Below, piece by piece: positions 1 through 64,000 of a stretch of DNA of 64,000 nt (positions are counted from its first letter, which is position 1; every line of letters starts with the position of its first letter). The translations under genes and the position numbers were made by a program. This DNA is from Synechococcus sp. PROS-U-1 (GTDB taxonomy: Bacteria; Cyanobacteriota; Cyanobacteriia; PCC-6307; Cyanobiaceae), in assembly GCF_014279755.1 (NCBI RefSeq), contig NZ_CP047951.1:620001-684000 (forward strand), given 5' to 3'. Under the pieces are notes generated by a model. It ran no database searches and was not told where the DNA came from. It saw only the letters and a list, made by a program, of their open reading frames with translations.

Positions 1-90
1 CCGTGAGGCGATCCTCCTCACAACTTCAAGCTGGCAAAGCTGCTGGCACTGTGACAACAAAAGTGGACAGCTGCTGACTCGTCCAGGCCA

Positions 91-237
91 TCAGCCCTGC
101 TGGTCCGCCGCTTCTTCCTCTGAGCGCAGAAATCTCTTGCGTTGAGCCAACTCAAAGCCGGATGTCTCTGCTGTTTCGCGATGAGGTGTGTTGGTGCTGC
201 TCTTCTCGTCCTGCTGCGCAGGTTTGTCGAGCCCCAT
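91..237 (-). CDS. small hypothetical protein, paralogue of the 679-828 product
   Basis: A 48-residue ORF starting at ATG 237. Its C-terminal part (ELAQRKRFLRSEEEAA) is clearly similar to the C-terminal half of the protein at 679-828 (ESAQRKRYLRSVEQDLA), while the N-terminal halves differ. No recognised domain; it is basic in the middle and acidic at the end, with no membrane segment. The frame stays open upstream to 315, so a longer start is possible. The similarity between two neighbouring small ORFs on the same strand is the main reason to think both are, or were, genes. Function unknown. Confidence 0.4.
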   Translation of the reverse strand: MGLDKPAQQDEKSSTNTPHRETAETSGFELAQRKRFLRSEEEAADQQG

Positions 238-344
238 CAGTAGGGGGTGAATTCCTCTTCGGCTCATTTGTCGTTGGTCGTTATTCAGATCTCGCGTGGT
301 GGCGTTCCGGCCCAACCGCGTGAGATGACGCTATCGACACTTGC

Positions 345-372
345 CTCGGTCTGTTGGCCTCGGTCTGTTGGC
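345..372. repeat. 14-bp tandem repeat, two copies
   Basis: The unit gcctcggtctgttg occurs twice in a row, followed by a decayed third copy (gccttggtcggg). It lies in non-coding accessory DNA and looks like a replication-slippage product. Confidence 0.6.
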
Positions 373-463
373 CTTGGTCGGGTGCTGGTCAAGGGGGGCG
401 CTTGCACGATCCCGGTGCGACGAGGCCGCCTAAGAGAGTTGCTCGCTATGAGCCCCTAGTTCG

Positions 464-682
464 TTGGGGGGAGCGACGGAATTTGCAGCGACTTTTCAGG
501 CAGTTTTCGGTATCCGGAAAATCTGCCGAGAGTCAGTCCATTGGTCTTGCTGGCAACTGACGAGATGCCTGCCGACCCATAAGTGGGAGAACTCCCCAGT
601 GCTCACAAATGTCGATCAGGGTGAGCTGTTGTTTCTGTTTGACGAAGGTGGCGAAGGTCTCTACGTGTGGCCGATGAATTAA
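464..682 (+). CDS. possible small ORF with protein-like C-terminus
   Basis: A plus-strand frame of 72 codons whose last 30 or so residues (for example QGELLFLFDEGGEGLYVW) look like a folded protein, while the beginning is Cys/Trp-rich and unconvincing. A GTG at 599 would give a peptide of only 27 residues. It ends 3' to 3' against the minus-strand gene 679-828 with a 4-nt overlap. It may be a decayed gene end. I do not recognise it. Confidence 0.22.
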   Translation: MGGATEFAATFQAVFGIRKICRESVHWSCWQLTRCLPTHKWENSPVLTNVDQGELLFLFDEGGEGLYVWPMN

Positions 683-828
683 CTCTCAGTGCTCTCTGCG
701 ATCTTGTCGCGCCAATCAGGCCCCAGCTCTGTGGCCAGATCCTGCTCAACAGAACGGAGGTAACGCTTCCGTTGAGCTGACTCCCAACCCAACCATTTGG
801 GAGCTTGCTTTCGCTGTGTAGTTGTCAT
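679..828 (-). CDS. small hypothetical protein (49 aa)
   Basis: A 49-residue protein from ATG 828, basic in the middle with the core SAQRKRYLRSVEQDLA, then an acidic tail. It shares this core with the ORF at 91-237. No membrane segment or known motif. It lies downstream of two overlapping small genes (864-1091 and 1084-1248) on the same strand and could be the third gene of that small operon. Function unknown. Confidence 0.45.
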   Translation of the reverse strand: MTTTQRKQAPKWLGWESAQRKRYLRSVEQDLATELGPDWRDKIAESTES

Positions 829-863
829 GCTCAGAGAATCACAGATCGTTGACCCCGTGCGGG

Positions 864-1091
864 TTAAGAGCAGGTTCTTGCCTGGAAAAGCTTTGTCAGC
901 CACTTGCCAACCAGCTCAGAGGCACCCATCACACCCCTTAAGTGCATAGGAGGGGGGCAGATGCACTGCAGCTTCTCCCGCAGCCCATCCACGTCAACCA
1001 AATGTTGACGCATGTGCTGCTGAACATGGACTGTTTTTGCAGGCAGCCTTATCCCCCCAAATTGGGTTGAAGCGCCCGCACCATTAGCCAT
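864..1091 (-). CDS. small hypothetical protein (75 aa)
   Basis: A 75-residue ORF chosen from ATG 1091 because this start overlaps the stop of the upstream gene 1084-1248 by 8 nt, an arrangement typical of translational coupling. It has a His/Gln-rich central stretch (VHVQQHMRQHL) and three scattered Cys. No recognised domain. The frame continues open upstream to 1115, so the start is not certain. Confidence 0.4.
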   Translation of the reverse strand: MANGAGASTQFGGIRLPAKTVHVQQHMRQHLVDVDGLREKLQCICPPPMHLRGVMGASELVGKWLTKLFQARTCS

Positions 1092-1248
1092 TGCTCTGCT
1101 TGCAAGGGCGTTCACCCCGCTTCAACTTCACCCACATCGCCTTCTCAAGAGCCGTGAGTTTTGGACAGGTTTCATTGAGCACTTCGAGGGCACGCGACTT
1201 GGCATCCCGGATGTACCGCGTCGTCCGGTCAAGTTCGTCAAAGGCCAT
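1084..1248 (-). CDS. small hypothetical protein (54 aa)
   Basis: A 54-residue ORF from ATG 1248 to TAA 1084. The composition is that of a soluble, charged, helical protein: an acidic/basic N-terminal helix (FDELDRTTRYIRDAKSRALE), one Cys in the middle and a basic end. It overlaps the next gene by 8 nt. No family recognised. Its regular hydrophobic spacing and the overlapping downstream start make it more likely real than chance. Confidence 0.5.
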   Translation of the reverse strand: MAFDELDRTTRYIRDAKSRALEVLNETCPKLTALEKAMWVKLKRGERPCKQSNG

Positions 1249-1518
1249 AACTATTGGATAGGTATGACTACCAAGTTAAAAACTCTGAAAAATGCGACTT
1301 GCATCAAGTGACACAGAATGGACTCCCCCTGAGGGGATGCTGTGGAAGATCACCTTAAAAACATGCTATCGCTGTGCTTCTAACAAAAGCTTTGCAGCGA
1401 ATGCTCGATGTTGATCAATTCAAGAAGATGCTTCAGGCTAGTGGCATGTTGATTGTGTTTTCCTAAGGCATTACTGCTCCGGTGGTAAGTCAGTTTTGTA
1501 GTCGATTTGTAGCCATGT

Positions 1519-2217
1519 TTAAGCGGCTATACGCTGTTCAATGGGTGTGAAGTCCCACCCAATCGGTGACTGAATTTGGTTCAGCTTTCGGTGCTCTTCG
1601 AATAGATCTTCGATTTCCTTGCAGGCTGTGCAGTATGCCGCCCACCCAATCATTCTTCGTGGATTTGCTCGCCCACGCTTGTCAATCGCTTGATCAACGG
1701 TGACTCCTTCTGTTTCTGCTTGTTCAAATGCACTAAGTAATGGAATTTGTGCGTCTAGAACCTTTATGTCGAATCCTTGAAGCAATTCTTTGGCTTTTTC
1801 AGCTGCAGCTTCTTTGCGTGAATCAACTTTCACAAGTAGTGCAGCGTAGGGGATCTTGTATTGCTTCAGCATCTGTGACATTTCAACAGTTAATTCGATT
1901 GATCTGCTCTGCGTAGTAGTGGGCAGCAGAATAAAATCGGCTCCCTCTACTAAGTTTTTCATTTCTTCTTCGTTGCTGCTTGCTTGTCCATCTGTGACAA
2001 TAATCTCTGCCAATCGAGTGGCTTTGGCAGCCGCTTCAATCGGCACGACTGGGCAGGGCAAGAGTCCTCTGGCGCCATAAGCAGTGGCTGATCTGTTCCG
2101 GTCGGCATCAACCAGGACTACCCGTTTTTGTTGATGGCTCCAGGTTGCTGCTATATGAACGCTGCTACACGTTTTGGCAACTCCACCTTTCTGGCCAAAA
2201 ACAGTGATGAACATCAC
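1519..2217 (-). CDS. ParA/MinD-family ATPase, solitary
   Basis: A 232-residue protein of the ParA/Soj/MinD family of deviant Walker ATPases, which move plasmids, chromosomes or protein cargo. The N-terminus carries the signature KGGVAKT (about residues 10-16), followed by VVLVDADRNRSA (switch I region) and a degenerate Walker B segment (IIVTDGQA) where most relatives have IIDTPP. Length fits a short ParA without an HTH extension. No ParB, CopG/RHH partner or centromere-like repeat lies nearby; its neighbours are only tiny ORFs. It could come from an integrated plasmid or a mobile island. The family call is firm; the cargo is unknown. Confidence 0.85.
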   Translation of the reverse strand: MMFITVFGQKGGVAKTCSSVHIAATWSHQQKRVVLVDADRNRSATAYGARGLLPCPVVPIEAAAKATRLAEIIVTDGQASSNEEEMKNLVEGADFILLPTTTQSRSIELTVEMSQMLKQYKIPYAALLVKVDSRKEAAAEKAKELLQGFDIKVLDAQIPLLSAFEQAETEGVTVDQAIDKRGRANPRRMIGWAAYCTACKEIEDLFEEHRKLNQIQSPIGWDFTPIEQRIAA

Positions 2218-2394
2218 GCAGCGACTAATGACTCCTTAAAGGATCGCGTTTTTTTTCTGGAAGGCAATACGTGGGTTATTGCTCCTACCGCGATGACAGC
2301 GTCAGTCAGCTACGGGTCCCCAAGTCATTTTCAGACAGCGCAACCACCTTCCTTAAGAGGTATGGGCGACTGTGGGCTTCGTCTGCGAACTGCC

Positions 2395-2421
2395 AAAAAA
2401 AGGAGAGGTCCTACCCTCTCC
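2395..2421 (-). terminator. intrinsic terminator, minus strand
   Basis: Read on the minus strand: a perfect 7-bp stem (GGAGAGG / CCTCTCC) with a 6-nt loop, followed immediately by seven T. No accepted CDS ends just before it, so it may close a non-coding transcript or read-through from 2789-2968. Confidence 0.65.
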
Positions 2422-2533
2422 CTGCGCGACGCATCACCCCCTCGCCAAAAGGGAGCAATCACACATTGACGTAAGAAATACCTATTAGTGGTTGCCATGA
2501 CGACCAAAAGAGTACTGAGGTCAGGAACCCACG

Positions 2534-2559
2534 AAAAAGGAGGCTCCCTATTCCCTCCT
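2534..2559 (-). terminator. probable intrinsic terminator, minus strand
   Basis: On the minus strand a 5-6 bp stem (AGGAGG / CCTCC[T]) with a 10-nt loop runs into five T. It is weaker than the hairpin at 2395-2421. It is the first terminator-like structure downstream of the gene 2789-2968. Confidence 0.45.
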
Positions 2560-2788
2560 CTGGTGATCTATTCGCCCCTCCTCGAAGGGATGAGCTGACG
2601 GTCGCTATTCAACGGCTCCTATCCCATCGGTAGAAGAGTCCATTGGTTAGTCGTTCCGGAGATTCCTCTCAGGTGAAACCACCAGTCAATTGACCATGTC
2701 GTTCCTGGGGCAATGAAGTCGTAACCCTGGGCTTGATCTGCTCAACGCGTGTCTTGTTACTGAACGGATCGATCTCTTCGCGGTCTGG

Positions 2789-2968
2789 TCAGAACAACCA
2801 GGCCCCCAACAGCACGCCGATCACCAGACCTTTCAGCCAGACCAGCGCAGCCATCTGGTACTCGGAGAGACCGAGCTTTCCCTTGATCCAGAAGAAGACC
2901 TTCTTGTCTGCGAAGACGACAGCGCGGACCGGTTTCCACGGAGCAAGACCATTCAGACGCCAGCTCAT
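2789..2968 (-). CDS. small single-span membrane protein (59 aa)
   Basis: A 59-residue protein from ATG 2968. The N-terminal half is basic and aromatic (WKPVRAVVFADKKVFFW); the C-terminal half holds one hydrophobic helix (about residues 37-58, ending VIGVLLGAWLF) that closes the protein. This layout suggests a cytoplasmic N-terminus with a C-terminal anchor. No named family recognised. Start chosen for the compact product; the frame is open 17 codons further upstream. It is one of several tiny membrane proteins in this accessory stretch. Confidence 0.6.
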   Translation of the reverse strand: MSWRLNGLAPWKPVRAVVFADKKVFFWIKGKLGLSEYQMAALVWLKGLVIGVLLGAWLF

Positions 2969-3041
2969 CAGTATTTGACGGCAGTTAATCGCTGTATAGC
3001 GACGGCCCTCACAAATCAACCAGTTGGTGGAAAGCAGCTAC

Positions 3042-3119
3042 CGCCAACACCTCAAGAAGCGATCCAAGCTCTGGGCACCCACCTGGCAGAAGGAAATGGG
3101 TTGGGCACCTGAGGCTGGA
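3042..3119 (+). pseudogene. truncated copy of the Cys-rich small protein gene at 4461-4691
   Basis: Twenty-six codons match the last 26 residues of the product at 4461-4691 at 23 positions (shared core KLWAPT, QKEMGWAPEAG). The changed residues include two Cys, now Ser and Trp, so a putative metal or disulfide ligand set is lost. The 5' three-quarters of the gene are absent and no start is available. The fragment ends 5 bp before the left tRNA-Arg repeat at 3125, so truncation and island insertion may be connected. Confidence 0.7.
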
Positions 3120-3124
3120 ACTGA

Positions 3125-3175
3125 ACGCCCCCTGATGGATTCGAACCATCGACCGACTGCTTAGAAGGCAGTTGC
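3125..3175. repeat. left attachment-site repeat (3' part of tRNA-Arg)
   Basis: Fifty-one bases identical to 7338-7388, in direct orientation. It contains the tRNA-Arg 3' acceptor strand, the T arm, variable loop and anticodon arm, but after base 3175 the sequence no longer matches the tRNA, so the D arm and 5' acceptor strand are missing and it is not a functional tRNA. This is the classic footprint of a tyrosine-recombinase element integrated into a tRNA 3' end. Confidence 0.85.
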
Positions 3176-3600
3176 CCCTTGCTGCGGTGTTGCCGCTTGG
3201 ATCCTCTGGCACCTCTCCGGAATCTTCGGAGGGCCAGGCACTAGGGCTCTCATTTGTGGTGCGGTGGTTTCTGTGAAGGTGTGGGGCTGGGTTTCTGACT
3301 ATCGACAGGCAAAGAAAAAACGGCTTCCGGCTAGGGCCGATCTGACGGAATGCCCCTTTGTCGGTGGTTGGCTGACGGCTGAGCGGTATCGAAAGCGCCA
3401 GTCCGTAATCGGTGGCTAGAAGCGTTTAGCCATGCCTGAAGACCAGTGATTGCTCCTCTGTCGTCAGTGCTGGCGAGAATTATGCGACTTTTCTCGTTGC
3501 CTAAATCCCGGGGCGCTGACTTGCATATGCCGGTCGGTGGGAGCGAGCTTTTTGGGGGTGTCGATATCCGAGCGAAAGATGGTTTGTCTGAGTGAGGGCT
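3176..3600. other. gene-poor stretch inside the island
   Basis: No well-supported gene. A plus-strand frame from GTG 3273 to TAG 3419 encodes 48 residues with a plausible basic C-terminal half (ECPFVGGWLTAERYRKRQ), but the opposite strand is open over the same bases, so neither is accepted. A short inverted repeat (ctccgg/ccggag type) lies near 3215-3232. Confidence 0.3.
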
Positions 3601-3647
3601 CAAAGAGGAAGGCCGCCCTTCCCGGTGGAAAGACGGCCTAGCTCGCT
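3601..3647 (-). terminator. intrinsic terminator, copy 1 of a 47-bp repeat
   Basis: Read on the minus strand, a 13-bp stem with a 4-nt loop (arms AGGCCGTCTTTCC and GGAAGGGCGGCCT) runs into TTCCTCTTTG. It lies 36 nt downstream of the small gene 3683-3817. A second copy at 3956-4002 differs at only two positions, and the two changes form one base pair (T-A here, C-G there), which supports the RNA hairpin. Confidence 0.7.
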
Positions 3648-3682
3648 TATGCAGGGTTAGTCGACCATTAGGGCGATCGGCC

Positions 3683-3817
3683 TCAAGTCGCTACACCCAC
3701 AACGACAGTTGCAATAGAAACGACGATCCCTCCCCACTTCACCCATTCCGTGTCGTGATCATGAGTGTTGGCGAAGAGGAGAGCGCCAAGCTGAATAACA
3801 ACAAGCTTTTCGAACAT
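3683..3817 (-). CDS. small single-span membrane protein (44 aa)
   Basis: A 44-residue protein from ATG 3817. It has a hydrophobic N-terminal stretch (about residues 5-15), a polar His/Asp-rich middle (ANTHDHDTEW, about 16-25), then a C-terminal transmembrane helix (GGIVVSIATVVVGVA, about 29-43). The middle could bind a metal or simply form a short loop. A good terminator follows, as expected for a monocistronic gene. No family recognised. Confidence 0.55.
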   Translation of the reverse strand: MFEKLVVIQLGALLFANTHDHDTEWVKWGGIVVSIATVVVGVAT

Positions 3818-3955
3818 GACAGAAGAGCCAATGGCCGTCTTTTTGTAACCGGTGGAACGTGTTCGTGAAGTTACAGATGTTCTCGAATTATGTATTGCTC
3901 GTTACTTTTTTGCCTCTATTGTTCGGCCTTGTCTCCAGGCGCAAGATCTAATGCC

Positions 3956-4002
3956 CAAAGAGGAAGGCCGCCCCTCCCGGTGGAGAGACGGCCTAGCTCG
4001 CT
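3956..4002 (-). terminator. intrinsic terminator, copy 2 of the 47-bp repeat
   Basis: The same hairpin as 3601-3647 with a compensatory pair change in the stem and the same T-rich trailer (TTCCTCTTTG on the minus strand). It lies about 60 nt downstream of the small gene 4060-4191 and would end the putative two-gene operon 4415-4060. Confidence 0.7.
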
Positions 4003-4059
4003 CGTTTGTGCATGGTTCAACCCATCACTGCTGAAGAGAGAAAGGGTCGAAGCTTCTGG

Positions 4060-4191
4060 CTAGAGGCGCCCTGGGGCCATTTGCTCTAGGTGTTGGGTCG
4101 TTTTCTCCGAGGGCACCTGAGACGGTGCAAGTGGAGCGTCGAATGGCGTGGCGTACCAGTGCGTGCCTACCAAAGGACCAACCCAGGTCAT
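4060..4191 (-). CDS. small hypothetical protein (43 aa)
   Basis: A 43-residue ORF from ATG 4191 to TAG 4060. Pro-rich and polar, with no transmembrane segment. The case for it being a gene is positional: its ATG overlaps the TGA of the upstream ORF 4188-4415 in an ATGA junction, and a strong terminator follows. No family recognised. Confidence 0.38.
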   Translation of the reverse strand: MTWVGPLVGTHWYATPFDAPLAPSQVPSEKTTQHLEQMAPGRL

Positions 4192-4415
4192 TTTTGAGAC
4201 TGTTGGAGCAGGGGCCAGAAAGTCAGTCTGCTTCTTGGATCTGCTCGGTTGGACCGTCGTCTCTCATGAACGCCTCCGATCTCGATGCACTCAGTTTTGT
4301 GCCTTGAAGGCACAAAGTCATCGGCATTAAGGCGCATTGCCTTGATGGCCCGAGCGATCGATCTTTGGGGTGGCGTGCCTGGCTGCCCTCGCAGTTGGTT
4401 CCACTGCTTGACCAT
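4188..4415 (-). CDS. small basic hypothetical protein (75 aa)
   Basis: A 75-residue, strongly basic ORF from ATG 4415 with the N-terminal motif MVKQWNQLRGQPGTPPQRS, a helical stretch (ARAIKAMRLNADDF) and an Arg-rich C-terminal half. Its stop overlaps the next ORF by 4 nt. Upstream, between this gene and the divergent gene at 4461, lies a small perfect dyad (agtac-taat-gtact, 4433-4446) that could be an operator. No domain recognised; it could bind nucleic acid, but that is only suggested by charge. Confidence 0.38.
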   Translation of the reverse strand: MVKQWNQLRGQPGTPPQRSIARAIKAMRLNADDFVPSRHKTECIEIGGVHERRRSNRADPRSRLTFWPLLQQSQK

Positions 4416-4460
4416 CCACCACTGCGCCGGCTAGTACTAATGTACTGATGCTGGGTGGCG

Positions 4461-4691
4461 ATGGAGGAGTGGGACTTCGTTGATGAGCGAGATCTGCAGA
4501 ACTGGAAAGGCGGTGTGGTCTGCATGACCTGCCAACACTTCACCTATGGCGTCGACCAGCACTGCCACACGATGGTGGGCTGCAACCTCAGGCAGAAGCA
4601 GCTCCAGCAGGGACAGCACCTAAAGAAGCGGTGCAAGCTCTGGGCACCGACCTGTCAGAAGGAAATGGGCTGGGCTCCAGAGGCGGGATGA
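4461..4691 (+). CDS. Cys-rich small protein, putative metal-binding (76 aa)
   Basis: A 76-residue protein from ATG 4461, acidic at the start and basic at the end. It has a CMTCQH motif (about residues 21-26), then HCH (about 34-36), then single Cys near positions 41, 57 and 65. The CxxC and His/Cys pattern suggests a zinc or iron-sulfur site, or thiol chemistry. A truncated copy lacking two of the Cys lies at 3042-3119 beside the left att repeat. No named family recognised. The frame also opens from GTG 4455. Confidence 0.6.
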   Translation: MEEWDFVDERDLQNWKGGVVCMTCQHFTYGVDQHCHTMVGCNLRQKQLQQGQHLKKRCKLWAPTCQKEMGWAPEAG

Positions 4692-4778
4692 AACCAGGAA
4701 GCTGATCAATGAGTCGCTGGGTTGTTGAAAAACTGACAACCACCTGAGGTTCAGCTCGACAGATTGCATGGACGAGCC

Positions 4779-4958
4779 ATGCAAAACAAAACGAGCGAAT
4801 CTTTGGAAGTCATTGCTGCAATCGTCGTCACTGCGGGGCTGGTTGGCGGAAACATGCTGCTGTTTGCATCCCTGCGGACAGACAACAGGGTTAAGCCTCC
4901 AGACCCTCCAGCGCGCACTGCTCCCGAAGCTCGTTCAGCGTTTGGTGAACAGCCGTAG
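4779..4958 (+). CDS. small membrane-anchored protein (59 aa)
   Basis: A 59-residue protein from ATG 4779. After a short polar N-terminus there is one hydrophobic helix (VIAAIVVTAGLVGGNMLLFA, about residues 10-29), then a polar, Pro-rich C-terminal tail (PPDPPARTAPEAR). A type II-like or anchored topology is likely. A TTG at 4764 is an alternative start. No family recognised. Confidence 0.5.
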   Translation: MQNKTSESLEVIAAIVVTAGLVGGNMLLFASLRTDNRVKPPDPPARTAPEARSAFGEQP

Positions 4959-5016
4959 ACGTTGTGGGCTCGATGGCTGTGACCAATCAATAGACAGGGG
5001 CAGCACCTGAAGCTGG

Positions 5017-5154
5017 TTACCCCCCAAACGGCAACCAACCGGGAAGAAGACCTGCACGGGATAGGCCGAAGACCATTGCAACCACCCCAAGCTTGATTCC
5101 CGCCAGGATTCCTGCGTACTTCCAGCTGAACAACGTTTTTGTCTGGGAGGTCAC
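5017..5154 (-). CDS. small single-span membrane protein (45 aa)
   Basis: A 45-residue ORF from GTG 5154. It has a short polar N-terminus (TSQTKTLFSWKY), a hydrophobic helix (AGILAGIKLGVVAMVFGLS, about residues 14-32) and a C-terminal amphipathic end (AGLLPGWLPFGG). Strong helix and aromatic boundary residues argue for a real membrane peptide. The GTG start and the lack of a clear ribosome site leave some doubt. No family recognised. Confidence 0.45.
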   Translation of the reverse strand: MTSQTKTLFSWKYAGILAGIKLGVVAMVFGLSRAGLLPGWLPFGG

Positions 5155-5316
5155 TTCGAATACTCAGTCCAAAACATCATGCGCCACTGACGAGTTGTTC
5201 TCCTGCGCCGCGACGCTGCCGAGCAACGCTGGAAAGAGCTTCTGCGGTTGGGCTGAGCTCCCACTGACCCTGCTTGGGGTGCTGAGGTTGAGCCCTAACT
5301 CTCTGGCATAAATAAA

Positions 5317-5338
5317 CCCCGCCATTGCTGACGGGGTG
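5317..5338 (-). terminator. intrinsic terminator, copy 1 of a 22-bp hairpin repeat
   Basis: On the minus strand CCCCGTCAGCAATGGCGGGG folds into a CCCCG/CGGGG stem and is followed by TTTATTTATG. It lies 40 nt downstream of the small gene 5378-5533. The 22 bases are identical at 5595-5616. Confidence 0.65.
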
Positions 5339-5377
5339 ATGCTCGTACTGTATGTCTGAAAAAAGTTTCTAATTAAC

Positions 5378-5533
5378 TTATTCGGAACAGTATTCAGGTA
5401 CTTCGCGGTACGGGGGATATCTGCCCTTGTAGCATTCAAAAAATATTTTTAGGACGCCAAACATCATAATGCCAATCAATGTCAACTTACCGGTAAAGAC
5501 AAGTCTTTTCAACCATGCACGTGGCTTCTGCAT
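5378..5533 (-). CDS. small single-span membrane protein (51 aa)
   Basis: A 51-residue protein from ATG 5533 to TAA 5378. It has a basic N-terminus (KPRAWLKRLVFTGK), one transmembrane helix (LTLIGIMMFGVLKIFF, about residues 17-32) and a polar tail with two Cys and a Tyr/Pro-rich segment (CYKGRYPPYREV). The positive-inside rule puts the N-terminus in the cytoplasm and the Cys-containing tail outside. A terminator follows. The coherent topology and compact cistron make this one of the better small genes here. No named family recognised. Confidence 0.6.
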   Translation of the reverse strand: MQKPRAWLKRLVFTGKLTLIGIMMFGVLKIFFECYKGRYPPYREVPEYCSE

Positions 5534-5594
5534 GAATCGAGTTTAGATTTAGAACTGGAAACTGCAAGCCTTGTGGTGTAAAAGCACAAACTCG

Positions 5595-5616
5595 CCCCGC
5601 CATTGCTGACGGGGTG
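5595..5616 (-). terminator. intrinsic terminator, copy 2 of the 22-bp hairpin repeat
   Basis: Identical to the hairpin at 5317-5338, read on the minus strand and followed by CGAGTTTGTGCTTTT. It lies about 90 nt downstream of the gene 5708-6037. The trailing T tract is weaker than in copy 1. Confidence 0.5.
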
Positions 5617-5707
5617 GTGTGTGTGAGGTTTTGTCGGGAGATGGATAGCGACAATCACAACGCCCCCTGCTTTTCCCTTGCGGGTTTTTATTGCTTTCCG
5701 TTCATTG

Positions 5708-6037
5708 CTATTTATAATCGCTAAGTTTGCGTCTATAAATTCCCCTTTCGCTATCTCTTTTTTTCTGCTGCAGGCATCGTTTCTTCTTAATATAAAGATC
5801 CTCAAAGTACAAATACTTCATGCTTTTGGGCGAGATTCTTGAGTCTATAATCCATAAAATGTTCTTCAATGCATACATAAAGAGCGTTGAGAAAAAGAAT
5901 GTTTTAATCAAGATCTTGACGGCTATTTCTAATGGTTCAGGCTTTTGCAGGACGAGGATAAATACGAAAATTGATATGGCGGCTCCCCATATCAACGCTT
6001 CCTTAAAGCTTGTCTGTCCCCAAAACTGCCTTAACAT
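5708..6037 (-). CDS. AT-rich two-span membrane protein (109 aa)
   Basis: A 109-residue protein from ATG 6037. It has two hydrophobic segments (ALIWGAAISIFVFILVLQ, about residues 14-31, and a second at about 41-65 including TFFFSTLFMYALKNILWII) and a Lys/Arg-rich cytoplasmic tail (IKKKRCLQQKKRD). Base composition is markedly AT-rich against the rest of the window, so this piece probably came from an AT-rich donor such as phage or another lineage. It is followed by a terminator at 5595-5616. No family recognised. Confidence 0.6.
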   Translation of the reverse strand: MLRQFWGQTSFKEALIWGAAISIFVFILVLQKPEPLEIAVKILIKTFFFSTLFMYALKNILWIIDSRISPKSMKYLYFEDLYIKKKRCLQQKKRDSERGIYRRKLSDYK

Positions 6038-6188
6038 TCTGATAATTCTATATCGCTGATATTCTGCAGCATATGCAGTTACATAGCAACATGAGCGGAC
6101 TAGCCCGCAGGGATCTCTTCAACACCAACCGTCCAGAACACAGGCGCTGGGGCTGTTTTAACCCCTTCACGTTCATCACTAACGCCCT

Positions 6189-6476
6189 TCAATCGCGCAG
6201 CATCAGGCCATAACCGTGCCTCACCATCAATCCACCCAGCACCTCCTCACGCCTTACCCAACGGCTAACAGCGCCCTCCTGTGGACCGCAAATGCTGCTG
6301 GAAGTCATCAACCTCCTAATTCGCACATTTACCATGTGCGGCACGGCCTCAACAACAACCCCGTCGATCTCCAATCCAGCCCCGTCGTCATCACATAACG
6401 CCAAGCCAAATTCAGCCATCGTCACACTTGCGGCCAGGCGAACTGTGTCGCCCTTTCGGGGATTTATGACTGGCAA
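6189..6476 (-). CDS. hypothetical protein, probably frameshifted (95 aa as read)
   Basis: A 95-residue ORF from TTG 6476, which overlaps the end of the upstream gene (stop at 6464) by 13 nt. The N-terminal 75 residues look like a small beta-rich protein (GDTVRLAASV, EIDGVVVEAVPHMVNVRIRRL). Near 6230-6245 the natural continuation moves to another frame, which reads on in a protein-like way (WIDGEARLWPDAARLKGV) to a stop at 6100. The intact product would be about 123 residues. Either a disabling frameshift or a sequence error. It is the third gene of the cluster beside the tRNA; function unknown. Confidence 0.45.
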   Translation of the reverse strand: MPVINPRKGDTVRLAASVTMAEFGLALCDDDGAGLEIDGVVVEAVPHMVNVRIRRLMTSSSICGPQEGAVSRWVRREEVLGGLMVRHGYGLMLRD

Positions 6477-7003
6477 TCCTTTAAGTAACTTTCAAACATA
6501 TTGATTACTTGATTGTAAGGGCTTTCCTCTTGAAAAACATTGAAGTGTGCAGTCACTCTTTTCAGTGGATCTTCAAGCATGTAAGTGACAATCCATTGGG
6601 AATCTTTGCTCTGGTCTAGGTATTTCAGCAGAAGTTTAGCTCTCCTTGTAGCTTCCTCCGCGCATCGTCTTGCTCTGTCTATGTCAACTGAGTTTCTTTG
6701 ATAGTTTCTTCGATGACGAGGGGGCAAGCCCAAGCAACTAAAAATTATTCTAAAAAACTTGTTGACGTAGAAATTCCGATATGGACCTTGGTACGTGCCT
6801 TTGTATGGACCTTGGTAATCAATAACATTGTTCAGAGAAGATAAAATCGCATTTCGACCCTCCTGGTGGTGCAAGATTAACTCTCTAATGATTCTGAATT
6901 CTTTGCCTAGGGGGTGTTTCTTCAGCATTTGATTCACATATGGGCGAACAAAATTCATGTGGCAGTCATCCAATGCTTCAGCCCATTGTTTCGCAGCTGT
7001 CAC
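6464..7003 (-). CDS. hypothetical protein with YQGPY repeats (179 aa)
   Basis: Chosen start is GTG 7003, whose GTGA overlaps the stop of the preceding gene; the frame itself is open to 7090. The N-terminal 15 residues are GC-rich, but from about 6960 down the gene is AT-rich. The protein is helical and basic, with a duplicated aromatic motif (YQGPYKGTYQGPY) near the middle and an Arg-rich stretch (PRHRRNYQRN, RARRCAEEATRRAK) further on. No transmembrane segment or enzyme motif is evident. Its position in a terminase-like cluster suggests phage origin; function unknown. Confidence 0.5.
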   Translation of the reverse strand: MTAAKQWAEALDDCHMNFVRPYVNQMLKKHPLGKEFRIIRELILHHQEGRNAILSSLNNVIDYQGPYKGTYQGPYRNFYVNKFFRIIFSCLGLPPRHRRNYQRNSVDIDRARRCAEEATRRAKLLLKYLDQSKDSQWIVTYMLEDPLKRVTAHFNVFQEESPYNQVINMFESYLKDCQS

Positions 7004-7260
7004 CACACCCGCGGGCCCCTGCCGGTCTTCCACTTGGCCCGCCACCACTGCACCCCATATCGCGCTGCATCCAATGAGTGATTGGCGCAACCGTCAGCAA
7101 TCCTCTCCACATCCCGTGGATGTCTCGGCAACGTCGGCCATGTAGCCATCAACCCCTCACATGCCTTGGTCCACAACAGCCATGGCGTTTCAGGGTCACG
7201 GCCAGCGGCCTGCAACATCGTTCGCACCAAAGCCAATCCATTGGCCTCCCTCTGATTCAT
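7000..7260 (-). CDS. phage terminase large subunit C-terminal remnant
   Basis: An 86-residue ORF from ATG 7260. Its end (PWLLWTKACEGLMATWPTL, then PRDVERIADGCANHSLDAARYGV) matches the usual last part of TerL nuclease domains: a C..L..T.P.L segment followed by a P.DV......H..DA.RYG segment. The same frame is open and similar-looking upstream (STAGDFKAAGCPLVRAGK) up to the tRNA repeat at 7338, where the homology must stop. So this is a fragment lacking the ATPase domain and most of the nuclease domain. It overlaps the next gene by 4 nt. The family match is from memory of TerL alignments, not a search. Confidence 0.55.
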   Translation of the reverse strand: MNQREANGLALVRTMLQAAGRDPETPWLLWTKACEGLMATWPTLPRHPRDVERIADGCANHSLDAARYGVQWWRAKWKTGRGPRVW

Positions 7261-7337
7261 CTTTCCCGCTCTCACCAGCGGACACCCAGCAGCTTTGAAG
7301 TCCCCCGCAGTTGACCCGAGATCCCTTGGTGTGACTG

Positions 7338-7388
7338 ACGCCCCCTGATGGATTCGAACCATCGACCGACTGCTTAGAAGGCAGTTGC
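7338..7388. repeat. right attachment-site repeat, within tRNA-Arg
   Basis: Fifty-one bases identical to 3125-3175. This copy is part of the complete tRNA-Arg gene and covers its 3' part, so integration here would have restored the tRNA. Confidence 0.85.
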
Positions 7389-7412
7389 TCTATCCAGCTG
7401 AGCTAAGGGAGC
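7339..7412 (-). tRNA. tRNA-Arg (anticodon TCT)
   Basis: A 74-nt cloverleaf on the minus strand: acceptor GCTCCCT/AGGGGGC (one G-T pair), D arm with AGCTCAGCTGGATAGAGC, anticodon arm ACTGC-CTTCTAA-GCAGT giving TCT, and a T arm with GGTTCGAATCC. No encoded CCA. It serves as the insertion site for the island at 3125-7412. Confidence 0.95.
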
Positions 7413-7500
7413 AAGCCAACGCATTTTGACAGGCAAGTCCAAAGTGTCTGGATCTTGGCGTCTCAGACCTCCTAAGGTGATGGGCTCCTGATTGGCATCA

Positions 7501-8247
7501 ATGGCGCCGCGTCGTCTCAGCGACAGCGAGAAGCAGGATCTGGTGGGCCGCTACAAGGCCGGAGAGTCCACATCAGCTTTGGCTGAGGCCTACGGCTGCA
7601 GTCCCAATACCGTCAGCCGCACGGTTAAATCACTGTTGCCTGCTGATGCCTATGCCGCGCTGAAGGCCAGTCGTCTCAAGGGGTCTACCGCTTCCCCTCA
7701 GGCAGATTCAGAGGTTCAGGCTGAACCGGAGCCCCCTGCCGTTGCAACCACGGAGCAGGACCCTGTCGATGACTCCCCCAAAGACGACGACAGCAGCCTG
7801 GCCCTGGATGATGCTGATGATTTCGGTGATGACACCGATGAGGAGCTCAACGACGACGACGACATCGGCCTCGTTGAAACGTTCACAGAGCTTGTGCCCC
7901 TCATCGGTGTTGGAGACCTCAGTGATCGACCGCTCAATCAGGCGCAACCGTTCTGTGTTGATCTGCTCCCCGACAGCGCCTACATGCTTGTCGACAAGGT
8001 GGTCGAGCTGGATGCGCGCCCCCTCAAGGAGTTCCCAGAGTTGGGCCTCCTTGACGACGCTGAGCAGGAACGTCAGGGGCTGTGCCTGTTTGCAAGCCCT
8101 CGAGCGGCCAAGCGTCAATGCGGGCGGACCCAGCGGGTGATCAAGGTGCCTGATACCGCTGTCTTTCAACGCACCAGCAGCTTCTTGCTGGCCCGAGGCA
8201 TCACACGCCTCGTGTTGGACGGAACATTGATCGCGCTCGACGCCTGA
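7501..8247 (+). CDS. helix-turn-helix DNA-binding protein with acidic linker
   Basis: A 248-residue protein. The N-terminus (about residues 5-45) holds a resolvase/transposase-type helix-turn-helix (LSDSEKQDLVGRYKAGEST, then EAYGCSPNTVSRTVK). A long Asp/Glu-rich low-complexity linker follows (about 75-125), then a C-terminal domain of about 110 residues that looks globular. ATG 7501 is preferred over 7492 because it begins the conserved-looking MAPRRLSD. It is the first core gene beyond the tRNA. Probably a regulator or nucleoid-associated protein; the target is unknown. Confidence 0.7.
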   Translation: MAPRRLSDSEKQDLVGRYKAGESTSALAEAYGCSPNTVSRTVKSLLPADAYAALKASRLKGSTASPQADSEVQAEPEPPAVATTEQDPVDDSPKDDDSSLALDDADDFGDDTDEELNDDDDIGLVETFTELVPLIGVGDLSDRPLNQAQPFCVDLLPDSAYMLVDKVVELDARPLKEFPELGLLDDAEQERQGLCLFASPRAAKRQCGRTQRVIKVPDTAVFQRTSSFLLARGITRLVLDGTLIALDA

Positions 8248-8253
8248 ACGCTC

Positions 8254-8490
8254 TTACTCGAAGCGATCGCGTTGATCGGGAAGCAGGACGGCAGCGCTTG
8301 TTCCGCCACTGATCACGCCGATCACCAGCGCGATGCCCACGAGAAATCCGGTCGGTAGTGGTACGGAGCGCTGCCCACCGAGTTGGAGCGCATGGCGATC
8401 CCCAAGGTTCTGCGCTCCAAGGCAAAGCAGCAGCAGCAGCAGCAAGCCACTCCCCAAGCTGATCACCAGCAGACGAAGGCGAATCAACAC
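8254..8490 (-). CDS. small two-span membrane protein (78 aa)
   Basis: A 78-residue protein, start GTG 8490 (TTG 8487 also possible), just downstream of rsmI on the same strand. Two hydrophobic segments are clear: LLVISLGSGLLLLLLLCLGA (about residues 7-26) and FLVGIALVIGVISGGTSA (about 48-66), separated by a polar loop. The layout resembles LapA-like (DUF1049) two-helix membrane proteins, but the family is not certain. The frame remains open upstream inside rsmI; that part is a shadow. Confidence 0.6.
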   Translation of the reverse strand: MLIRLRLLVISLGSGLLLLLLLCLGAQNLGDRHALQLGGQRSVPLPTGFLVGIALVIGVISGGTSAAVLLPDQRDRFE

Positions 8491-8509
8491 AGCACAACCG
8501 TCGACAAGC

Positions 8510-9370
8510 TCAGTTTGACGTGTCCTGGTGCAGGAGGGCATACAGCCGTCGTCTTGACAGACCTGTGGCCTGGGCCAGTTGCCGTGCGGCGTCACTGGCG
8601 GTTGCGCCTTCGTTTTGCAATGCCTGCAGCTGCCTGAGCAGGTCACTGTCGTCGGGTTCCTCAGGCTCTGCCAGCTGTGCTCCCCCCAGCACAACTGTGC
8701 ATTCCCCCTGGGGGGGCTGATGCTGGAAGTGCTGAAGGGCATGTTCCACCGTTGGACCCACCTGTTCTTCGTGGCGTTTGGTGAGTTCCCGTGCCACCTG
8801 AAGCGGGCGGCTTGCTCCGCAGTGTTGCTGAAGTTCCTCCAAGAGCGTGATCAGACGGTGCGGTGCTTCGTACAGCACGGTGGTTCGGCTTTCGTTGCTG
8901 ATCGCCTCAAGGCGGGCCCGTCGCTCCTTGCCCTTGGCAGGCAGAAAACCTTCGAAGCAGAAGCGTCCGCTGGGCAAGCCGCTGCTGACCAAAGCGGTGG
9001 TGGCTGCGCAGGGGCCTGGAATGCAGATCACGGGATGGCCGGCCTGGTGAGCAGCGGTCACCAGCTCTTCTCCGGGGTCGCTGATGCCGGGCAGCCCGGC
9101 ATCACTGATCACAGCCAGGCTCTGCCCTGCAGCCAGAACATCCAACAGTTGGGGCAGCCTCGTGCGGGTGTTGTGCTGATGAAAGGAGACCTTGCGGCCG
9201 CAAGCTCCAAGGCGACTCAGCAGCTGGCCGCTGTGGCGGGTGTCTTCACAGGCGATCACATCGACGCTCTTGAGCAAATCGCGGGCCCTTGGCGATAGAT
9301 CCCCCAGATGACCAATGGGGGTGCCCACCAGATAGAGGCTGCCGCCGCTTGGTTCATCCCGCTGCATCAC
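8510..9370 (-). CDS. rsmI: 16S rRNA (cytidine1402-2'-O)-methyltransferase
   Basis: A 286-residue protein of the RsmI family, tetrapyrrole-methylase fold. It methylates the 2'-OH of C1402 in 16S rRNA using SAM. Visible hallmarks are LYLVGTPIGHLGDLSPRA near the N-terminus, the ACEDTRHSG segment, SDAGLPGISDPG (about residues 88-99), and IPGPCAATTALVSSGLP. The C-terminal part (ASDAARQLAQATGLSRRRLY) matches the usual helical end. Divergent from cysQ, with starts only 23 bp apart, so the promoters must overlap. Confidence 0.95.
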   Translation of the reverse strand: MMQRDEPSGGSLYLVGTPIGHLGDLSPRARDLLKSVDVIACEDTRHSGQLLSRLGACGRKVSFHQHNTRTRLPQLLDVLAAGQSLAVISDAGLPGISDPGEELVTAAHQAGHPVICIPGPCAATTALVSSGLPSGRFCFEGFLPAKGKERRARLEAISNESRTTVLYEAPHRLITLLEELQQHCGASRPLQVARELTKRHEEQVGPTVEHALQHFQHQPPQGECTVVLGGAQLAEPEEPDDSDLLRQLQALQNEGATASDAARQLAQATGLSRRRLYALLHQDTSN

Positions 9371-9393
9371 AATGGCGAGCGCCTCTATTGATC

Positions 9394-10311
9394 ATGATGC
9401 CCAGCTCTGCCGTTCTTCCCGATGGCGTTAACCAGGAGGCTCTGCTGACGGAACTGCGTCGCCTGAGCTGGGGAGCCGCCGACATCTTGCGGGCTTATGC
9501 CCGCGGCGAGCAGCCCCCGCATGGTTTCCCCAAAGCCTTGAGTGTTGATGACGGCGGCGAGGGCCCGGTGTCTGCGGCTGACCTGGCCGTGAACAAGTGG
9601 CTGCTGGACGGTCTGTCCAGCTCCTTTGATGATGCCGACTGGACTCTGTTGAGTGAGGAGACTGCCAAGGAACAGCTCACCGAAGGAGAACCGCTGCCTG
9701 CGGAATGGCTCTGGATCCTCGATCCTCTGGATGGCACCAAGGATTTCCTGCAGGGCACAGGCGAATACGCCGTTCATCTGGCTTTGGTGCGGGGGCGACG
9801 CCCCGTTCTTGGGGTGGTGCTGCTCCCGGAAGCCGATGAGCTCTGGATTGGCATCGTCGGCGAAGGAGCTTGGTGTGAAGACCGTCAGGGTGAGCGTTCG
9901 CCGGTTCGCTTCAGCGACAGAACCGCGGTTTCGGATCTGATCCTGGTGGCCAGCCGCAGCCACCGCGATGACCGTCTGGTCAAGTTGATTGACGCCCTCG
10001 AGCTCGGCGGTTCCAAAGCGGTGGGCAGCGTTGGCTACAAGGTCGCCACGATCCTGAGAGGCGAAACCGACCTCTATGTCTCTCTCTCTGGCAAGAGTGC
10101 TCCCAAGGATTGGGACATGGCGGCTCCGGAAGCAGTGCTGCTTGCGGCTGGTGGTCGATTCACCCATTCCGATCAGGCCGATCTCACCTACAACACAGGT
10201 GATGTCCGTCAGGCCGGCTGCCTGATCGCCAGCCATGGAAAAGCCCACGCCGAGCTCGGAGAGCGTGCGACGCGGGCCATGGCCGAGATCGATCCCGGCT
10301 TTCAGGTCTGA
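9394..10311 (+). CDS. cysQ: 3'(2'),5'-bisphosphate nucleotidase (CysQ family)
   Basis: A 305-residue member of the inositol monophosphatase superfamily that likely hydrolyses PAP to AMP in sulfate assimilation. It shows a metal-site EE pair (LLSEETAKE), the WILDPLDGTKDFLQG motif (about residues 105-119) and a late WDMAAPEAVLLAAGG motif typical of the family. Start set at ATG 9394 (9397 also possible); the longer frame to 9289 overlaps rsmI and is not conserved-looking. Convergent with pnp downstream, with 7 bp between stops. Confidence 0.9.
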   Translation: MMPSSAVLPDGVNQEALLTELRRLSWGAADILRAYARGEQPPHGFPKALSVDDGGEGPVSAADLAVNKWLLDGLSSSFDDADWTLLSEETAKEQLTEGEPLPAEWLWILDPLDGTKDFLQGTGEYAVHLALVRGRRPVLGVVLLPEADELWIGIVGEGAWCEDRQGERSPVRFSDRTAVSDLILVASRSHRDDRLVKLIDALELGGSKAVGSVGYKVATILRGETDLYVSLSGKSAPKDWDMAAPEAVLLAAGGRFTHSDQADLTYNTGDVRQAGCLIASHGKAHAELGERATRAMAEIDPGFQV

Positions 10312-10318
10312 GGCCTGA

Positions 10319-12484
10319 TCAGCTGAGGGGTGCCACCGGGGTGGGCTGAGGCTCCACTTCGGCGGCTTCGCCGGCCTGGGGCACGCCACGCAGGGTGAGG
10401 TTGATGCGGCCGCGGTTGTCGATTTCTCGCACCCGCACGGTCACCTCGTCGCCCACCTTCACCACGTCTTCCACCTTCTCGACGCGAGCTTCGGAGAGCT
10501 GCGAGATGTGGATCATGCCTTCCTTGCCAGGAAGGATCTCCACAAAGGCGCCGATGGGGATGATCCGAGTGATCGAACCGGAGAACACCTCACCCTCATT
10601 GACCTTGCGAGTCAGGCCTTCAATGATCTTCTGGGCTTCTTCCGCTGCAGCACCATCGTGGGATGCGATGGTCACAATGCCACCGTCCTCGATGTCGATC
10701 TTGGTGTTCGTGCGTTCGGTGATGCCCTTGATGGTGCGACCGCCGGGACCGATCACGGTGCCGATCAGCTCAGGATCAATCCTGAAGCTGAGCAGGCGTG
10801 GGGCGTGAGGAGAGAGGTTGTCCCGTGGTGTGTCGATCGCCTCGAGCATCTTCTCGAGGATGTGGAGTCGCGCCGGGCGCGCCTGGTTGACGGCCTCGGC
10901 CACCGTCTTCACCGGCAGGCCGGTGATCTTCATGTCCATCTGCAGGGCTGTGATGCCCTTTTCGCTTCCAGCCACCTTGAAGTCCATGTCACCGAGGAAG
11001 TCCTCGATGCCCTGGATGTCGGTGAGGATCCGCACCTCATCGCCTTCCTTGATCAGGCCCATGGCAGCGCCACTCACGGGGGCCTTCAACGGCACGCCAG
11101 CGTCCATCAGGGACAGGGTGCTGCCGCAAACAGAACCCATGGAGGTGGAGCCATTGGAGCTGAGCACTTCGCTCACCACACGCACCACATAGGGGAAGGT
11201 GTCCTTCTCAGGCAGAACCGGAAGAATGGCCCGCTCGGCCAGGGCGCCATGGCCGATTTCACGACGACCGGGTGAGCGCATCGGCCGGGTCTCTCCGACG
11301 GAGTAGGGAGGGAAGTTGTAGTGATGCAGGTACAGCTTCTCGGTGTTGGGATGGAGGTCGTCCATCTCCTGGGCATCGCTGGGAGTGCCGAGCGTTGCGG
11401 TGGAGAGCACCTGGGTCAGTCCCCGCTGGAACAAACCGGATCCATGCACACGCCGCGGCAGCACGCCGGCCATGGCGCTGATCTGACGCACCTCGTCGAG
11501 GCCACGCCCATCAACGCGCTTGCCGTCCTTGAGGATCTGTTGCCGCATCAACTTTTTGGTCAGCGCCTTGAAGCTGTTGCCGAGCAACTTCGAGCTGCTG
11601 GCCAGAGCCTGGCGGACGGCATGGTCGTCCTTGAGCCCTGCGATGGTTTCGGAGACCTCGCCCTTCACGGTCTCCAGGGCTGTGTCCCGTTCCTCTTTGC
11701 TTTGATCAAATTTGCTGAGGACAGCACTGATGGCTTTGGTGCATTGCTTTTCCAGATAGGCGGGAACCGTGCTGTCTTGTTCGGGGGTTTCCGGCTTCAC
11801 CTGGGTGATGCCGAGATCCTTGAGCAGTTGTTCCTGAGCCTTGATCAGTTCGCAGATCGCTTCGTAGCCGAAATCAATCGCCTCGATCACGTCTCCCTCG
11901 GGCAGCTGATTGGCGCCGGCTTCGACCATCACCACGCCGTCAGGGGTTCCGGCGACCACGAGGTCGAGATCACCCCGTTCGATCTCCCGGTAGCTCGGGT
12001 TGAGGACGAAGTCGTCTCCCAGCAGACCCACGCGCACCGCCGCCATCGGGCCGTTGAAGGGGATGCCCGCGAGAAGCGTGGCAATGGATGCTCCCGTCAC
12101 CGCCAGAACATCGGCGGGCACCCTTTCATCGAGGGACAAGCAAGTGGCTACCACCTGCAAGTCATCACGCATCCAGCTGGGGAACAGGGGCCGCATGGGG
12201 CGGTCAATCAGCCGAGCCGTGAGGGTGGCGCGTTCGGGTGGGCGGCTTTCACGACGCATGTAGCTGCCGGGAATGCGCCCAGCCGCATAGAGGCGCTCTT
12301 CGTAGTCGCAGATCAGTGGCAGGAAATCAATGCCCTCACGGCCCCCTGAACGGGTTGCGGTGACAAGCACGGCGGTGTCGCCACATTCCACCAAGACGGA
12401 TCCTCCCGCCTGAGGGGCAAAGCGCCCGGTGGTCAGTCGAATCTCGCGTCCGTCAAAGGAGATCGACTGGGTTTGTCCTTGCAC
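10319..12484 (-). CDS. pnp: polyribonucleotide nucleotidyltransferase (PNPase)
   Basis: A 721-residue phosphorolytic 3'-5' exoribonuclease. Domain order is visible: first RNase PH domain at the N-terminus, an all-helical linker, second RNase PH domain ([20 protein letters not shown] near the middle), a KH domain ([11 protein letters not shown]) and a C-terminal S1 domain ([19 protein letters not shown]). Full usual length. It forms trimers and degrades or polyadenylates RNA in the cytoplasm; cyanobacterial PNPase is known to add tails. Located downstream of rpsN on the same strand. Confidence 0.97.
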
Positions 12485-12546
12485 GACGTCTTATGTCCTT
12501 TTGTCAATCCCAAGTCTGACATTTCATGGCTGCTCTTCACAAGAAA

Positions 12547-12565
12547 GGGGAGGTCAAGCCTCCCC
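12547..12565 (-). terminator. intrinsic terminator between rpsN and pnp
   Basis: On the minus strand a perfect 7-bp stem GGGGAGG/CCTCCCC with loop CTTGA is followed by TTTCTTGTG. It lies 26 nt after the rpsN stop and before pnp, so it should end rpsN transcripts or limit read-through into pnp. Confidence 0.7.
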
Positions 12566-12591
12566 GTGACAACGCCATGGCGAGACGTGGT

Positions 12592-12894
12592 TCACCAGCT
12601 GGACTTGACCACGCCGGGCAGTTCTCCCTTGTGGGCGCGCTCACGAAGCTGGTTGCGGCACAGACCGAAATCGCGGTAGACGCCGCGGGGCTTGCCGGTG
12701 GCCCAGCAGCGGTTGCGGACGCGGATGCGTGCACTGTTGCGGGGGAGCGCCTGAATCTTCCGATGGATCTCCAGACGATCCATCGGATCTTCGGCTGCAT
12801 TAAACGCCGCCATCAGAGCTGCGCGCTTCGCTGCATAGCGCTCAACCATTTTTTTGCGCTTCACATCGCGAGCGATCATCGACTTCTTGGCCAT
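12592..12894 (-). CDS. rpsN: 30S ribosomal protein S14
   Basis: A 100-residue basic protein with the S14 signature in its C-terminal half ([20 protein letters not shown]) and the final [17 protein letters not shown]-like end ([11 protein letters not shown]). It is the long, zinc-free type of S14: no CxxC pairs are present. Binds 16S rRNA in the head of the small subunit. It stands alone between rseP and pnp rather than in the large ribosomal operon, as is common in cyanobacteria. Confidence 0.95.
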
Positions 12895-12952
12895 GCAGCT
12901 AGGGGGCGGCGAGCGATTGAGTCGTCAACGATACACGGGCGCCATCTCGGGC

Positions 12953-14035
12953 TCACCGACCCATCAATTGCTGAATGACGGGCAGCTGACTGGTGTCACG
13001 CACGATCAAAACAAGGGTGAGTCCCACCAGAAGAAGAAAACCGGATTGGGCAAAAGCCATTTGAATCCGTTCCGAAACAGGACGACCGCGAACGGATTGG
13101 ATCGCGAGCATCATCATTTGCCAGCCATCGAGCAGTGGCAGCGGCAGTGAATTCAGCACCGCCAGATTGATCGAAATGAGGGCTGAGAAGAGCACCAACC
13201 CTGATCCCCCTTGCTGGCTGAGCTGAGCCCCCATCTCAACGATCTTCACCGGACCACTGACCTGGCCTGCTGTGGCTCGGAAGTTGGTGAGCAGACCGGC
13301 ATAGCCACGCACGGTCTGCTGCAGGAGTTGGGTGAACTGCGAGCCGGTGGTGAGAACAAGTTCCCAGGGATCACGCACTCGGCGCATCTCCCCGCTGATG
13401 TTGGCCTGGAGTTGGGCCCCGATTTTCCCCATGCCCTGTTGATCGTCCGGGATCAGTTGAACCGTTGTCGTCTCGTCTCCCCGTTTTCGCTCCACACGGA
13501 TGGATTGTTGCGGTGCTGCTTTCACATCGCGCACCATCGACTCAACGCCCCGTTGCCCTGCAGTGAGGGGTTTGGTGTTCAAACTGAGGATCTGGTCGCC
13601 GGCACGAAGGCCTGATCGGGCTGCGGCACCATCGGGTTGAACCTGAACCACCAGAACCCCAGGCTCCGGTTCGGCGGGGACGCCCACAAAAGCTGCCTGA
13701 CCTAACAGCACCACCAGAGCCAAAGCCAGATTGGCCATCACCCCAGCAGCAACCACCAGGGCTTGCTGGGGGATCGGTCGGTTGCGCAGCAGATCTGGAT
13801 CATCGGCAGGGATTGTGCTCTCCTCGTCGTCGTCAGGGAAGGCGACAAAGCCACCAAGGGGAAACAGCCGCAGGGCGTAGGTCACTCCGCGACGTTGCTT
13901 CTTGATCAGGGCCGGACCAAAGCCGATCGAGAACCCGCTGACGCGGATGCCCTGGAGTGTGGCTGCGAGGAAATGTCCTGCTTCATGCACCACGATCAGC
14001 AGAGCAAGGACCAGGAGGGCCGCCAACACGTTCAT
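12953..14035 (-). CDS. rseP: RseP-like site-2 intramembrane metalloprotease (M50)
   Basis: A 360-residue inner-membrane zinc protease. The active-site HEAGH lies at residues 17-21 in the first helix; a PDZ domain follows (SGLRAGDQILSLNTKPL near residues 135-155); the second zinc motif is in NSLPLPLLDGWQM near residue 300; a C-terminal helix ends the protein. It would cut membrane-anchored regulators such as anti-sigma factors. Located 24 nt downstream of serS on the same strand, probably co-transcribed. Confidence 0.93.
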   Translation of the reverse strand: MNVLAALLVLALLIVVHEAGHFLAATLQGIRVSGFSIGFGPALIKKQRRGVTYALRLFPLGGFVAFPDDDEESTIPADDPDLLRNRPIPQQALVVAAGVMANLALALVVLLGQAAFVGVPAEPEPGVLVVQVQPDGAAARSGLRAGDQILSLNTKPLTAGQRGVESMVRDVKAAPQQSIRVERKRGDETTTVQLIPDDQQGMGKIGAQLQANISGEMRRVRDPWELVLTTGSQFTQLLQQTVRGYAGLLTNFRATAGQVSGPVKIVEMGAQLSQQGGSGLVLFSALISINLAVLNSLPLPLLDGWQMMMLAIQSVRGRPVSERIQMAFAQSGFLLLVGLTLVLIVRDTSQLPVIQQLMGR

Positions 14036-14059
14036 ATCACCGTCAGGATTCTGGTCGGA

Positions 14060-15337
14060 TCATTCTGGCTGGAGTCGCTCGCGGCCGACGTAAGGCACTA
14101 AGGCTTTGGGCAGTAGAACGCTGCCGTCTGCCTGTTGGCCGTTCTCCAGCAGGGCCGCCATGGTTCTGCCGATGGCCAGACCGCTGCCGTTCAGGGTGTG
14201 GACCAGTTTCGTTGCTTTGCCTTCTTTGGTGCGGATGGAGGATCGTCGCGCCTGAAAATCGCCACAAACGCTGCAACTCGAGATTTCCCGGTAGGCACCC
14301 GCCCCCGGCAGCCAGACTTCGAGGTCGTAGGTCCGGCGTGCTGAGAATCCAAGGTCTGCGGTGCACAGGTCCAAGACTCGATAGGGGAGTTCCAAGGCCT
14401 GCAGCACGGCTTCCGCATCGGCCGTGATCTGCTGATGGGCTTCTTCGGATTGATCCGGATGCGCAAACCAATACAACTCCACCTTGTTGAACTGGTGCAG
14501 GCGAATCAGACCACGTGTGTCACGGCCGTAGCTACCGGCTTCACGTCGGAAACAGGGGCTGTAGGCGGCGTAGCGCAGCGGCAGTTGATCCGCCGGGATG
14601 ATTTCGTCCCGGTGCAGGGAGGTCACCGGGACTTCAGCGGTTGGTGTCAGCCAGAGGTCGTCATCCGCGCAACGGAAGCTCTCCTCAGCGAACTTGGGCA
14701 GCTGTCCTGAGCCGGTGAGGCTGGCGCTGTTCACAAGCACCGGGGGCAGCACTTCCCGGTACCCCTTGCTCGCATGGAGGTCGAGCATGAAGTTGATCAG
14801 GCCACGCTCCAGTCGAGCCCCCTGCCCCAGCAGGGTGACGAACCGGCTCTGAGCGATTCGGACGGATCGTTCCGTATCGAGCAGCTGCAGGCGTTCGGCG
14901 ATCTGCCAGTGCTCTTCCAGGTTGTCTTCAACGCGGGGGCTGCCCCAACGGCGGACCTCAATGTTGTCCTCCTCACTGCGCCCATCAGGGCAGGCTTCGG
15001 CCGGAAGGTTGGGAAACCCAAGCAGCTGTTGCTTGAGCTCACTCGACAGCTGCTTTTCCTCGTCCTCAAGAACCGCCACCTTCTGCTTGATGGCATTGCC
15101 CTTGTGGCGCAGTTCGGCCACGTCTTCGCCTTTGGGATCAGCACCTGCCTTGATCCGCTGCCCGACCTCTTTGCCGATCTGATTGCCTTCCGCCTGGAGG
15201 CTGCTGCGTTGTTGCTCCAGATCACGCTGCTGCTGAGCGATCAGCTGCAGTTTGGTGAGATCAACAGACTTACCTCGACGCCCCAGTTGCTGGGCGATCG
15301 TTTCGGGGTTGTCACGCACAAGGCGCTGATCGAGCAC
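14060..15337 (-). CDS. serS: seryl-tRNA synthetase
   Basis: A 425-residue class II aminoacyl-tRNA synthetase. It has an N-terminal coiled-coil arm for tRNA binding (about residues 30-105, rich in Lys/Glu/Gln heptads), motif 2 around [19 protein letters not shown], and motif 3 near the end ([20 protein letters not shown]). Length is normal. It charges tRNA-Ser in the cytoplasm. Upstream of rseP; a small membrane-protein gene precedes it by about 40 nt. Confidence 0.97.
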
Positions 15338-15379
15338 GGTTTCAGGGGGGTCAGCGCCGGCAGCCTATGGCAGGCCGTT

Positions 15380-15547
15380 TCAGAGCACCTGGCCAACCAT
15401 GACTGCTGCGATGCCTGAGAACAGCGTGATGCCAAGGGCAGTGAGAGGGCTCTGACCCTGGGCGACGGCCATGGTGGTGATCACACCAGCGCCAAGGCAG
15501 GCCACGCAAAGCTGAGTGGCAATGTCGTTCTGGCGCTCCACGTGCAT
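15380..15547 (-). CDS. small two-span membrane protein (55 aa)
   Basis: A 55-residue protein from ATG 15547 lying between the Ycf46-like gene and serS on the same strand. Two hydrophobic stretches (TQLCVACLGAGVITTMAVA, about residues 11-29, and ALGITLFSGIAAVMVGQVL, about 37-55) are joined by a short polar turn. It reads like a compact helical hairpin. Clean start, stop and position in the gene string make it credible. No named family recognised. Confidence 0.6.
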   Translation of the reverse strand: MHVERQNDIATQLCVACLGAGVITTMAVAQGQSPLTALGITLFSGIAAVMVGQVL

Positions 15548-15619
15548 CCGGCAGTTGGTTGGACCGTAGGGAGGGTGCTCACTGCCGCCTCTCTTGATCG
15601 CAGTGTTCGTTACGCTGCG

Positions 15620-17110
15620 TCAGGCTTCGTTACCTGCAGCAACAGAGGCGGGTCGGGCGCGGCCGCCGGCCGCCCACTGTTTCAGCTGCTCCAGCTGTTC
15701 GCTGGCTGTTCGTGACAGGGGAATGAGCTGGGAGGCGGCACCAATCAGATCCGGCTCTGTCAGTTCACGGTTGTCGGCAAAGGCCAGGTGCATCGCCTCG
15801 ATCACGGTTTGCTCCAGCTCGGCTCCGGAGAACCCTTCACTGCGGCTCACCACGGTCGCCACGGGCAGCTTCAGCCCAGGTCGTCTCCGCTCCAGATGCA
15901 GCTGAAGGATGCTGTTTCGTTCAGCGCTGCTGGGCAGATCGAGCATGAAAATTTCATCGAAACGCCCCTTTCTCAGCAGTTCCGGTGGGAGTTTCTCAAC
16001 ACCGTTGGCGGTGGCGACGACGAACACCGGTGACTGTTTCTCCGCCATCCAGGTGAGCACGTTGGCCAGAACCCGCTGCGTGGTGCCGCCATCGCTGCGT
16101 CCATCGCCCCCGAATCCCTTGTCGATCTCATCGATCCAGAGCACGCAGGGCGCCATCGCTTCAGCGCGTTGGATCATCTCGCGTGTGCGCGCCTCGCTGG
16201 CTCCCACCAGACCTGCGAACAAACGCCCCACATCCAGACGGAGCAGGGGCATGGACCAGCTGCAGGCGATGGCCTTGGCTGTGAGTGACTTCCCTGTGCC
16301 CTGGGGACCCACGAGCAGGACGCCACGGGGGAGAGGCAATCCAAAGCGCCGCGCATCTTCAGAAAATGCCCTGTGCCGTTGTTGCAGCCACGTTTTGAGA
16401 CCATCGAGGCCTCCAATAGCTTCCGTGCCTTCATCGCTGCGGCAGAACTCCAGCACCTCACTGCGGGCAATGGTCTGGCGCTTCTCCTCGAGCACGTCCT
16501 GAAGATCGTCTGGTCCCAACTGGCCGCGGCGGGCCAGGGCACGGGCCGCGACCTGACGAACCCTCATCTCGCTGAGCCCACTGCATGCCTGTGCCAGCTC
16601 ATCCAAGACGGGGGCTGTCAGGGGACTGCCGCTGCTCATGCCGATGCTGCTGATCAGTCGGCGCAGGTCGTCGTTGTCGGGAAGGGGGAGATCCAGAAGC
16701 GTGAGGCTTTCTTCGAGATCGCCTGGGGGTGTCCATTGCCCGCAGCACAACACCAGCGTGTGAGGGGTGCTGCGCAGCGATCCCTCGAGATTGCGCAGCA
16801 TCCGGGCGACGCCGGGGTCATCGCAGAACCGATGAAAATCCTTGGCGAGCAGCAGGGTCGGACTGCCTGCATCCCGTTGCTGGAGCCACTGCAGCATGGC
16901 CATCGGTTGACGGCTTCCCTGGCCGTCGGCATTCACCGGTCCGCTGATGCCATCGATGAAATTCCAGCAGACCAGTTGGCGTGCAAGACGTTTGGCGGCT
17001 TCGTCAAGCAGGCTTTCGACCCGTGCTTCCTCGTTGCTGCGGACCCAAATCAGTGGTGTACGTGCACGCACCAGAAGGTCGATTTGGTGGCCCCAGGCTG
17101 CACTGCTCAT
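15620..17110 (-). CDS. Ycf46-like AAA ATPase
   Basis: A 496-residue AAA+ protein. The N-terminal half (about 1-240) is the Ycf46-type degenerate region beginning with the conserved-looking [21 protein letters not shown] split over residues 11-31. The C-terminal half is a full AAA module: Walker [14 protein letters not shown] (about residue 268 on), Walker [11 protein letters not shown], and a second region of homology with R fingers ([12 protein letters not shown]). The Synechocystis homologue Slr0374 is reported to affect carbon utilisation. Its ATG overlaps the DUF177 stop by 4 nt. Confidence 0.85.
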
Positions 17111-17643
17111 TGCTGGTTCATCTGCTGTTGCAGCTGTTGAAGGGCCTGCCAGCGGGGATCAACCTCCATCGAATCGGGGGTAGAGATGGCCGGTTGATGA
17201 TCGAGGCCCGGTGGGCCTGGACAGTGGTCACCGCAGTGATTCACAACGGGCAGCAGCAGATTGAGCTGTTCGAATGCCCATTGCTGGGGATCAAATTGAC
17301 CGCGTGGATCGAGAACATCAACCAGACCTTCCATCTCAGCAACCTCTCCGGAATGCTCCAGGTCGTTGGCCGTTGGTGGGGCCTCTCCCAGCCAGATCAA
17401 TTCAGAGGGAGTGCAGCTCAGGTGCTGATTGAACTGGTTCAGGCAGCGATCGCAGCAGAGGGTGACGATGGTGCTGAGTTGCCCCTGCACCGCCAAGACG
17501 TTGCCGCGGTGCTCTGCTGAAACATGGCCTCGGACCGGTGTAAGCGAGGGGAGCTCATCGAGCTCCCCCTCAACCTCCCAGACCTTCGGTGTGCCCAAGG
17601 CCCGGAGCTCCTGGAGAGGAACAGGCTCCAGTGCCTCGATCAC
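17107..17643 (-). CDS. DUF177 (YceD-like) protein
   Basis: A 178-residue acidic cytoplasmic protein, GTG start 17643 overlapping the yidC stop as GTGA. It has the family's central Cys pair around [13 protein letters not shown] and the downstream acidic [21 protein letters not shown] segment. DUF177/YceD proteins are linked to 23S rRNA processing or ribosomal protein L32 in other bacteria and chloroplasts; here rpmF is not adjacent. Part of the rpmH-rnpA-PH-yidC string. Confidence 0.8.
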
Positions 17644-18770
17644 TTGCCCTTCGGTTCAAACGGCAGCCGTGAACCGCCCGAAGTGGCCGAAACCGTCACC
17701 GTTTTCTGAGCCATCTGCTGGTCCAGGATTTTCTGGAGGTTGTCGGGCAGTGCCTCTTTGCTGAGGATGAAGGTCTGCAGTGCCTGGAACACGTTGGCGA
17801 TCAGCATGTAGAGCAGAACGCCGGCCGGGAGTGGGAAGAACAAAAACATTCCCGTGATCATCACGGGGGTGATTTTGTTGGCTGTGGACTGCTGGGGGTT
17901 GGCAGGCATGCCCATGCCGGATAGCAGTTGGGACAGGAACAGGGTGATACCGAAGCCTGCAACCAGAATCGCGATATCCCAATTGACTGCACCATCGGCG
18001 TAGAAGCCGACCTGCCCCAGGGCTTTGATGAACAGGAAGCCGCTGCGGGCTGCCAGGCCTGGAATCTTCGCTTCAACGGTGGCATCGCCGGCGGCGAGTG
18101 CCTTGATCGTTCCATCGTCGCTGACGCTGACGATGTCATCACCCTTGGTCACTTCCCACGTCGGCGCGAAGCGTCCAGAGTTTTCAACGCCCGTGAGCAC
18201 GTCGCTGAAGGCGCGGCCATCCTTCGTATGAAGGTTCACCGTGGCACTGTCTCCAACGCCGATCTTGGTGCCCCGCGGCAGGCTGGCGATCACCGGCACA
18301 TGGTCGGTTTCACCAATGAAGATGGAGTGGCTGGCGCTGTTGAACGGCTTGGGTTCCACAGCAGCGATCTGGTCCGCCGGCATCACCTTCATGTTCAACG
18401 TGTAGGGAACGTCGGCGAACGGTGACCCCCGCAATGTTGCAAACAGAGCGAACAGGATCGGCATCTGCACCAGCAGCGGCAGACATCCCGCCAGGGGGCT
18501 GCCGAATTCCTTCATCACATTGCCAAGTTCCTCTTGCTGCTTCTGAGGGTTGTTGGCGAACCGGCTCTTGATCTCAGCCTGGCGTTTCTGAATCACTGGC
18601 TGAGCGATGCGCATGCGCCTGGCGCTGCGAATCGATCCTGCGCTCAGGGGATAGAGCGCGATCCGAATGACGAGAGTGAGAGCGACGATGGCCAGGCCAT
18701 AGCTGGGCACCAATCCATAGAAGAAATCAAGGATTGGAATCAGCAGGTTGTCGGAGATGTATCCGATCAC
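17640..18770 (-). CDS. yidC: membrane protein insertase YidC/Oxa1
   Basis: A 376-residue Oxa1-type insertase. An N-terminal helix is followed by a basic cytoplasmic coiled-coil region ([20 protein letters not shown], about residues 52-71), the conserved [16 protein letters not shown] helix (about 94-109), a periplasmic insertion of roughly 120 residues that is larger than in minimal Oxa1 proteins, and further helices. It inserts photosystem and respiratory subunits into plasma and thylakoid membranes. It sits in the classic rpmH-rnpA-yidC order. Confidence 0.95.
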
Positions 18771-18826
18771 GTTGAAGAAACGGGGGGGCGGGACGGTGTG
18801 AGGCCAGTGTGCATGAACAGCTGCAC

Positions 18827-19234
18827 TCAGGCGGCGAAACCTTCAGTCGATTTCTGTTGGTCTTTCGCAGCACGGCTGCTGATTCGTTCGAGGATGTAGG
18901 CCTCCACCTCGCGGAAACGAGGCATCGAGCGCAATTCGAGCCTGGCGCCATCCTGGAGAACCAACACCATGTCTCCCCAGGCGCCAAAGCCCCGGGGAAC
19001 GGTGCGGACTTCGGTGATCTGGGAATAAACCACTTGGGTTTTGTCTTTTCCCATCCAGCCGCCTGTCACCGAGATCCGGCGACTGGTGATGCGGAAGCGC
19101 AGCCAGAGGGCACGTACAACGGCGCCAATGGTGAAAGGAAGGCCGATCAGTGTGAAGCCGAGCAGGATGTTGAAAATGAGGTCTCCGCGGGCTGGGCCAC
19201 CGTCGAAGTGGACATCTTCCTGAATGCTGGTCAT
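18827..19234 (-). CDS. PH-domain membrane protein (bPH2/YdbT-type)
   Basis: A 135-residue protein whose ATG 19234 overlaps the rnpA stop (ATGA). Two close hydrophobic segments at the N-terminus ([21 protein letters not shown], about 19-39) are followed by a bacterial PH domain with the usual [14 protein letters not shown] and [19 protein letters not shown] features. The function of this family is not settled. It is regularly found between rnpA and yidC in cyanobacteria. Confidence 0.8.
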
Positions 19235-19620
19235 GGATCCAGTCCGGCGCTTCTCAAAAGACTGTCGCATTCTTCCAGCAACTGTGTGGGTTCGGCTTCC
19301 GCGGCTTCTGGACGAAGGCTGATCAAAAGCCAGCGCCCAGCCAGGTCTTTGCGCCGTTCGAAACGCCGACGCAGATGGTCATGCAAAAGCCTTCTCAGGC
19401 GATTCCGCTTGACGGCGCGCTTGCTCACCTTGCTGCTGATCACCAGAGCGCAACGGCAGCACTGATCCTGCATCCCCCGCATCTCTCGACGAAGCAGGTT
19501 GGAGTCTCCTGAGGCAACACGCAGAACCATCAAGGCTCCGTGCTGACGTTTGGAGGATCGGTGCAAGCGGTTGAAGCATCGATGCCCGCGCAATCGCATG
19601 GAGGCGGGAAGGACCATCAA
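19231..19620 (-). CDS. rnpA: ribonuclease P protein component
   Basis: A 129-residue basic protein. The RNR motif is present within SSKVSKRAVKRNRLRRLL (about residues 62-79), which contacts the RNase P RNA. It begins with LPASMRLRGHRCFNRLHR, the usual substrate-binding start. It processes the 5' ends of tRNA precursors. Located downstream of rpmH with about 59 nt between, in which a hairpin lies. The first two codons are both ATG. Confidence 0.93.
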   Translation of the reverse strand: MMVLPASMRLRGHRCFNRLHRSSKRQHGALMVLRVASGDSNLLRREMRGMQDQCCRCALVISSKVSKRAVKRNRLRRLLHDHLRRRFERRKDLAGRWLLISLRPEAAEAEPTQLLEECDSLLRSAGLDP

Positions 19621-19647
19621 CCAATCCTGTTGAGAGGGGTCGAAGAC

Positions 19648-19672
19648 GGGGTGAACCGTTCGGATTCACCCC
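19648..19672. promoter_or_regulatory. hairpin between rpmH and rnpA
   Basis: A perfect 8-bp inverted repeat (ggggtgaa / ttcacccc) with a 9-nt loop in the 58-nt gap. There is no T run after it, so it is more likely an RNA-processing or partial-termination signal that sets the L34 to RnpA ratio than a full terminator. Confidence 0.5.
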
Positions 19673-19678
19673 TAACGA

Positions 19679-19816
19679 TCAGGCTGCGAGACGAGCGCGG
19701 CCGCGTTTGCGACGCGTACGGATCACGCGACGGCCGGTGTGGGAACGCATCCGTACACGGAAACCCGAGACGCGCTTCCTCTTGCGGCTTGTTCCTCCGA
19801 GGGTGCGCTTGGTCAT
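19679..19816 (-). CDS. rpmH: 50S ribosomal protein L34
   Basis: A 45-residue, extremely basic protein from ATG 19816 with the family signature [20 protein letters not shown] and the end [12 protein letters not shown]. It is too small to be called by length alone, but the sequence is unmistakable. First gene of the rpmH-rnpA-PH-yidC-DUF177-ycf46 string. Confidence 0.97.
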
Positions 19817-19862
19817 GGACGTCTCCTGGCTACCGGCCGATCTGAATTTGGGATTTTATCAG

Positions 19863-20438
19863 TCAGTCCACATCAATCAGCCAGCTGCCGCGGTAGCCGG
19901 ACATCGGCACATCACCGGGGGCCTGAACCAGGGCGTTGAACTGATACATCCGTTTCCCCTGGGGATTGAACAACTTGATGGACAGCGAATAGTCGGCGTC
20001 CGACGGCAGCGGTGTGTCGGGGAAGACTTCAATCGCTGTCTGGTCCTCAGTGACTTTGATGACGGCTGGAATCTCTTCGAGGCACTTGCTCCGGCTCATC
20101 ATTCCGCCAACCGTCGTGCGGCAGAGGCGCATGCGATGGGGTTTGAGCTTGGAGTCGAAGTAGTCCGGCACGGTGACGGTGAGTTTGAGGATCGCTGTCT
20201 TGCGGTCCTTTTCGCGCAGGGTTAGGAACCACTCAGACCGGTCACCGTCGATGTTGGAGGTCTGGTAGTAGTACAGCTTGCGGTAGTCGCGATCCGTGTC
20301 CCATCGGAATTCCAGGAGGCTCGGCGTGCCCTGGGCATAGGCGGTCTGCTCGGGCATCCCAGACAGGGTTGAGCCCATCAGCAGAGCCGCAGCCGTGCCG
20401 GCTCCAGCGAGCAAGCGTCGGGTGGTGGAACGAGCCAT
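19863..20438 (-). CDS. DUF2808 exported protein
   Basis: A 191-residue protein with a signal peptide (RRLLAGAGTAAALLMGSTLSG then a cut near AYAQG, about residue 36). The mature part shows the features of cyanobacterial DUF2808 proteins: the repeated beta-type pattern with YYYQTSN, ILKLTVTVPDYFDS and a paired Cys. Function unknown; thought to be periplasmic or envelope associated. It is transcribed towards the next gene pair but separated from it by a gap of about 75 nt. Confidence 0.75.
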   Translation of the reverse strand: MARSTTRRLLAGAGTAAALLMGSTLSGMPEQTAYAQGTPSLLEFRWDTDRDYRKLYYYQTSNIDGDRSEWFLTLREKDRKTAILKLTVTVPDYFDSKLKPHRMRLCRTTVGGMMSRSKCLEEIPAVIKVTEDQTAIEVFPDTPLPSDADYSLSIKLFNPQGKRMYQFNALVQAPGDVPMSGYRGSWLIDVD

Positions 20439-20514
20439 AGGAAACGTCTCAATGAATGGGATTCTCCTGAGTCCAATCGCAAGGCGGTGATCTCAGGGGT
20501 CGGAGGGTGATCTG

Positions 20515-20898
20515 TCAGTTATGACCAGATCGGTCTGGCCTGAGCCGCTGCGCGTCGCCTTGATAGGGGTGTATGGGTTTCTGGTCCTGCGGGATCCAGG
20601 CGTGGGCCAGGACACGGATGCAGTGGGGGAGATCTCCTTGGACGGCCATTTGCTGGCAGTCCAGCAAGGCCACCGTGTCCCAGCCTGGCCGGCGCCGGGC
20701 GATGGCGGCCGGAAAACAGGCGTCCAGGTCGGCCGTGACCGAGAAGGTCACTGACACAAGTTGGTCTGGGGTCAGACCATTGCGATCGACCAAGGCATCC
20801 ATCAGCGCGCTGACAGCCGCTTCAATGGCAGCTGTGCTGTTCTCGGTGCAGGTGGTGGCCCCACGCAGGCCTCTCAGAACAATGGGGGAATGGGTCAT
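20515..20898 (-). CDS. aroH: monofunctional chorismate mutase, AroH class
   Basis: A 127-residue protein from ATG 20898, which overlaps the sppA stop as ATGA. It matches Bacillus subtilis AroH along its length: LRGLRGATT (Arg12, equivalent to Arg7), the DLDACFPA segment, CIRVL (Arg95, equivalent to Arg90) and a late RPD. Converts chorismate to prephenate for Phe and Tyr synthesis. Oddity: the residue aligned with catalytic Glu78 is Gln83 (CQQM). Gln serves this role in AroQ enzymes, so activity is plausible. Confidence 0.88.
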   Translation of the reverse strand: MTHSPIVLRGLRGATTCTENSTAAIEAAVSALMDALVDRNGLTPDQLVSVTFSVTADLDACFPAAIARRRPGWDTVALLDCQQMAVQGDLPHCIRVLAHAWIPQDQKPIHPYQGDAQRLRPDRSGHN

Positions 20899-21722
20899 GG
20901 GCGGTACAGCCAAAGCACCTGACCACTCCCCATTAACTCGATCGACAGGCGTTGCTGCAGTTGATGCAAGAGCTGGGATCCCGGCAGCAGGCCGCTGAGC
21001 TTCCGGCGTTGTTTGCCGAGGGTGACGGGACGAATGTCGTCCTCGTCGAGATCTGCCAATTGCGCTGCCAGGCGCTTGGCGTGGTCTTCGTCGCCGAGCT
21101 CATCGACCAACCCCAGGGCCTTCGCCTGTTCTCCACTGAAGACCCGTCCATCGGCGAAGCGCTTCACCGTCTCCAGCTCGAGGTTTCGCCCCTTCGCCAC
21201 AACGCCCACGAACTGGCCGTAGCTGCTATCGATGAGTTCCTGAAGCAGAGCCCGCTCTGCATCGCTGAGTGGGCGATCAGGGGAAAGGATGTCCTTGAAC
21301 GGACCACTCTTCACCGTGTCAAAGCGAATTCCAATTCGTTCGAAGACCTTGGAGAGGTCGTTGCCCCGCAGAATCACCCCAATGGAACCGGTGATCGTGC
21401 CTGGATTGGCAACGATCTTCTCTGCCGCGACACCGATGTAGACGCCACCAGAGGCGGAGATGTTGCCAAAGCTGGCCACAACGCGACAGCCCTGCTCCCT
21501 CAGCCGCAGAAGGGCTGCATGAATTTCCTGGCTGTCTCCAACCGTGCCGCCTGGGCTGTCAATGCGCAGCAGCAACGCTGGAAATTCCCTCTGCTTCACC
21601 TCCCGCAGAGCTTTCAACACTCGCTGCCGTGTGGCCCCATTAATGGGGCCGTCAACAACGATGCGCGCCATCCGTCGTCGGGATTTGCGCCGCAAGGGCC
21701 AGATCATGTTGCGCAGCTGCAT
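20895..21722 (-). CDS. sppA: signal peptide peptidase SppA, short form
   Basis: A 275-residue S49 peptidase, start ATG 21722 (ORF open to 21758). The single catalytic domain has SPGGTVGDSQEIHAAL, the Ser nucleophile in NISASGGVYIGVAAE and the TGSIGVIL segment, with a Lys later (VKSGPFKD). It is the short type with one S49 domain, unlike E. coli's double-length enzyme, and lacks a strong N-terminal anchor, so it may be cytoplasmic or peripheral. Divergent from the EamA gene with about 38 bp between starts. Confidence 0.9.
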   Translation of the reverse strand: MQLRNMIWPLRRKSRRRMARIVVDGPINGATRQRVLKALREVKQREFPALLLRIDSPGGTVGDSQEIHAALLRLREQGCRVVASFGNISASGGVYIGVAAEKIVANPGTITGSIGVILRGNDLSKVFERIGIRFDTVKSGPFKDILSPDRPLSDAERALLQELIDSSYGQFVGVVAKGRNLELETVKRFADGRVFSGEQAKALGLVDELGDEDHAKRLAAQLADLDEDDIRPVTLGKQRRKLSGLLPGSQLLHQLQQRLSIELMGSGQVLWLYRP

Positions 21723-21760
21723 CACTCCAGATCTTAAAAAGAGCACCCCAACGCCCATTC

Positions 21761-22702
21761 ATGCCGTCACTGCGACTCTGGTTCCTGATGGTGCTGCCCT
21801 TCGCGCTCTGGGGAACTGCCATGACAGCCATGGCGCCGTTGCTCGACAGCTCTGGCCCCTGGCTTGTTGCTGGTTTGCGACTGGTCCCAGCGGGTTTGGC
21901 TCTTCTGCTCTGGAGTCAGTGGACCGGTCGTGGCTTGGCGATCGATCCCCGCGACCTGCTTTGGTTCCTGCTGTTCACCCTGGTGGATGCCACCTTGTTT
22001 CAAGGCCTTTTGGCCCGGGGTTTGGAGGGGACAGGTGCGGGTCTCGGTTCTGTCCTGATTGATTGCCAGCCCCTGCTGGTGGCCCTGATGGCTCGCGCCT
22101 TGTTCATGGAGTCGATCAATCCCATTGGTTGGATGGGCTTGGCCATCGGTTTGGCAGGAATCGTCTGCATCGGCCTGCCCGCTGAGCTGCTGGGTCATTG
22201 GTGGTTGCTGGCTGATCCACCGGTGGTGCAGCAGTTGTTTCAGCCCGGCGAGGGCTGGATGTTGCTGGCGGCCGTCGCCATGGCGGCTGGGACGGTGTTA
22301 ATTCGCTTTGCGTCTCGCCATAGCGATCCGGTCACCGTGACGGGCTGGCACATGCTGCTTGGGGGACTCCCCCTGCTTCTGGTTCATGCTCTGCAGAAGG
22401 CTGATGAAGGTCTGGCCTGGACGGCATCGGACTGGGCAGCTATGGGCTACGCGAGCCTTTTTGGAAGCGCTTTGGCCTATGGATTGTTTTTCTGGTTCGC
22501 GAATCAACGCGATCTCACCAGTTTCAGCAGCCTGGGATTCTTGACGCCGGTTTTCGCGTTGGCCACCGGTGGGTGGTTGCTTGGGGAACGCCTTGATCTG
22601 CTCCAGTGGATTGGCGTTCTGATGGTGCTCGTGTCGGTGATCTTCGTTAGTCAACGGCGCAGGTTCTGGGAGCCGCTGCCGATCACGGACACCTCGTCAT
22701 GA
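21761..22702 (+). CDS. EamA/DMT-family transporter
   Basis: A 313-residue polytopic membrane protein with about ten hydrophobic helices arranged as two EamA repeats. Visible hallmarks include LPFALWGTAMTAMAPLL in helix 1, ATLFQGLLARGL, and FGSALAYGLFFWFAN followed by the S..FLTPVFALATGGWLLGE signature in the second repeat. The drug/metabolite family exports amino acids, nucleotides or sugars; the substrate cannot be read from sequence. Its stop overlaps the glycosyltransferase start as ATGA. Confidence 0.88.
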   Translation: MPSLRLWFLMVLPFALWGTAMTAMAPLLDSSGPWLVAGLRLVPAGLALLLWSQWTGRGLAIDPRDLLWFLLFTLVDATLFQGLLARGLEGTGAGLGSVLIDCQPLLVALMARALFMESINPIGWMGLAIGLAGIVCIGLPAELLGHWWLLADPPVVQQLFQPGEGWMLLAAVAMAAGTVLIRFASRHSDPVTVTGWHMLLGGLPLLLVHALQKADEGLAWTASDWAAMGYASLFGSALAYGLFFWFANQRDLTSFSSLGFLTPVFALATGGWLLGERLDLLQWIGVLMVLVSVIFVSQRRRFWEPLPITDTSS

Positions 22703-23808
22703 CGAGTTCGCCTCTCCACCTCGTCATTGTCAACACGCCCATCGGGGCCCTTGGCAGCGGCGAGGGTGGTGGTGTGGAACTCACCCTGCGATCGCTGGTT
22801 CAGGGGCTGGTACGGCGTGGTCACAGGCTCACTGTTGTGGCTGCCAAAGGCTCAACACTCCCCGTTGACTGCACCGGTGTCGAGCTGCTGGAGGTGGAGG
22901 GTGTGAATCAGCCGAGCTGGCAGCACGCCGCAGCGCACGCACCGGTGGAGATTCCTCACAACGGTCTTCTGCCTGCTCTCTGGGAGACCGCTCTCGACGC
23001 GGGGCAATCCGCCGATGCCGTGATCAATGGAGGGTATGACTGGCTGCCGCTGTGGCTGACGCAACGGGTCAGCGCCAAGCTTTTTCACCTCATCAGCATG
23101 GGAGATGTGGCAGCGGTGATGCGCGATGTGATCGAGGCCGTTGCCGCTTGGAACCCCCATCGCCTCGCCTTTCACACGCATCGCCAGGCCGCTGATTTTC
23201 AGCTGCCAGCTCCCGCCAATGTGGTGGGCAACGGATTTGATCTGACCAATTACACCTTTCAGATCCAGACCAATGGTCCTCTGGGTTGGGCGGGTCGCAT
23301 CGCTCCCGAAAAGGGTTTGGAAGATGCTGCTGCTGCTGCTGCTGCCTTGGGAGAACAGCTTCTTGTTTGGGGGTTTCGTGAGGATGAGGCCTACGCCCGG
23401 CAGGTGGAGTCGAGCGTTCCCGCAGGCACGATCGATTGGCGCGGTTTTCGATCGACCATGGAGCTGCAGCAAGAGTTGGGGAGTTGCCGCGCTCTGATCA
23501 ACACCCCGAAATGGAACGAGGCCTACGGCAATGTTGTGGTGGAGGCCTTGGCCTGTGGGGTTCCCGTTGTTGCCTATGACCGCGGCGGACCCGGGGAATT
23601 GGTCTGCTCAGGCAACACCGGCTGGTTGGTGCCTCCCGACGATGTCGCATCTCTCGCAGAGGCACTGCGTCGTGTCGGCAGCATTAACCGTTCGGCTTGC
23701 CGCAGCTGGGCTGAGGCCCATGCCTCCTGCGAGGTCTTCAGCCAGCGTGTTGAAGCCTGGATTCGAACAGGACTGACGGCGGATGTCAGCATCAACCCCA
23801 GGCGCTGA
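22699..23808 (+). CDS. glycosyltransferase family 4
   Basis: A 369-residue GT-B fold protein. It begins with a nucleotide-sugar-type N-terminal domain (GALGSGEGGGVELTLRSL), and the C-terminal domain carries WAGRIAPEKGLEDAAAAA and the donor-binding EAYGNVVVEALACGVPVVA with a GGPGE turn, typical of GT4. Likely a UDP-sugar-dependent transferase in envelope glycan synthesis. It overlaps the EamA gene by 4 nt and the GT39 gene by 26 nt, so the three form one operon. Confidence 0.88.
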   Translation: MTSSPLHLVIVNTPIGALGSGEGGGVELTLRSLVQGLVRRGHRLTVVAAKGSTLPVDCTGVELLEVEGVNQPSWQHAAAHAPVEIPHNGLLPALWETALDAGQSADAVINGGYDWLPLWLTQRVSAKLFHLISMGDVAAVMRDVIEAVAAWNPHRLAFHTHRQAADFQLPAPANVVGNGFDLTNYTFQIQTNGPLGWAGRIAPEKGLEDAAAAAAALGEQLLVWGFREDEAYARQVESSVPAGTIDWRGFRSTMELQQELGSCRALINTPKWNEAYGNVVVEALACGVPVVAYDRGGPGELVCSGNTGWLVPPDDVASLAEALRRVGSINRSACRSWAEAHASCEVFSQRVEAWIRTGLTADVSINPRR

Positions 23809-25612
23809 GAGTTCCTTGTCGGTCAATGTTTCAGGACGACAGCGACGCCAGGTTCTGGCGCTTGTTCTGGCCCTGGGATTGATCATCACGCTCTGGCGGC
23901 TGGGGTCCACCGGCGTTGTGGATGAAACACCTCCGTTGTTCGCCGCTGCAGGGCGGGCCATGGCCGACACCGGCGACTGGCTGACGCCTCGGGTCAATGG
24001 CTTGCCCCGTTACGACAAGCCGCCCCTGGTGTACTGGCTGATGGGCTTTGGTTATGCCTTGCCTGGGCGCGAGTTTTGGGATCCTCTGGGCAGTTGGGCG
24101 GCGCGTCTTCCTTCCGCCCTGGCCACGGTCGGGCTGATGCTCGCCCTCGCCGACACGGTGTTGCGTTGGCCTTTCCCCGGTGATGCGCGTCCCCGCTGCA
24201 CGGCACTGATTGCATCACTGGGTTTTGCCTTTTCGCCTCTGGTGATCGTCTGGAGCCGCACCGCGGTGAGCGATGCCCTTCTCTGTGGCCTGCTGGGTCT
24301 CAGCCTGTTGCTGCAGTGGCGGCGCTTTGCGGCGCCCCAAGAGGTGCCTTGGTGGCCGGCCTGGGCGATTCTGGGCTTTGCCGTCCTGGCCAAGGGACCG
24401 GTCGCTGTTGTGCTTTCAGGGATCGTTCTGTTGTTGTTCGGAGCGTTGCGCAGGGATCTCGCCCAACCCTGGCAGAGGCTGCGCCCAGTGCCCGGGTTGC
24501 TGCTCACCGCCCTGATCAGCCTTCCCTGGTATGCCGTGGAGTTGCTGGTGGAGGGACAGCCCTTCTGGGACAGCTTCTTCGGCTACCACAACCTTCAACG
24601 GTTCACGTCCGTGGTGAATGATCACCTCCAGCCCTGGTGGTTTTTTGGCCCGGTGATGCTCGTGGCTGCGCTGCCTTTCACGCCATACCTGCTGTTGGGG
24701 CTGGCGCAAGTGCCTCGATCGCGGACCGCCCCGGAGCATTCGCTGCATCAATTCGCAGCCTGCTGGCTGTTGGCGGTTCTGCTGCTGTTCACTACAGCAG
24801 CCACCAAACTCCCGAGTTACTGGCTGCCTGCGACCCCTGCGGCTGCCCTGTTGGTGGCCCAGGTCACCTTGGGATCATCGCGCTGGCAACGACTTGCTTG
24901 GGGAACCAGCTTGGCTCTGATTGCTGTTCTTGCCGCTGGTTTTTGGCTGGGATCGCTTTGGGTCCCGTTGATCGACGATCCGGAGATGCCGACGCTGTCG
25001 GTTGATCTGTTGGCCAGTGGTCTGTTGGGACGGGCAGCGTTCTGGTTCAGCGCCGCTGGGGTGCTTGGTGCGTTCCTGCTCCTGCAGAGACGCTCCGCTG
25101 GTCAGGCTTTGTTGGCGATGGAGGCTTGTCTACTGGGATTTCACCTCACGGCTCTTGTCCCCACTGCCGAACTGGCCGATCGTCTGCGGCAGCGTCCGGT
25201 CCGCGAGGCTGCTGCCTTGATGGTGTCGAAACAGCGCAGCGGAGAACCGATGGCCATGGTCGGAGCCATGAAGCCCTCGCTTCATTTCTATACAGGCCAA
25301 GTGATCTTGTATGAGGGGCAATCCGATGGCGCTCTGGTCAACATTGCGGATCGCTTGGCGGATGAACAGCGACGGGGTTGGCGCGGACACCCCCTGGGCA
25401 CCCCGTCCGCATCCGACACCGTGTTGGTGCTGATCGATCGCGGCACGGCACAACGCGATCACTGGAGCAACCTGCAGCCTGAACGGCTGGGTCAAATCGG
25501 GATTTACGACGTGTGGCGCTTGGACCGCAGACGCCTGGAGCAACGGGCCCGAACCCTGCAGGACGATGGTGTCGAGGCCGACTGGCGTGAGCCGCGTCCG
25601 GAGCGTTTCTGA
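23783..25612 (+). CDS. GT39-type (ArnT/PMT-like) membrane glycosyltransferase
   Basis: A 609-residue polytopic protein, about 11-12 helices, with a GT39/ArnT layout. An N-terminal helix precedes the first periplasmic loop bearing VVDETPPLFAAAGRAMADT (the DE catalytic acid pair), followed by PRYDKPPLVYWLMG. ArnT-like enzymes use polyprenyl-phosphate sugars on the outer face of the membrane to decorate lipid A or proteins. The final about 130 residues form a soluble domain. It ends one base before the stop of the convergent sulfotransferase gene. Confidence 0.87.
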   Translation: MSASTPGAESSLSVNVSGRQRRQVLALVLALGLIITLWRLGSTGVVDETPPLFAAAGRAMADTGDWLTPRVNGLPRYDKPPLVYWLMGFGYALPGREFWDPLGSWAARLPSALATVGLMLALADTVLRWPFPGDARPRCTALIASLGFAFSPLVIVWSRTAVSDALLCGLLGLSLLLQWRRFAAPQEVPWWPAWAILGFAVLAKGPVAVVLSGIVLLLFGALRRDLAQPWQRLRPVPGLLLTALISLPWYAVELLVEGQPFWDSFFGYHNLQRFTSVVNDHLQPWWFFGPVMLVAALPFTPYLLLGLAQVPRSRTAPEHSLHQFAACWLLAVLLLFTTAATKLPSYWLPATPAAALLVAQVTLGSSRWQRLAWGTSLALIAVLAAGFWLGSLWVPLIDDPEMPTLSVDLLASGLLGRAAFWFSAAGVLGAFLLLQRRSAGQALLAMEACLLGFHLTALVPTAELADRLRQRPVREAAALMVSKQRSGEPMAMVGAMKPSLHFYTGQVILYEGQSDGALVNIADRLADEQRRGWRGHPLGTPSASDTVLVLIDRGTAQRDHWSNLQPERLGQIGIYDVWRLDRRRLEQRARTLQDDGVEADWREPRPERF

Positions 25613-26224
25613 TTAGAAATCAGAGTGTTTTCTGGAGTATCCGGTGGCTTGGAAATCATCTTTGTAATACTCCACCACTCTTCGAAAGTCTTTTTTCGAT
25701 AAATGGCCTAGATCAACGCTCGAGTTGGATTCATTTGTGCGTTGTAGTTTTGCTTTGACATTCAGGATGTTCGAGAGAATGGCAAAGTCAGTGTTTATAT
25801 TTTCTACCCTGCCGATGAATTGTGGCTTTCCTCTTTGAAGCCAATGGTGCTGATGCATGAAGGTCAGCATTTTTTTGAGCTTTCCTTCGACGAGGTTGTC
25901 TACAATTGATGTATAGTTTGGTTCGCTATTTGCGAGATGTAGGCGATACTTTTTTGTAGGGCTTAAGGTTTTAAATTCTGCTCGCTCCAGTTGATTGCGA
26001 GTGGCTATGGCAACTCTCAGGTTGTATTTGCAGGCGGATATGAAGCGCCTGGCAGGGTGTCGAACAAAGGTGAACCGAAAATAATTTTCTATGTCGTTGG
26101 GCAGGTCATTGAGTTTGTGATATCGGTGATGGTGACGGTATCCCAGTGCTTTTTCAATTGATTGACCTGCGCACTTTGGGATGTGCAGAAAAATGGCACT
26201 GTGCTCGGGTAGAAACAAGCTCAT
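25613..26224 (-). CDS. sulfotransferase-family protein, probably acquired
   Basis: A 203-residue protein of the Sulfotransfer_2 type. The PAPS 5'-phosphosulfate motif is seen as FLHIPKCAGQSIEKALG (about residues 12-28) and the 3'-phosphate motif as FVRHPARRFIS (about 55-65). It would move sulfate from PAPS to a carbohydrate. The gene is clearly more AT-rich than both neighbours and stands against two glycosyltransferase genes, which suggests transfer into a glycan locus. Acceptor unknown. Confidence 0.82.
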   Translation of the reverse strand: MSLFLPEHSAIFLHIPKCAGQSIEKALGYRHHHRYHKLNDLPNDIENYFRFTFVRHPARRFISACKYNLRVAIATRNQLERAEFKTLSPTKKYRLHLANSEPNYTSIVDNLVEGKLKKMLTFMHQHHWLQRGKPQFIGRVENINTDFAILSNILNVKAKLQRTNESNSSVDLGHLSKKDFRRVVEYYKDDFQATGYSRKHSDF

Positions 26225-26230
26225 CAGGTT

Positions 26231-26755
26231 TCAGATTTGGGGCGTGAGTGTTTGCCTGTGGCAAAAACCGCAGTGCCCCCAGAGCTTCATTTCGCCGTTG
26301 GGTGCCGGTCTGCCGCAATCAGGGCAGGTCCCCATGCCATGGACATCCGTGCGGCTTGGATGTTGGGCCCAAATGCTGGCTTCACTCTCCAAAACAGGGG
26401 CTTGAAGGGAATGGTGTTGCTGGATGCGCAGATCACGCACCGCATGGCCGGCCTGATGCAGGGCGCTGATGAGCTGTGGTCGGTTGTAGAGGAGTGCCTG
26501 GCGCCACTGGGGATGGCTGGCTCCAACGGTCAGCACCCCCCGTTGCAGGGACAAGGGGCGACAGTGCGGAGCCAGTTGTGCTCCGGCAACCCTGGGCCAG
26601 TCCTGCCACAACGCGGCCAGATGATCGTCTTTTCTCCATCCCTGCTGCAGCGCTCCCAAACACTTCTTCAAGGGTTCTGCGGGTGGTGGCGCAGCCGTTT
26701 GGAGCAGCTCCAGGCCCGGTAAACGACGCCGTTGGGAATCAGGAGCAATCGCCAT
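26231..26755 (-). CDS. DUF721 (DciA-like) protein with C-terminal zinc ribbon
   Basis: A 174-residue protein. The N-terminal two-thirds match DUF721/DciA: LALWQDWPRVAG-like DHLAALWQDWPRVAGAQLA, a central LTVGASHPQWRQALLYNRPQL segment. The C-terminus adds two CxxC pairs (CPDC ... CGFC, about residues 143-163), a zinc-ribbon pattern. DciA proteins load the replicative helicase; the added zinc module may aid DNA or protein contact. It lies 6 nt upstream of the sulfotransferase gene on the same strand. Confidence 0.8.
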   Translation of the reverse strand: MAIAPDSQRRRLPGLELLQTAAPPPAEPLKKCLGALQQGWRKDDHLAALWQDWPRVAGAQLAPHCRPLSLQRGVLTVGASHPQWRQALLYNRPQLISALHQAGHAVRDLRIQQHHSLQAPVLESEASIWAQHPSRTDVHGMGTCPDCGRPAPNGEMKLWGHCGFCHRQTLTPQI

Positions 26756-26819
26756 TAGTTGATCCTAGGCAGGACTGTGGCAGAAACCTCGCTAACCTCA
26801 GCGCGACTGAGGGCAAGCC

Positions 26820-27593
26820 ATGGGTTTCTTTGATCGGCTGAGCCGGCTGGTTCGCGCCAATGCCAACGCTGCTGTCAGCAGCATGGAGGACCCGTCCAAG
26901 ATCCTCGATCAGTCCGTCGCGGACATGCAGGCGGACCTCGTCAAGTTGCGTCAGGCTGTCGCCCTTGCGATCGCGAGTCAGAAACGTCTGACCAATCAAG
27001 CTGAGCAGGCCGCTGCTCAATCGAAGACCTGGTACGAAAGAGCAGAGCTGGCTTTGAAAAAGGGAGAGGAATCTCTCGCTCGAGAAGCCCTAACCCGCCG
27101 GAAGACCTTTCAGGAGACGGCGACGTCACTGACCGCACAGGTGAAGGCCCAGGACGGGCAAGTGGAATCGCTCAAGAAGAGTCTTGTTGCCCTCGAAGGA
27201 AAAATCGCCGAGGCCAAGACCAAAAAAGACATGCTCAAGGCTCGGGCGCAGGCCGCCAAGGCCCAGCAGCAGTTGCAGAGCGCCGTTGGCAACATCGGCA
27301 CCGATTCAGCCATGGCTGCTTTCGAGCGGATGGAGGAGAAGGTGGAAGCCCTGGAGGCCACCGGTCAGGCCGCGGCTGAGTTGGCCGGATCTGATCTTGA
27401 GAGCCAGTTCGCAGCTCTGGAAAGCGGTGGTGGCGTTGACGACGATCTTGAAGCTCTGCGGGCTCAGCTGAAGGGAGGCCCTGAAGCGGTCGCCCTGCCT
27501 GCGGCGGATGCAGCCGAGGCTGTTAAGCCCGTGCAGGTGGAGGAAGTTGATGCTGAGCTCGAGGATTTGAAGCGATCCATCGACAAGCTCTGA
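26820..27593 (+). CDS. PspA/IM30 (Vipp1) membrane-remodelling protein
   Basis: A 257-residue, mostly helical coiled-coil protein. It has an N-terminal amphipathic helix (GFFDRLSRLVRANANAAV), then the long hairpin helices typical of PspA/Vipp1 (SSMEDPSKILDQSVADMQ, then Lys/Glu/Ala-rich coils to about residue 200), and a short extra C-terminal helix (LEDLKRSIDKL), as in Vipp1. ESCRT-III-like rings formed by this family protect and build thylakoid and plasma membranes. It stands alone with a thioredoxin gene 48 nt downstream. Confidence 0.92.
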   Translation: MGFFDRLSRLVRANANAAVSSMEDPSKILDQSVADMQADLVKLRQAVALAIASQKRLTNQAEQAAAQSKTWYERAELALKKGEESLAREALTRRKTFQETATSLTAQVKAQDGQVESLKKSLVALEGKIAEAKTKKDMLKARAQAAKAQQQLQSAVGNIGTDSAMAAFERMEEKVEALEATGQAAAELAGSDLESQFAALESGGGVDDDLEALRAQLKGGPEAVALPAADAAEAVKPVQVEEVDAELEDLKRSIDKL

Positions 27594-27640
27594 TCATCCA
27601 CGGAAAGTCATCCGGCTTTCCATAGGATCGGTTCAGTCAT

Positions 27641-27976
27641 ATGAGTGCCTTGGCTGGAGCAGTTGCTGATTTCACAGATGCCGGTTTTGAGCATGACGTG
27701 CTCAAGGCTTCCGGCACTGTCCTTGTCGATTTCTGGGCTGCCTGGTGTGGACCCTGTCGCCTGATCGCCCCCCTCATGGATTGGGTTGCCAATGACTATG
27801 CCGATCGGGTGAGCGTTGGCAAGGTCGAGGTTGATGGCAATCCGAAAACAAGAGACGCTTATCAGGTGCAAGGCATCCCCACGCTGATTCTCTTCCGCGA
27901 CGGTGAGGTGATAGCGCGGCATGAAGGAGCCATTGCTAAAGCGCAGCTGCAGTCCTTCCTGGATGCCAACCTCTAA
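27641..27976 (+). CDS. trxA: thioredoxin
   Basis: A 111-residue thioredoxin with the active site WCGPC at residues 35-39 preceded by VDFWAAWCGPCR, cis-Pro loop in QGIPTLILF (about 80-88) and the usual length. Reduces protein disulfides in the cytoplasm. Its 3' end overlaps the start of the following aminotransferase gene by 14 nt. Several trx paralogues are usual in cyanobacteria, so the exact subtype is not certain. Confidence 0.92.
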   Translation: MSALAGAVADFTDAGFEHDVLKASGTVLVDFWAAWCGPCRLIAPLMDWVANDYADRVSVGKVEVDGNPKTRDAYQVQGIPTLILFRDGEVIARHEGAIAKAQLQSFLDANL

Positions 27977-29153
27977 GCGGCTCGCGTCGCTGGGCAACGC
28001 CGTTTTCGCCCGCGTTGATGCTGATAAGCATGCCTACCAGGTCCATGCGTCTGCATCGGCGCGTCCAGATCTGGTGGATCTCTCCATCGGATCCTCCGAT
28101 CTTCGGCCGCCAACAACTCTCTTGGAAACCATGGCCTCAGCGGTCATGGATCCCAGCAGTGGCTCCTATTGCCTTCAGACCGGTCTGAGGCCTCTCCATG
28201 CCGCCGTCGCGGACTGGTGTCGCCATCGTTTCGATGTTGCGGTGGATCCCGATCAAGAGGTTCAGTTCCTCGTGGGATCCCAGGAAGGAACCGCACATCT
28301 GCCCTTGGCGGTGCTCGATTCAGGGGACGCTGCCTTGCATCTGGACCCCTGTTACCCATCCCACACCGGTGGACTGCATCTTGCGGCAGCCAAAACCAAA
28401 GCCTTGCCGCTCACTCCTGAACAGGACTGGCGTCCGGATCTTTCAGAACTCACCTCCCAGATCTGGGATCAGCTCAAGCTGTTTGTTCTGGGGTATCCCC
28501 ACAATCCTTCGGCTCGGGTCGGAGACCAGGAGGACCTCAACCGCATCATGGCCATCGGGATGCGGCACGACGTGGTGATCGCTCACGACAATCCCTATGT
28601 CGATCTCGCTCTGGATGGACAGCCTCCCTGTCTGTTGCAGGCTCCGAACTGGCGCTCATCCGGCATTGAATTCTTCTCCCTGTCGAAGGGCTGGTGCCTT
28701 GGAGGATTCAGGCTGGGTTTCGCGGTGGGAGCGGCACCGCTGATATCCGCACTGCGTCGCACCAAGGCGGTCATCGATTTCAATCAAACCTTGGCCTTGC
28801 AGCAGGGGGCGATCCAGGCGTTGCAAAGCTTCCCCGACTGGCCGCGGCAACTGCATCCGACCTATCGCGAGCGACGCGATCGTGTGGTGGAGACCCTGAC
28901 GGCACGCGGCTGGTCGGTGCCCTCTCCCGAGATGGCGATGTATCTCTGGTTCCCCTTGCCTGATGGGGCCCGTCGTCGGGGTTGGACTGATGAAGACGCC
29001 GCCAGGGAACTGCTCCAGCGCAGCGGTGTTGCGTTGACCCCAGGGTCAGGTTTCGGTGCCGGCGGACGCCAGTGGCTGCGCATGGCGCTGGTGCGGCCGG
29101 TCCATGAGCTGGTGGACGCTGCCTCGCGGCTTGCGGATGCGATGGATGAGTGA
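27963..29153 (+). CDS. class I/II PLP-dependent aminotransferase
   Basis: A 396-residue fold-type I enzyme. Start ATG 27963 (MPTSKRLASLG) overlaps trx; the frame is open 14 codons further up. Visible motifs are SSDLRPPTTLLETMA near the start, GYPHNPSARV (about 180), the DNPYVDL loop, and FSLSKGWCLGGFRLGF, where the Lys binds PLP (about residue 240). Resembles the LL-DAP/succinyl-DAP or aromatic aminotransferase branch; the exact substrate is open. Followed by birA with overlapping stop and start. Confidence 0.85.
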   Translation: MPTSKRLASLGNAVFARVDADKHAYQVHASASARPDLVDLSIGSSDLRPPTTLLETMASAVMDPSSGSYCLQTGLRPLHAAVADWCRHRFDVAVDPDQEVQFLVGSQEGTAHLPLAVLDSGDAALHLDPCYPSHTGGLHLAAAKTKALPLTPEQDWRPDLSELTSQIWDQLKLFVLGYPHNPSARVGDQEDLNRIMAIGMRHDVVIAHDNPYVDLALDGQPPCLLQAPNWRSSGIEFFSLSKGWCLGGFRLGFAVGAAPLISALRRTKAVIDFNQTLALQQGAIQALQSFPDWPRQLHPTYRERRDRVVETLTARGWSVPSPEMAMYLWFPLPDGARRRGWTDEDAARELLQRSGVALTPGSGFGAGGRQWLRMALVRPVHELVDAASRLADAMDE

Positions 29154-29928
29154 TCGATGGGTGACTGAGCGCCAACGTCCTCAACGGGGTGGTGGTCGGT
29201 TGATGGCGATCTATCGCGATCTCGCTGGGGCATCGGCGCGCCCTTGGACCCTTCGTCGTGTTCCTGTCTGCAGCAGTACGGAGGAGCTGCTGGGGGCCTG
29301 GTTGCAGGATCAGCCTTCCCTGATGGGGCCCCGCGCCGTCATCGCCACCCACCAGCGCAGGGGAATCGGGCAGTTGGGGCGCCCATGGCTGTCTCCTGTC
29401 GGTGGTGTCTGGATCAGTGCAGCGTTGCCCTGGAAGAGTCATGCATCTGGCCATGCCGGTCTCCTCGGTTTGGCGCTGGCACTGTCGGTGGTGCAACGGC
29501 TTGAGCAGCGGGGGCTTTCGGTTCAGATCAAATGGCCCAATGACCTGCTCGTGGAGGGTCGCAAATTGGCCGGCCTTCTCCCGGGGGTGGTGCAGCGAGG
29601 TTCCCAGCTGCGTTTGCTGCGCATCGGATTGGGCCTGAATGTGCGGAATCCAGTGCCTTCCGAGGGCATTGCCTTGCGGAGGCTTGAAAGGCAGCAGGCT
29701 GCGGATCCGACACGTTGGACAGCGGAGATCTTGCTTGCTTTGGATCACTGTCATGCCGTCGGAGGTGATGGGGCCTGGTGCATCGATGGAGTGCAGGCCC
29801 GGCTCTGGTCAGATCAGCTCGTCCATCCCCAGGATGGTCAGATCTGGCATGTCAACGGCCTTGAAAAGGATGGTGCTCTGCGGTTGCGTCAGGGTTCAAG
29901 GACCGAAAGCTGGCGACGCTGGCCCTGA
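29146..29928 (+). CDS. birA: biotin--[acetyl-CoA-carboxylase] ligase
   Basis: A 260-residue BPL without an N-terminal HTH, so a ligase only. It shows the biotin-binding loop QRRGIGQLGRPWLSPVGG (the GRGRxGR-type segment, here altered), IKWPNDLLVEGRKLAGLL and GLGLNVRNPVP. Attaches biotin to the carboxyl carrier of acetyl-CoA carboxylase. Start ATG 29146 overlaps the aminotransferase stop by 8 nt; ATG 29203 is an alternative. The C-terminal cap domain is visible to the end. Confidence 0.9.
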   Translation: MSDRWVTERQRPQRGGGRLMAIYRDLAGASARPWTLRRVPVCSSTEELLGAWLQDQPSLMGPRAVIATHQRRGIGQLGRPWLSPVGGVWISAALPWKSHASGHAGLLGLALALSVVQRLEQRGLSVQIKWPNDLLVEGRKLAGLLPGVVQRGSQLRLLRIGLGLNVRNPVPSEGIALRRLERQQAADPTRWTAEILLALDHCHAVGGDGAWCIDGVQARLWSDQLVHPQDGQIWHVNGLEKDGALRLRQGSRTESWRRWP

Positions 29929-29950
29929 GTTGCACCGCCGTCCATAGGAT

Positions 29951-30850
29951 TTGGCTGTGAAAGCGTCTCCTCTGGTGCTGAGCTGGTTCGCGGTGATCTG
30001 GTTGCTTGTTCCAGCTGCGGCCGCTCAGGATTTTGATCAGTCTCTTGATGCTCTGGAACGCCAACGGGTGATCACGCCCAAGGAGCGCAAGATGCTTCAG
30101 GGCGGTTCACCGTCGGTTCCCATGGGGCGGAGCCGTTTCGAAGAAGCCTGTCGGAGTGGGGCGTTGTCCCGTCGGGACTGCTCTTCCGGTGTGGCCAGGC
30201 GTTCGCCAGGTGCCCCATCACCTGCCCGTGTTCGCTTGATCCCCTCCAAGCAACCGCTGCGTGTTCCCGTGTCAGCGCTTCTTGCCCGTGATGGCGGCAC
30301 ATTTCAGCTTGAATCTGTTTTTGCGGTCACGCCCCGCCCCTTGCCGAGCCCTGGAAACGGCGACAGCCGACTGCTCTTCCCGGTTGCCGGTGATGCCTTC
30401 AACAGCAGTGGGTTTGGCTGGCGTCTGCATCCGATTTTGGGAAGTTGGCTGATGCATGCCGGTCGGGATTTCGCGGCGCCTGAGGGGACTCCGGTGGTGG
30501 CTGCTCTCTCGGGGAGGGTTTTAACCAGTGGCCTTGCGGGGGGGTATGGCATCGCTATCGAATTGGAACATGCCGATCCATTGCGCCGCACGCTGTATGG
30601 CCATCTCTCGGAGATCTATGTGCGACCGGGTCAGCAGGTGCGTCAAGGAGAGGTGATTGGACGCGTCGGCAGCACAGGTCTCAGTACAGGCCCACACCTG
30701 CATTTCGAGTTGCGCACTCCATCCCAGGCTGGTTGGCAAGCTGTTGATCCTGGTGATCTGGATTTGTCGTCCGTGATGAGTCTCGAAAACGATCCTGTGT
30801 CGCTGATCGTCGGGCAGGTGTTGAGCAGCCTTGAACGCACGTCGCCCTAG
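29951..30850 (+). CDS. M23/LytM-type metallopeptidase, exported
   Basis: A 299-residue protein with a signal peptide (LVLSWFAVIWLLVPAAAAQ, cut near residue 25), a Ser/Pro-rich linker and a C-terminal M23 domain. Zinc motifs are clear: H-xxx-D in MHAGRDFAAPEGTPV, and GPHLHFELR, with YGHLSEI between. It would cleave or remodel peptidoglycan cross-links in the periplasm. Start TTG 29951 or GTG 29957. Convergent with the response regulator gene, 30 nt between stops. Confidence 0.87.
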   Translation: MAVKASPLVLSWFAVIWLLVPAAAAQDFDQSLDALERQRVITPKERKMLQGGSPSVPMGRSRFEEACRSGALSRRDCSSGVARRSPGAPSPARVRLIPSKQPLRVPVSALLARDGGTFQLESVFAVTPRPLPSPGNGDSRLLFPVAGDAFNSSGFGWRLHPILGSWLMHAGRDFAAPEGTPVVAALSGRVLTSGLAGGYGIAIELEHADPLRRTLYGHLSEIYVRPGQQVRQGEVIGRVGSTGLSTGPHLHFELRTPSQAGWQAVDPGDLDLSSVMSLENDPVSLIVGQVLSSLERTSP

Positions 30851-30880
30851 CCCAGAGCCGCTCTGAGCGAACAAGAGACC

Positions 30881-31609
30881 TCAGCTCGACTTCTCCCTGA
30901 GAATGAACCCGACACCGCGGACGGTGTGGATCAGGGCTGGAGCATCTTCCAATTCAATTTTTTGTCGTAAATAGCGGATGTAGACGTCCAGGAGGTTGTC
31001 GTCCCCATAAAAATTCTCTCCCCAGACCCCGTGCATGATCTCCTGACGTTCAAGGACCCGATCAGCACCCCGCATCAGGAAATTCAGCAGGTCGTATTCC
31101 TTCACGGATAGTCGGATGGCTCGATCACCCCGACTCACATCCCGAGTCCGGGTGTTCATGCTGAGGTCGGCCACCTGGAGAACCTCGTTGACGTCGGATC
31201 CATTGACAGGCCCTGAGAATGTTTCTGCGCGGCGGTGCATGGCACGCAGTCGCGCCATCAATTCGTCGATGGAAAAGGGCTTGACCAGGTAATCATCAAC
31301 ACCGGCATCGAGAGCTTTGACCCGATCGGTGACTTCGTCGTGCCCCGTGAGCATCAGGATTGGGATGGTGATTCCCCCGGCTCGGATCCGCTGACAGATG
31401 TCGATGCCGCTGAAGTCCGGCAGGTTCCAATCCAAGATGATCAGGTCGGGAGCGGGTTCCGTTCGGCTGCGGATCAGGCCGCTCGCTCCGTCAGAGGCGA
31501 CATCAACGTCATACCCCTCAACATCAAGCTCCAGGCGAAGCAGATCGGTCAGTTTGTGTTCGTCGTCAACAAGAAGGACGCGGAGACGGTTCTGGGGTTC
31601 CAGTGACAT
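30881..31609 (-). CDS. OmpR/PhoB-family response regulator
   Basis: A 242-residue regulator. The N-terminal receiver has the acidic pair VDDE (about 14-17), phospho-acceptor Asp60 in LIILDWNLPD and Lys in DDYLVKPFS. The C-terminal winged helix (about 145-238) shows RLSVKEYDLLNFLM and VRGVGFILREKSS. Start ATG 31609 (MSLEPQ); a frame is open 6 codons further. Divergent from the PAS gene with 85 bp between, a likely shared regulatory region. Stimulus unknown. Confidence 0.9.
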   Translation of the reverse strand: MSLEPQNRLRVLLVDDEHKLTDLLRLELDVEGYDVDVASDGASGLIRSRTEPAPDLIILDWNLPDFSGIDICQRIRAGGITIPILMLTGHDEVTDRVKALDAGVDDYLVKPFSIDELMARLRAMHRRAETFSGPVNGSDVNEVLQVADLSMNTRTRDVSRGDRAIRLSVKEYDLLNFLMRGADRVLERQEIMHGVWGENFYGDDNLLDVYIRYLRQKIELEDAPALIHTVRGVGFILREKSS

Positions 31610-31694
31610 CCGGCCTATCAACCTCACTCCACCTTAGGCACTGACATTAATTCCACCGATTCTGTCTCTACATTGAAATCGACTGCTCTCCGCT

Positions 31695-32081
31695 ATGTCG
31701 TCACAAGGAGCTTGGACCGAGGATCGAATCCGAGCGCTGCGCGAGCAGGAAGACCTCCCGTTTGTTCGTGCCGATGCATCAGGGATCGTGCAGGAAATCA
31801 ATGACCGTTTCCAGGCCATCTACGGCTGGACGGAAGCAGCCCTGATCGGTCAATCCCTCGGTCTGATTCTGCCTCCTAGCTTCCGCGATTCCCATCACGC
31901 TGGATTTGCTCGGTTCAAATTGACGGAGGTGTCCAAGGTGCTGAATCACCCGTTGAAATTGGCAACGTTTTGCTCGGATGGGCGTGCCATTGAGAGTGAA
32001 CATTTCATCGTGGCTGAGAAGCACAATGACGGCAGCTGGTCGTTTGCAGCAACGCTGCGACCCTTAATGGAATCAAGCTGA
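31695..32081 (+). CDS. single-PAS-domain protein
   Basis: A 128-residue protein that is one PAS domain with short ends. The pattern DASGIVQEINDRFQAIYG, then EAALIGQSLGLILPPSF, then FARFKLT and a final beta segment WSFAATLRP match PAS S-box domains. No effector domain is attached, so it must act by binding a partner, probably the histidine kinase encoded 15 nt downstream on the same strand. Cofactor (FMN, heme or none) cannot be told; no LOV Cys motif is seen. Confidence 0.82.
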   Translation: MSSQGAWTEDRIRALREQEDLPFVRADASGIVQEINDRFQAIYGWTEAALIGQSLGLILPPSFRDSHHAGFARFKLTEVSKVLNHPLKLATFCSDGRAIESEHFIVAEKHNDGSWSFAATLRPLMESS

Positions 32082-32096
32082 GATGGGCTGTCCGGC

Positions 32097-33287
32097 ATGA
32101 ACAGCTCAGCCTTCTCTTCGTCATCCTCAAGGGATAGTGAACTGATCGCGCAATTGCGTCAGTCCCTGGGAATGCTCCAGGTCGCTTTCGATGCGGCCAG
32201 CGAAGCGATGGTGATCATTGATGTGGATCGCAGGATCCACTGGGCCAATCAAGCCTCTGCAGAACTGTTCGTTGGAGGGGTTCCAATTCAGGTGGTGAAT
32301 CAAACCTTGGCTGATGTTCTAAAGCTGAGGCCATTGGATACCCACGCCAAGGCTGCTCTCCAGCTGTTTGATCCCCAGATTCCTCTGCCCCGGACGTCTG
32401 GAGAGAGCCGCTGCCAGGTGCTGTCTCGCAACGGTGACGGATCACAGGTTCAGTTGCTGCGTTGGCGGCCGGTCGAGTTGATTCAGTCGCCTTTTTTGTT
32501 GGTGTCGTTTCGCGACCTCAGCCCCGAGGAACGGGCCCTGGTTCAACAGCAGCGCTTCATGACCGATCTGACCCATGAGCTGCGAACGCCACTGGCGATC
32601 GTCAGTGGAAATCTGCAGCGGATGGCTCGGCTGAAGAACCTCCCCAATGCCATCACTTCACGCCTGACAATGGCTCGGGAGGAGATGGCGCGGATTCAGA
32701 AGCTGCTCGGTCATCTCTCTCTGCTCACGCGCCTGGAGGTGGATCCGGATGTGGTTTGTTGTGGGGACCATCCGTTGGGGCCGCTGCTGCAACGCTGGTA
32801 TGACGACTCGCGGGAGTTGATTCCGAATCTCGAGCTGCACGGCCTGGAACCAGGAGACGATTTGCTTGTCCAAACCGATCCAAGAGCCCTGATGCTGGCA
32901 TTGGATCAGTTGCTCGATAACGCCTGGCAGCATGCCAATCGTTCCATGCCGATCAAGCTCAGTCTTGCTGGGCGCGACGGGCTCGACCGCTGCATCCTGG
33001 AGTTCGCCAGTCAGAGCCTTGATGCTCCAGTGGCTTCAGAGGATCTGGAGATGTGGTCGTCACCCTTTTTCAGGGGCAAGCCTGACCGCGATGGGGACAA
33101 GGTGGAGGGACCTGGTTTGGGTCTCGCCTTGGCTCGCGAAATGGTCATGGGGTGTGGCGGAACACTGAGCCTCCACCAGCAGCCGTCGGCGAAGGGAACA
33201 ACCACCATTGTGCGGTTGGTTCTGAGGCTCAGCGAATCGGAGGCGTCCGGAGCAGTTGCGGCAGCTGTTCGAACAGATCCGGCTTGA
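32097..33287 (+). CDS. PAS-domain histidine kinase, soluble
   Basis: A 396-residue kinase without membrane helices. An N-terminal PAS domain (about 20-145: MVIIDVDRRIHWANQASAELF) precedes HisKA with the phospho-acceptor His160 in LTHELRTPLA, and a HATPase module with N box DNAWQHANRSM, and G box GPGLGLALAREMV. Likely partner of the OmpR regulator at 30881 or the receiver protein at 33229. It ends convergently with the latter, with a 59-nt overlap of coding sequence. Confidence 0.9.
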   Translation: MNSSAFSSSSSRDSELIAQLRQSLGMLQVAFDAASEAMVIIDVDRRIHWANQASAELFVGGVPIQVVNQTLADVLKLRPLDTHAKAALQLFDPQIPLPRTSGESRCQVLSRNGDGSQVQLLRWRPVELIQSPFLLVSFRDLSPEERALVQQQRFMTDLTHELRTPLAIVSGNLQRMARLKNLPNAITSRLTMAREEMARIQKLLGHLSLLTRLEVDPDVVCCGDHPLGPLLQRWYDDSRELIPNLELHGLEPGDDLLVQTDPRALMLALDQLLDNAWQHANRSMPIKLSLAGRDGLDRCILEFASQSLDAPVASEDLEMWSSPFFRGKPDRDGDKVEGPGLGLALAREMVMGCGGTLSLHQQPSAKGTTTIVRLVLRLSESEASGAVAAAVRTDPA

Positions 33288-33615
33288 GCACATAGGCCTC
33301 TGCTCCGTTGGAGAGAGCTTCGCGACGCTTGTCGGCATCATTGAGAGCTGTCACGATCACCACCCTCAGGGTCGGCCTGGACGGAGCTTTCAGTTGCAGC
33401 TGTTTCAGGCAGGTCAAGCCATCCATGCCCGGCAGCATCAGGTCAAGCAACACCAGATCAAAGCTGTTGGGGGCAGCTGCTTCGAGAAAGTCTTCCGCGG
33501 AGCCGAAGCAGATGCAATCGTGCCCCTCATCGCTGATTTCAGCGCCGATCAGCTGCTGAATGCGTGGGTCGTCCTCGATGAGTGCGACACGAAGAGCCTT
33601 GGTGGTCTCTTCCAT
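33229..33615 (-). CDS. receiver-only response regulator
   Basis: A 128-residue CheY-like protein: acidic pair IEDD near residues 13-16, phospho-acceptor Asp58 in LVLLDLMLPG, Thr in VIVTALNDADKRR and Lys in AYVLKPDLF. No output domain. Its 3' end overlaps the histidine kinase gene on the other strand by 59 nt. It probably works in phosphorelay with that kinase or controls a protein target. Confidence 0.88.
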   Translation of the reverse strand: MEETTKALRVALIEDDPRIQQLIGAEISDEGHDCICFGSAEDFLEAAAPNSFDLVLLDLMLPGMDGLTCLKQLQLKAPSRPTLRVVIVTALNDADKRREALSNGAEAYVLKPDLFEQLPQLLRTPPIR

Positions 33616-33634
33616 TACCGCAGGGGCATTGCAA

Positions 33635-34333
33635 TCATTTTGGGCATTCCGTCAGCACTCGACCATCCTGGAAGCGTGCAATCCGCTGGGCACGGGCCGC
33701 AACATCGTCTTCATGGGTGACCATCACCAGGGTGATTCCCTGTTGGTGCAATTCATCAAAAAGTTCCAGCACCTCTGCGGTGGTACTGGAATCCAGGGCG
33801 CCCGTGGGTTCATCTGCCAGCAGAAGACTGGGGCGATTGATGATGGCCCTCGCGATGGCCACCCGTTGTTGCTGTCCTCCGGACAACTGGTTGGGTTTGT
33901 TGTCCAGTCGCTGCGCAAGGCCAACGCGGGTTAGGGCGGCTTGGGCACGCTCGATCCGTTCGTCCTTGGGAACTCCCGCGTAAATCATCGGGAGCATCAC
34001 ATTCTCCATGGCGCTTGCATGGCCCAGAAGATGGAACTGCTGAAAGACAAAACCGAGCGAGCGGTTACGGACGTCCGCCAAGGCATCGTCGTCCAACTGT
34101 TCAACGGCCATGCCATTCAGCCGGTAAGTCCCACTGGTGGGCCGGTCGAGACAACCGAGAATGTTCATGGCCGTGCTTTTGCCGGATCCACTCGCTCCCA
34201 TCACGGCGAGGTAATCACCGTCCAGGACGTTGAGGTTCAACTGATCGAGGGCTTTGACCTCGAGATCGCCAGATCCATAGATCTTGCTGATCCCACGGAG
34301 TTCAGCAACTGCGGCCCGTGCCCCCTCAGCCAA
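33635..34333 (-). CDS. ABC transporter ATPase, LolD/DevA/MacB type
   Basis: A 232-residue ATPase of the LolD/MacB group. Walker A is GASGSGKST, the Q-loop [10 protein letters not shown], the signature [14 protein letters not shown] and Walker [13 protein letters not shown]. In cyanobacteria such ATPases (DevA) pair with DevB/DevC for lipid or glycolipid export, but no permease or membrane fusion gene lies beside this one. Its first codons overlap the ndhB stop by 8 nt. Confidence 0.87.
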
Positions 34334-35897
34334 GGCCTTTCAAGCTGGATAGGGCGATGGCCTGCTGAAGCATAGGTGTTCCCGCAACAGCTGTATTGGC
34401 CCACTGGAACAGGGGATTGGAGAGGATTCCACCGACGGCGGTGATGGCCACACACCCGATCAGGGCAACACGCAGAGGCTGCATCCCCATCAACGACCAG
34501 TTGACGTCGGGGTAGGACTTGACCACGTCGGACGCCTCTTGAGGCTCCTTCACCACCATCATCTTGATGACAGAAATGTAGTAGTAGATGGACACCACAG
34601 ACGTCACCAGGCCAACCACTACCAGCAGGTACTCGTGGTTTGCCCACCCGGCAAAGAACAGATAGATCTTTCCGAAGAAACCCAGCATTGGTGGAATCCC
34701 ACCAAGGGACAGGAGGCAAAGACTGAGGCCGAGAGTGATCAAGGGATCCTTCTGATAGAGCCCGGCGTAATCGGAGATTCGATCACTGCCCGTGCGGATC
34801 GAGAAGAGAATGATGCAGGCGAAGGCCCCCAGGTTCATGAACAGGTAGGCCGCCATGTACAGAACCATGGCCGCAAAACCGTCCTCGGTGCCGCAGACCA
34901 TGCCGATCATCACGAAGCCGGCCTGGCCAATCGAGCTGTAGGCCAGCATTCGCTTCATCGAGGTCTGTGCGAGGGCGACAACGTTGCCCAGGGTCATGCT
35001 CAACACCGCCAGGACGGTGAACAGCAATTTCCATTGATCGTCGAAGGCACCGAAGCACCCCACCAGGATGCGAAGAGCCAATGCAAATCCAGCAGCCTTA
35101 GAGCCCACGGAGAGAAAGGCAACCACCGGAGTCGGTGAACCCTCGTAGACGTCAGGCGTCCACTGGTGAAAGGGAACAGCAGCGATCTTGAAGGCAACTG
35201 TCGCCAGCACAAACACCAAGGCCAAGGCGGCGAGAGGGGTGGTGCTGGTTTGGAGGGCAAGCCCGATGGTGTCGAGGCTGGTGCTGCCGCTCAGGCCGTA
35301 GAGCAACGATGAGCCATAAAGGAAAACTGCGGCTGCTGCCGATCCCACCAGCAAATATTTGAGTGCGGCTTCGGAGCTGCGGGCATCCCGCTTCATGTAG
35401 CCCGATAGCAGGTAGCTGGCGACGGAGAGGGTTTCCAGTGAAATGAAGACGCTCACCAGATCCGTTGCCCCGCAGAGGAGCATGGCGCCAAGTGTGGCTG
35501 CAAGAAGGATGGCGGCGTATTCGCCGACAGGCGTGCCGCTTTTCTCGGCGTAACGCCAGCTAATCAGCAGAGAGAGGAGGGTGGACAGGGCAATCACAGC
35601 CCTGAAGGCCACAGCAAGGTTGTCGGCAAGAAAGGCGCCGAGGAACGAGGGCTCGAGGGGTGCATTCCATTGCAGGGCCAGCAAGACCAGGGAGCTGCCC
35701 AGGCCGAGATAGCAAATCGGCGGTACCCAGCGTGTGGCGGCCTTTTCGCCGGCCAGGTCCACCAACAGGGTGGCAATCATCGCCAGCAGCACTGCTGCTT
35801 CTGGCAGCACGGCGGACGCATTCAGAGAGAGATTCAGCAGCTCACCAGGGGCAGCCGTGGCCTGGGTGGCGAGTAGGGAAGCACCCATGTCGGGCAT
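34326..35897 (-). CDS. ndhB: NAD(P)H-quinone oxidoreductase subunit 2 (NDH-1)
   Basis: A 523-residue polytopic protein, about 14 helices, antiporter-like subunit of cyanobacterial NDH-1. Typical motifs are [39 protein letters not shown] (split by a conserved Trp-Pro) and [19 protein letters not shown]-1 drives respiration and cyclic electron flow around photosystem I and CO2 uptake in thylakoids. The frame is open to 35999; start set at ATG 35897 (MPDMGASL). Divergent from topA. Confidence 0.95.
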
Positions 35898-36008
35898 GAC
35901 AGCCTGGAACCGTTGCGCTGCGGCGACTGTAGCGGCGCTTGACGCGCACACGGTCATGCAGAGCGATCCTCGGTGCGATAAAGAAGGGGAACGGTTCACT
36001 TGCCGCTA

Positions 36009-38708
36009 GTGGCGCACACCCTCGTCATCGTTGAAAGCCCCACGAAGGCCAAGACCATCCGTGGCTTCCTTCCCAAGGGATTCAAAGTTGAAGCCTCCAT
36101 GGGGCATGTCCGCGACCTTCCCAACAACGCCAGTGAGATTCCGGCATCGGCCAAAGGGCAGAAGTGGGCCAACCTCGGCGTGAACACGGAAGCGGATTTT
36201 GAGCCGCTGTATGTGGTCCCGAAGGACAAGAAAAAAGTGGTTCGGGAGTTGAAAGACGCCCTCAAGGGTGCCGATCAGTTGCTCCTAGCGACGGATGAAG
36301 ACCGGGAAGGCGAGAGCATCAGCTGGCACTTGCTTCAGCTTCTGGCTCCAAAGGTGCCGGTGAAGCGGATGGTGTTCCACGAAATCACCAAGGACGCCAT
36401 CGGCAAAGCCCTGGATCAGACCCGTGATCTCGATATGGAGCTGGTCCATGCCCAGGAGACCCGGCGGATTCTGGATCGCCTTGTGGGTTACACCCTTTCG
36501 CCTCTCTTGTGGAAAAAGGTGGCTTGGGGACTCTCCGCGGGACGGGTGCAGTCCGTTGCGGTTCGGCTTCTGGTGCAACGGGAGCGTGCCCGTCGGGCCT
36601 TCCGCAGTGGCAGTTATTGGGACCTCAAGGCCCAGCTCGAGCAGTCCGGTAGTGCCTTTGAAGCCAAGCTCACCCACGTGGCTGGCCAGCGCATTGCCAC
36701 CGGCAACGATTTTGATGAAACCACCGGTGGGTTGAAGCAAGGCAGTGCCGTCCGGCTGCTGAGTGAGAGCGAGGCCAAGGCGTTGGCTGAAGCCGTGCGG
36801 TCGAGCGCATGGACGGTGGATGCGGTGGAGGAGAAGCCCACCGTGCGCAAGCCCGTTCCCCCCTTTACCACCAGCACCCTCCAACAGGAAGCGAATCGCA
36901 AACTGCGGCTCTCAGCCCGGGAGACCATGCGCTGTGCCCAAGGCCTCTACGAACGGGGTTTCATCACCTACATGCGGACGGACTCGGTGCATTTGTCCGA
37001 TCAAGCGATTAATGCATCACGCAGCTGTGTTGAGAGCCTGTATGGCAAGGAGTATCTGAGCAAGGGACCGCGCCAATTCAGCACCAAAGCCCGCAACGCT
37101 CAGGAGGCACACGAAGCGATTCGTCCCTCAGGCGAAAGCTTCCGAACTCCCGGCGAAACCGGCCTTGATGGCAGGGACCTGGCGGTCTACGAACTGATCT
37201 GGAAGCGCACCGTGGCCAGTCAAATGGCCGAAGCAAGGCTCACGATGCTGTCGGTGGATCTCAGTTCAGGGGAAGCCAGTTTCCGATCCAGCGGCAAGCG
37301 CATTGACTTCCCCGGTTTCTTCCGCGCCTACGTGGAGGGCAGTGACGATCCGGATGCAGCCCTTGAAGGTCAGGAAGTGTTGTTGCCGGCGCTCAGCGTT
37401 GGCGATGCACCCGAGCCGAAGACCGTTGAACCGCTCGGTCATCAGACCCAGCCGCCGGCTCGGTTCAGCGAGGCTTCCCTGGTGAAGATGCTGGAAAAAG
37501 AGGGCATCGGTCGGCCGTCGACCTATGCCTCGATCATCGGAACGATCGTGGATCGCGGTTACGCCACGCTTCTGGGAAATGCACTCACCCCCAGCTTCAC
37601 CGCTTTTGCTGTGACGGCTTTGCTGGAGGAGCATTTCCCCGAACTGGTGAACACGAGTTTCACTGCTCGGATGGAAAACACCCTGGATGAGATCTCCCAC
37701 GGGAAGGTGCAGTGGCTTCCCTATCTGGAGGGGTTCTACAAGGGAGATGAGGGACTCGAGACCCAGGTGCAACAGCGGGAGGGTGACATTGATCCCGGCG
37801 CATCCCGCACCATCGACCTCGAGGGCTTGTCCTCCGTGGTGCGCATCGGCCGTTTTGGCGCCTACCTGGAGGCCAAACGCGTCAGCGAGGATGGTGAGGA
37901 GGAGCTGATCAAGGCCACCTTGCCCCGGGAGATCACCCCGGCTGATCTTGATGAAGAGCAGGCCGAACTGATCCTCAAGCAGAAGGCTGACGGCCCCGAA
38001 TCCATTGGCGAGGATCCGGAAACGGGTGACCTGGTTTATCTGCTCTTCGGGCAATACGGCCCCTATGTGCAGCGGGGGCAGGTGAGTGATGAGAATCCCA
38101 AGCCCAAACGCGCGTCTCTACCCAAAGGGCAGAAGCCTGAGGACCTCACCCTGGAGGATGCCCTTGGTCTGCTTCGGTTGCCGCGCCTCCTGGGCGAACA
38201 CCCTGATGGTGGCCGCATTCAGGCAGGTCTGGGCCGCTTTGGTCCCTACGTCGTCTGGGATAAGGGAAAGGGGGAAAAGGATTACCGATCCCTGAAGGGC
38301 GATGACGATGTTCTGGTGGTGGGACTGAGCCGTGCCCTCGAGTTGTTGGCCATGCCCAAACGCGGTCGGGGAGGACGCACCGCCCTCAAGGACCTGGGCA
38401 AGCCGGAGGGCAGTGATGAGACGATTCAGGTCTATGACGGTCCCTACGGCCTGTACGTCAAGCAGGGCAAGGTGAATGCTTCGTTGCCGGAAGGCAAAGG
38501 TGCTGATGATGTGACCCTCGAGGAAGCCGTTGAACTGCTCGCGGCCAAAGCGGCCTCGAAAAAGGGTGGTCGCAAAACCGCCGCCAAAAAACCGGCGGCG
38601 AAGAAGCCAGCAGCCAAAAAGCCTGCGGCCAAGAAACCCCCCGCTACCACCAAGACCGGTCGGCTCAGGGCCAGTGCGGTGCGGGTGATCAAGCCAGCGG
38701 ACAGCTGA
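36009..38708 (+). CDS. topA: DNA topoisomerase I
   Basis: A type IA topoisomerase of about 899 residues. The Toprim domain opens the protein ([18 protein letters not shown], with ATDEDREGE later); the active-site Tyr321 lies in [13 protein letters not shown]; the usual zinc fingers are replaced by several 'topoisomerase C' repeats ([28 protein letters not shown]). The end is Lys/Ala/Pro-rich. Relaxes negative supercoils. Start GTG 36009 ([11 protein letters not shown]) is preferred to TTG 36000. First gene of a co-directional string. Confidence 0.96.
38580..38639 (+). repeat. four tandem 15-bp units (AAKKP) in topA
   Basis: Four in-frame copies of a 15-bp unit encoding Ala-Ala-Lys-Lys-Pro, in the basic C-terminal tail of topoisomerase I. 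The copies vary at third positions, so the peptide repeat is under selection. Such tails bind DNA non-specifically. Confidence 0.85.
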
Positions 38709-39163
38709 TGACGCGTCTGCTTTGGCTGCTGCCCGTAGGGCTCCTGCAAGCCTGTGCAGGCACACCGGTCGCCGAGCAGTTGGAACGGTCCTTTGTGGTG
38801 CCAGAAGACAGGCCCACGCAGGTTGCGCCAGTCCAGGCTTCTGAAACTGTCCCAACGGGTGACCGTCCCGCCGGATCAGCACCCGAGGTGGCATCCCCAG
38901 CTGGGTCAAGCGTCCCCACTCCAACCCCAAACTCGACCCCAACCCCGACAGCCGCTGGCACTGATCCGCAGGATTCGCAGGACCCCCTGCCGGAGTTCAC
39001 ACCGCGGCCAGCCGCAGCCCAACCTCAGCCCCAGGCGCCTTACCGGATCACCATCCGTTTGGCCGGAGCCGATCCCGCAGCTCCTGCGGAGGCTGTGACC
39101 CGTGCCTTGCGTGAGGCAGATGTCGGCTTTGCGGTGGAACGGATTGAGCGGGTCGAGCCATGA
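38708..39163 (+). CDS. Pro-rich lipoprotein
   Basis: A 151-residue exported lipoprotein. The signal ends in the lipobox LLQAC, with Cys16 as lipid anchor. A low-complexity linker rich in Pro, Thr and Ser follows (about 60-105), then a small C-terminal domain (RITIRLAGADPAAPAEAVT then a Glu-rich end) that looks folded. Its ATG shares one base with the topA stop, and its stop overlaps the DUF2232 start. Function unknown. Confidence 0.7.
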   Translation: MTRLLWLLPVGLLQACAGTPVAEQLERSFVVPEDRPTQVAPVQASETVPTGDRPAGSAPEVASPAGSSVPTPTPNSTPTPTAAGTDPQDSQDPLPEFTPRPAAAQPQPQAPYRITIRLAGADPAAPAEAVTRALREADVGFAVERIERVEP

Positions 39164-39813
39164 CCGACACCACTCCTCGGTTGAGCCGCCAGCAGGCTCT
39201 GAGGCTGGTTGAGGGGGCTTATCTCGCCGCTGCGACGGGGCTGATCTGGCTGGCTCTTTACTACCTCCCGGTGGGCGGTGCTCTCTTCCGTCTGGCTCTG
39301 CCCCTTCCTTTAATCCTGCTGCAGTTGCGCCGTGGCAGCCGTTCCGGTGCCGAGGGATTGCTGCTGTCCGTGCTGTTGATGACGGCGCTGATGGGTCCAT
39401 TGCGTGGACCGCTTCTGCTGTTTCCTTACGGACTTCTCTCGCTGTGGCTGGGCTGGAGCTGGTGCCGAGGGTTCAGCTGGTGGTTGAGCTGGGCGGGCGG
39501 CATCGTTCTGGGAACAGCCGGGTTTCTGGTGAGAGTTCTGGTGCTCTCGTTGCTGGTGGGAGAAAACCTCTGGGTTGTGATCACCAGGGCCGGGTCTGCA
39601 CTGCTCGACCGATTGATCGTGGCCCTTCATCTGCCGATCACACCGGATCTCACCCAGGTGCAGTTGATGGCGCTTCTGCTGGTGGTGGTTCAGGAGGTCA
39701 TCTATGTCCTGTCCCTCCATGCCCTGGCGTACTGGATCTTTCCCCGCCTGAGATCACCGATTCCGGAGCCCCCTCGACTGCTGCATGGACTCGTTGCCCT
39801 CGACCCCCTCTGA
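39160..39813 (+). CDS. DUF2232 membrane protein
   Basis: A 217-residue integral membrane protein with about six hydrophobic helices, matching cyanobacterial DUF2232 proteins (LVEGAYLAAATGLIWLALYY at the start; LPLPLILLQLRRGSRSG; an EVIYVLSLHALAYWIF end). The family resembles energy-coupling-factor S components and may take part in vitamin or cofactor uptake; here it overlaps a lipoprotein upstream (ATGA) and the CobT-like gene downstream by 29 nt, consistent with a cobamide link. Confidence 0.75.
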   Translation: MTDTTPRLSRQQALRLVEGAYLAAATGLIWLALYYLPVGGALFRLALPLPLILLQLRRGSRSGAEGLLLSVLLMTALMGPLRGPLLLFPYGLLSLWLGWSWCRGFSWWLSWAGGIVLGTAGFLVRVLVLSLLVGENLWVVITRAGSALLDRLIVALHLPITPDLTQVQLMALLLVVVQEVIYVLSLHALAYWIFPRLRSPIPEPPRLLHGLVALDPL

Positions 39814-40984
39814 TGCGTCCGGGTTGCCCCAGGGCTGTCAGCAGCTGGGACGCCTTGGAGCGAGCCTTTTGGATGCAGCGGCCCTTGGCCCCTGGATTGC
39901 TAGGGATCAACCTGTGGATCTGTTGTTGGTGCTTGCTGCCACGCGGACAGCGGAGCATGAGGGCATTTCCGCCGCTGGCTCCACAGCGGCCTCCAGGCGC
40001 TACACGGCCCTGGCTGATGCGGAGCTTCTGATCCACGGGCCGTCTGGACAGCGCCGTTGGCCCCTACCGCCGCTGCCCGCTGGTGTTTCCCCCGCCCTGC
40101 TCAGCCATGTTGCGGCGCGCCGCTTGAAGCTGGCCCCGCACGTGGCGGCCCTCGGCTTAGCTCAGGAACCCGATTTCCCCCACCTGGAGATTGAAGCCAT
40201 GGATCAGGGGCCGTCGGCGTGTCTGTCCAGCGGTGCTGCGATGCCATTGCCCCGGGTGCAGCACTTGTGGCGACAGGGGGAGCTCCTGGGGCGGCGTTTG
40301 CAACGCCCCTTGGTGCTCGCGGAATGTGTGCCGGGAGGGACCACAACCGCTCAAGCGGTGCTGACGGCCCTCGGCGTGGAGGTCGCCCATCTGATCAGCG
40401 GCAGTGCCCGTCAACCTCCCCAGCAGCTCAAGCAAGAGCTCGTCTCCCGAGGGCTGCAGCGGGCGTCCTTGGGGGCACATCCTGCGGCCAAGCAGATCCT
40501 GGCCGCTGTCGGCGACCCCTTTCAGGCCTTCACCGCAGGGGTGTTGCTGGGAGCGGTGTCGTCGGGACAACCGCTGTTGCTGGGTGGGGGGTGCCAGATG
40601 CTGGCTGTTCTGGCACTGGCGATGCAGGCCCTGCCCGTCAGTCAGCGGGAGCGCCTGGCGGACCAGGTGCTGATCGGCACCACCGGTTGGCTCGCTGATG
40701 AGGGTGTGGCCGCTGCGAGCCAGTCCCCCTTGGGACGCCTTGTGGATGCCACGGCAGCCCGTGTGGATACATCGCTGTCTGTCCTGGCCTGTGGCGTGCG
40801 CTTTCAGAGCAGCGCCCATCAACCGTTGCGGGACTACGAACGGGGCTATGTCAAAGAAGGGGTGGGGGCCGGTGCTCTGCTGCTGCTCGCTCAGCTGCGG
40901 GGATGCTCCTGTGCCGACCTGGTGCTGGATTGTGAGCATGCCTTGGAGCAGCTGCTCAGCCGCCCCGTAACGTCAATCCCATGA
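39785..40984 (+). CDS. CobT-like nicotinate-nucleotide phosphoribosyltransferase (TIGR00303 type)
   Basis: A 399-residue protein with the phosphoribosyltransferase-like CobT fold. Features are ECVPGGTTTAQAVLTALGV (about residues 181-199, a glycine-rich loop), GAHPAAKQILAAVGDPFQAF, LLGGGCQMLAVLALAMQA and a closing YVKEGVGAGALLLLAQLRG. The TIGR00303 group occurs in cyanobacteria and is annotated as CobT-like; true CobT makes the lower-ligand nucleotide of cobamides. Activity of this branch is not proven here. Confidence 0.78.
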   Translation: MDSLPSTPSDASGLPQGCQQLGRLGASLLDAAALGPWIARDQPVDLLLVLAATRTAEHEGISAAGSTAASRRYTALADAELLIHGPSGQRRWPLPPLPAGVSPALLSHVAARRLKLAPHVAALGLAQEPDFPHLEIEAMDQGPSACLSSGAAMPLPRVQHLWRQGELLGRRLQRPLVLAECVPGGTTTAQAVLTALGVEVAHLISGSARQPPQQLKQELVSRGLQRASLGAHPAAKQILAAVGDPFQAFTAGVLLGAVSSGQPLLLGGGCQMLAVLALAMQALPVSQRERLADQVLIGTTGWLADEGVAAASQSPLGRLVDATAARVDTSLSVLACGVRFQSSAHQPLRDYERGYVKEGVGAGALLLLAQLRGCSCADLVLDCEHALEQLLSRPVTSIP

Positions 40985-41991
40985 ATGTCGGGAGTGAGCG
41001 GTTGGGTTCCCTGAGCCGGCGCCATGTGCTCCAGATGATCGGGGCGACGGGATCCGTGCTGCTGGCCGGCTGTCGTCAGGCGACCGCATCGCCAACGCTG
41101 ATGGCCCCGGCTGGTGTGCTGCCGAAACCATGGGCTGATGCTTTGCCCAAGCCCTGGCGGCTGATGCTGGCTTCATCCCAGCAGGAGTGGAGGCCGGAGG
41201 ACCGAGCGCGCGTCGATCTGCTGGTGATGGCTGATGGGTGGCTGGACGCCTATTCAGCAGACGCTCTGCAGCCCATTGCCTCTGAACCGCTCCGCAGGCA
41301 GTTGGACCGTCAGGCCCAGTCCCTGTTGGGAGAGCTCGGTGCCCTGCAGGATCGGGTGTTGCCGCTGGCCGTCAGTCCCTGGGTGATGCTGCTGCGGGAT
41401 GACCCCGCCATGGCAAAGGAGGGGTGGCCCCTGTTGCTGGATTCCGCCGTGGCAGGGCGTGTGGTTCTGCCCGCCAGCCCCCGCCTGGTGATGAGCCTGG
41501 CGGACCATCTGGGCGGAAGTCAGAGCCTGAGCACCCTGCGTCGCCAGGCCCTCACCTTTGATGATCGTCAAGCCAGCAACTGGCTGCTCAAAGGTGATGC
41601 CCGGGTGGTTGTTCTCCCGCTCAACCGCTGCATCGCTCTGCTGCGGCGGGATCCGCGTCTTCGGGCTGTTTTGCCGGCATCCGGCGCGCCTTTGCACTGG
41701 ACTGTTCTGCTCCGACCGGAAGCCAGTCGCGAGCCGGTGCCCCAGAGCTGGGTCGAGCAGGGCTGGCGGGATCCCCTGCGCCGCCGCCTCGTGCAGCTGG
41801 GTTGGCGGGCTCCCATCACGTCGTCAGATCCGGTGTCAGGGTCGATGGCGGATCAGAACGCCTTGTCTGTTCGTTTGCGGCCCCTGCTGTTTCCCCCCGC
41901 TGAGACCTGGTCACGCTGTTGGTCGCTGCCGCCCCTGCCGCCCCAAGGCCAGAAGGACTTGGAACGCCTCTGGCGTGATTCAGCTCCATAG
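40981..41991 (+). CDS. Tat-type periplasmic substrate-binding lipoprotein
   Basis: A 336-residue protein with a twin-arginine signal (SRRHVLQMIGATGSVLLAGC: RR at 13-14, lipid Cys at 31). The mature part resembles polyamine-type extracellular solute-binding proteins (WVMLLRDDPAMAKEGWPLLL, RVVLPASPRLVMSLAD). No permease is adjacent, so it may use a distant transporter or act alone. The ATG overlaps the CobT-like stop by 4 nt; its end overlaps the convergent aldo/keto reductase gene by 12 nt. Confidence 0.72.
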   Translation: MNVGSERLGSLSRRHVLQMIGATGSVLLAGCRQATASPTLMAPAGVLPKPWADALPKPWRLMLASSQQEWRPEDRARVDLLVMADGWLDAYSADALQPIASEPLRRQLDRQAQSLLGELGALQDRVLPLAVSPWVMLLRDDPAMAKEGWPLLLDSAVAGRVVLPASPRLVMSLADHLGGSQSLSTLRRQALTFDDRQASNWLLKGDARVVVLPLNRCIALLRRDPRLRAVLPASGAPLHWTVLLRPEASREPVPQSWVEQGWRDPLRRRLVQLGWRAPITSSDPVSGSMADQNALSVRLRPLLFPPAETWSRCWSLPPLPPQGQKDLERLWRDSAP

Positions 41992-43101
41992 CCGCCGTCG
42001 CGGTGAAGCCACCAATCGTTGGTGGGTGTCCGCCAGCAGATCAGGGATGGGCAGTTGATGCGGGCATCGGGGCAGGCATTCCCCACAGCGTTCACAGGCG
42101 GAAGCATCCTGCTCTTCCCACCAGTGGCCGGCACGGCCGATCAGGTTGTATCGCTCCTGCGCAAATGCGGTGAGCCCATGGCCAATGGCCAGATTGCGCA
42201 GCCGCAACAGCTCGGGAATCGGAACCTGTTGCGGACAGGGGAGGCACGCCTGACATTGTTTGCACTGCTCTTGCCCGAGCCGTTTCTCCTGGCGCAGCTG
42301 TGCCGTAAGCAAGGCCTGCTGCTCAGCATCGCTGAGGGGGCCATCCTCCTGCGCCAGCCTTGCAGCAAGTTGGAGGTCATCGGCAACGGCAGCACCAACA
42401 GTCAGGGTGCTGATGCCCTGCGCCAGCAGGAATCTGTAAGCCAGCTGCAGGGGGGCGAAGGGGGTGCAGTCCTCCACCAGGGTTGGGCTCGGTGCCTGCA
42501 GGCGCCCTCCTTTGTCTGCGGGAGAGATCGCCATAACTCCAATCCCATGGCTCAATGCCCAATGGGCCAAGGGCAATCGCTGAGGGTCAAGCCAATGCAA
42601 GTGCAGGCTGCAGAAGGTGAATCGCTGGCTGCGCAGCGCCCGATCGATCAGCGGATTGCTGCCATGGCTGCTGAAGCCCACCTGGGTCACGCGGCCGCTG
42701 TTGCGTGCCCAGTCGAGAAGTTTCGAACCATCTCCGACCAGGGCCCAGTCAAGGTGCTCCTCCCGGTTGATGCCATGGATGGCCAGGTTGTCGAGGTGTG
42801 AGCAGCCCAGCCGCTCAATGGTCTGGTCAAGCCGACGTTGTCCCTCCTCGAAGCTCAGCCCCGGCAGTAGTTTGCTGGTGATCACCCAGTGGTCTGAAGC
42901 TTTACGGGTGGTCTGGCGAAGAGCTTCTCCCAGAAAACGCTCGGCAGGTCCGTAGGCAGGGGCGGTTTCAAGGTGGTTGATCCCTGCTGCTGCTGCCGCG
43001 TTGAGCACCGCTGCCATCTGGGACGCCGAGTCGAGTGCTCGCATCGTTCCCAGACTGAACAGGCTGACGGGGCGGCCGCTGCCAAAGGCGCGGGTTTTCA
43101 C
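41980..43101 (-). CDS. aldo/keto reductase with ferredoxin-like cluster motifs
   Basis: A 373-residue protein. The N-terminal about 270 residues are an AKR barrel (FSLGTMRALDSASQMAAVLN, then INHLETAPAYGPAERFLGEAL). The C-terminal about 90 residues hold two Cys sets (CKQCQACLPCPQ and CERCGECLPRCPH) of the 4Fe-4S ferredoxin pattern. This fused type is common in cyanobacteria and may couple substrate reduction to iron-sulfur electron transfer. Its start overlaps the BFN gene stop by 4 nt. Confidence 0.88.
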   Translation of the reverse strand: MKTRAFGSGRPVSLFSLGTMRALDSASQMAAVLNAAAAAGINHLETAPAYGPAERFLGEALRQTTRKASDHWVITSKLLPGLSFEEGQRRLDQTIERLGCSHLDNLAIHGINREEHLDWALVGDGSKLLDWARNSGRVTQVGFSSHGSNPLIDRALRSQRFTFCSLHLHWLDPQRLPLAHWALSHGIGVMAISPADKGGRLQAPSPTLVEDCTPFAPLQLAYRFLLAQGISTLTVGAAVADDLQLAARLAQEDGPLSDAEQQALLTAQLRQEKRLGQEQCKQCQACLPCPQQVPIPELLRLRNLAIGHGLTAFAQERYNLIGRAGHWWEEQDASACERCGECLPRCPHQLPIPDLLADTHQRLVASPRRRLWS

Positions 43102-43646
43102 TCCTCTGGGGGTGCTTCGTTGTCCTGGTTGCGCAGATGGCGCACCAGTGCCGCAGGGCTGAGGTCGTCGACAAAACGGCTGAAGGCACTTTGATCTTCA
43201 GCATCGGCTTCTGCATCCACCGGAATCGAGGCTTCCGCTACCACCTCCTCCAGCATCCAGATGCCGCTCCCAGTTCTGATCGCCAGCGCGATGGCGTCGC
43301 TGGGTCGGGCATCCACTTCGATCAGTTCCAGCACTTCGTCTTCGGCCAACTCCTCTTCGTCCAGATCAGGTCGCAGCTTCAAGACCGCGTGAAAGGTGCT
43401 GTCTTCGATCGCATGGACAATCACGCGTTCCAGCTCGAGCCCCCCAGCCACCAGCAGCGCGGCCATTAGGTCATGGCTGAGGGGCCGTGCTGGTGCTCCG
43501 CCCTGCAAGCCGGCCATGATGTTGTGGGCTTGCGCTTGGTCGATCCAGATCGGGACCTGACGTCGGCCGCTCGGATCTCGCAGCAGCACCATGGGGGTAC
43601 GGCTGGCGGCATCGAGTGCGATTCCGGCGACGCTCATTTCGACCAT
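43098..43646 (-). CDS. bifunctional nuclease (BFN, DUF151) family protein
   Basis: A 182-residue protein. The DUF151 core begins with VAGIALDAASRTPMVLLRD then RQVPIWIDQAQAHNIM, and continues through LMAALLVAGGLELERVIV and an acidic DEEELAEDEVLELIEVDARP stretch with SDAIALAIR. Plant homologues show RNase/DNase activity; the bacterial role is not settled. The C-terminal about 40 residues are acidic. Divergent from ribE, with 49 bp between the starts. Confidence 0.85.
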   Translation of the reverse strand: MVEMSVAGIALDAASRTPMVLLRDPSGRRQVPIWIDQAQAHNIMAGLQGGAPARPLSHDLMAALLVAGGLELERVIVHAIEDSTFHAVLKLRPDLDEEELAEDEVLELIEVDARPSDAIALAIRTGSGIWMLEEVVAEASIPVDAEADAEDQSAFSRFVDDLSPAALVRHLRNQDNEAPPEE

Positions 43647-43695
43647 GTCGGCGGCGCGGCTCTATCCGATTATGGCCAGAGAGCCGCTGCAAGCG

Positions 43696-44349
43696 ATGTT
43701 CACGGGGCTAGTGCAGTCAGTGGGAAGGATCGAGCGTCGTGCGGGGGCGGTCGTGGTCTGGGGCTGTGCTCCCTTCACCCCCTTGGCGCTTGGTGACAGC
43801 GTGGCCGTGGATGGCGTCTGCCTTACAGCGGCTGAGCTGATTGCGGATGGTTTCCGCGCGGATGTGAGTGAGGAAACCCTGCGCCGCACCACGCTGGGAC
43901 GAAAAGCGGACCGTGGTGGAGCTGTGAACCTCGAGCCGGCGCTGCGGCTGAGCGACCGGCTTGGTGGTCATCTGGTGAGTGGTCATGTGGATGCCACAGG
44001 GGAGGTCACCAGCGTGGAGACCCTCCCCCACTCCTGGTCTCTCTCGATCCGCTGGTCTGAAGCCCGATTTGGCCGTTACATCTGTGAGAAGGCCAGCATT
44101 GCTGTGGACGGCATCAGCCTCACGGTGGCGGACTGTTCAGCGGATGGAACGACGTTCTCCCTCGCGGTTATCCCCCACACCTGGGAGGCAACAACCCTGA
44201 AGAACCTTGCCGTCGGTGACACCGTGAACCTGGAAGCCGATCAACTAGCCCGTTACGCCGAGCGTCTTCTGCAGCCCGATGGTGCTGATGGCCGCAGCAC
44301 CGAAGAGGGGCTGACACCCCATTGGCTTGCCACTCATGGCTGGTCCTGA
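43696..44349 (+). CDS. ribE: riboflavin synthase alpha chain
   Basis: A 217-residue protein made of two lumazine-binding barrels. MFTGLVQSVGRIERR starts the first, GGHLVSGHVDATGEV marks the joint, and a second copy (RYICEKASIAVDGISL, then VIPHTWEATTLKNL) follows. Turns two 6,7-dimethyl-8-ribityllumazine into riboflavin. The start was moved to ATG 43696 because the open frame from 43591 overlaps the divergent BFN gene. Its end overlaps the convergent cyAbrB gene by 16 nt. Confidence 0.93.
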   Translation: MFTGLVQSVGRIERRAGAVVVWGCAPFTPLALGDSVAVDGVCLTAAELIADGFRADVSEETLRRTTLGRKADRGGAVNLEPALRLSDRLGGHLVSGHVDATGEVTSVETLPHSWSLSIRWSEARFGRYICEKASIAVDGISLTVADCSADGTTFSLAVIPHTWEATTLKNLAVGDTVNLEADQLARYAERLLQPDGADGRSTEEGLTPHWLATHGWS

Positions 44350-44705
44350 TCCATTTGCTGCAGAACGATCATTCCGGAGTCCCGTTGGAGCTCGATCTTG
44401 AACTCCTGGCCGGGCTCCAGGCCGAGCCGACGGGTGTAGGCGTGGCCGATCAGCAGGTTGCCGTTGCCATGAACACGGGTTCGGAATTCGGCCTGGCGAC
44501 CCCGGCTGCCGCCTGAGGAACTGCTGCTGCTTTTCGGCAATTGCCATCCCTGGGCCGCCGCTTTGGCCTCCACCAGTGCGCGATAAAAACTCTTTTTCAG
44601 CAGACGTCCACTCGGGCCGACGTAACCGCAGCCGCGGGCGATGTCATCTTCAGGCCGATTGCTGAGCGATCTGGCCTTGTCGAGCAGTTCCTTGCCGACC
44701 AGCAT
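44334..44705 (-). CDS. cyAbrB-type transcriptional regulator
   Basis: A 123-residue protein from ATG 44705 (MLVGKELLDKARSL). The N-terminal part (about 1-55) is the cyanobacterial AbrB extension, with GCGYVGPSGRLLKKSFYRAL. The C-terminal domain (about 78-115) is the AbrB-like DNA-binding fold, ending in LEPGQEFKIELQ. CyAbrB proteins control carbon and nitrogen responses and cell state, and act as nucleoid-like binders. Adjacent to ctaE but 54 nt apart. Confidence 0.87.
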   Translation of the reverse strand: MLVGKELLDKARSLSNRPEDDIARGCGYVGPSGRLLKKSFYRALVEAKAAAQGWQLPKSSSSSSGGSRGRQAEFRTRVHGNGNLLIGHAYTRRLGLEPGQEFKIELQRDSGMIVLQQMDQDQP

Positions 44706-44759
44706 TTCAGGAGTTGATTCAACTGAATTCTGGCCATGCTCGCCAATCAAGGCAAGGGA

Positions 44760-45359
44760 TCAGAGCAGATAAAGGATCACGAAGAGAATCACCCAGATTC
44801 CATCAACAAAGTGCCAGTACAACTCAGCTGCTTCCAGGGGGAAGTGGTCGGCTGCAGTCACACGGCCCTGCGGCTGCCTCGCTTGCCACCAGACGATCAG
44901 AATCATCAGTGCGCCGAGGGTCACATGGAGCCCATGAAATCCCGTGGCGGCGAAAAAGGTGCTGGCGAAGAGGTTGTCGGTCAGGCCGAAGGGAAGGGTG
45001 AAATATTCGACCATCTGACTCACCAGAAAGGCCAGTCCGAGGCCTGCCGTGATCAGGAGCCAGCGTCGACAGCGCCCGTGGTCGTCCTGTCGGATCGCCT
45101 GGCCGGCACGGTGGAAGGTGGCACTGCTCACCAGCAGTAAAATGGTGTTCAGGATCGGCAGGGGCAGCTCAAGTTCATAAATCGCCCCTTCCGGTAGAGG
45201 GTTCACGGCTTTGAAGGTGAGGTAAGCGGCAAAGAAGCCGGCAAAGGTCATGGCATCCGCCACAAGGAATGTGGCGAGGCCAAACATGCGGTGATCTGGA
45301 TGCTCGGCATGCTCTGCATGGCCTTGGTCCTGATCCTTGATGGGAACTGTGGTGGTCAT
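44760..45359 (-). CDS. ctaE: cytochrome c oxidase subunit III
   Basis: A 199-residue, five-helix membrane protein typical of cyanobacterial subunit III, which lacks the first two helices of the seven-helix form. Signatures include HPDHRMFGLATFLVADAM, FFAATGFHGLHVTLGALM and AELYWHFVDGIWVILFVILY. Third gene of ctaC-ctaD-ctaE; its ATG overlaps the ctaD stop by 4 nt. Part of the aa3-type respiratory terminal oxidase in plasma or thylakoid membranes. Confidence 0.95.
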   Translation of the reverse strand: MTTTVPIKDQDQGHAEHAEHPDHRMFGLATFLVADAMTFAGFFAAYLTFKAVNPLPEGAIYELELPLPILNTILLLVSSATFHRAGQAIRQDDHGRCRRWLLITAGLGLAFLVSQMVEYFTLPFGLTDNLFASTFFAATGFHGLHVTLGALMILIVWWQARQPQGRVTAADHFPLEAAELYWHFVDGIWVILFVILYLL

Positions 45360-47023
45360 TTGCCGCTGCTCCAGAGATCACGACCGCTTGCTGCGGTGAG
45401 GTCAAGCTCGTCCGGTGGGACGCCATAGCCGTAGGGCTCTTCCACCAGAGGTGCTTCGCCGATCCAGTTTTCAACCGGTGGCGGAGAACTGGTCAGCCAT
45501 TCAGGAGTCAGCGCTCTCCAGGGGTTGTCTCCTGCCACAGGGCCGTTGAGGGCGCTGTGAATCACATTCCAAAGGAAGGGCAGGGTGCTGATGGCCATCA
45601 GCAGGGCTCCGACGGAGCTGATCTGATTGATCAGGGTGAATTGAGGGTCGTATTCAGCCACTCGTCGCGGCATTCCGTTAAGACCCAACCAGTGCTGCGG
45701 CCCAAAGCACAGATTGAAACCAATGAAGGTCAGGGCGCAATGCAGCCGACCAAGATCTTCGTTGAGCATCCTGCCGGTGAACTTGGGATACCAGTGGTAA
45801 ATCGACGCGAAGATCACGAACACCGAACCTCCGAAGACGATGTAATGGAAGTGAGCGACAACGAAGTAGGTGTCGTGGACATGGATGTCGAAAGGCACTT
45901 GTGCCAAGGCAACGCCTGTGATGCCGCCAAGCACGAAGTTCACAATGAAGCCGCATGAAAACAGCATGGCGCTGTTAAGGCTGATGCGTCCGCCCCAGAG
46001 TGTTGCTAACCAATTGAAGAATTTGATGCCGGTTGGAACGGCGATGAATGCGGTGGCAATCGTGAAGAAGAGGCGCATCCAGGGAGGGGTTCCGCTGGTG
46101 AACATGTGGTGGGCCCACACGACCAGGCCCAACACAACGATGGCCATGATCGAGTACACCATGGTCACGTAGCCGAACAGAGGTTTCCGGGCATGAACCG
46201 GCAGGATCTCGCTCACCAAGCCAAAGGCCGGCAAGACCATGATGTAAACGGCTGGGTGGGAATAGAACCAGAACAGATGCTGGTAGACGACCACATTGCC
46301 CCCCAGGGTGGGATTGAAGAACCCTGTGTGCGCAACAATGTCGAAACTCAATAACACCAATGTTCCCGCGAGAACGGGTGTTGATAGAACTACAAGAATG
46401 CTTGTTCCGAGCATCGCCCAGCAATACATGGGAAGTTGCATCAACTTCAGCCCGGGTCGACGCAGCTTGAGAATCGTGGCGATGAAATTGATTCCTCCGA
46501 AGATTGAGCTTCCGCCAAGGAGAAGCACACTCAGGATCCAGATCACTTGACCAGTTGCTGGTGTGGTGATGCTGAGTGGTGGATAAGCTGTCCAGCCAGA
46601 TTGAGCAGCCCCTGTTAGGAAATAGCTGGTGATCAGCATCAATCCAGCTGGAGGGATTAACCAAAAAGCAACTGCATTGAGGCGTGGGAAAGCCATATCC
46701 CGTGCCCCCACATAAAAGGGGATCAGATAGTTTCCAAAGGCACCATTTACGACTGGGACGATCCAGAGAAAGATCATCACCGTGCCGTGGAGTGTCAGCA
46801 CTTGGTTGTAGACATCCCGTGCCATGAAGTCGGCAACGGGGCTGCTGAGTTCCGTGCGAATGGCGCCGGCCAGGGCGCCTCCAACGAGATAAAACACAAA
46901 GCCGCAGACGAGGTACTGCAGCCCGATCACCTTGTGATCAACGCTGAAGCTGAAATACCGCAACCAGCCGCTGGGTTGAAGTCGCGGTGGGCTGGATGTT
47001 TCCGGGGGCAAGCTGATCGTCAT
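45356..47023 (-). CDS. ctaD: cytochrome c oxidase subunit I
   Basis: A 555-residue, 12-helix heme-copper oxidase core subunit. Heme and CuB ligands can be placed in LTLHGTVMIFLWIVP (low-spin heme His), HLFWFYSHPAVYIMVLP (CuB His and the cross-linked Tyr region), VWAHHMFTSG (two CuB His) and HFHYIVFGG (heme His pair). Start is ATG 47023, two bases before the ctaC stop; the longer frame to 47152 lies inside ctaC. It reduces O2 and pumps protons. Confidence 0.97.
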   Translation of the reverse strand: MTISLPPETSSPPRLQPSGWLRYFSFSVDHKVIGLQYLVCGFVFYLVGGALAGAIRTELSSPVADFMARDVYNQVLTLHGTVMIFLWIVPVVNGAFGNYLIPFYVGARDMAFPRLNAVAFWLIPPAGLMLITSYFLTGAAQSGWTAYPPLSITTPATGQVIWILSVLLLGGSSIFGGINFIATILKLRRPGLKLMQLPMYCWAMLGTSILVVLSTPVLAGTLVLLSFDIVAHTGFFNPTLGGNVVVYQHLFWFYSHPAVYIMVLPAFGLVSEILPVHARKPLFGYVTMVYSIMAIVVLGLVVWAHHMFTSGTPPWMRLFFTIATAFIAVPTGIKFFNWLATLWGGRISLNSAMLFSCGFIVNFVLGGITGVALAQVPFDIHVHDTYFVVAHFHYIVFGGSVFVIFASIYHWYPKFTGRMLNEDLGRLHCALTFIGFNLCFGPQHWLGLNGMPRRVAEYDPQFTLINQISSVGALLMAISTLPFLWNVIHSALNGPVAGDNPWRALTPEWLTSSPPPVENWIGEAPLVEEPYGYGVPPDELDLTAASGRDLWSSGK

Positions 47024-47024
47024 G

Positions 47025-47855
47025 TCAAGCGTTTGCGATGGTGATGGGCTCGTCTTCCGGTGCTGCTTTGGCGTTTGCCTTGTACCAGTTATCCCAGTCC
47101 TCCGGGCTTTCGACCACAACGGTGGAGCGCATTCCGCCGTGGTACGGCCCACAAAGTTCGGCGCAAACGATCGGATAGCGTCCGGTTCGGGTTGGTGTGA
47201 AGCTCAGCTGTGTGGGTTGGCCTGGAATGACATCCTGTTTCAGGCGGAATTCAGGAACCCAAAAGGCATGAATCACATCTTTGGCTTCCATGCGCAGGGT
47301 GATCGGTCGATCGGATGGAACATGAAGCTCGCCTGATGTGATGTCACCGTCTGGGTAATGAAAGAGAAAGGCGAATTGCATCGCCGTCACTTCAACAGGT
47401 AAGACATTCGTTGCGGCTGCCGATTCAATCGATCCGGAACTGATTCCTCCCCAGATCTGCTCCTCGTGGGCACCGCTCATATGGTCATGGGCCAGAGGCA
47501 CCATGCCACCCATTCGGTCGTAGATGTCGTAGCTATACAGGCCTACAAACAGCACGACAACTGCTGGAACTGCTGTCCAGAAAATTTCAAGAGGAAGGTT
47601 GCCTTCAATGGCCAAGCCATCGCCGAGCTGACCACTTCGCCGTCTGAATCGAATCAAGCTGAAGACGAGAAGTCCAACAATTCCGACAAAGAGAATGCTG
47701 CCGATCGTGAACAGAACCTTAAAGAGTTCGTCGTAAATCGGTGCATTGGCACTCGCGTCGATGGGAAGGAGGTTGATGTTCTGGCCGATCCAAAGACCGC
47801 CTAGAGCAAGGACCATCCCGATCACTAACGTGAGAATGGCGGATGGGATCTGCAC
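47025..47855 (-). CDS. ctaC: cytochrome c oxidase subunit II
   Basis: A 276-residue protein. Two N-terminal helices (ILTLVIGMVLALGGLWIG and FTIGSILFVGIVGLLVFSLI) are followed by a soluble cupredoxin domain with the CuA ligands in VCAELCGPYHGGM plus an upstream His (HAFWVPEFRLKQD). It accepts electrons from cytochrome c6 or plastocyanin. First gene of the oxidase operon, divergent from ctaA across about 200 bp that hold a clear inverted repeat. Confidence 0.96.
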   Translation of the reverse strand: MQIPSAILTLVIGMVLALGGLWIGQNINLLPIDASANAPIYDELFKVLFTIGSILFVGIVGLLVFSLIRFRRRSGQLGDGLAIEGNLPLEIFWTAVPAVVVLFVGLYSYDIYDRMGGMVPLAHDHMSGAHEEQIWGGISSGSIESAAATNVLPVEVTAMQFAFLFHYPDGDITSGELHVPSDRPITLRMEAKDVIHAFWVPEFRLKQDVIPGQPTQLSFTPTRTGRYPIVCAELCGPYHGGMRSTVVVESPEDWDNWYKANAKAAPEDEPITIANA

Positions 47856-47936
47856 CCGATGAATCCCAGGTTTTCATCAGCGTATGGGGCTGGCTGCGTA
47901 TCTCCATGAAGTGATTGTTAAGGCCTTGTTTCTGTC

Positions 47937-47960
47937 AGGAAAAGAGGATGATCTTTTCCT
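47937..47960. promoter_or_regulatory. inverted repeat between ctaC and ctaA
   Basis: A perfect 9-bp dyad (aggaaaaga / tcttttcct) with a 6-nt spacer, followed on the plus strand by cttttgtg. It stands about 80 bp upstream of the ctaC start and about 97 bp upstream of the ctaA start, in the shared promoter region. It could be an operator or a plus-strand terminator-like leader hairpin. Confidence 0.5.
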
Positions 47961-48057
47961 CTTTTGTGTTGCAGACGTCCATACAGCGTGCCGCAATGTT
48001 CTGCATCGCTACGGTCCGAGCAATCCCTTCTGGTTTGCATCGGATGGAGCTTTTTTG

Positions 48058-48984
48058 ATGATGCTTTCCTCAATGTCGACACTCCGTCGACGTCTCGGGT
48101 TGTTGTCGGCGCATCTTGTGGTTGCCGTCATTGCTTTGGTTGTGATCGGTGGCGCGACACGGGTGATGGAGGCCGGCTTGGCCTGTCCCGACTGGCCGCT
48201 GTGCTTCGGGTCGTTTCTCCCGGGTCGGCAGATGAATGTTCAGGTTTTCCTGGAGTGGTTTCATCGTCTTGATGCTTTCGTCGTTGGCATCGCCCTGGTG
48301 GTGATGGCTGTGACGACGACGATTTGTCGGCGTCAGCTTCCTCAATGGCTGCCCTGGCTGGCAGCTGGCCTGATGGTCCTTGTGGCCATGCAGGGAGGTC
48401 TCGGTGCTTTGACGGTGACCCGGCTGCTCCCCTCAGGTGTTGTTACCGCCCATTTGGCGCTGGCCCTCACGCTGGTGGCACTCCTGAGTGGGTTGACGCA
48501 ACGCCTGCTTCATCCCGCTGCGGTCACCGCTCCCCTCTGGTGGCGCATCTCGGCACTGCTTGGTCTGGTGTCGGTCTTTGTGCAATGTCTGCTGGGTGGT
48601 CGTATGGCCACCGCTTGGGCGGGGCAGCGTTGCCTCGCAGGGGGTGAGGCCTGTCACCTGGTTCTCTCCCATCGCGTCACGGCGATGCCAGTGGCCGTTG
48701 TTGTGCTGGCCTTTGCCGGGGCGGCACTTCTGACTGGTGGTTGGGCCCGCCGCCAGTGGCCCTGGCTTGGTGGGGCGGTCCTCCTGGTCCTGGTTCAGGT
48801 GGCGCTTGGTGTTCTCACCCTTCGCCTTGGTCTGTCGCAACCCGCGGTCACCATCGCGCACCAGCTCGTTGCTGCCCTGTTGATCGCCTTGATGGCGGCG
48901 CTTCTGGTCCGATCTCCGGATCGCCCTTCACCACCCCGTTCTGTCGTTCTCGACGACACCTCATTGGAGGCCTGTCATGGCTGA
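48058..48984 (+). CDS. ctaA: heme A synthase
   Basis: A 308-residue, eight-helix membrane protein of the CtaA/COX15 family: [21 protein letters not shown] with the conserved Cys pair loop, [16 protein letters not shown] (heme His), GGLGALTVT and a second pseudo-repeat ([26 protein letters not shown]). Oxidises heme O to heme A. Start ATG 48058 with an upstream GGAG; the frame is open to 47884. Overlaps ctaB by 8 nt. Confidence 0.94.
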
Positions 48985-49960
48985 ACTCACTGCAACCGTT
49001 CGTCCGACCCGTGAGGAGGTTGTTCCCTCCCGCAAGCGGGTCAAACTTCCCGCATGGCTGGAAGTGGCCAAACCGCGCCTCATCCCGCTTCTGCTTGCCA
49101 CCACTCTGGGGGGAATGGCTCTTAGTGAGGGCTGGCCTCTGTCCTCTCCGCGGCTGGTGTGCACCCTGGGAGGAGGGGCACTGGCTTCAGCCGCCGCAGG
49201 GGTTCTGAATTGTCTGTGGGAGCAGGATCTCGATGGCCGCATGGCTCGCACCAGCGGTCGTGCGCTTCCCTCTGGTCGGCTGTCGCCCACCAGTGCGTTT
49301 ATCGGTGCTATCGCCTGCACCCTTGCTGCGGCGATGTTGCTGGTGAGCGGCGTGAACTGTCTCGCTGCTGGCCTCTCCTTGCTCGGCCTTTGCAGTTATG
49401 TCCTGCTCTACACAGCCCTGCTCAAGCCGCGGACATCCCAGAACATCGTTATCGGTGGGGTCGCCGGGGCCATTCCGCCCCTTGTGGGGGCTGCTGCCGC
49501 CACTGGCCATGTCGGCCTTGGGGGCTGGTGGCTGTTTGCGCTGGTGATGGTCTGGACACCAGCCCACTTCTGGGCTTTGGCCTTGTTGTTGCGCGAGGAC
49601 TACCGCGCTGTTGGGATTCCGATGCTGCCGGTGGTCAAGGGGCCTGTGGTGACGGCGCGTGCGATCAAGACCTATGGCTGGATCACCGTCCTTCTGAGTG
49701 GTTTAGGGGTCTTCGCCCTGCCCTCCGGTGGCGTCTTCTACGGAGTGATGCTGCTTCCTTACAACGGTCGATTGCTGCAGCTGGTCGATCGACTTTCTCT
49801 TGATCCCGACAGCCTTGTGAACGCCAAGGCTCTGTTTCGCTGGTCGATTCTCTACCTGTTTGGCCTGTGCCTGCTGCTCATTCTCAGTCGAACGGACCTT
49901 GCATCAAGCTTTGCCTACCAGGTGATGCAGCTTCTCTCCCTGCTCACGGGGCTTCAATGA
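48977..49960 (+). CDS. ctaB: protoheme IX farnesyltransferase (heme O synthase)
   Basis: A 327-residue UbiA-superfamily enzyme with about nine helices. The prenyl-diphosphate site is [18 protein letters not shown] (N-x3-D-x2-D-x2-MxRT) and the second motif is in [34 protein letters not shown] is the usual start. Adds a farnesyl group to heme B to give heme O, which CtaA then oxidises. Co-transcribed with ctaA and divergent from ctaCDE, so cofactor and protein supply share one regulatory region. Confidence 0.95.
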
Positions 49961-50010
49961 GCACTCATTAGATTCCCTGGATTGCCCGAGCATGTCCCTG
50001 ACGGTGCCTG

Positions 50011-51024
50011 ATGGCGTTGATTGAACTGAGGAAGATTTCCAAGGCCTATGGCTCGGTAAAGGCTCTTCGCGAGCTTGATCTCACCGTTCCTGAAGGGTGT
50101 CTGTACGGGCTGCTTGGTCCGAATGGTGCCGGCAAAACAACGGCCATGCGCATCCTGGCCACTCTGCTTGCCCCGGATAGCGGTTCGGTTCGTGTCGGCG
50201 GCGTGGACGGACTGGCGCAGCCCAGAGCCCTTCGCCAGCTCATGGGATATGTGGCCCAGGAGGTGGCCATCGACAAAATCCTGAGTGGTCGAGAACTGCT
50301 GCAGCTGCAAGGAGATCTGTACCACTTGCCGCGTCAAGATCGCGACGTCCGAATCGCTGATCTGATTGAACGACTCGCCATGGGCGAGTGGATTGATCGC
50401 CGCTGCGGGACCTATTCCGGTGGCATGCGTCGGCGTCTCGACCTGGCTGCCGGCCTGTTGCACCGTCCCCGGTTACTGGTGCTCGACGAACCCACCGTCG
50501 GCTTGGACATCGAAAGTCGGAGTGCTATCTGGCAATTGCTGCGTCAGCTGGTTCAGGAGGGCACCACTGTTCTTCTGAGCAGTCACTACCTGGAAGAGGT
50601 GGAAGCCCTCGCTGACCAGATGGCAATCATCGATAACGGACGGGTGATCGCTGAAGGCGCTCCAGATCAGCTCAAACAACGACTTGGGGGGGATCGCGTC
50701 ACCCTCCGGGTCCGAGAGTTCAGCACTGCAGAAGAGGCGACCCAGGTGCGCGCTCTGCTTGAACCACTGGATGGGGTGCTTGAGGTGGTGGTCAACCGAT
50801 CTCAGGGTTTTTCCCTGAACCTGGTGATTGAGGGAGGGCCCGTGATTGATCAGCTTCGTCAAACCCTTGAGGGTGCAGGTCTTCCTGTTTTTGCCCTGGC
50901 CCAGAGCCGTCCAAGCCTCGATGATGTCTACCTTCAAGCAACAGGACGCACCCTGATGGACGCTGAACTAGCCATTGCAGGCCAGCGCGACGTCAAAAAG
51001 GAAAAGCGTCAATCCATGCGTTGA
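50011..51024 (+). CDS. ABC-2 type exporter ATPase
   Basis: A 337-residue ATPase of the DrrA/CcmA group. Walker A GPNGAGKTTAMRILATLL (about 38-55), signature YSGGMRRRLDLAAGLL, Walker B LLVLDEPTVGLD, and a long C-terminal accessory domain. It overlaps nothing upstream, starting 51 nt after ctaB. The permease follows at 51031. Likely exports a drug, lipid or polysaccharide; in cyanobacteria this pair is often found beside ctaAB. Confidence 0.9.
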   Translation: MALIELRKISKAYGSVKALRELDLTVPEGCLYGLLGPNGAGKTTAMRILATLLAPDSGSVRVGGVDGLAQPRALRQLMGYVAQEVAIDKILSGRELLQLQGDLYHLPRQDRDVRIADLIERLAMGEWIDRRCGTYSGGMRRRLDLAAGLLHRPRLLVLDEPTVGLDIESRSAIWQLLRQLVQEGTTVLLSSHYLEEVEALADQMAIIDNGRVIAEGAPDQLKQRLGGDRVTLRVREFSTAEEATQVRALLEPLDGVLEVVVNRSQGFSLNLVIEGGPVIDQLRQTLEGAGLPVFALAQSRPSLDDVYLQATGRTLMDAELAIAGQRDVKKEKRQSMR

Positions 51025-51030
51025 GTGCCG

Positions 51031-51888
51031 ATGATGACCTCCCCAACAGCATCCCTCGCTGTCCAGCAGCAGCCATCCGGAGCCTTCGCTGAACTCAGTC
51101 AGGAGACGTGGGCCCTCACCCGGCGTTTGTTCCTCCAGTTGATGCGACGTCCCTCGACCTTGATCGCCGGGGTCCTTCAACCCCTGATCTGGTTGATTCT
51201 GTTTGGTGCGCTCTTCGCTAACGCTCCTGAGGGTCTCCTGCCAGGCGGCATGAGCTATGGCCGTTTCCTGGGTGCCGGAGTCATTGTCTTCACGGCGTTC
51301 AGTGCTGCTCTGAACGCTGGCCTCCCAGTGATGTTCGATCGCGAATTCGGCTTCCTCAATCGTTTGCTCGTGGCACCCCTGAGAAGCCGCAGTTCCATCG
51401 TGCTGGCGTCGGTGATCTACATCACCGCTCTGAGCCTGCTGCAGAGTCTGGCGATCATGGGGACGGCAGCCCTGCTGGGTTATGGATGGCCTGGTGTCAG
51501 CGGCCTGGCCTTGGTGCTCGTGACGCTGCTGCTCTTGGTCTTCGCTGTGACCGCTCTCAGCCTTGGCCTGGCATTCGCTTTGCCGGGACACATTGAGTTG
51601 ATCGCCGTGATTTTTGTGGCCAACTTGCCCTTGCTCTTTGCCAGCACGGCCCTGGCTCCTCTGTCCTTCATGCCGACCTGGTTGGGGTGGCTTGCGGCCT
51701 TGAATCCTCTTACCTTCGCGATTGAACCCATTCGAGCGGCCTATCAAGGTCCCCTGGACCTGTCGGCAGTGCTGTTGGAGGCCCCCTATGGGGATGTCAC
51801 CGGCACCACCTGTCTGCTGATTCTTCTGCTCCTCACCATCGGGCTGTTCCTTGCGATTCGCCCGCTGCTCAACCGCAAACTCTCCTGA
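51031..51888 (+). CDS. ABC-2 type exporter permease
   Basis: A 285-residue membrane protein with six helices. The ABC-2 signature is present: RPSTLIAGVLQPLIWLILFG near the start, FDREFGFLNRLLVAPLRSRS in the middle and LAPLSFMPTWLGWLAALNPLTF near the end. Partner of the ATPase 6 nt upstream. Possible starts are GTG 51025, ATG 51031 and ATG 51034. Substrate unknown. Confidence 0.9.
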   Translation: MMTSPTASLAVQQQPSGAFAELSQETWALTRRLFLQLMRRPSTLIAGVLQPLIWLILFGALFANAPEGLLPGGMSYGRFLGAGVIVFTAFSAALNAGLPVMFDREFGFLNRLLVAPLRSRSSIVLASVIYITALSLLQSLAIMGTAALLGYGWPGVSGLALVLVTLLLLVFAVTALSLGLAFALPGHIELIAVIFVANLPLLFASTALAPLSFMPTWLGWLAALNPLTFAIEPIRAAYQGPLDLSAVLLEAPYGDVTGTTCLLILLLLTIGLFLAIRPLLNRKLS

Positions 51889-51892
51889 ATCC

Positions 51893-52435
51893 GTGCTTTC
51901 TTCTCCGTTTCAGCAGCCGTCGCGTCGACAGAACGGTCTGGCCCTTCAGATCCAGGAGGCCAGGGCCACAGGCGATGAGGCCTTGCTGTCACGTTTGATT
52001 AGCCAATGGGTTCATCGCTATGGCTTTGATGCGGCCGACGAGCTTGATCTGAACTTGCCTGAGCCGATGGTCTTGGATCGGGAGTTCAGCCCTCCGGCGG
52101 TTGATGTCGGCAATCCCTCCGCTGTTGACCCGGTGCTGATGTCAGTTGCTCAGGAGCCTTCATTCGCTCCTGAGATCGTGGCCGAAGAGGTGGTGTTGGT
52201 TGAGGAGGAGGCCGAGGAGGAGCAAGAAATCGTGGCCGAAGAGGAGGTTTTGGCTGAGGAAGAGGCTGAGAAGGTGGAAGAAATCGTGGCCCAGGACGAG
52301 GTGTCGGCCGAAGAAACAGTGCTGAAACAGAGCATTGCTGCTCCCCCTGTACCGGCTCCCCCCATCAGCACACCGCGTTCGCTTCGGCGCTGGCTTCCGC
52401 GACGTGACGATGACGCTTTCCCCAAGGCTTCCTGA
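51893..52435 (+). CDS. Glu-rich repeat protein of unknown function
   Basis: A 180-residue acidic protein from GTG 51893, 4 nt after the permease stop. The N-terminal about 60 residues look helical (QNGLALQIQEARATGDEALL, HRYGFDAADELDLNLPEP). The middle (about 94-143) is three tandem 18-residue repeats rich in Glu and Val (EIVAEEEVLAEEEAEKVE). The end is Pro-rich, then basic (RSLRRWLPRRDDD). Possibly disordered or coiled-coil. No family recognised. Confidence 0.6.
   Translation: MLSSPFQQPSRRQNGLALQIQEARATGDEALLSRLISQWVHRYGFDAADELDLNLPEPMVLDREFSPPAVDVGNPSAVDPVLMSVAQEPSFAPEIVAEEVVLVEEEAEEEQEIVAEEEVLAEEEAEKVEEIVAQDEVSAEETVLKQSIAAPPVPAPPISTPRSLRRWLPRRDDDAFPKAS
52172..52321 (+). repeat. 54-bp tandem repeat, about 2.8 copies, in the Glu-rich protein gene
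   Basis: Units begin at 52172, 52226 and 52280 with gaaatcgtggcc-type starts and encode EIVAEE..L.EEEAE; the third is shortened and more diverged. The period is exactly 54 bp in the first two copies, so reading frame is kept. Typical of recent expansion by slippage. Confidence 0.8.
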
Positions 52436-52441
52436 AACGCC

Positions 52442-53131
52442 ATGATTCCGAACCCTGAATCCCTAGATCAGGGGCTGATCGTTTCGGTGCAGGCACCTCA
52501 AGGCTCGCCGATGCGCCATCCCGATGTGATCGCCGCCATGGCTGACGCCGCTCTGCGAAATGGAGCGGTCGGCGTGCGCTTGGAAAGCCCTGAACACATT
52601 GGTGCAGTGCGTCGTCGCTGCCCGCAAGCATTGATCATTGGCTTGTGGAAGTGCACGTTTCCAGACAGCTCGGTGTACATCACCCCGGGATGGAAAGAGA
52701 TCCAGGCCGTTTGGTCTGCAGGTGCCGATGTGATCGCGATCGATGCGACAGCTCGTCATCGTCCTGCTGGGCAGGACCTGGCAGCGTTGGTGCAGCGCAC
52801 GCGCGATGAGCTGCGTGCTCCCCTTATGGCTGATGTGGATTCTCTTGAGAACGGGCTGCGTGCAGCCCAATTGGGCTGTGAGTGGGTGGGAACCACGCTC
52901 TACGGCTACACGGACGAAACCGCCCAGCAGCGCCCTCCTGCGTTCGCTCTTCTTCCCCAACTTCGCGCTGAACTTCCCCGCTCGGTTCGATTGATCTGTG
53001 AGGGAGGAATTGCGTCACCAGCTGAGGCACGATCGGCATTGCAGGCCGGTGCAGACACTGTGGTGGTCGGGACGGCGATCACAGGAGTGGATCTCCAGGT
53101 GATCGCCTATTGCCAGGGAATGATCAGCTGA
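52442..53131 (+). CDS. nanE: N-acetylmannosamine-6-phosphate 2-epimerase family protein
   Basis: A 229-residue TIM-barrel protein of the NanE family: GLIVSVQAPQGSPMRHPDVIAAM near the start, GADVIAIDATARHRP (about 98-112), LMADVDSLENGLRAAQLGCE, and LICEGGIASPAEARSALQAGAD at the phosphate site. NanE interconverts ManNAc-6-P and GlcNAc-6-P. No other sialic acid gene is nearby, so it may serve amino-sugar metabolism generally. Ends one base before the convergent groL2 stop. Confidence 0.87.
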   Translation: MIPNPESLDQGLIVSVQAPQGSPMRHPDVIAAMADAALRNGAVGVRLESPEHIGAVRRRCPQALIIGLWKCTFPDSSVYITPGWKEIQAVWSAGADVIAIDATARHRPAGQDLAALVQRTRDELRAPLMADVDSLENGLRAAQLGCEWVGTTLYGYTDETAQQRPPAFALLPQLRAELPRSVRLICEGGIASPAEARSALQAGADTVVVGTAITGVDLQVIAYCQGMIS

Positions 53132-54829
53132 TCACATCATTCCGGGCATGCCCATGCCGCCCATACCACCCATTCCGGGCATGCCCATTCCACCCATGCC
53201 GCCCATTCCACCCATTCCACCCATGGGATCACCGTCCCCGGCGGGAGCAGGCGCTGGTGGTTCCGGCTTGTCAGCGATGACGACTTCGGTCGTGATCAGG
53301 AGAGAGGCAATCGAAATCGAATCCTGCACAGCCAGGCGCACCACCTTCGCGGCATCAACGATGCCTGCAGCCATCAGATCTTCATAAGCACCACTGAGGG
53401 CGTTGAATCCCTGGCCGCTGCTGCGCATGTTCGCGATCACAACATCACCGTTCTTCCCGGCATTGGTCGCGATCTGATGAACCGGTGCGGTCAGCGCCCG
53501 CTGCACAATTTCAACACCGGTGCGTTGGTCGCCGTTCAGGGATGCTGCCAGCGTGTCCAGGCTGTCGGCGAGTTGAAGCAAAGTGCTGCCGCCTCCAGCA
53601 ACAATGCCCTCCTCGACGGCCGCACGGGTTGCATTCAGGGCATCTTCGATCCGCAGTTTGCGGTTTTTGAGTTCCGTTTCCGTCGGGGCTCCGACCTTAA
53701 TTACGGCAACACCACCGGCCAGCTTGGCGATTCGCTCGCTGAGCTTCTCGCGGTCGTAATCGGATTCGGTGGCCTCCAGCTCACGTCGGATTGCACCGAC
53801 CCGCTCGCTCACGGCCTGGCGATGGTCGTCGGTGGCGACGATCGTGGTGCTCTCTTTGCTGATGGTGACGCGGCGCGCTTTGCCGAGATCCTCAAGGGTC
53901 ACCTTGTCGAGGGTCATCGCCTTGTCTTCGCTGATCAGCGTTCCGCCGGTGAGGATGGCGATATCGGCGAGGGCTGCCTTGCGGCGTTCCCCGAAGGAGG
54001 GTGCCCGGACAGCAGCCACCTGCAGAACCCCACGGCTCTTGTTCATTACCAGGGTGGCGAGAGCTTCGCCTTCCACTTCCTCAGAAAGGATGAGTAGGGG
54101 TGATCCACTTTTCTGAACGGTTTCCAGCACGGGAACCAGATCCGTGATTGTGCTGATTTTGCGATCCGTCAGCAGGATCAGCGGGTTTTCAAATTCACAG
54201 ACCTGACGATCGGCATCGGTGACGAAGTAAGGGGAGCTGTAGCCCCGGTCGAAGGCCATTCCTTCGGTGATTTCAAGCTCCGTCGCCAGGGATTTCGATT
54301 CCTCAACCGTGATCACCCCATCGGTGCTCACCTTGTCCATCGCCTCCGCAATCATCTGACCGACTTCGTCGTCACCCCCGGAGCTCACCGTGGCCACCTG
54401 ACGAATGGCATCGCCGGCGACGGCCTGACTCCGCTCGTTCAGTCCCGCAACAATCTGTGCCGCGGCTTTCTCCATGCCTCGGCGGAGTTCCACGGGGCTC
54501 GCGCCAGCAGCTGTGTTGCGGAGACCTTCCCGCACCATGGCCTGAGCCAGAACGGTTGCCGTCGTAGTGCCGTCACCGGCCTTGTCCTTGGTCTTTGAAG
54601 ACACCTGCTGCATCAGCTTGGCGCCCAGGTTTTCGAACGGGTCGTCCAGTTCGATTTCGCGCGCGATCGAATCGCCGTCATTGACGATGTCAGGCGCGCC
54701 GAATTTTTTTTCGAGCACAACGTTGCGACCGCGGGGGCCGATCGTGACGCGCACTGCATCGGCAAGTGCATCAACACCGCGCTCAAGGGCGCTGCGTGAT
54801 TCGTCAGAGAAAGAAAGGAGCTTGGCCAT
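53132..54829 (-). CDS. groL2: 60-kDa chaperonin GroEL, second copy (no groES beside it)
   Basis: A 565-residue group I chaperonin from ATG 54829 ([18 protein letters not shown]). Diagnostic stretches: [59 protein letters not shown] and a C-terminal Gly-Met tail ([12 protein letters not shown]). Folds proteins in the cytoplasm. groES is not adjacent and no CIRCE dyad was found upstream, which fits the cyanobacterial groEL2 that is expressed separately from groESL1. Confidence 0.93.
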
Positions 54830-54959
54830 AGTCGCGGGGACGCCGTTGGTCACTGTCCCACAGCGATGTGGCCCTCGTGGAGAGGCCTTGTGGTGGGGAA
54901 AGCCGAATGGTTGGATCTCCCTGGGTGCCGCCCTTAAACGAACTGATTAGGGTCCGGTC

Positions 54960-55136
54960 ATGGCTGAGTCAGGAGCGCTGTTTTTTGTTCTGATGGCGGT
55001 CCTGGCCGGTTCCATGGCCTTGGTTTACGTGCCCCTTCGCATTTTCCTGACAGCGACCGCACGCAGCCGCCGCCTTCGCCTGCTCCAGCGCATCCGCCGC
55101 TTGCGGGATGAGTTGGCCCAACCCCTTGATTCCTAA
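54960..55136 (+). CDS. small single-span membrane protein (58 aa)
   Basis: A 58-residue protein from ATG 54960 to TAA 55136, divergent from groL2 and convergent with fabG. N-terminal helix (GALFFVLMAVLAGSMALVYV, about residues 5-24) followed by a strongly basic amphipathic tail (RSRRLRLLQRIRRLRDEL). Positive charge places the tail in the cytoplasm. Conserved-looking and clean in its boundaries, but no named family recognised. Confidence 0.65.
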   Translation: MAESGALFFVLMAVLAGSMALVYVPLRIFLTATARSRRLRLLQRIRRLRDELAQPLDS

Positions 55137-55145
55137 TGCCCTGAT

Positions 55146-55898
55146 TCAGGCCATCACCATGCCGCCATCCACCTGCAACACCTGGCCTGTGATGTAGGCG
55201 GCGGCTGGGTCGGCTGCAAGGAAGCGAACGGTGCCGGCCACCTGCTCCTGGGTGCCAAAGGTCCCCAGGGGGATGTCCTTGAGGATGGCCTCAGCATCGA
55301 GGTCCTTGGTCATGTCGGTGGCAATGAAACCTGGGGCTACCGCATTCACGGTGATGCCACGGCTGGCGAGCTCCTTAGCGGTGCTGCGGGTGAGACCGAT
55401 GACACCGGCTTTGGCCGCGGCGTAGTTGGCCTGGCCAGCGTTGCCCATCAGCCCCACAACGGAAGTGATGTTGATGATCCGGCCACTTTTTTGCTTCAGC
55501 ATCGGGCGAGCTACCGCTCGCGTGCATAGGAACACACCACTGAGATTGAGGTCGATGACCGCTTGCCAATCGTCGGTTTTCATCCGCATCAGCAGTCCGT
55601 CCCGGGTGATGCCGGCGTTGTTCACCAACACATCCAAACGGCCGCTTCGCTCCAGCACCTCTTTGATCAGGCCATCCACCTCGGCTTCGATGGAGACATT
55701 GGCCTGCAGGGCATAGGCCTGGCCCCCTGCTGCCGTGATCGTGGCGACCACGTCGTCTGCTGCAGTGGCGGAATTGGAGTAGTTCACAACAACTTCTGCA
55801 CCCGCTTCGCCAAGAGCTAGGGCGATGGCACGGCCAATGCCGCGACCTCCTCCCGTCACCAGGGCGGTCTGACCGGCAAGAGAAGCGCTGGGAGACAT
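55146..55898 (-). CDS. fabG: 3-oxoacyl-[acyl-carrier-protein] reductase
   Basis: A 250-residue classical short-chain dehydrogenase from ATG 55898 (MSPSASLAG). Cofactor loop [16 protein letters not shown] (about 15-30), [14 protein letters not shown], catalytic Ser in INITSVVG, and the [14 protein letters not shown] motif with Tyr and Lys. Ends with [13 protein letters not shown]. Reduces beta-ketoacyl-ACP with NADPH in fatty acid synthesis. The frame extends to 55949, but that overlaps the next gene. Confidence 0.95.
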
Positions 55899-55945
55899 GG
55901 AGGCACCTTTGATCGCAGGATCGTACGGAGCCGCCGTCGTCAACC

Positions 55946-57001
55946 TCAACCCGGCATCGTTTGAATCGTGTCGACAGCTTCACCCAGCAAGGCCTGAAAG
56001 GTAGCGAGTTGGGTCTTGCTTCCCAGAACGATGAGGAGTTGCCCCGGTGCCATCTGGGTGTCGCCACCTGGATTGGCGATCAACTTCCCCTTCTCCCGAA
56101 TCGCTAGCACCATGGCTCCACTGCGACGGCCCAGCTCTAGTTCAGACAGGCTGCGCCCACGGATCTCCATCAGGTGGAGAGGGTCGTGACTCAGCTGGAA
56201 TTCCTCGATCTCATAATCGGAGCCAGCCAGTAGTTCCATGAAGTTGAGGGCCAGGGGCCGCAGAGCCGAAGCTGCCATCACGCGACCCCCGGCCACATAG
56301 GGGCTGACCACCACAGTGGCTCCGGCCAGACGCAGCTTCGAAGCCGCTTCATCGCTGTTGGCGCGGGCAATCAAGCGGCAATCCGGCCGTAGATCCTTGG
56401 CGCTGAGGATCACATACAGATTGGAGGCATCGCTTGGCAGGGCTGCAACAAGGCTGCAGCAGCGTTCGAGTCCTGCATCCAGCAATGTTTCGTCCAAGGT
56501 TGCATCCGCCTGGAGAACCCGAATTCCCTTCATTTCAGCGACAGCCCGTCGGTTGAGATCCGTTTCGATCACCACAAGCGAGACACCATCACTCTGGAGC
56601 TGGGCCGCGATTTCCTGCCCGATCCGGCCGTAGCCGCAAAGAATGACGTGGTCGTGCAGGTTCTCCAGCATCCGATGAAAGCGGAATTCACGCAGTCTGA
56701 GGAAATATCCCGAGTCCTTCAGCCCGAGAACGCGTTGTATGGCCAGTTGAACAACCACCAATCCACCGACCACGATCAGCACGGTGACCAGTCGACCCTG
56801 GGGTGACAGGGTTTCCACCTCGCCGTAGCCGATGGTGCTGATCGTGATCAGCACCATCCAGAGGCAATCGCCCCAGTCCCAGCCCTCCGTGATCCGATAG
56901 CCCAGGGAACCGGCGAAGATCACGGCACTAAGAGCACTGATGGGGCCCCGCCATGGCGCGGTGATCAGCTTGAGGTGTCCTCTGGCTCGGCGGCGTCTCA
57001 T
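55946..57001 (-). CDS. potassium channel with TrkA-N/C (RCK) domains
   Basis: A 351-residue protein. Two N-terminal helices flank a pore loop with the selectivity filter TIGYGE (about residues 55-60). A soluble RCK domain follows with the nucleotide-binding [16 protein letters not shown] segment (about 116-131) and a TrkA-C domain at the end. A ligand-gated K+ channel of the MthK type is likely; in cyanobacteria such channels affect photosynthetic electrochemical balance. No partner gene nearby. Confidence 0.88.
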
Positions 57002-57011
57002 AGGACGTCCG

Positions 57012-57845
57012 TCAGAAACCGAGGGCCGTCAGAACGTCACTGCCCTGCAGCGTGGCGAGTTCTTCAGGGCGGCCGAGGCAGCGGATTTCGGCACGCTCGG
57101 GAAGGTCGGTTGCCTCGGCGCCGAGGGCAACCAGGGGGATGCCGCAATAGGTCGCCAGGCGTTGCGAAACCGGGCAGCTGCTGAGCACGACATCGGCACA
57201 GGCAATCAGTGCTGCACGCTTGGCCAGGCTGAGTTCAGTCCGAAGCACCATGCTGCGCAGCGACGCCAGGCGGCCTTTGATGGTGTCAGGAAGCCTGTGC
57301 CATTCGGATGCAGGCCAATCACCATCCTGGCCTGTTGGGGACAGCAGCAGCAAGGGGCCGTCACCGCGGGGCAATGCTTCTCGGGCTTCATCGAGAGCCC
57401 CTGTTGCGAGGGGCAGTCGGAACTGATCGGCCACCAGTTCAAAACCCAGGGCTTGGACAAAAGGGCCAAGACGCTGCGCCGTCCAGCCTTGGCCGACGTT
57501 GACCTGGTCGGTGCAGGCAAACCCATCCGCTCCAAGCCGTTTGGGGATATGGCTCATCGACAACATCAGGTTGACCTGCTGACCTTCAGCAAAGTTGATG
57601 CACACCTGAAAGTCAGGTTCCCGAACACATCCGAGCAGGTTGGCCCAGTCCGCAAGGGTGGGCTTGGCCTCAAAGCTGAACGGCAACAGCTTCTCCATGC
57701 AAGGCAATAGCTTCCAAGGGGCTGCCTGTTTGGGATCACAGGCCACCTGCAATGTGGCGTTGAGCTGCTGACAAATCTCGGCCAGTGCCGGTAGACGGTC
57801 CAGCTGGTCTTCAAGCGAACCCGGGCTTAGGGCAAGAACTCGCAT
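57012..57845 (-). CDS. GT9-type (heptosyltransferase-like) glycosyltransferase
   Basis: A 277-residue protein from ATG 57845 ([20 protein letters not shown]). It matches the glycosyltransferase family 9 pattern: the N-terminal G..D.....P segment, a mid-protein [21 protein letters not shown] donor loop, and [21 protein letters not shown] with GIPLVALG near the end. Shorter than typical heptosyltransferases (about 320-350). Start chosen because the longer frame to 58430 lies inside ispD. Probable role in LPS or surface glycan assembly. Confidence 0.78.
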
Positions 57846-57917
57846 GCAGCGCCGCCATCCATGGTGCGAGCTGATTGTATGGAGGTTGTTTACGCCTGCC
57901 CGGGGCAGGAGTCGCTT

Positions 57918-58598
57918 GTGCATCTGTTGATTGCAGCCGCAGGAAGCGGTCGGCGCATGGGTGCGGATCGGAACAAGCTGCTTCTGCCATTGGCCGGACG
58001 CCCTGTCATTGCCTGGACACTTGAAGCGGCCTTGCTGGCTGAAAGGATTGAGTGGATCGGGATCGTCGGACAAGAGGTTGATCGCGAGGCCATCCTGGCT
58101 GTGCTGGAGGCACCCAGCAAGCCGGTGCAGTGGATTCAAGGTGGCAGCACGCGGCAGGAATCGGTCCTCTGTGGTCTGGCGGGGCTGCCGGAGCAGGCCC
58201 GTCATGTCCTGATTCATGACGGAGCCCGGTGTTTGGCTGAACCGGATTTGTTTGACCGTTGTGCTGCAGCCGTTGAGGCCGGCACGGCCCTGATTGCTGC
58301 AACACCGGTCAGCGACACGATCAAGCGTGTGGGATCCGATGGGTTCATTCGAGACACGCCTGACCGATCGGAGCTCTGGGCGGCGCAGACACCGCAGGGC
58401 TTTGCCGTGGATCAGCTGCGTCGCGGCCACACTGAGGCAATTGCCCAGGGCTGGTCGGTGACCGACGACGCGTCGTTATACGAGCGTCTTGGTTGGCCTG
58501 TGCAGGTCTTGGATGCTGGACCCGCCAACATCAAGGTCACAACGCCGTTTGACCTGACTGTGGCGGAAGCGGTGCTCGCCCTCAGGGCAGCAAGCTGA
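57918..58598 (+). CDS. ispD: 2-C-methyl-D-erythritol 4-phosphate cytidylyltransferase
   Basis: A 226-residue MEP-pathway enzyme. It has the CTP-binding [20 protein letters not shown] loop at the N-terminus, [10 protein letters not shown] (about 99-108), [12 protein letters not shown], and the late [20 protein letters not shown] segment. Converts MEP to CDP-ME for isoprenoids, including carotenoids and the phytyl chain. Start GTG 57918 is preferred; ATG 57879 is possible. Its 3' end overlaps the convergent S66 peptidase gene by 17 nt. Confidence 0.94.
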
Positions 58599-59478
58599 GC
58601 CGGCCTGTCTGGCCGTCGAGGCGTGCCATCGCTCCCATGGGAAGGGCCGCGTTGCCTGATCGGTGCCCAACGGGCAGCTCCATCACCCTGGGAATGCCGA
58701 GGTCGGCAGTGCGCTCTTCAAGAACCTGCTCGAGGTTGAAGCTTTCCGTGGCGTCTCTCGGTTCATCTCCGCACCCCTCGAACTTGCCAAAGCCAAGACC
58801 CGCCAAACCCTGCAAGCAGCCATTCAGCCTCCATTGGGTGAGCATCCGATCAATCCGGTAGGGCGCTTCCCCGACATCCTCCAGAACGAGAACGGCTCCC
58901 TCGAGAGGGGGGACGAAGCGGCTCCCCAGCAGGTGGGTGGCCACGGTCAGATTCGCGACGAGAAGAGGACCTGTCCCCACCCCTCCGCCACCACCACGGC
59001 CTTGTAGTTCGGGGACGATCTGACCAAAGAGCAGGTTGCGTAATCGGTCATGACTCCAGTCCGGCTCCTCTGCAAGCGTTGTCAGCAGAGGGCCATGGAT
59101 GCCACCCGCGAAACCCGCTGCCTGGCGGGCCCAGAGCAGAGCTGTCACGTCTGAGAAGCCCAGCAGCCAGCCGCTCTGCCAGCGGATGGGCTGCTCCAGC
59201 AGCCGAGCAGCACCCCATCCACCGCGGGCACAGGCGAGCAGCGCTGCGGGTTCGGCAGGATGCAGATCGGCATGCCGCGCTTCATCGCGCCCTGCGAAGT
59301 AGCCCCAGCGTCGGGTGGCCAAGGCCTGGGGTTGAACATCGAGGCCCCAGCCCTGCAGAACCGCAATGCCCCGCTGCAGCTTGATGTCGTCCTGCAGTGC
59401 TGAACTGGCGGCCACGCAAGCCACACGGTCTCCTGCGCGAAGCGGCGGAGCTGGGGTGATGCCCGTCACGCTCCCCAT
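58582..59478 (-). CDS. ldcA: muramoyltetrapeptide carboxypeptidase (LD-carboxypeptidase, S66)
   Basis: A 298-residue peptidase. Ser nucleophile in [11 protein letters not shown] (about 115-125), the N-terminal [14 protein letters not shown] start and the Glu/His region of [20 protein letters not shown] match family S66. Removes the terminal D-Ala of recycled peptidoglycan tetrapeptides. No signal peptide, so cytoplasmic as usual. Its start overlaps the ubiA stop region by 13 nt on the same strand. Confidence 0.9.
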
Positions 59479-60359
59479 CCTCTAGCCAGAACAAGTCCGA
59501 GCCAAAGCAACGTTCCCGCCTGGACCTGCCGTGAAAAGTGCCGCCCGAATGTGGCCATGGAGGCGTCCTGTTTGTTCAGGGGGTTGCAACTGATCTGCAT
59601 GAAGATCCCAGCGAGCAACCAAAAGGGCCAGAACGGCGCAGGGATATGAGCAGACCACGCCGCAAAGGCAAGAGCCAGCGTTGTTACCAAATAGCAGCTC
59701 CGAACCACAGGAACGACAAGGGATCCAAGGCTCAGTGCGCTGCTGCGCAGGCCCAGTGATGCATCGTCACGACGGTCAGCCATGGCGTAAACCGTGTCGA
59801 AGCCGAAGGTCCAGACCACGGTTGCGAGCCAACTGCACACAAGGGCCGGGCTCCAGTTCAATGCTGCCGTTGCAGCGGCCCAGGGGATGAGCACCGCGAA
59901 GCCCCAGCACAGCGCAAGGATGGCCTGGGGGAAGGCGAACCAACGCTTTGCCGATGGATAGCCAAGGATCGGCAGCACGGCCAGGCAGGCCAAGGCGAGA
60001 CAGAGCCTGAGGCTGGCGGCCGGAAGACTGAGCACGACAGCCAGGCTGAGGATGAGCAAGATCAGCAATAAAGCGATCGCTGGGCCTCGTTGAAGTGCGC
60101 CCCTGGCGAGAGGTCGGCCTTTCGTGCGTTCCACTTGGCCGTCGAATCGCTGGTCCCACAGGTCATTGGCGATGCAGCCCGCACCGCTCACGGCAAGGCC
60201 CCCCAGGAGGATTTGCAGGATCAGCACAACACCGGGCGGGGCCGTTGGATTCAGCCAGAGAGCCCAGCCTGCTGGGATCAGCAGGATCAGCCGTCCAGTG
60301 GGTTTGTTCCAGCGAAGCAGTTCGATCCAGGGCTGAAGTCGTGCAGAGCTGCTGATCAC
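59466..60359 (-). CDS. ubiA: 4-hydroxybenzoate polyprenyltransferase
   Basis: A 297-residue UbiA-family enzyme with about eight helices. The aspartate motifs are visible: NDLWDQRFDGQVERTKGRPL (about 60-79) and DTVYAMADRRDD. In cyanobacteria this enzyme makes the plastoquinone precursor by prenylating 4-hydroxybenzoate. Start GTG 60359 (TTG 60365 possible); the frame beyond runs inside the divergent ppx promoter. Close upstream of ldcA. Confidence 0.92.
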   Translation of the reverse strand: MISSSARLQPWIELLRWNKPTGRLILLIPAGWALWLNPTAPPGVVLILQILLGGLAVSGAGCIANDLWDQRFDGQVERTKGRPLARGALQRGPAIALLLILLILSLAVVLSLPAASLRLCLALACLAVLPILGYPSAKRWFAFPQAILALCWGFAVLIPWAAATAALNWSPALVCSWLATVVWTFGFDTVYAMADRRDDASLGLRSSALSLGSLVVPVVRSCYLVTTLALAFAAWSAHIPAPFWPFWLLAGIFMQISCNPLNKQDASMATFGRHFSRQVQAGTLLWLGLVLARGWGA

Positions 60360-60446
60360 AATCAACGGGATTTGAAGAACCCTAGTCAGGGTCTGATGGT
60401 CCCGGCTGTCAGTGGCAGAGTGGTTTTCCTTCCCGCGCTGACGTTG

Positions 60447-62084
60447 ATGCTGGATGCCGAGGCCCCAGCCAAGCCAACGGAACAGAACAACGGCTTGCCC
60501 CAGGCGGCGAATGCTGAACAGCGTCGAATCGCAGCCATTGATATCGGGACCAATTCCTTTCATCTTCTGGTGGCGGCGGTTGATCCGACGCTGCGCACCT
60601 TCCGCATCATTCAGGCGGAAAAGGTCACCACGCGTTTGGGGGAGCGTGATCCCGTGACCGGTGAACTGACTGCGGCGGCGATGCAACGGGGGTATGAAAC
60701 CCTTCGCCAGTTCAGGGATCTTTCCGCTAGCCATCAGGTTGAGCAGATTGTTACGGCGGCGACGAGTGCCGTCCGTGAAGCGCCCAATGGTCGCGATTTT
60801 CTCCAAACCGTCCTCGATGATCTCGACATGGAGGTGGATCTGGTCAGTGGCCCTGAAGAGGCCCGTCTGATCTATCTGGGTGTGCTCTCAGGCATGCCGT
60901 TTGGAGATCGTCCCCATCTTCTGCTCGACATTGGAGGAGGCTCCACTGAACTGATCCTTGCGGATGGTCGCGATGCCCGCGCCCTGACCAGTACCCGTGT
61001 CGGGGCTGTGCGTCTCCAGCGGGACTTCGTCAAGGACGATCCGATGCCTCCCAAACGTCGAGCGTTTCTGCAGGCCTTCATTCAGGGATCGCTCGAACCC
61101 GCGGTCGACAAAGTGCGTCGCAGGATCAAACCCGGTGAACGACCTGTGTTGGTGGCCACCAGCGGTACAGCGATGGCGATTGGTTCTCTTGCGGCAAGTG
61201 AAGAGGAGCGGCCACCGCGCAAGCTGCATGGGTACCGGCTCACCAGGGAGCGCCTGGACCGGGTGGTTGATCGCCTGATCACGATGACTCCGGCTCAGCG
61301 GCGGGAGTTGGCTCCCATCAATGATCGTCGGGCCGAAATCATTGTTCCCGGTGCGCTGATCCTCCAAACCACCATGAAGATGCTTGGTGTTGAGGACTTG
61401 GTCCTCAGTGAGAGGGCTCTCAGGGAGGGCCTCATCGTCGATTGGATGCTTCGTCACGGTCTTCTGGAGGATCGTTTCAGCTTTCAGAGCAGCATTCGAC
61501 AACGCACCGTGATTCACCAGGTGCAGCGGTTCGCGGTCAACCAGAGCAGGGCTGAACGGGTCGCGAACCATGCCCTCAGCTTGTTCGATGCCACGGGTGG
61601 GGTGATGCATGACGACAGTGGCGAAGGTCGCGAACTGCTTTGGGCTGCAGCAATGCTTCATTCATGTGGCCAGCACATCAACATCAGCGCGTACCACAAG
61701 CACTCCTGGTACCTGATTCGTCATGGAGAGCTGCTGGGTTATTCGGAGGCGGAGCATCTGATGGTGGCAGCCATTGCCCGTTATCACCGCCGGAGCTTGC
61801 CCAAGAAGCGCCATGAGTCATGGCAGGTCTTGGCGACCCGAGAGAACCGTCGATGCGTTCATCAGATGGCAATTTTGCTGCGCTTGGCTGCTGCTCTTGA
61901 TCGCAGGCCTGAGCCGGTGATCTCTGCACTTCGCATTCACGCTGTGAAAGGAGCCCTGCATCTAGAGCTCGTTCCCGATCGGGTGAACCAGAACGTCAGC
62001 CTTGAACAGTGGAGTTTGGAGAGCTGCGCTGAGGTGGTTCGGGAGGCTGTCGGCGTGCAGCTGCGCGTCAGCGTTCAGGGTTGA
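60447..62084 (+). CDS. ppx: exopolyphosphatase, Ppx/GppA family
   Basis: A 545-residue protein. Two ASKHA-type ATPase halves carry AAIDIGTNSFHLLVAAVD (about 29-46) and LLLDIGGGSTELILADGR; a C-terminal HD-like region has AAMLHSCGQHINISAYHKH with the metal-ligand His and Asp. Removes terminal phosphate from polyphosphate or hydrolyses pppGpp. Start ATG 60447 (ATG 60396 possible). Convergent with the RodZ-like gene, overlapping by 17 nt. Confidence 0.92.
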   Translation: MLDAEAPAKPTEQNNGLPQAANAEQRRIAAIDIGTNSFHLLVAAVDPTLRTFRIIQAEKVTTRLGERDPVTGELTAAAMQRGYETLRQFRDLSASHQVEQIVTAATSAVREAPNGRDFLQTVLDDLDMEVDLVSGPEEARLIYLGVLSGMPFGDRPHLLLDIGGGSTELILADGRDARALTSTRVGAVRLQRDFVKDDPMPPKRRAFLQAFIQGSLEPAVDKVRRRIKPGERPVLVATSGTAMAIGSLAASEEERPPRKLHGYRLTRERLDRVVDRLITMTPAQRRELAPINDRRAEIIVPGALILQTTMKMLGVEDLVLSERALREGLIVDWMLRHGLLEDRFSFQSSIRQRTVIHQVQRFAVNQSRAERVANHALSLFDATGGVMHDDSGEGRELLWAAAMLHSCGQHINISAYHKHSWYLIRHGELLGYSEAEHLMVAAIARYHRRSLPKKRHESWQVLATRENRRCVHQMAILLRLAAALDRRPEPVISALRIHAVKGALHLELVPDRVNQNVSLEQWSLESCAEVVREAVGVQLRVSVQG

Positions 62085-62847
62085 GTCGGATCCAGCGGAT
62101 TTCGTCCACGGTTCCAAGTGTTCTCATCCCATCGTCCGGTGATGTCAGTTGCACCAGATCAGGCCGGCCCGCGTAAATCTCAACCAGCTCTGGGTCTTCA
62201 ATCCTGCGTTCACCGTTCAGAAGCCCTTCAAATTCCACAACTCCCTCACGCCGCAAGGCGATCCAGCTGGGTTCGCTGCTGCTGATCGTGAACACCGTCT
62301 TCTCTGGTGGCGGTACTGGAACGACGCTTCCTTCGATATCAACATCGTTTTCCTCTACAGGCGGCGAAGTCGGCGCGCTGTTCACAAGATTTTGACGCGC
62401 AGGTCTTAACCGTTGGGCGAAGCGCGACAGTTCGGAGGCGTTGCTCCATACAACCAATCCAAGCCCTGCCACCCCGGCGAGGGCGAGAAGAGGGAGCGGA
62501 TTGAGTGTTGCCTGTTTCTGAGGGGAGATCCCCCGTGATGTTGGCCCGGGGGTCGATCGTGCGGGCTTGCCAGTGGTGAGGGGGCCGAGGGCTTGCACCA
62601 TGGCGTCAGCATCCAATCCCAGATGGGAGCTGAGCCGACGCACCATGGCCTTGATGAACACGGGTTCAGGTAGTGCTTCTTGATCTCCCCGTTCCAGTGC
62701 GGCGAGTTGCTCAACTCCCATGTGCATTTGGGTGGCCAGCTGATCCTGGGTCAGGCCGGCTGCAGCCCTGGCCTCAGCCAACTGTTGCCCTGCTTGGACC
62801 AGGCTCGCGTCTTTGCCTTGGACTTCAGCAAGACTGCGCTCGTCCAT
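62068..62847 (-). CDS. RodZ-like HTH membrane protein
   Basis: A 259-residue protein. The N-terminal HTH_25 domain (about 20-85: ARAAAGLTQDQLATQMHMG, LPEPVFIKAMVRRLSSHLG) is followed by a Ser/Pro linker, one helix (LPLLALAGVAGLGLVVW, about 117-133) and a periplasmic domain of DUF4115 type (PSWIALRREGVVEFEGLL). RodZ links MreB to the wall elongation machinery. The HTH lacks the usual YxRxFLxxYA string exactly, but the order of domains is right. Confidence 0.82.
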   Translation of the reverse strand: MDERSLAEVQGKDASLVQAGQQLAEARAAAGLTQDQLATQMHMGVEQLAALERGDQEALPEPVFIKAMVRRLSSHLGLDADAMVQALGPLTTGKPARSTPGPTSRGISPQKQATLNPLPLLALAGVAGLGLVVWSNASELSRFAQRLRPARQNLVNSAPTSPPVEENDVDIEGSVVPVPPPEKTVFTISSSEPSWIALRREGVVEFEGLLNGERRIEDPELVEIYAGRPDLVQLTSPDDGMRTLGTVDEIRWIRLNPER

Positions 62848-62946
62848 GAATGAGTAAGTCGACCTAGTTCATCGAAGAACTTAATCCCAATCCACAGTTC
62901 AGTCAGCTTTTAGGGAACCCTGAGGGTTAAAGCGCATCAAAAACCA

Positions 62947-63018
<72 letters not shown>

Positions 63019-63043
63019 GCACAGAACGATCCTAAACCACCGC

Positions 63044-63805
63044 CTAGTGGGCTTTCGGACGGAACAAGTGGTCGTGGTCAGGGGAGTAGAGGCGTGAGCG
63101 CTGAGGGCCACCGGCCAGAGCCGGACTCACCACGTAAAGCGTCGTTCGAATGAGATTGCGTTCCCGACTGACCTCAGCCATGTCCTTCAGAGGAACCACC
63201 GTGAGCATTTCATCGGGCCAGCTCACTCGATGTCCGATGGCCACGGGAGTATCGGCTGGGTAGTGCTCCAGAAGACTGGCTTGAACATCCTCAACATGTC
63301 TTGCACTGAGGTAGATGCAAAGGCTGGCGCGTAGTGCTGCCAACCTGCCGAGCTGTTCACGTTCCGGCACGCCTGTGCGTCCTCCGGCGCGACTGAGAAC
63401 GATGGTTTGCACCACTCCTGGAAGCGTGAGTTCGCTGGCGAGTCCTGCGGCTGCAGCCTGGTAAGCACTGATCCCAGGCACCACCTCCACCGGGATCCCA
63501 GCATCACTTAAGCCACAGATTTGTTCATTGATGGCGCTGTAAAGCGCTGTATCTCCGTCATGGAGCCGCACCACGCGTTTGCCCTGGCGGTGCTGATCGA
63601 TCAGCAGAGGGATGAGGTCTTCGAGTGTTGTTGTGCTGGTGCGGATCCGTTCGCAATCGGCTGGAGCCAGATCGGTAATCGCTGGACACACCAAGGAATC
63701 TGTCCAGACCAGGACGTCAGCCTTCTTGAGACGTTCAGCTGCACGAAGTGTGAGCAGGTCTGGTGCTCCTGGACCTGCGCCGACAAAACTGACAACTTGA
63801 CTCAA
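63044..63805 (-). CDS. cobM: precorrin-4 C11-methyltransferase
   Basis: A 253-residue tetrapyrrole methylase from TTG 63805. [22 protein letters not shown] (split near residue 16), [16 protein letters not shown] and [20 protein letters not shown] are the SAM and substrate signatures of CobM/CbiF. Adds the C-11 methyl in corrin synthesis. The TTG start overlaps the stop of lgt upstream by 4 nt, which supports it. Confidence 0.93.
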
Positions 63806-64000
63806 ATGCGTTGGCCTGATGGATCAGGCAGGGATCGCTTTCGTCCATATAGCCAATACAGCCCGATCATGCCGAGAGCAACCAGTGTGCAACTCATCAG
63901 TTGGGCAATGCGGATGCCTCCTTCGCAGGCTGGGGGAAGCGAGCCGATGCAGAGGGGATCGATGCGAAGGCCTTCAATCCAGACGCGCCCCAGGCTGTAA
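63802..64000 (-). CDS. lgt: prolipoprotein diacylglyceryl transferase, 3' end
   Basis: The last 65 codons of a gene that begins beyond the window. The visible part shows [19 protein letters not shown], then [18 protein letters not shown] and a basic end, matching the C-terminal helix and signature of Lgt, which transfers diacylglyceryl to the Cys of lipoproteins such as those encoded at 38708 and 40981. Confidence 0.85.

Follow-up and report, generated by a model that had tools for sequence, protein, structure and literature searches.

A probable composite and defective relic of integrated elements at a tRNA-Arg(TCT) gene of Synechococcus sp. PROS-U-1

The 4.2-kb segment enclosed by two copies of the 3' end of a tRNA-Arg(TCT) gene in Synechococcus sp. 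PROS-U-1 most likely represents a defective, composite relic left by elements with integrases of their own. All positions refer to the stretch of 64,000 nucleotides that was analyzed (the window), unless a C1 coordinate is given. The 51 bp at 3125–3175 recur without a change at 7338–7388 and correspond to the 3' part of the tRNA gene, exactly as the earlier note had it. ARAGORN and Rfam (RF00005) place the intact tRNA-Arg(TCT) gene at 7337–7413 on the minus strand. This gene is the target (attB) and contains the right-hand att core (7338–7388, minus strand), and the left att core (3125–3175, minus strand) is a 51-bp copy of its 3' end. In a whole-genome search, the 51-bp sequence has just these two copies in the 2.58-Mb genome, and chance is ruled out as the source of an exact repeat of this kind. 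A direct repeat of the tRNA 3' end flanking an insert is the arrangement of a tRNA-integrated genomic island of the tyrosine-recombinase type.

The enclosed DNA had been described as holding small genes and no integrase, and both statements hold. The longest ORF of the interval has 208 codons and probably encodes a protein of about 164 aa with a start near 6958. Neither an integrase, by PF00589, a profile of five local integrases, or tblastn, nor an integrase remnant is found in the 4.2 kb. Rfam gives no match in the interval besides the tRNA, no transposase gene is recognized at the island, and PADLOC gives no convincing defence match for the ORFs of the interval and of the tract to its left. 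The reported shift in base composition is real, with a GC content of 41–57% in the interval versus about 60–63% on the right, but it is not confined to the 4.2 kb. The low-GC stretch runs on left of 3125 to about position 1000, indicating that the foreign segment is larger than the 4.2 kb.

The locus was compared across the genus, with 34 genomes searched. Empty sites, which the earlier note had proposed to look for, are present in three relatives (G013, G022, and G026), in which core DNA leads directly into the tRNA. G023 and G002 have filled counterparts: this core DNA (92% identical to G013 over ~750 bp) ends at a tRNA copy of 54 or 49 bp, inserted DNA follows, and the intact tRNA, adjoined by a 414-aa integrase, comes last. 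Integration at the 3' end of the tRNA is expected to yield just such an arrangement. One or more extra copies of the tRNA 3' end lie 2–17 kb away in 16 genomes, in several cases beside an integrase, and G002 has four of them in tandem. Integrase-less intervals of 2.3–3.8 kb are present at tRNA-Arg(TCT) in G030, G027, G015, and G011. Far fewer extra copies of the tRNA 3' end are found in the rest of the family (~one genome per genus), in a rough comparison made under a stricter E-value limit. The empty sites and the many occupied relatives confirm that elements of the tyrosine-recombinase type use the repeat as their att site at tRNA-Arg(TCT).

The two ends of the segment differ in history, the left half being common to G030 and the right end not. 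Two stretches are 92–93% identical to G030: one begins ~2.2 kb left of the window start and reaches 3180, and the other covers 3351–4662 (92.1%). The 175 bp right of the left core (3176–3350), which have TGCCCCTT at both edges, have no match in 33 relatives and are missing from G030, where the core joins the equivalent of 3351 directly. The right part, at about 5.7–7.3 kb, is absent from G030. We considered the identity to G030 as proof of transfer and dropped it, as 92–93% in the island compares with 90.7% in the right core flank.

The right end resembles that of an element in the distant relative G005. A probable cargo gene of about 164 aa lies at 6464–6958 on the minus strand, and the DNA at 6354–7007 is 89% identical to two other loci in G005. 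Positions 7003–7320, on the minus strand, encode a 106-residue C-terminal fragment of a phage terminase large subunit, identified by a remote match to full-length homologues that match PHROG terminases. Its counterparts in G005 (89% identity) and G002 (87%) are fragments too, and the one in G005 adjoins an integrase at tRNA-Arg(TCT). The last ~22 bp before the tRNA (7315–7336), which abut it, match the G005 end and are a remnant of an element end of that type.

The interval also contains sequences that recur elsewhere. A block of about 425 bp (3955–4380) is dispersed, with near-identical copies in relatives and in the same genome (at C1:614697, C1:1762283, and others). Each of six genomes searched has several full or partial copies. 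A hairpin-like repeat (3601–3647 and 3953–4002) accompanies the block, which has no Rfam match. A 78-codon ORF (4455–4691, plus strand) encodes a Cys-rich small protein that is widespread in the genus. A recurrent terminator-like sequence (CCCCGCCATTGCTGACGGGG and the following bases) at 5595–5703 is also found at C1:1590509, 1594974, and 1596483, and is common to several island loci and to relatives.

Foreign DNA reaches about 5 kb beyond the left repeat. The older inserted tract, which occupies 1–3124 and begins about 2.2–2.4 kb left of the window start, is 93% identical to G030. It contains a gene for a 232-aa ParA-like ATPase (1519–2217, minus strand; Pfam CbiA/AAA_31, PHROG 164), and a 3'-end remnant of the 78-codon gene (3032–3119, plus strand) nearly abuts the left att core. 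Similar remnants of the Cys-rich gene (about 27 codons; window 3039–3119) recur at many loci of the genus, and in several genomes they break off at almost the same point, which is possibly another recombination site. An outer att copy of the older tract was not found. The window genome lacks both a short reading frame that adjoins the empty site and the core stretch next to the tRNA in empty genomes, indicating that the left border is eroded. The proposal of a tRNA-targeting mini-element is therefore upheld for the tyrosine-recombinase att site but not for one discrete element, since the ends have different histories and foreign DNA extends ~5 kb further left.

The integrases beside the tRNA copies belong to several divergent groups. 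Of four tested, two have no Pfam match and two score below the Pfam cut-off. A Pfam-only search therefore undercounts integrases, and the profile of five finds many more. The element-side DNA by the core has direct repeats that are associated with the integrase group: GCACGGAA or GCACGCAA in G023, G002, G008, and G014; TGCGCACA or TGAGCACA in G021, G024, G003, and G033; and TGGGCCACA in G017 and G028, two genomes in which no integrase is seen. Judged by sequence, these repeats probably are arm-type integrase sites. As candidate integrase-specific arm motifs, they allow insertions to be typed from sequence. We scored three motifs (GCACGSAA, TGMGCACA, and TGGGCCACA). None is present at either end of the 4.2-kb segment, though they lie beside most integrases at tRNA-Arg(TCT). 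G005 also has none of the three scored motifs, so their absence in the window is weak evidence against an integrase of the G005 type.

We think it probable that the segment consists of accreted, partly deleted insertions at a tRNA-Arg(TCT) hotspot and is now defective. Tyrosine recombinases have their crossover within the 3' half of the tRNA gene, and each insertion restores an intact tRNA and leaves a 3' copy on the far side, as the comparison of empty and filled sites shows. The tract left of 3125 would be the older one, and a second insertion, or a series, would have filled the DNA from 3125 to the tRNA. This second segment would owe its right end to a G005-like end (terminase fragment, integrase, element end, and tRNA). 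A deletion across a short CCC overlap would have removed the integrase with most of the end, leaving the terminase fragment joined to the ~22 bp that precede the tRNA. The remaining genes would act as ordinary flexible-genome cargo. Because it has no integrase and no recognizable arm sites, the second segment is most likely immobile. However, both cores are still perfect, and the left copy in G030 is unchanged although its flanks differ by ~7% (the chance of no change in 51 bp is about 0.03), which could reflect recent activity or gene conversion. In addition, the deletion is deduced from one distant relative, and no intermediate is seen.

The same site is used by phages. In IMG/VR contigs L055–L057, an attP identical over 54 bp to window 3124–3177 lies beside a 371-aa integrase, and contig L088, whose integrase is 73% identical, differs from the 51-bp core at one position. 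No cultured phage record matches the 51-bp site, and the phage integrase matches PSS2 only, at 24%. Genes for RNR, dCTP deaminase, DNA polymerase, and endolysin suggest that the contigs derive from uncultured tailed phages. A T7-like podovirus identity was rejected, as the polymerase comparison does not support it and the polymerase fragment is not close to that of any cultured phage. As in the T7-like cyanophages P-SSP7 and S-TIP37 (PMC8776855), the attP is part of a cyanobacterial tRNA and adjoins the integrase. Every attP site published for a T7-like cyanophage corresponds to tRNA-Leu (PMC8776855), whereas the contigs use tRNA-Arg(TCT), which points to an uncultured phage group with a different target.

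These contigs bear on the alternatives to an accreted relic. The left core could derive from a phage with a tRNA-Arg attP, whose genome was later deleted. The 54-bp identity takes in the A and CC that flank the core, integration into tRNA-Leu without formation of stable lysogens is described for T7-like cyanophages (PMC8776855), and a phage-type terminase fragment lies inside the interval. However, the DNA that follows the CC on the right side of the left core is unlike the phage arm, which G015 and G027 do match. The relatives found for the terminase fragment are element copies in G005 and G002, and none came from viral contigs. We consider this origin improbable. That the left copy is a dispersed tRNA fragment or an ordinary tRNA duplication, with no integration involved, is highly improbable. 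Some genomes do have partial tRNA matches elsewhere, but the window genome has a single extra copy. The copies in relatives share its locus and orientation, several have integrases beside them, and other genomes have clean empty sites, so that this explanation is already contradicted by the comparison of empty and filled sites. The earlier note had favored a mini-element that is probably mobilized in trans. In this reading, a discrete 4.2-kb element would be integrase-less by design and would be moved by a co-resident or phage integrase recognizing the tRNA-Arg core. The perfect 51-bp cores, the 54-bp identity to the attP of integrase-bearing phage contigs, and the integrase-less intervals in four relatives are in accordance with such an element, as is a 97% identical unit shared by G027 and G015. 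But the ends of the window segment are of different origin and lack matching arm motifs, the 4.2-kb unit is found in no relative, and the genome has no integrase known to use tRNA-Arg(TCT). The best candidate in the own-genome search, at 1.629 Mb, is part of a prophage-like region, and neither the 9 kb to its left nor the 10 kb to its right contains a tRNA gene. Matched att arms recognized by a known integrase are not seen: the right end looks like one of the G005 type minus the integrase, and neither end has a direct-repeat arm motif. Mobilization in trans is therefore not borne out for the window copy and is an unlikely explanation; a currently mobilizable mini-element is possible but less likely than a composite relic.

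The unit in G027 (L041) and G015 (L042) is a better case for mobilization in trans. It is a 3.5-kb integrase-less unit at tRNA-Arg(TCT) that encodes an M48 peptidase and a 310-aa protein, and is 97% identical in the two genomes, against 91% in the core flank, with unrelated left neighbours. Beyond the core, it has phage attP DNA: in G027, 102 bp match contig L057 without a difference, and in G015, the shared DNA is 134 bp long at 92% identity. An integrase-less unit with a phage attP arm makes mobilization in trans directly testable. The unit is found whole in no other genome of the set. Its two arms do not match each other, the tRNA-side arm being of another type with decayed repeats, and the unit could be a hybrid in its own right. 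Scans of viral contigs find no relatives of the 208-aa ORF, the ParA-like protein, or the terminase fragment of the window, nor of the M48 peptidase of G027, and give no sign of packaging. That the small integrase-less tRNA-Arg(TCT) islands of marine Synechococcus, including the window copy, are satellites borrowing the integrase of an uncultured tRNA-Arg-specific cyanophage seems improbable to us.

The window segment, which we read as an accreted relic, has the marks of a tRNA-integrated island: a flanking direct repeat of the tRNA 3' end and empty sites in relatives. Tycheposons, as outlined in PMC10872708, are tRNA-targeting cargo elements of Prochlorococcus and other plankton, with a reported size range of 4–200 kb. 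Like them, the window copy lies at a picocyanobacterial tRNA with partial tRNA repeats and variable cargo, and related elements at the site carry tyrosine recombinases. Unlike those outlined there, it has no tyrosine recombinase of its own and no replication module, has mosaic ends, and is at the small end of the range. The terminase large-subunit fragment beside the tRNA end recalls phage satellites (PICI-like, VEIME), and relatives at tRNA-Arg and tRNA-Val have primase or terminase genes along with integrases. However, the window has the C-terminal terminase fragment only, without the integrase, primase or other replication genes, and packaging set of a satellite, or the structural and replication genes of a prophage. 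The hypervariable tRNA-Met/ansA island of marine cyanobacteria, which contains repeated partial tRNA-Met copies (PMC2784084), is similar in that several partial copies of one tRNA occur there with decayed mobile DNA, but involves a different tRNA, and no transposase gene is recognized in the window. The locus thus illustrates how tRNA-anchored islands in an abundant marine genus may grow by repeated insertion and then decay.

Related structures are present at other loci. The prophage-like region of the same genome (C1:1629000–1644000; L071, L123) contains genes for an integrase, a tape measure protein, and a terminase large subunit, as well as topoisomerase-like and primase-like genes. A second tRNA hotspot (C1:1590141–1604820; L084, L122) involves tRNA-Pro(TGG), with two 50-bp 3' fragments at ~1593671 and 1604771. 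In G006, a satellite-like element at tRNA-Val(TAC) (L121; C1:38000–47600) carries genes for a primase, a terminase large subunit, and an integrase.
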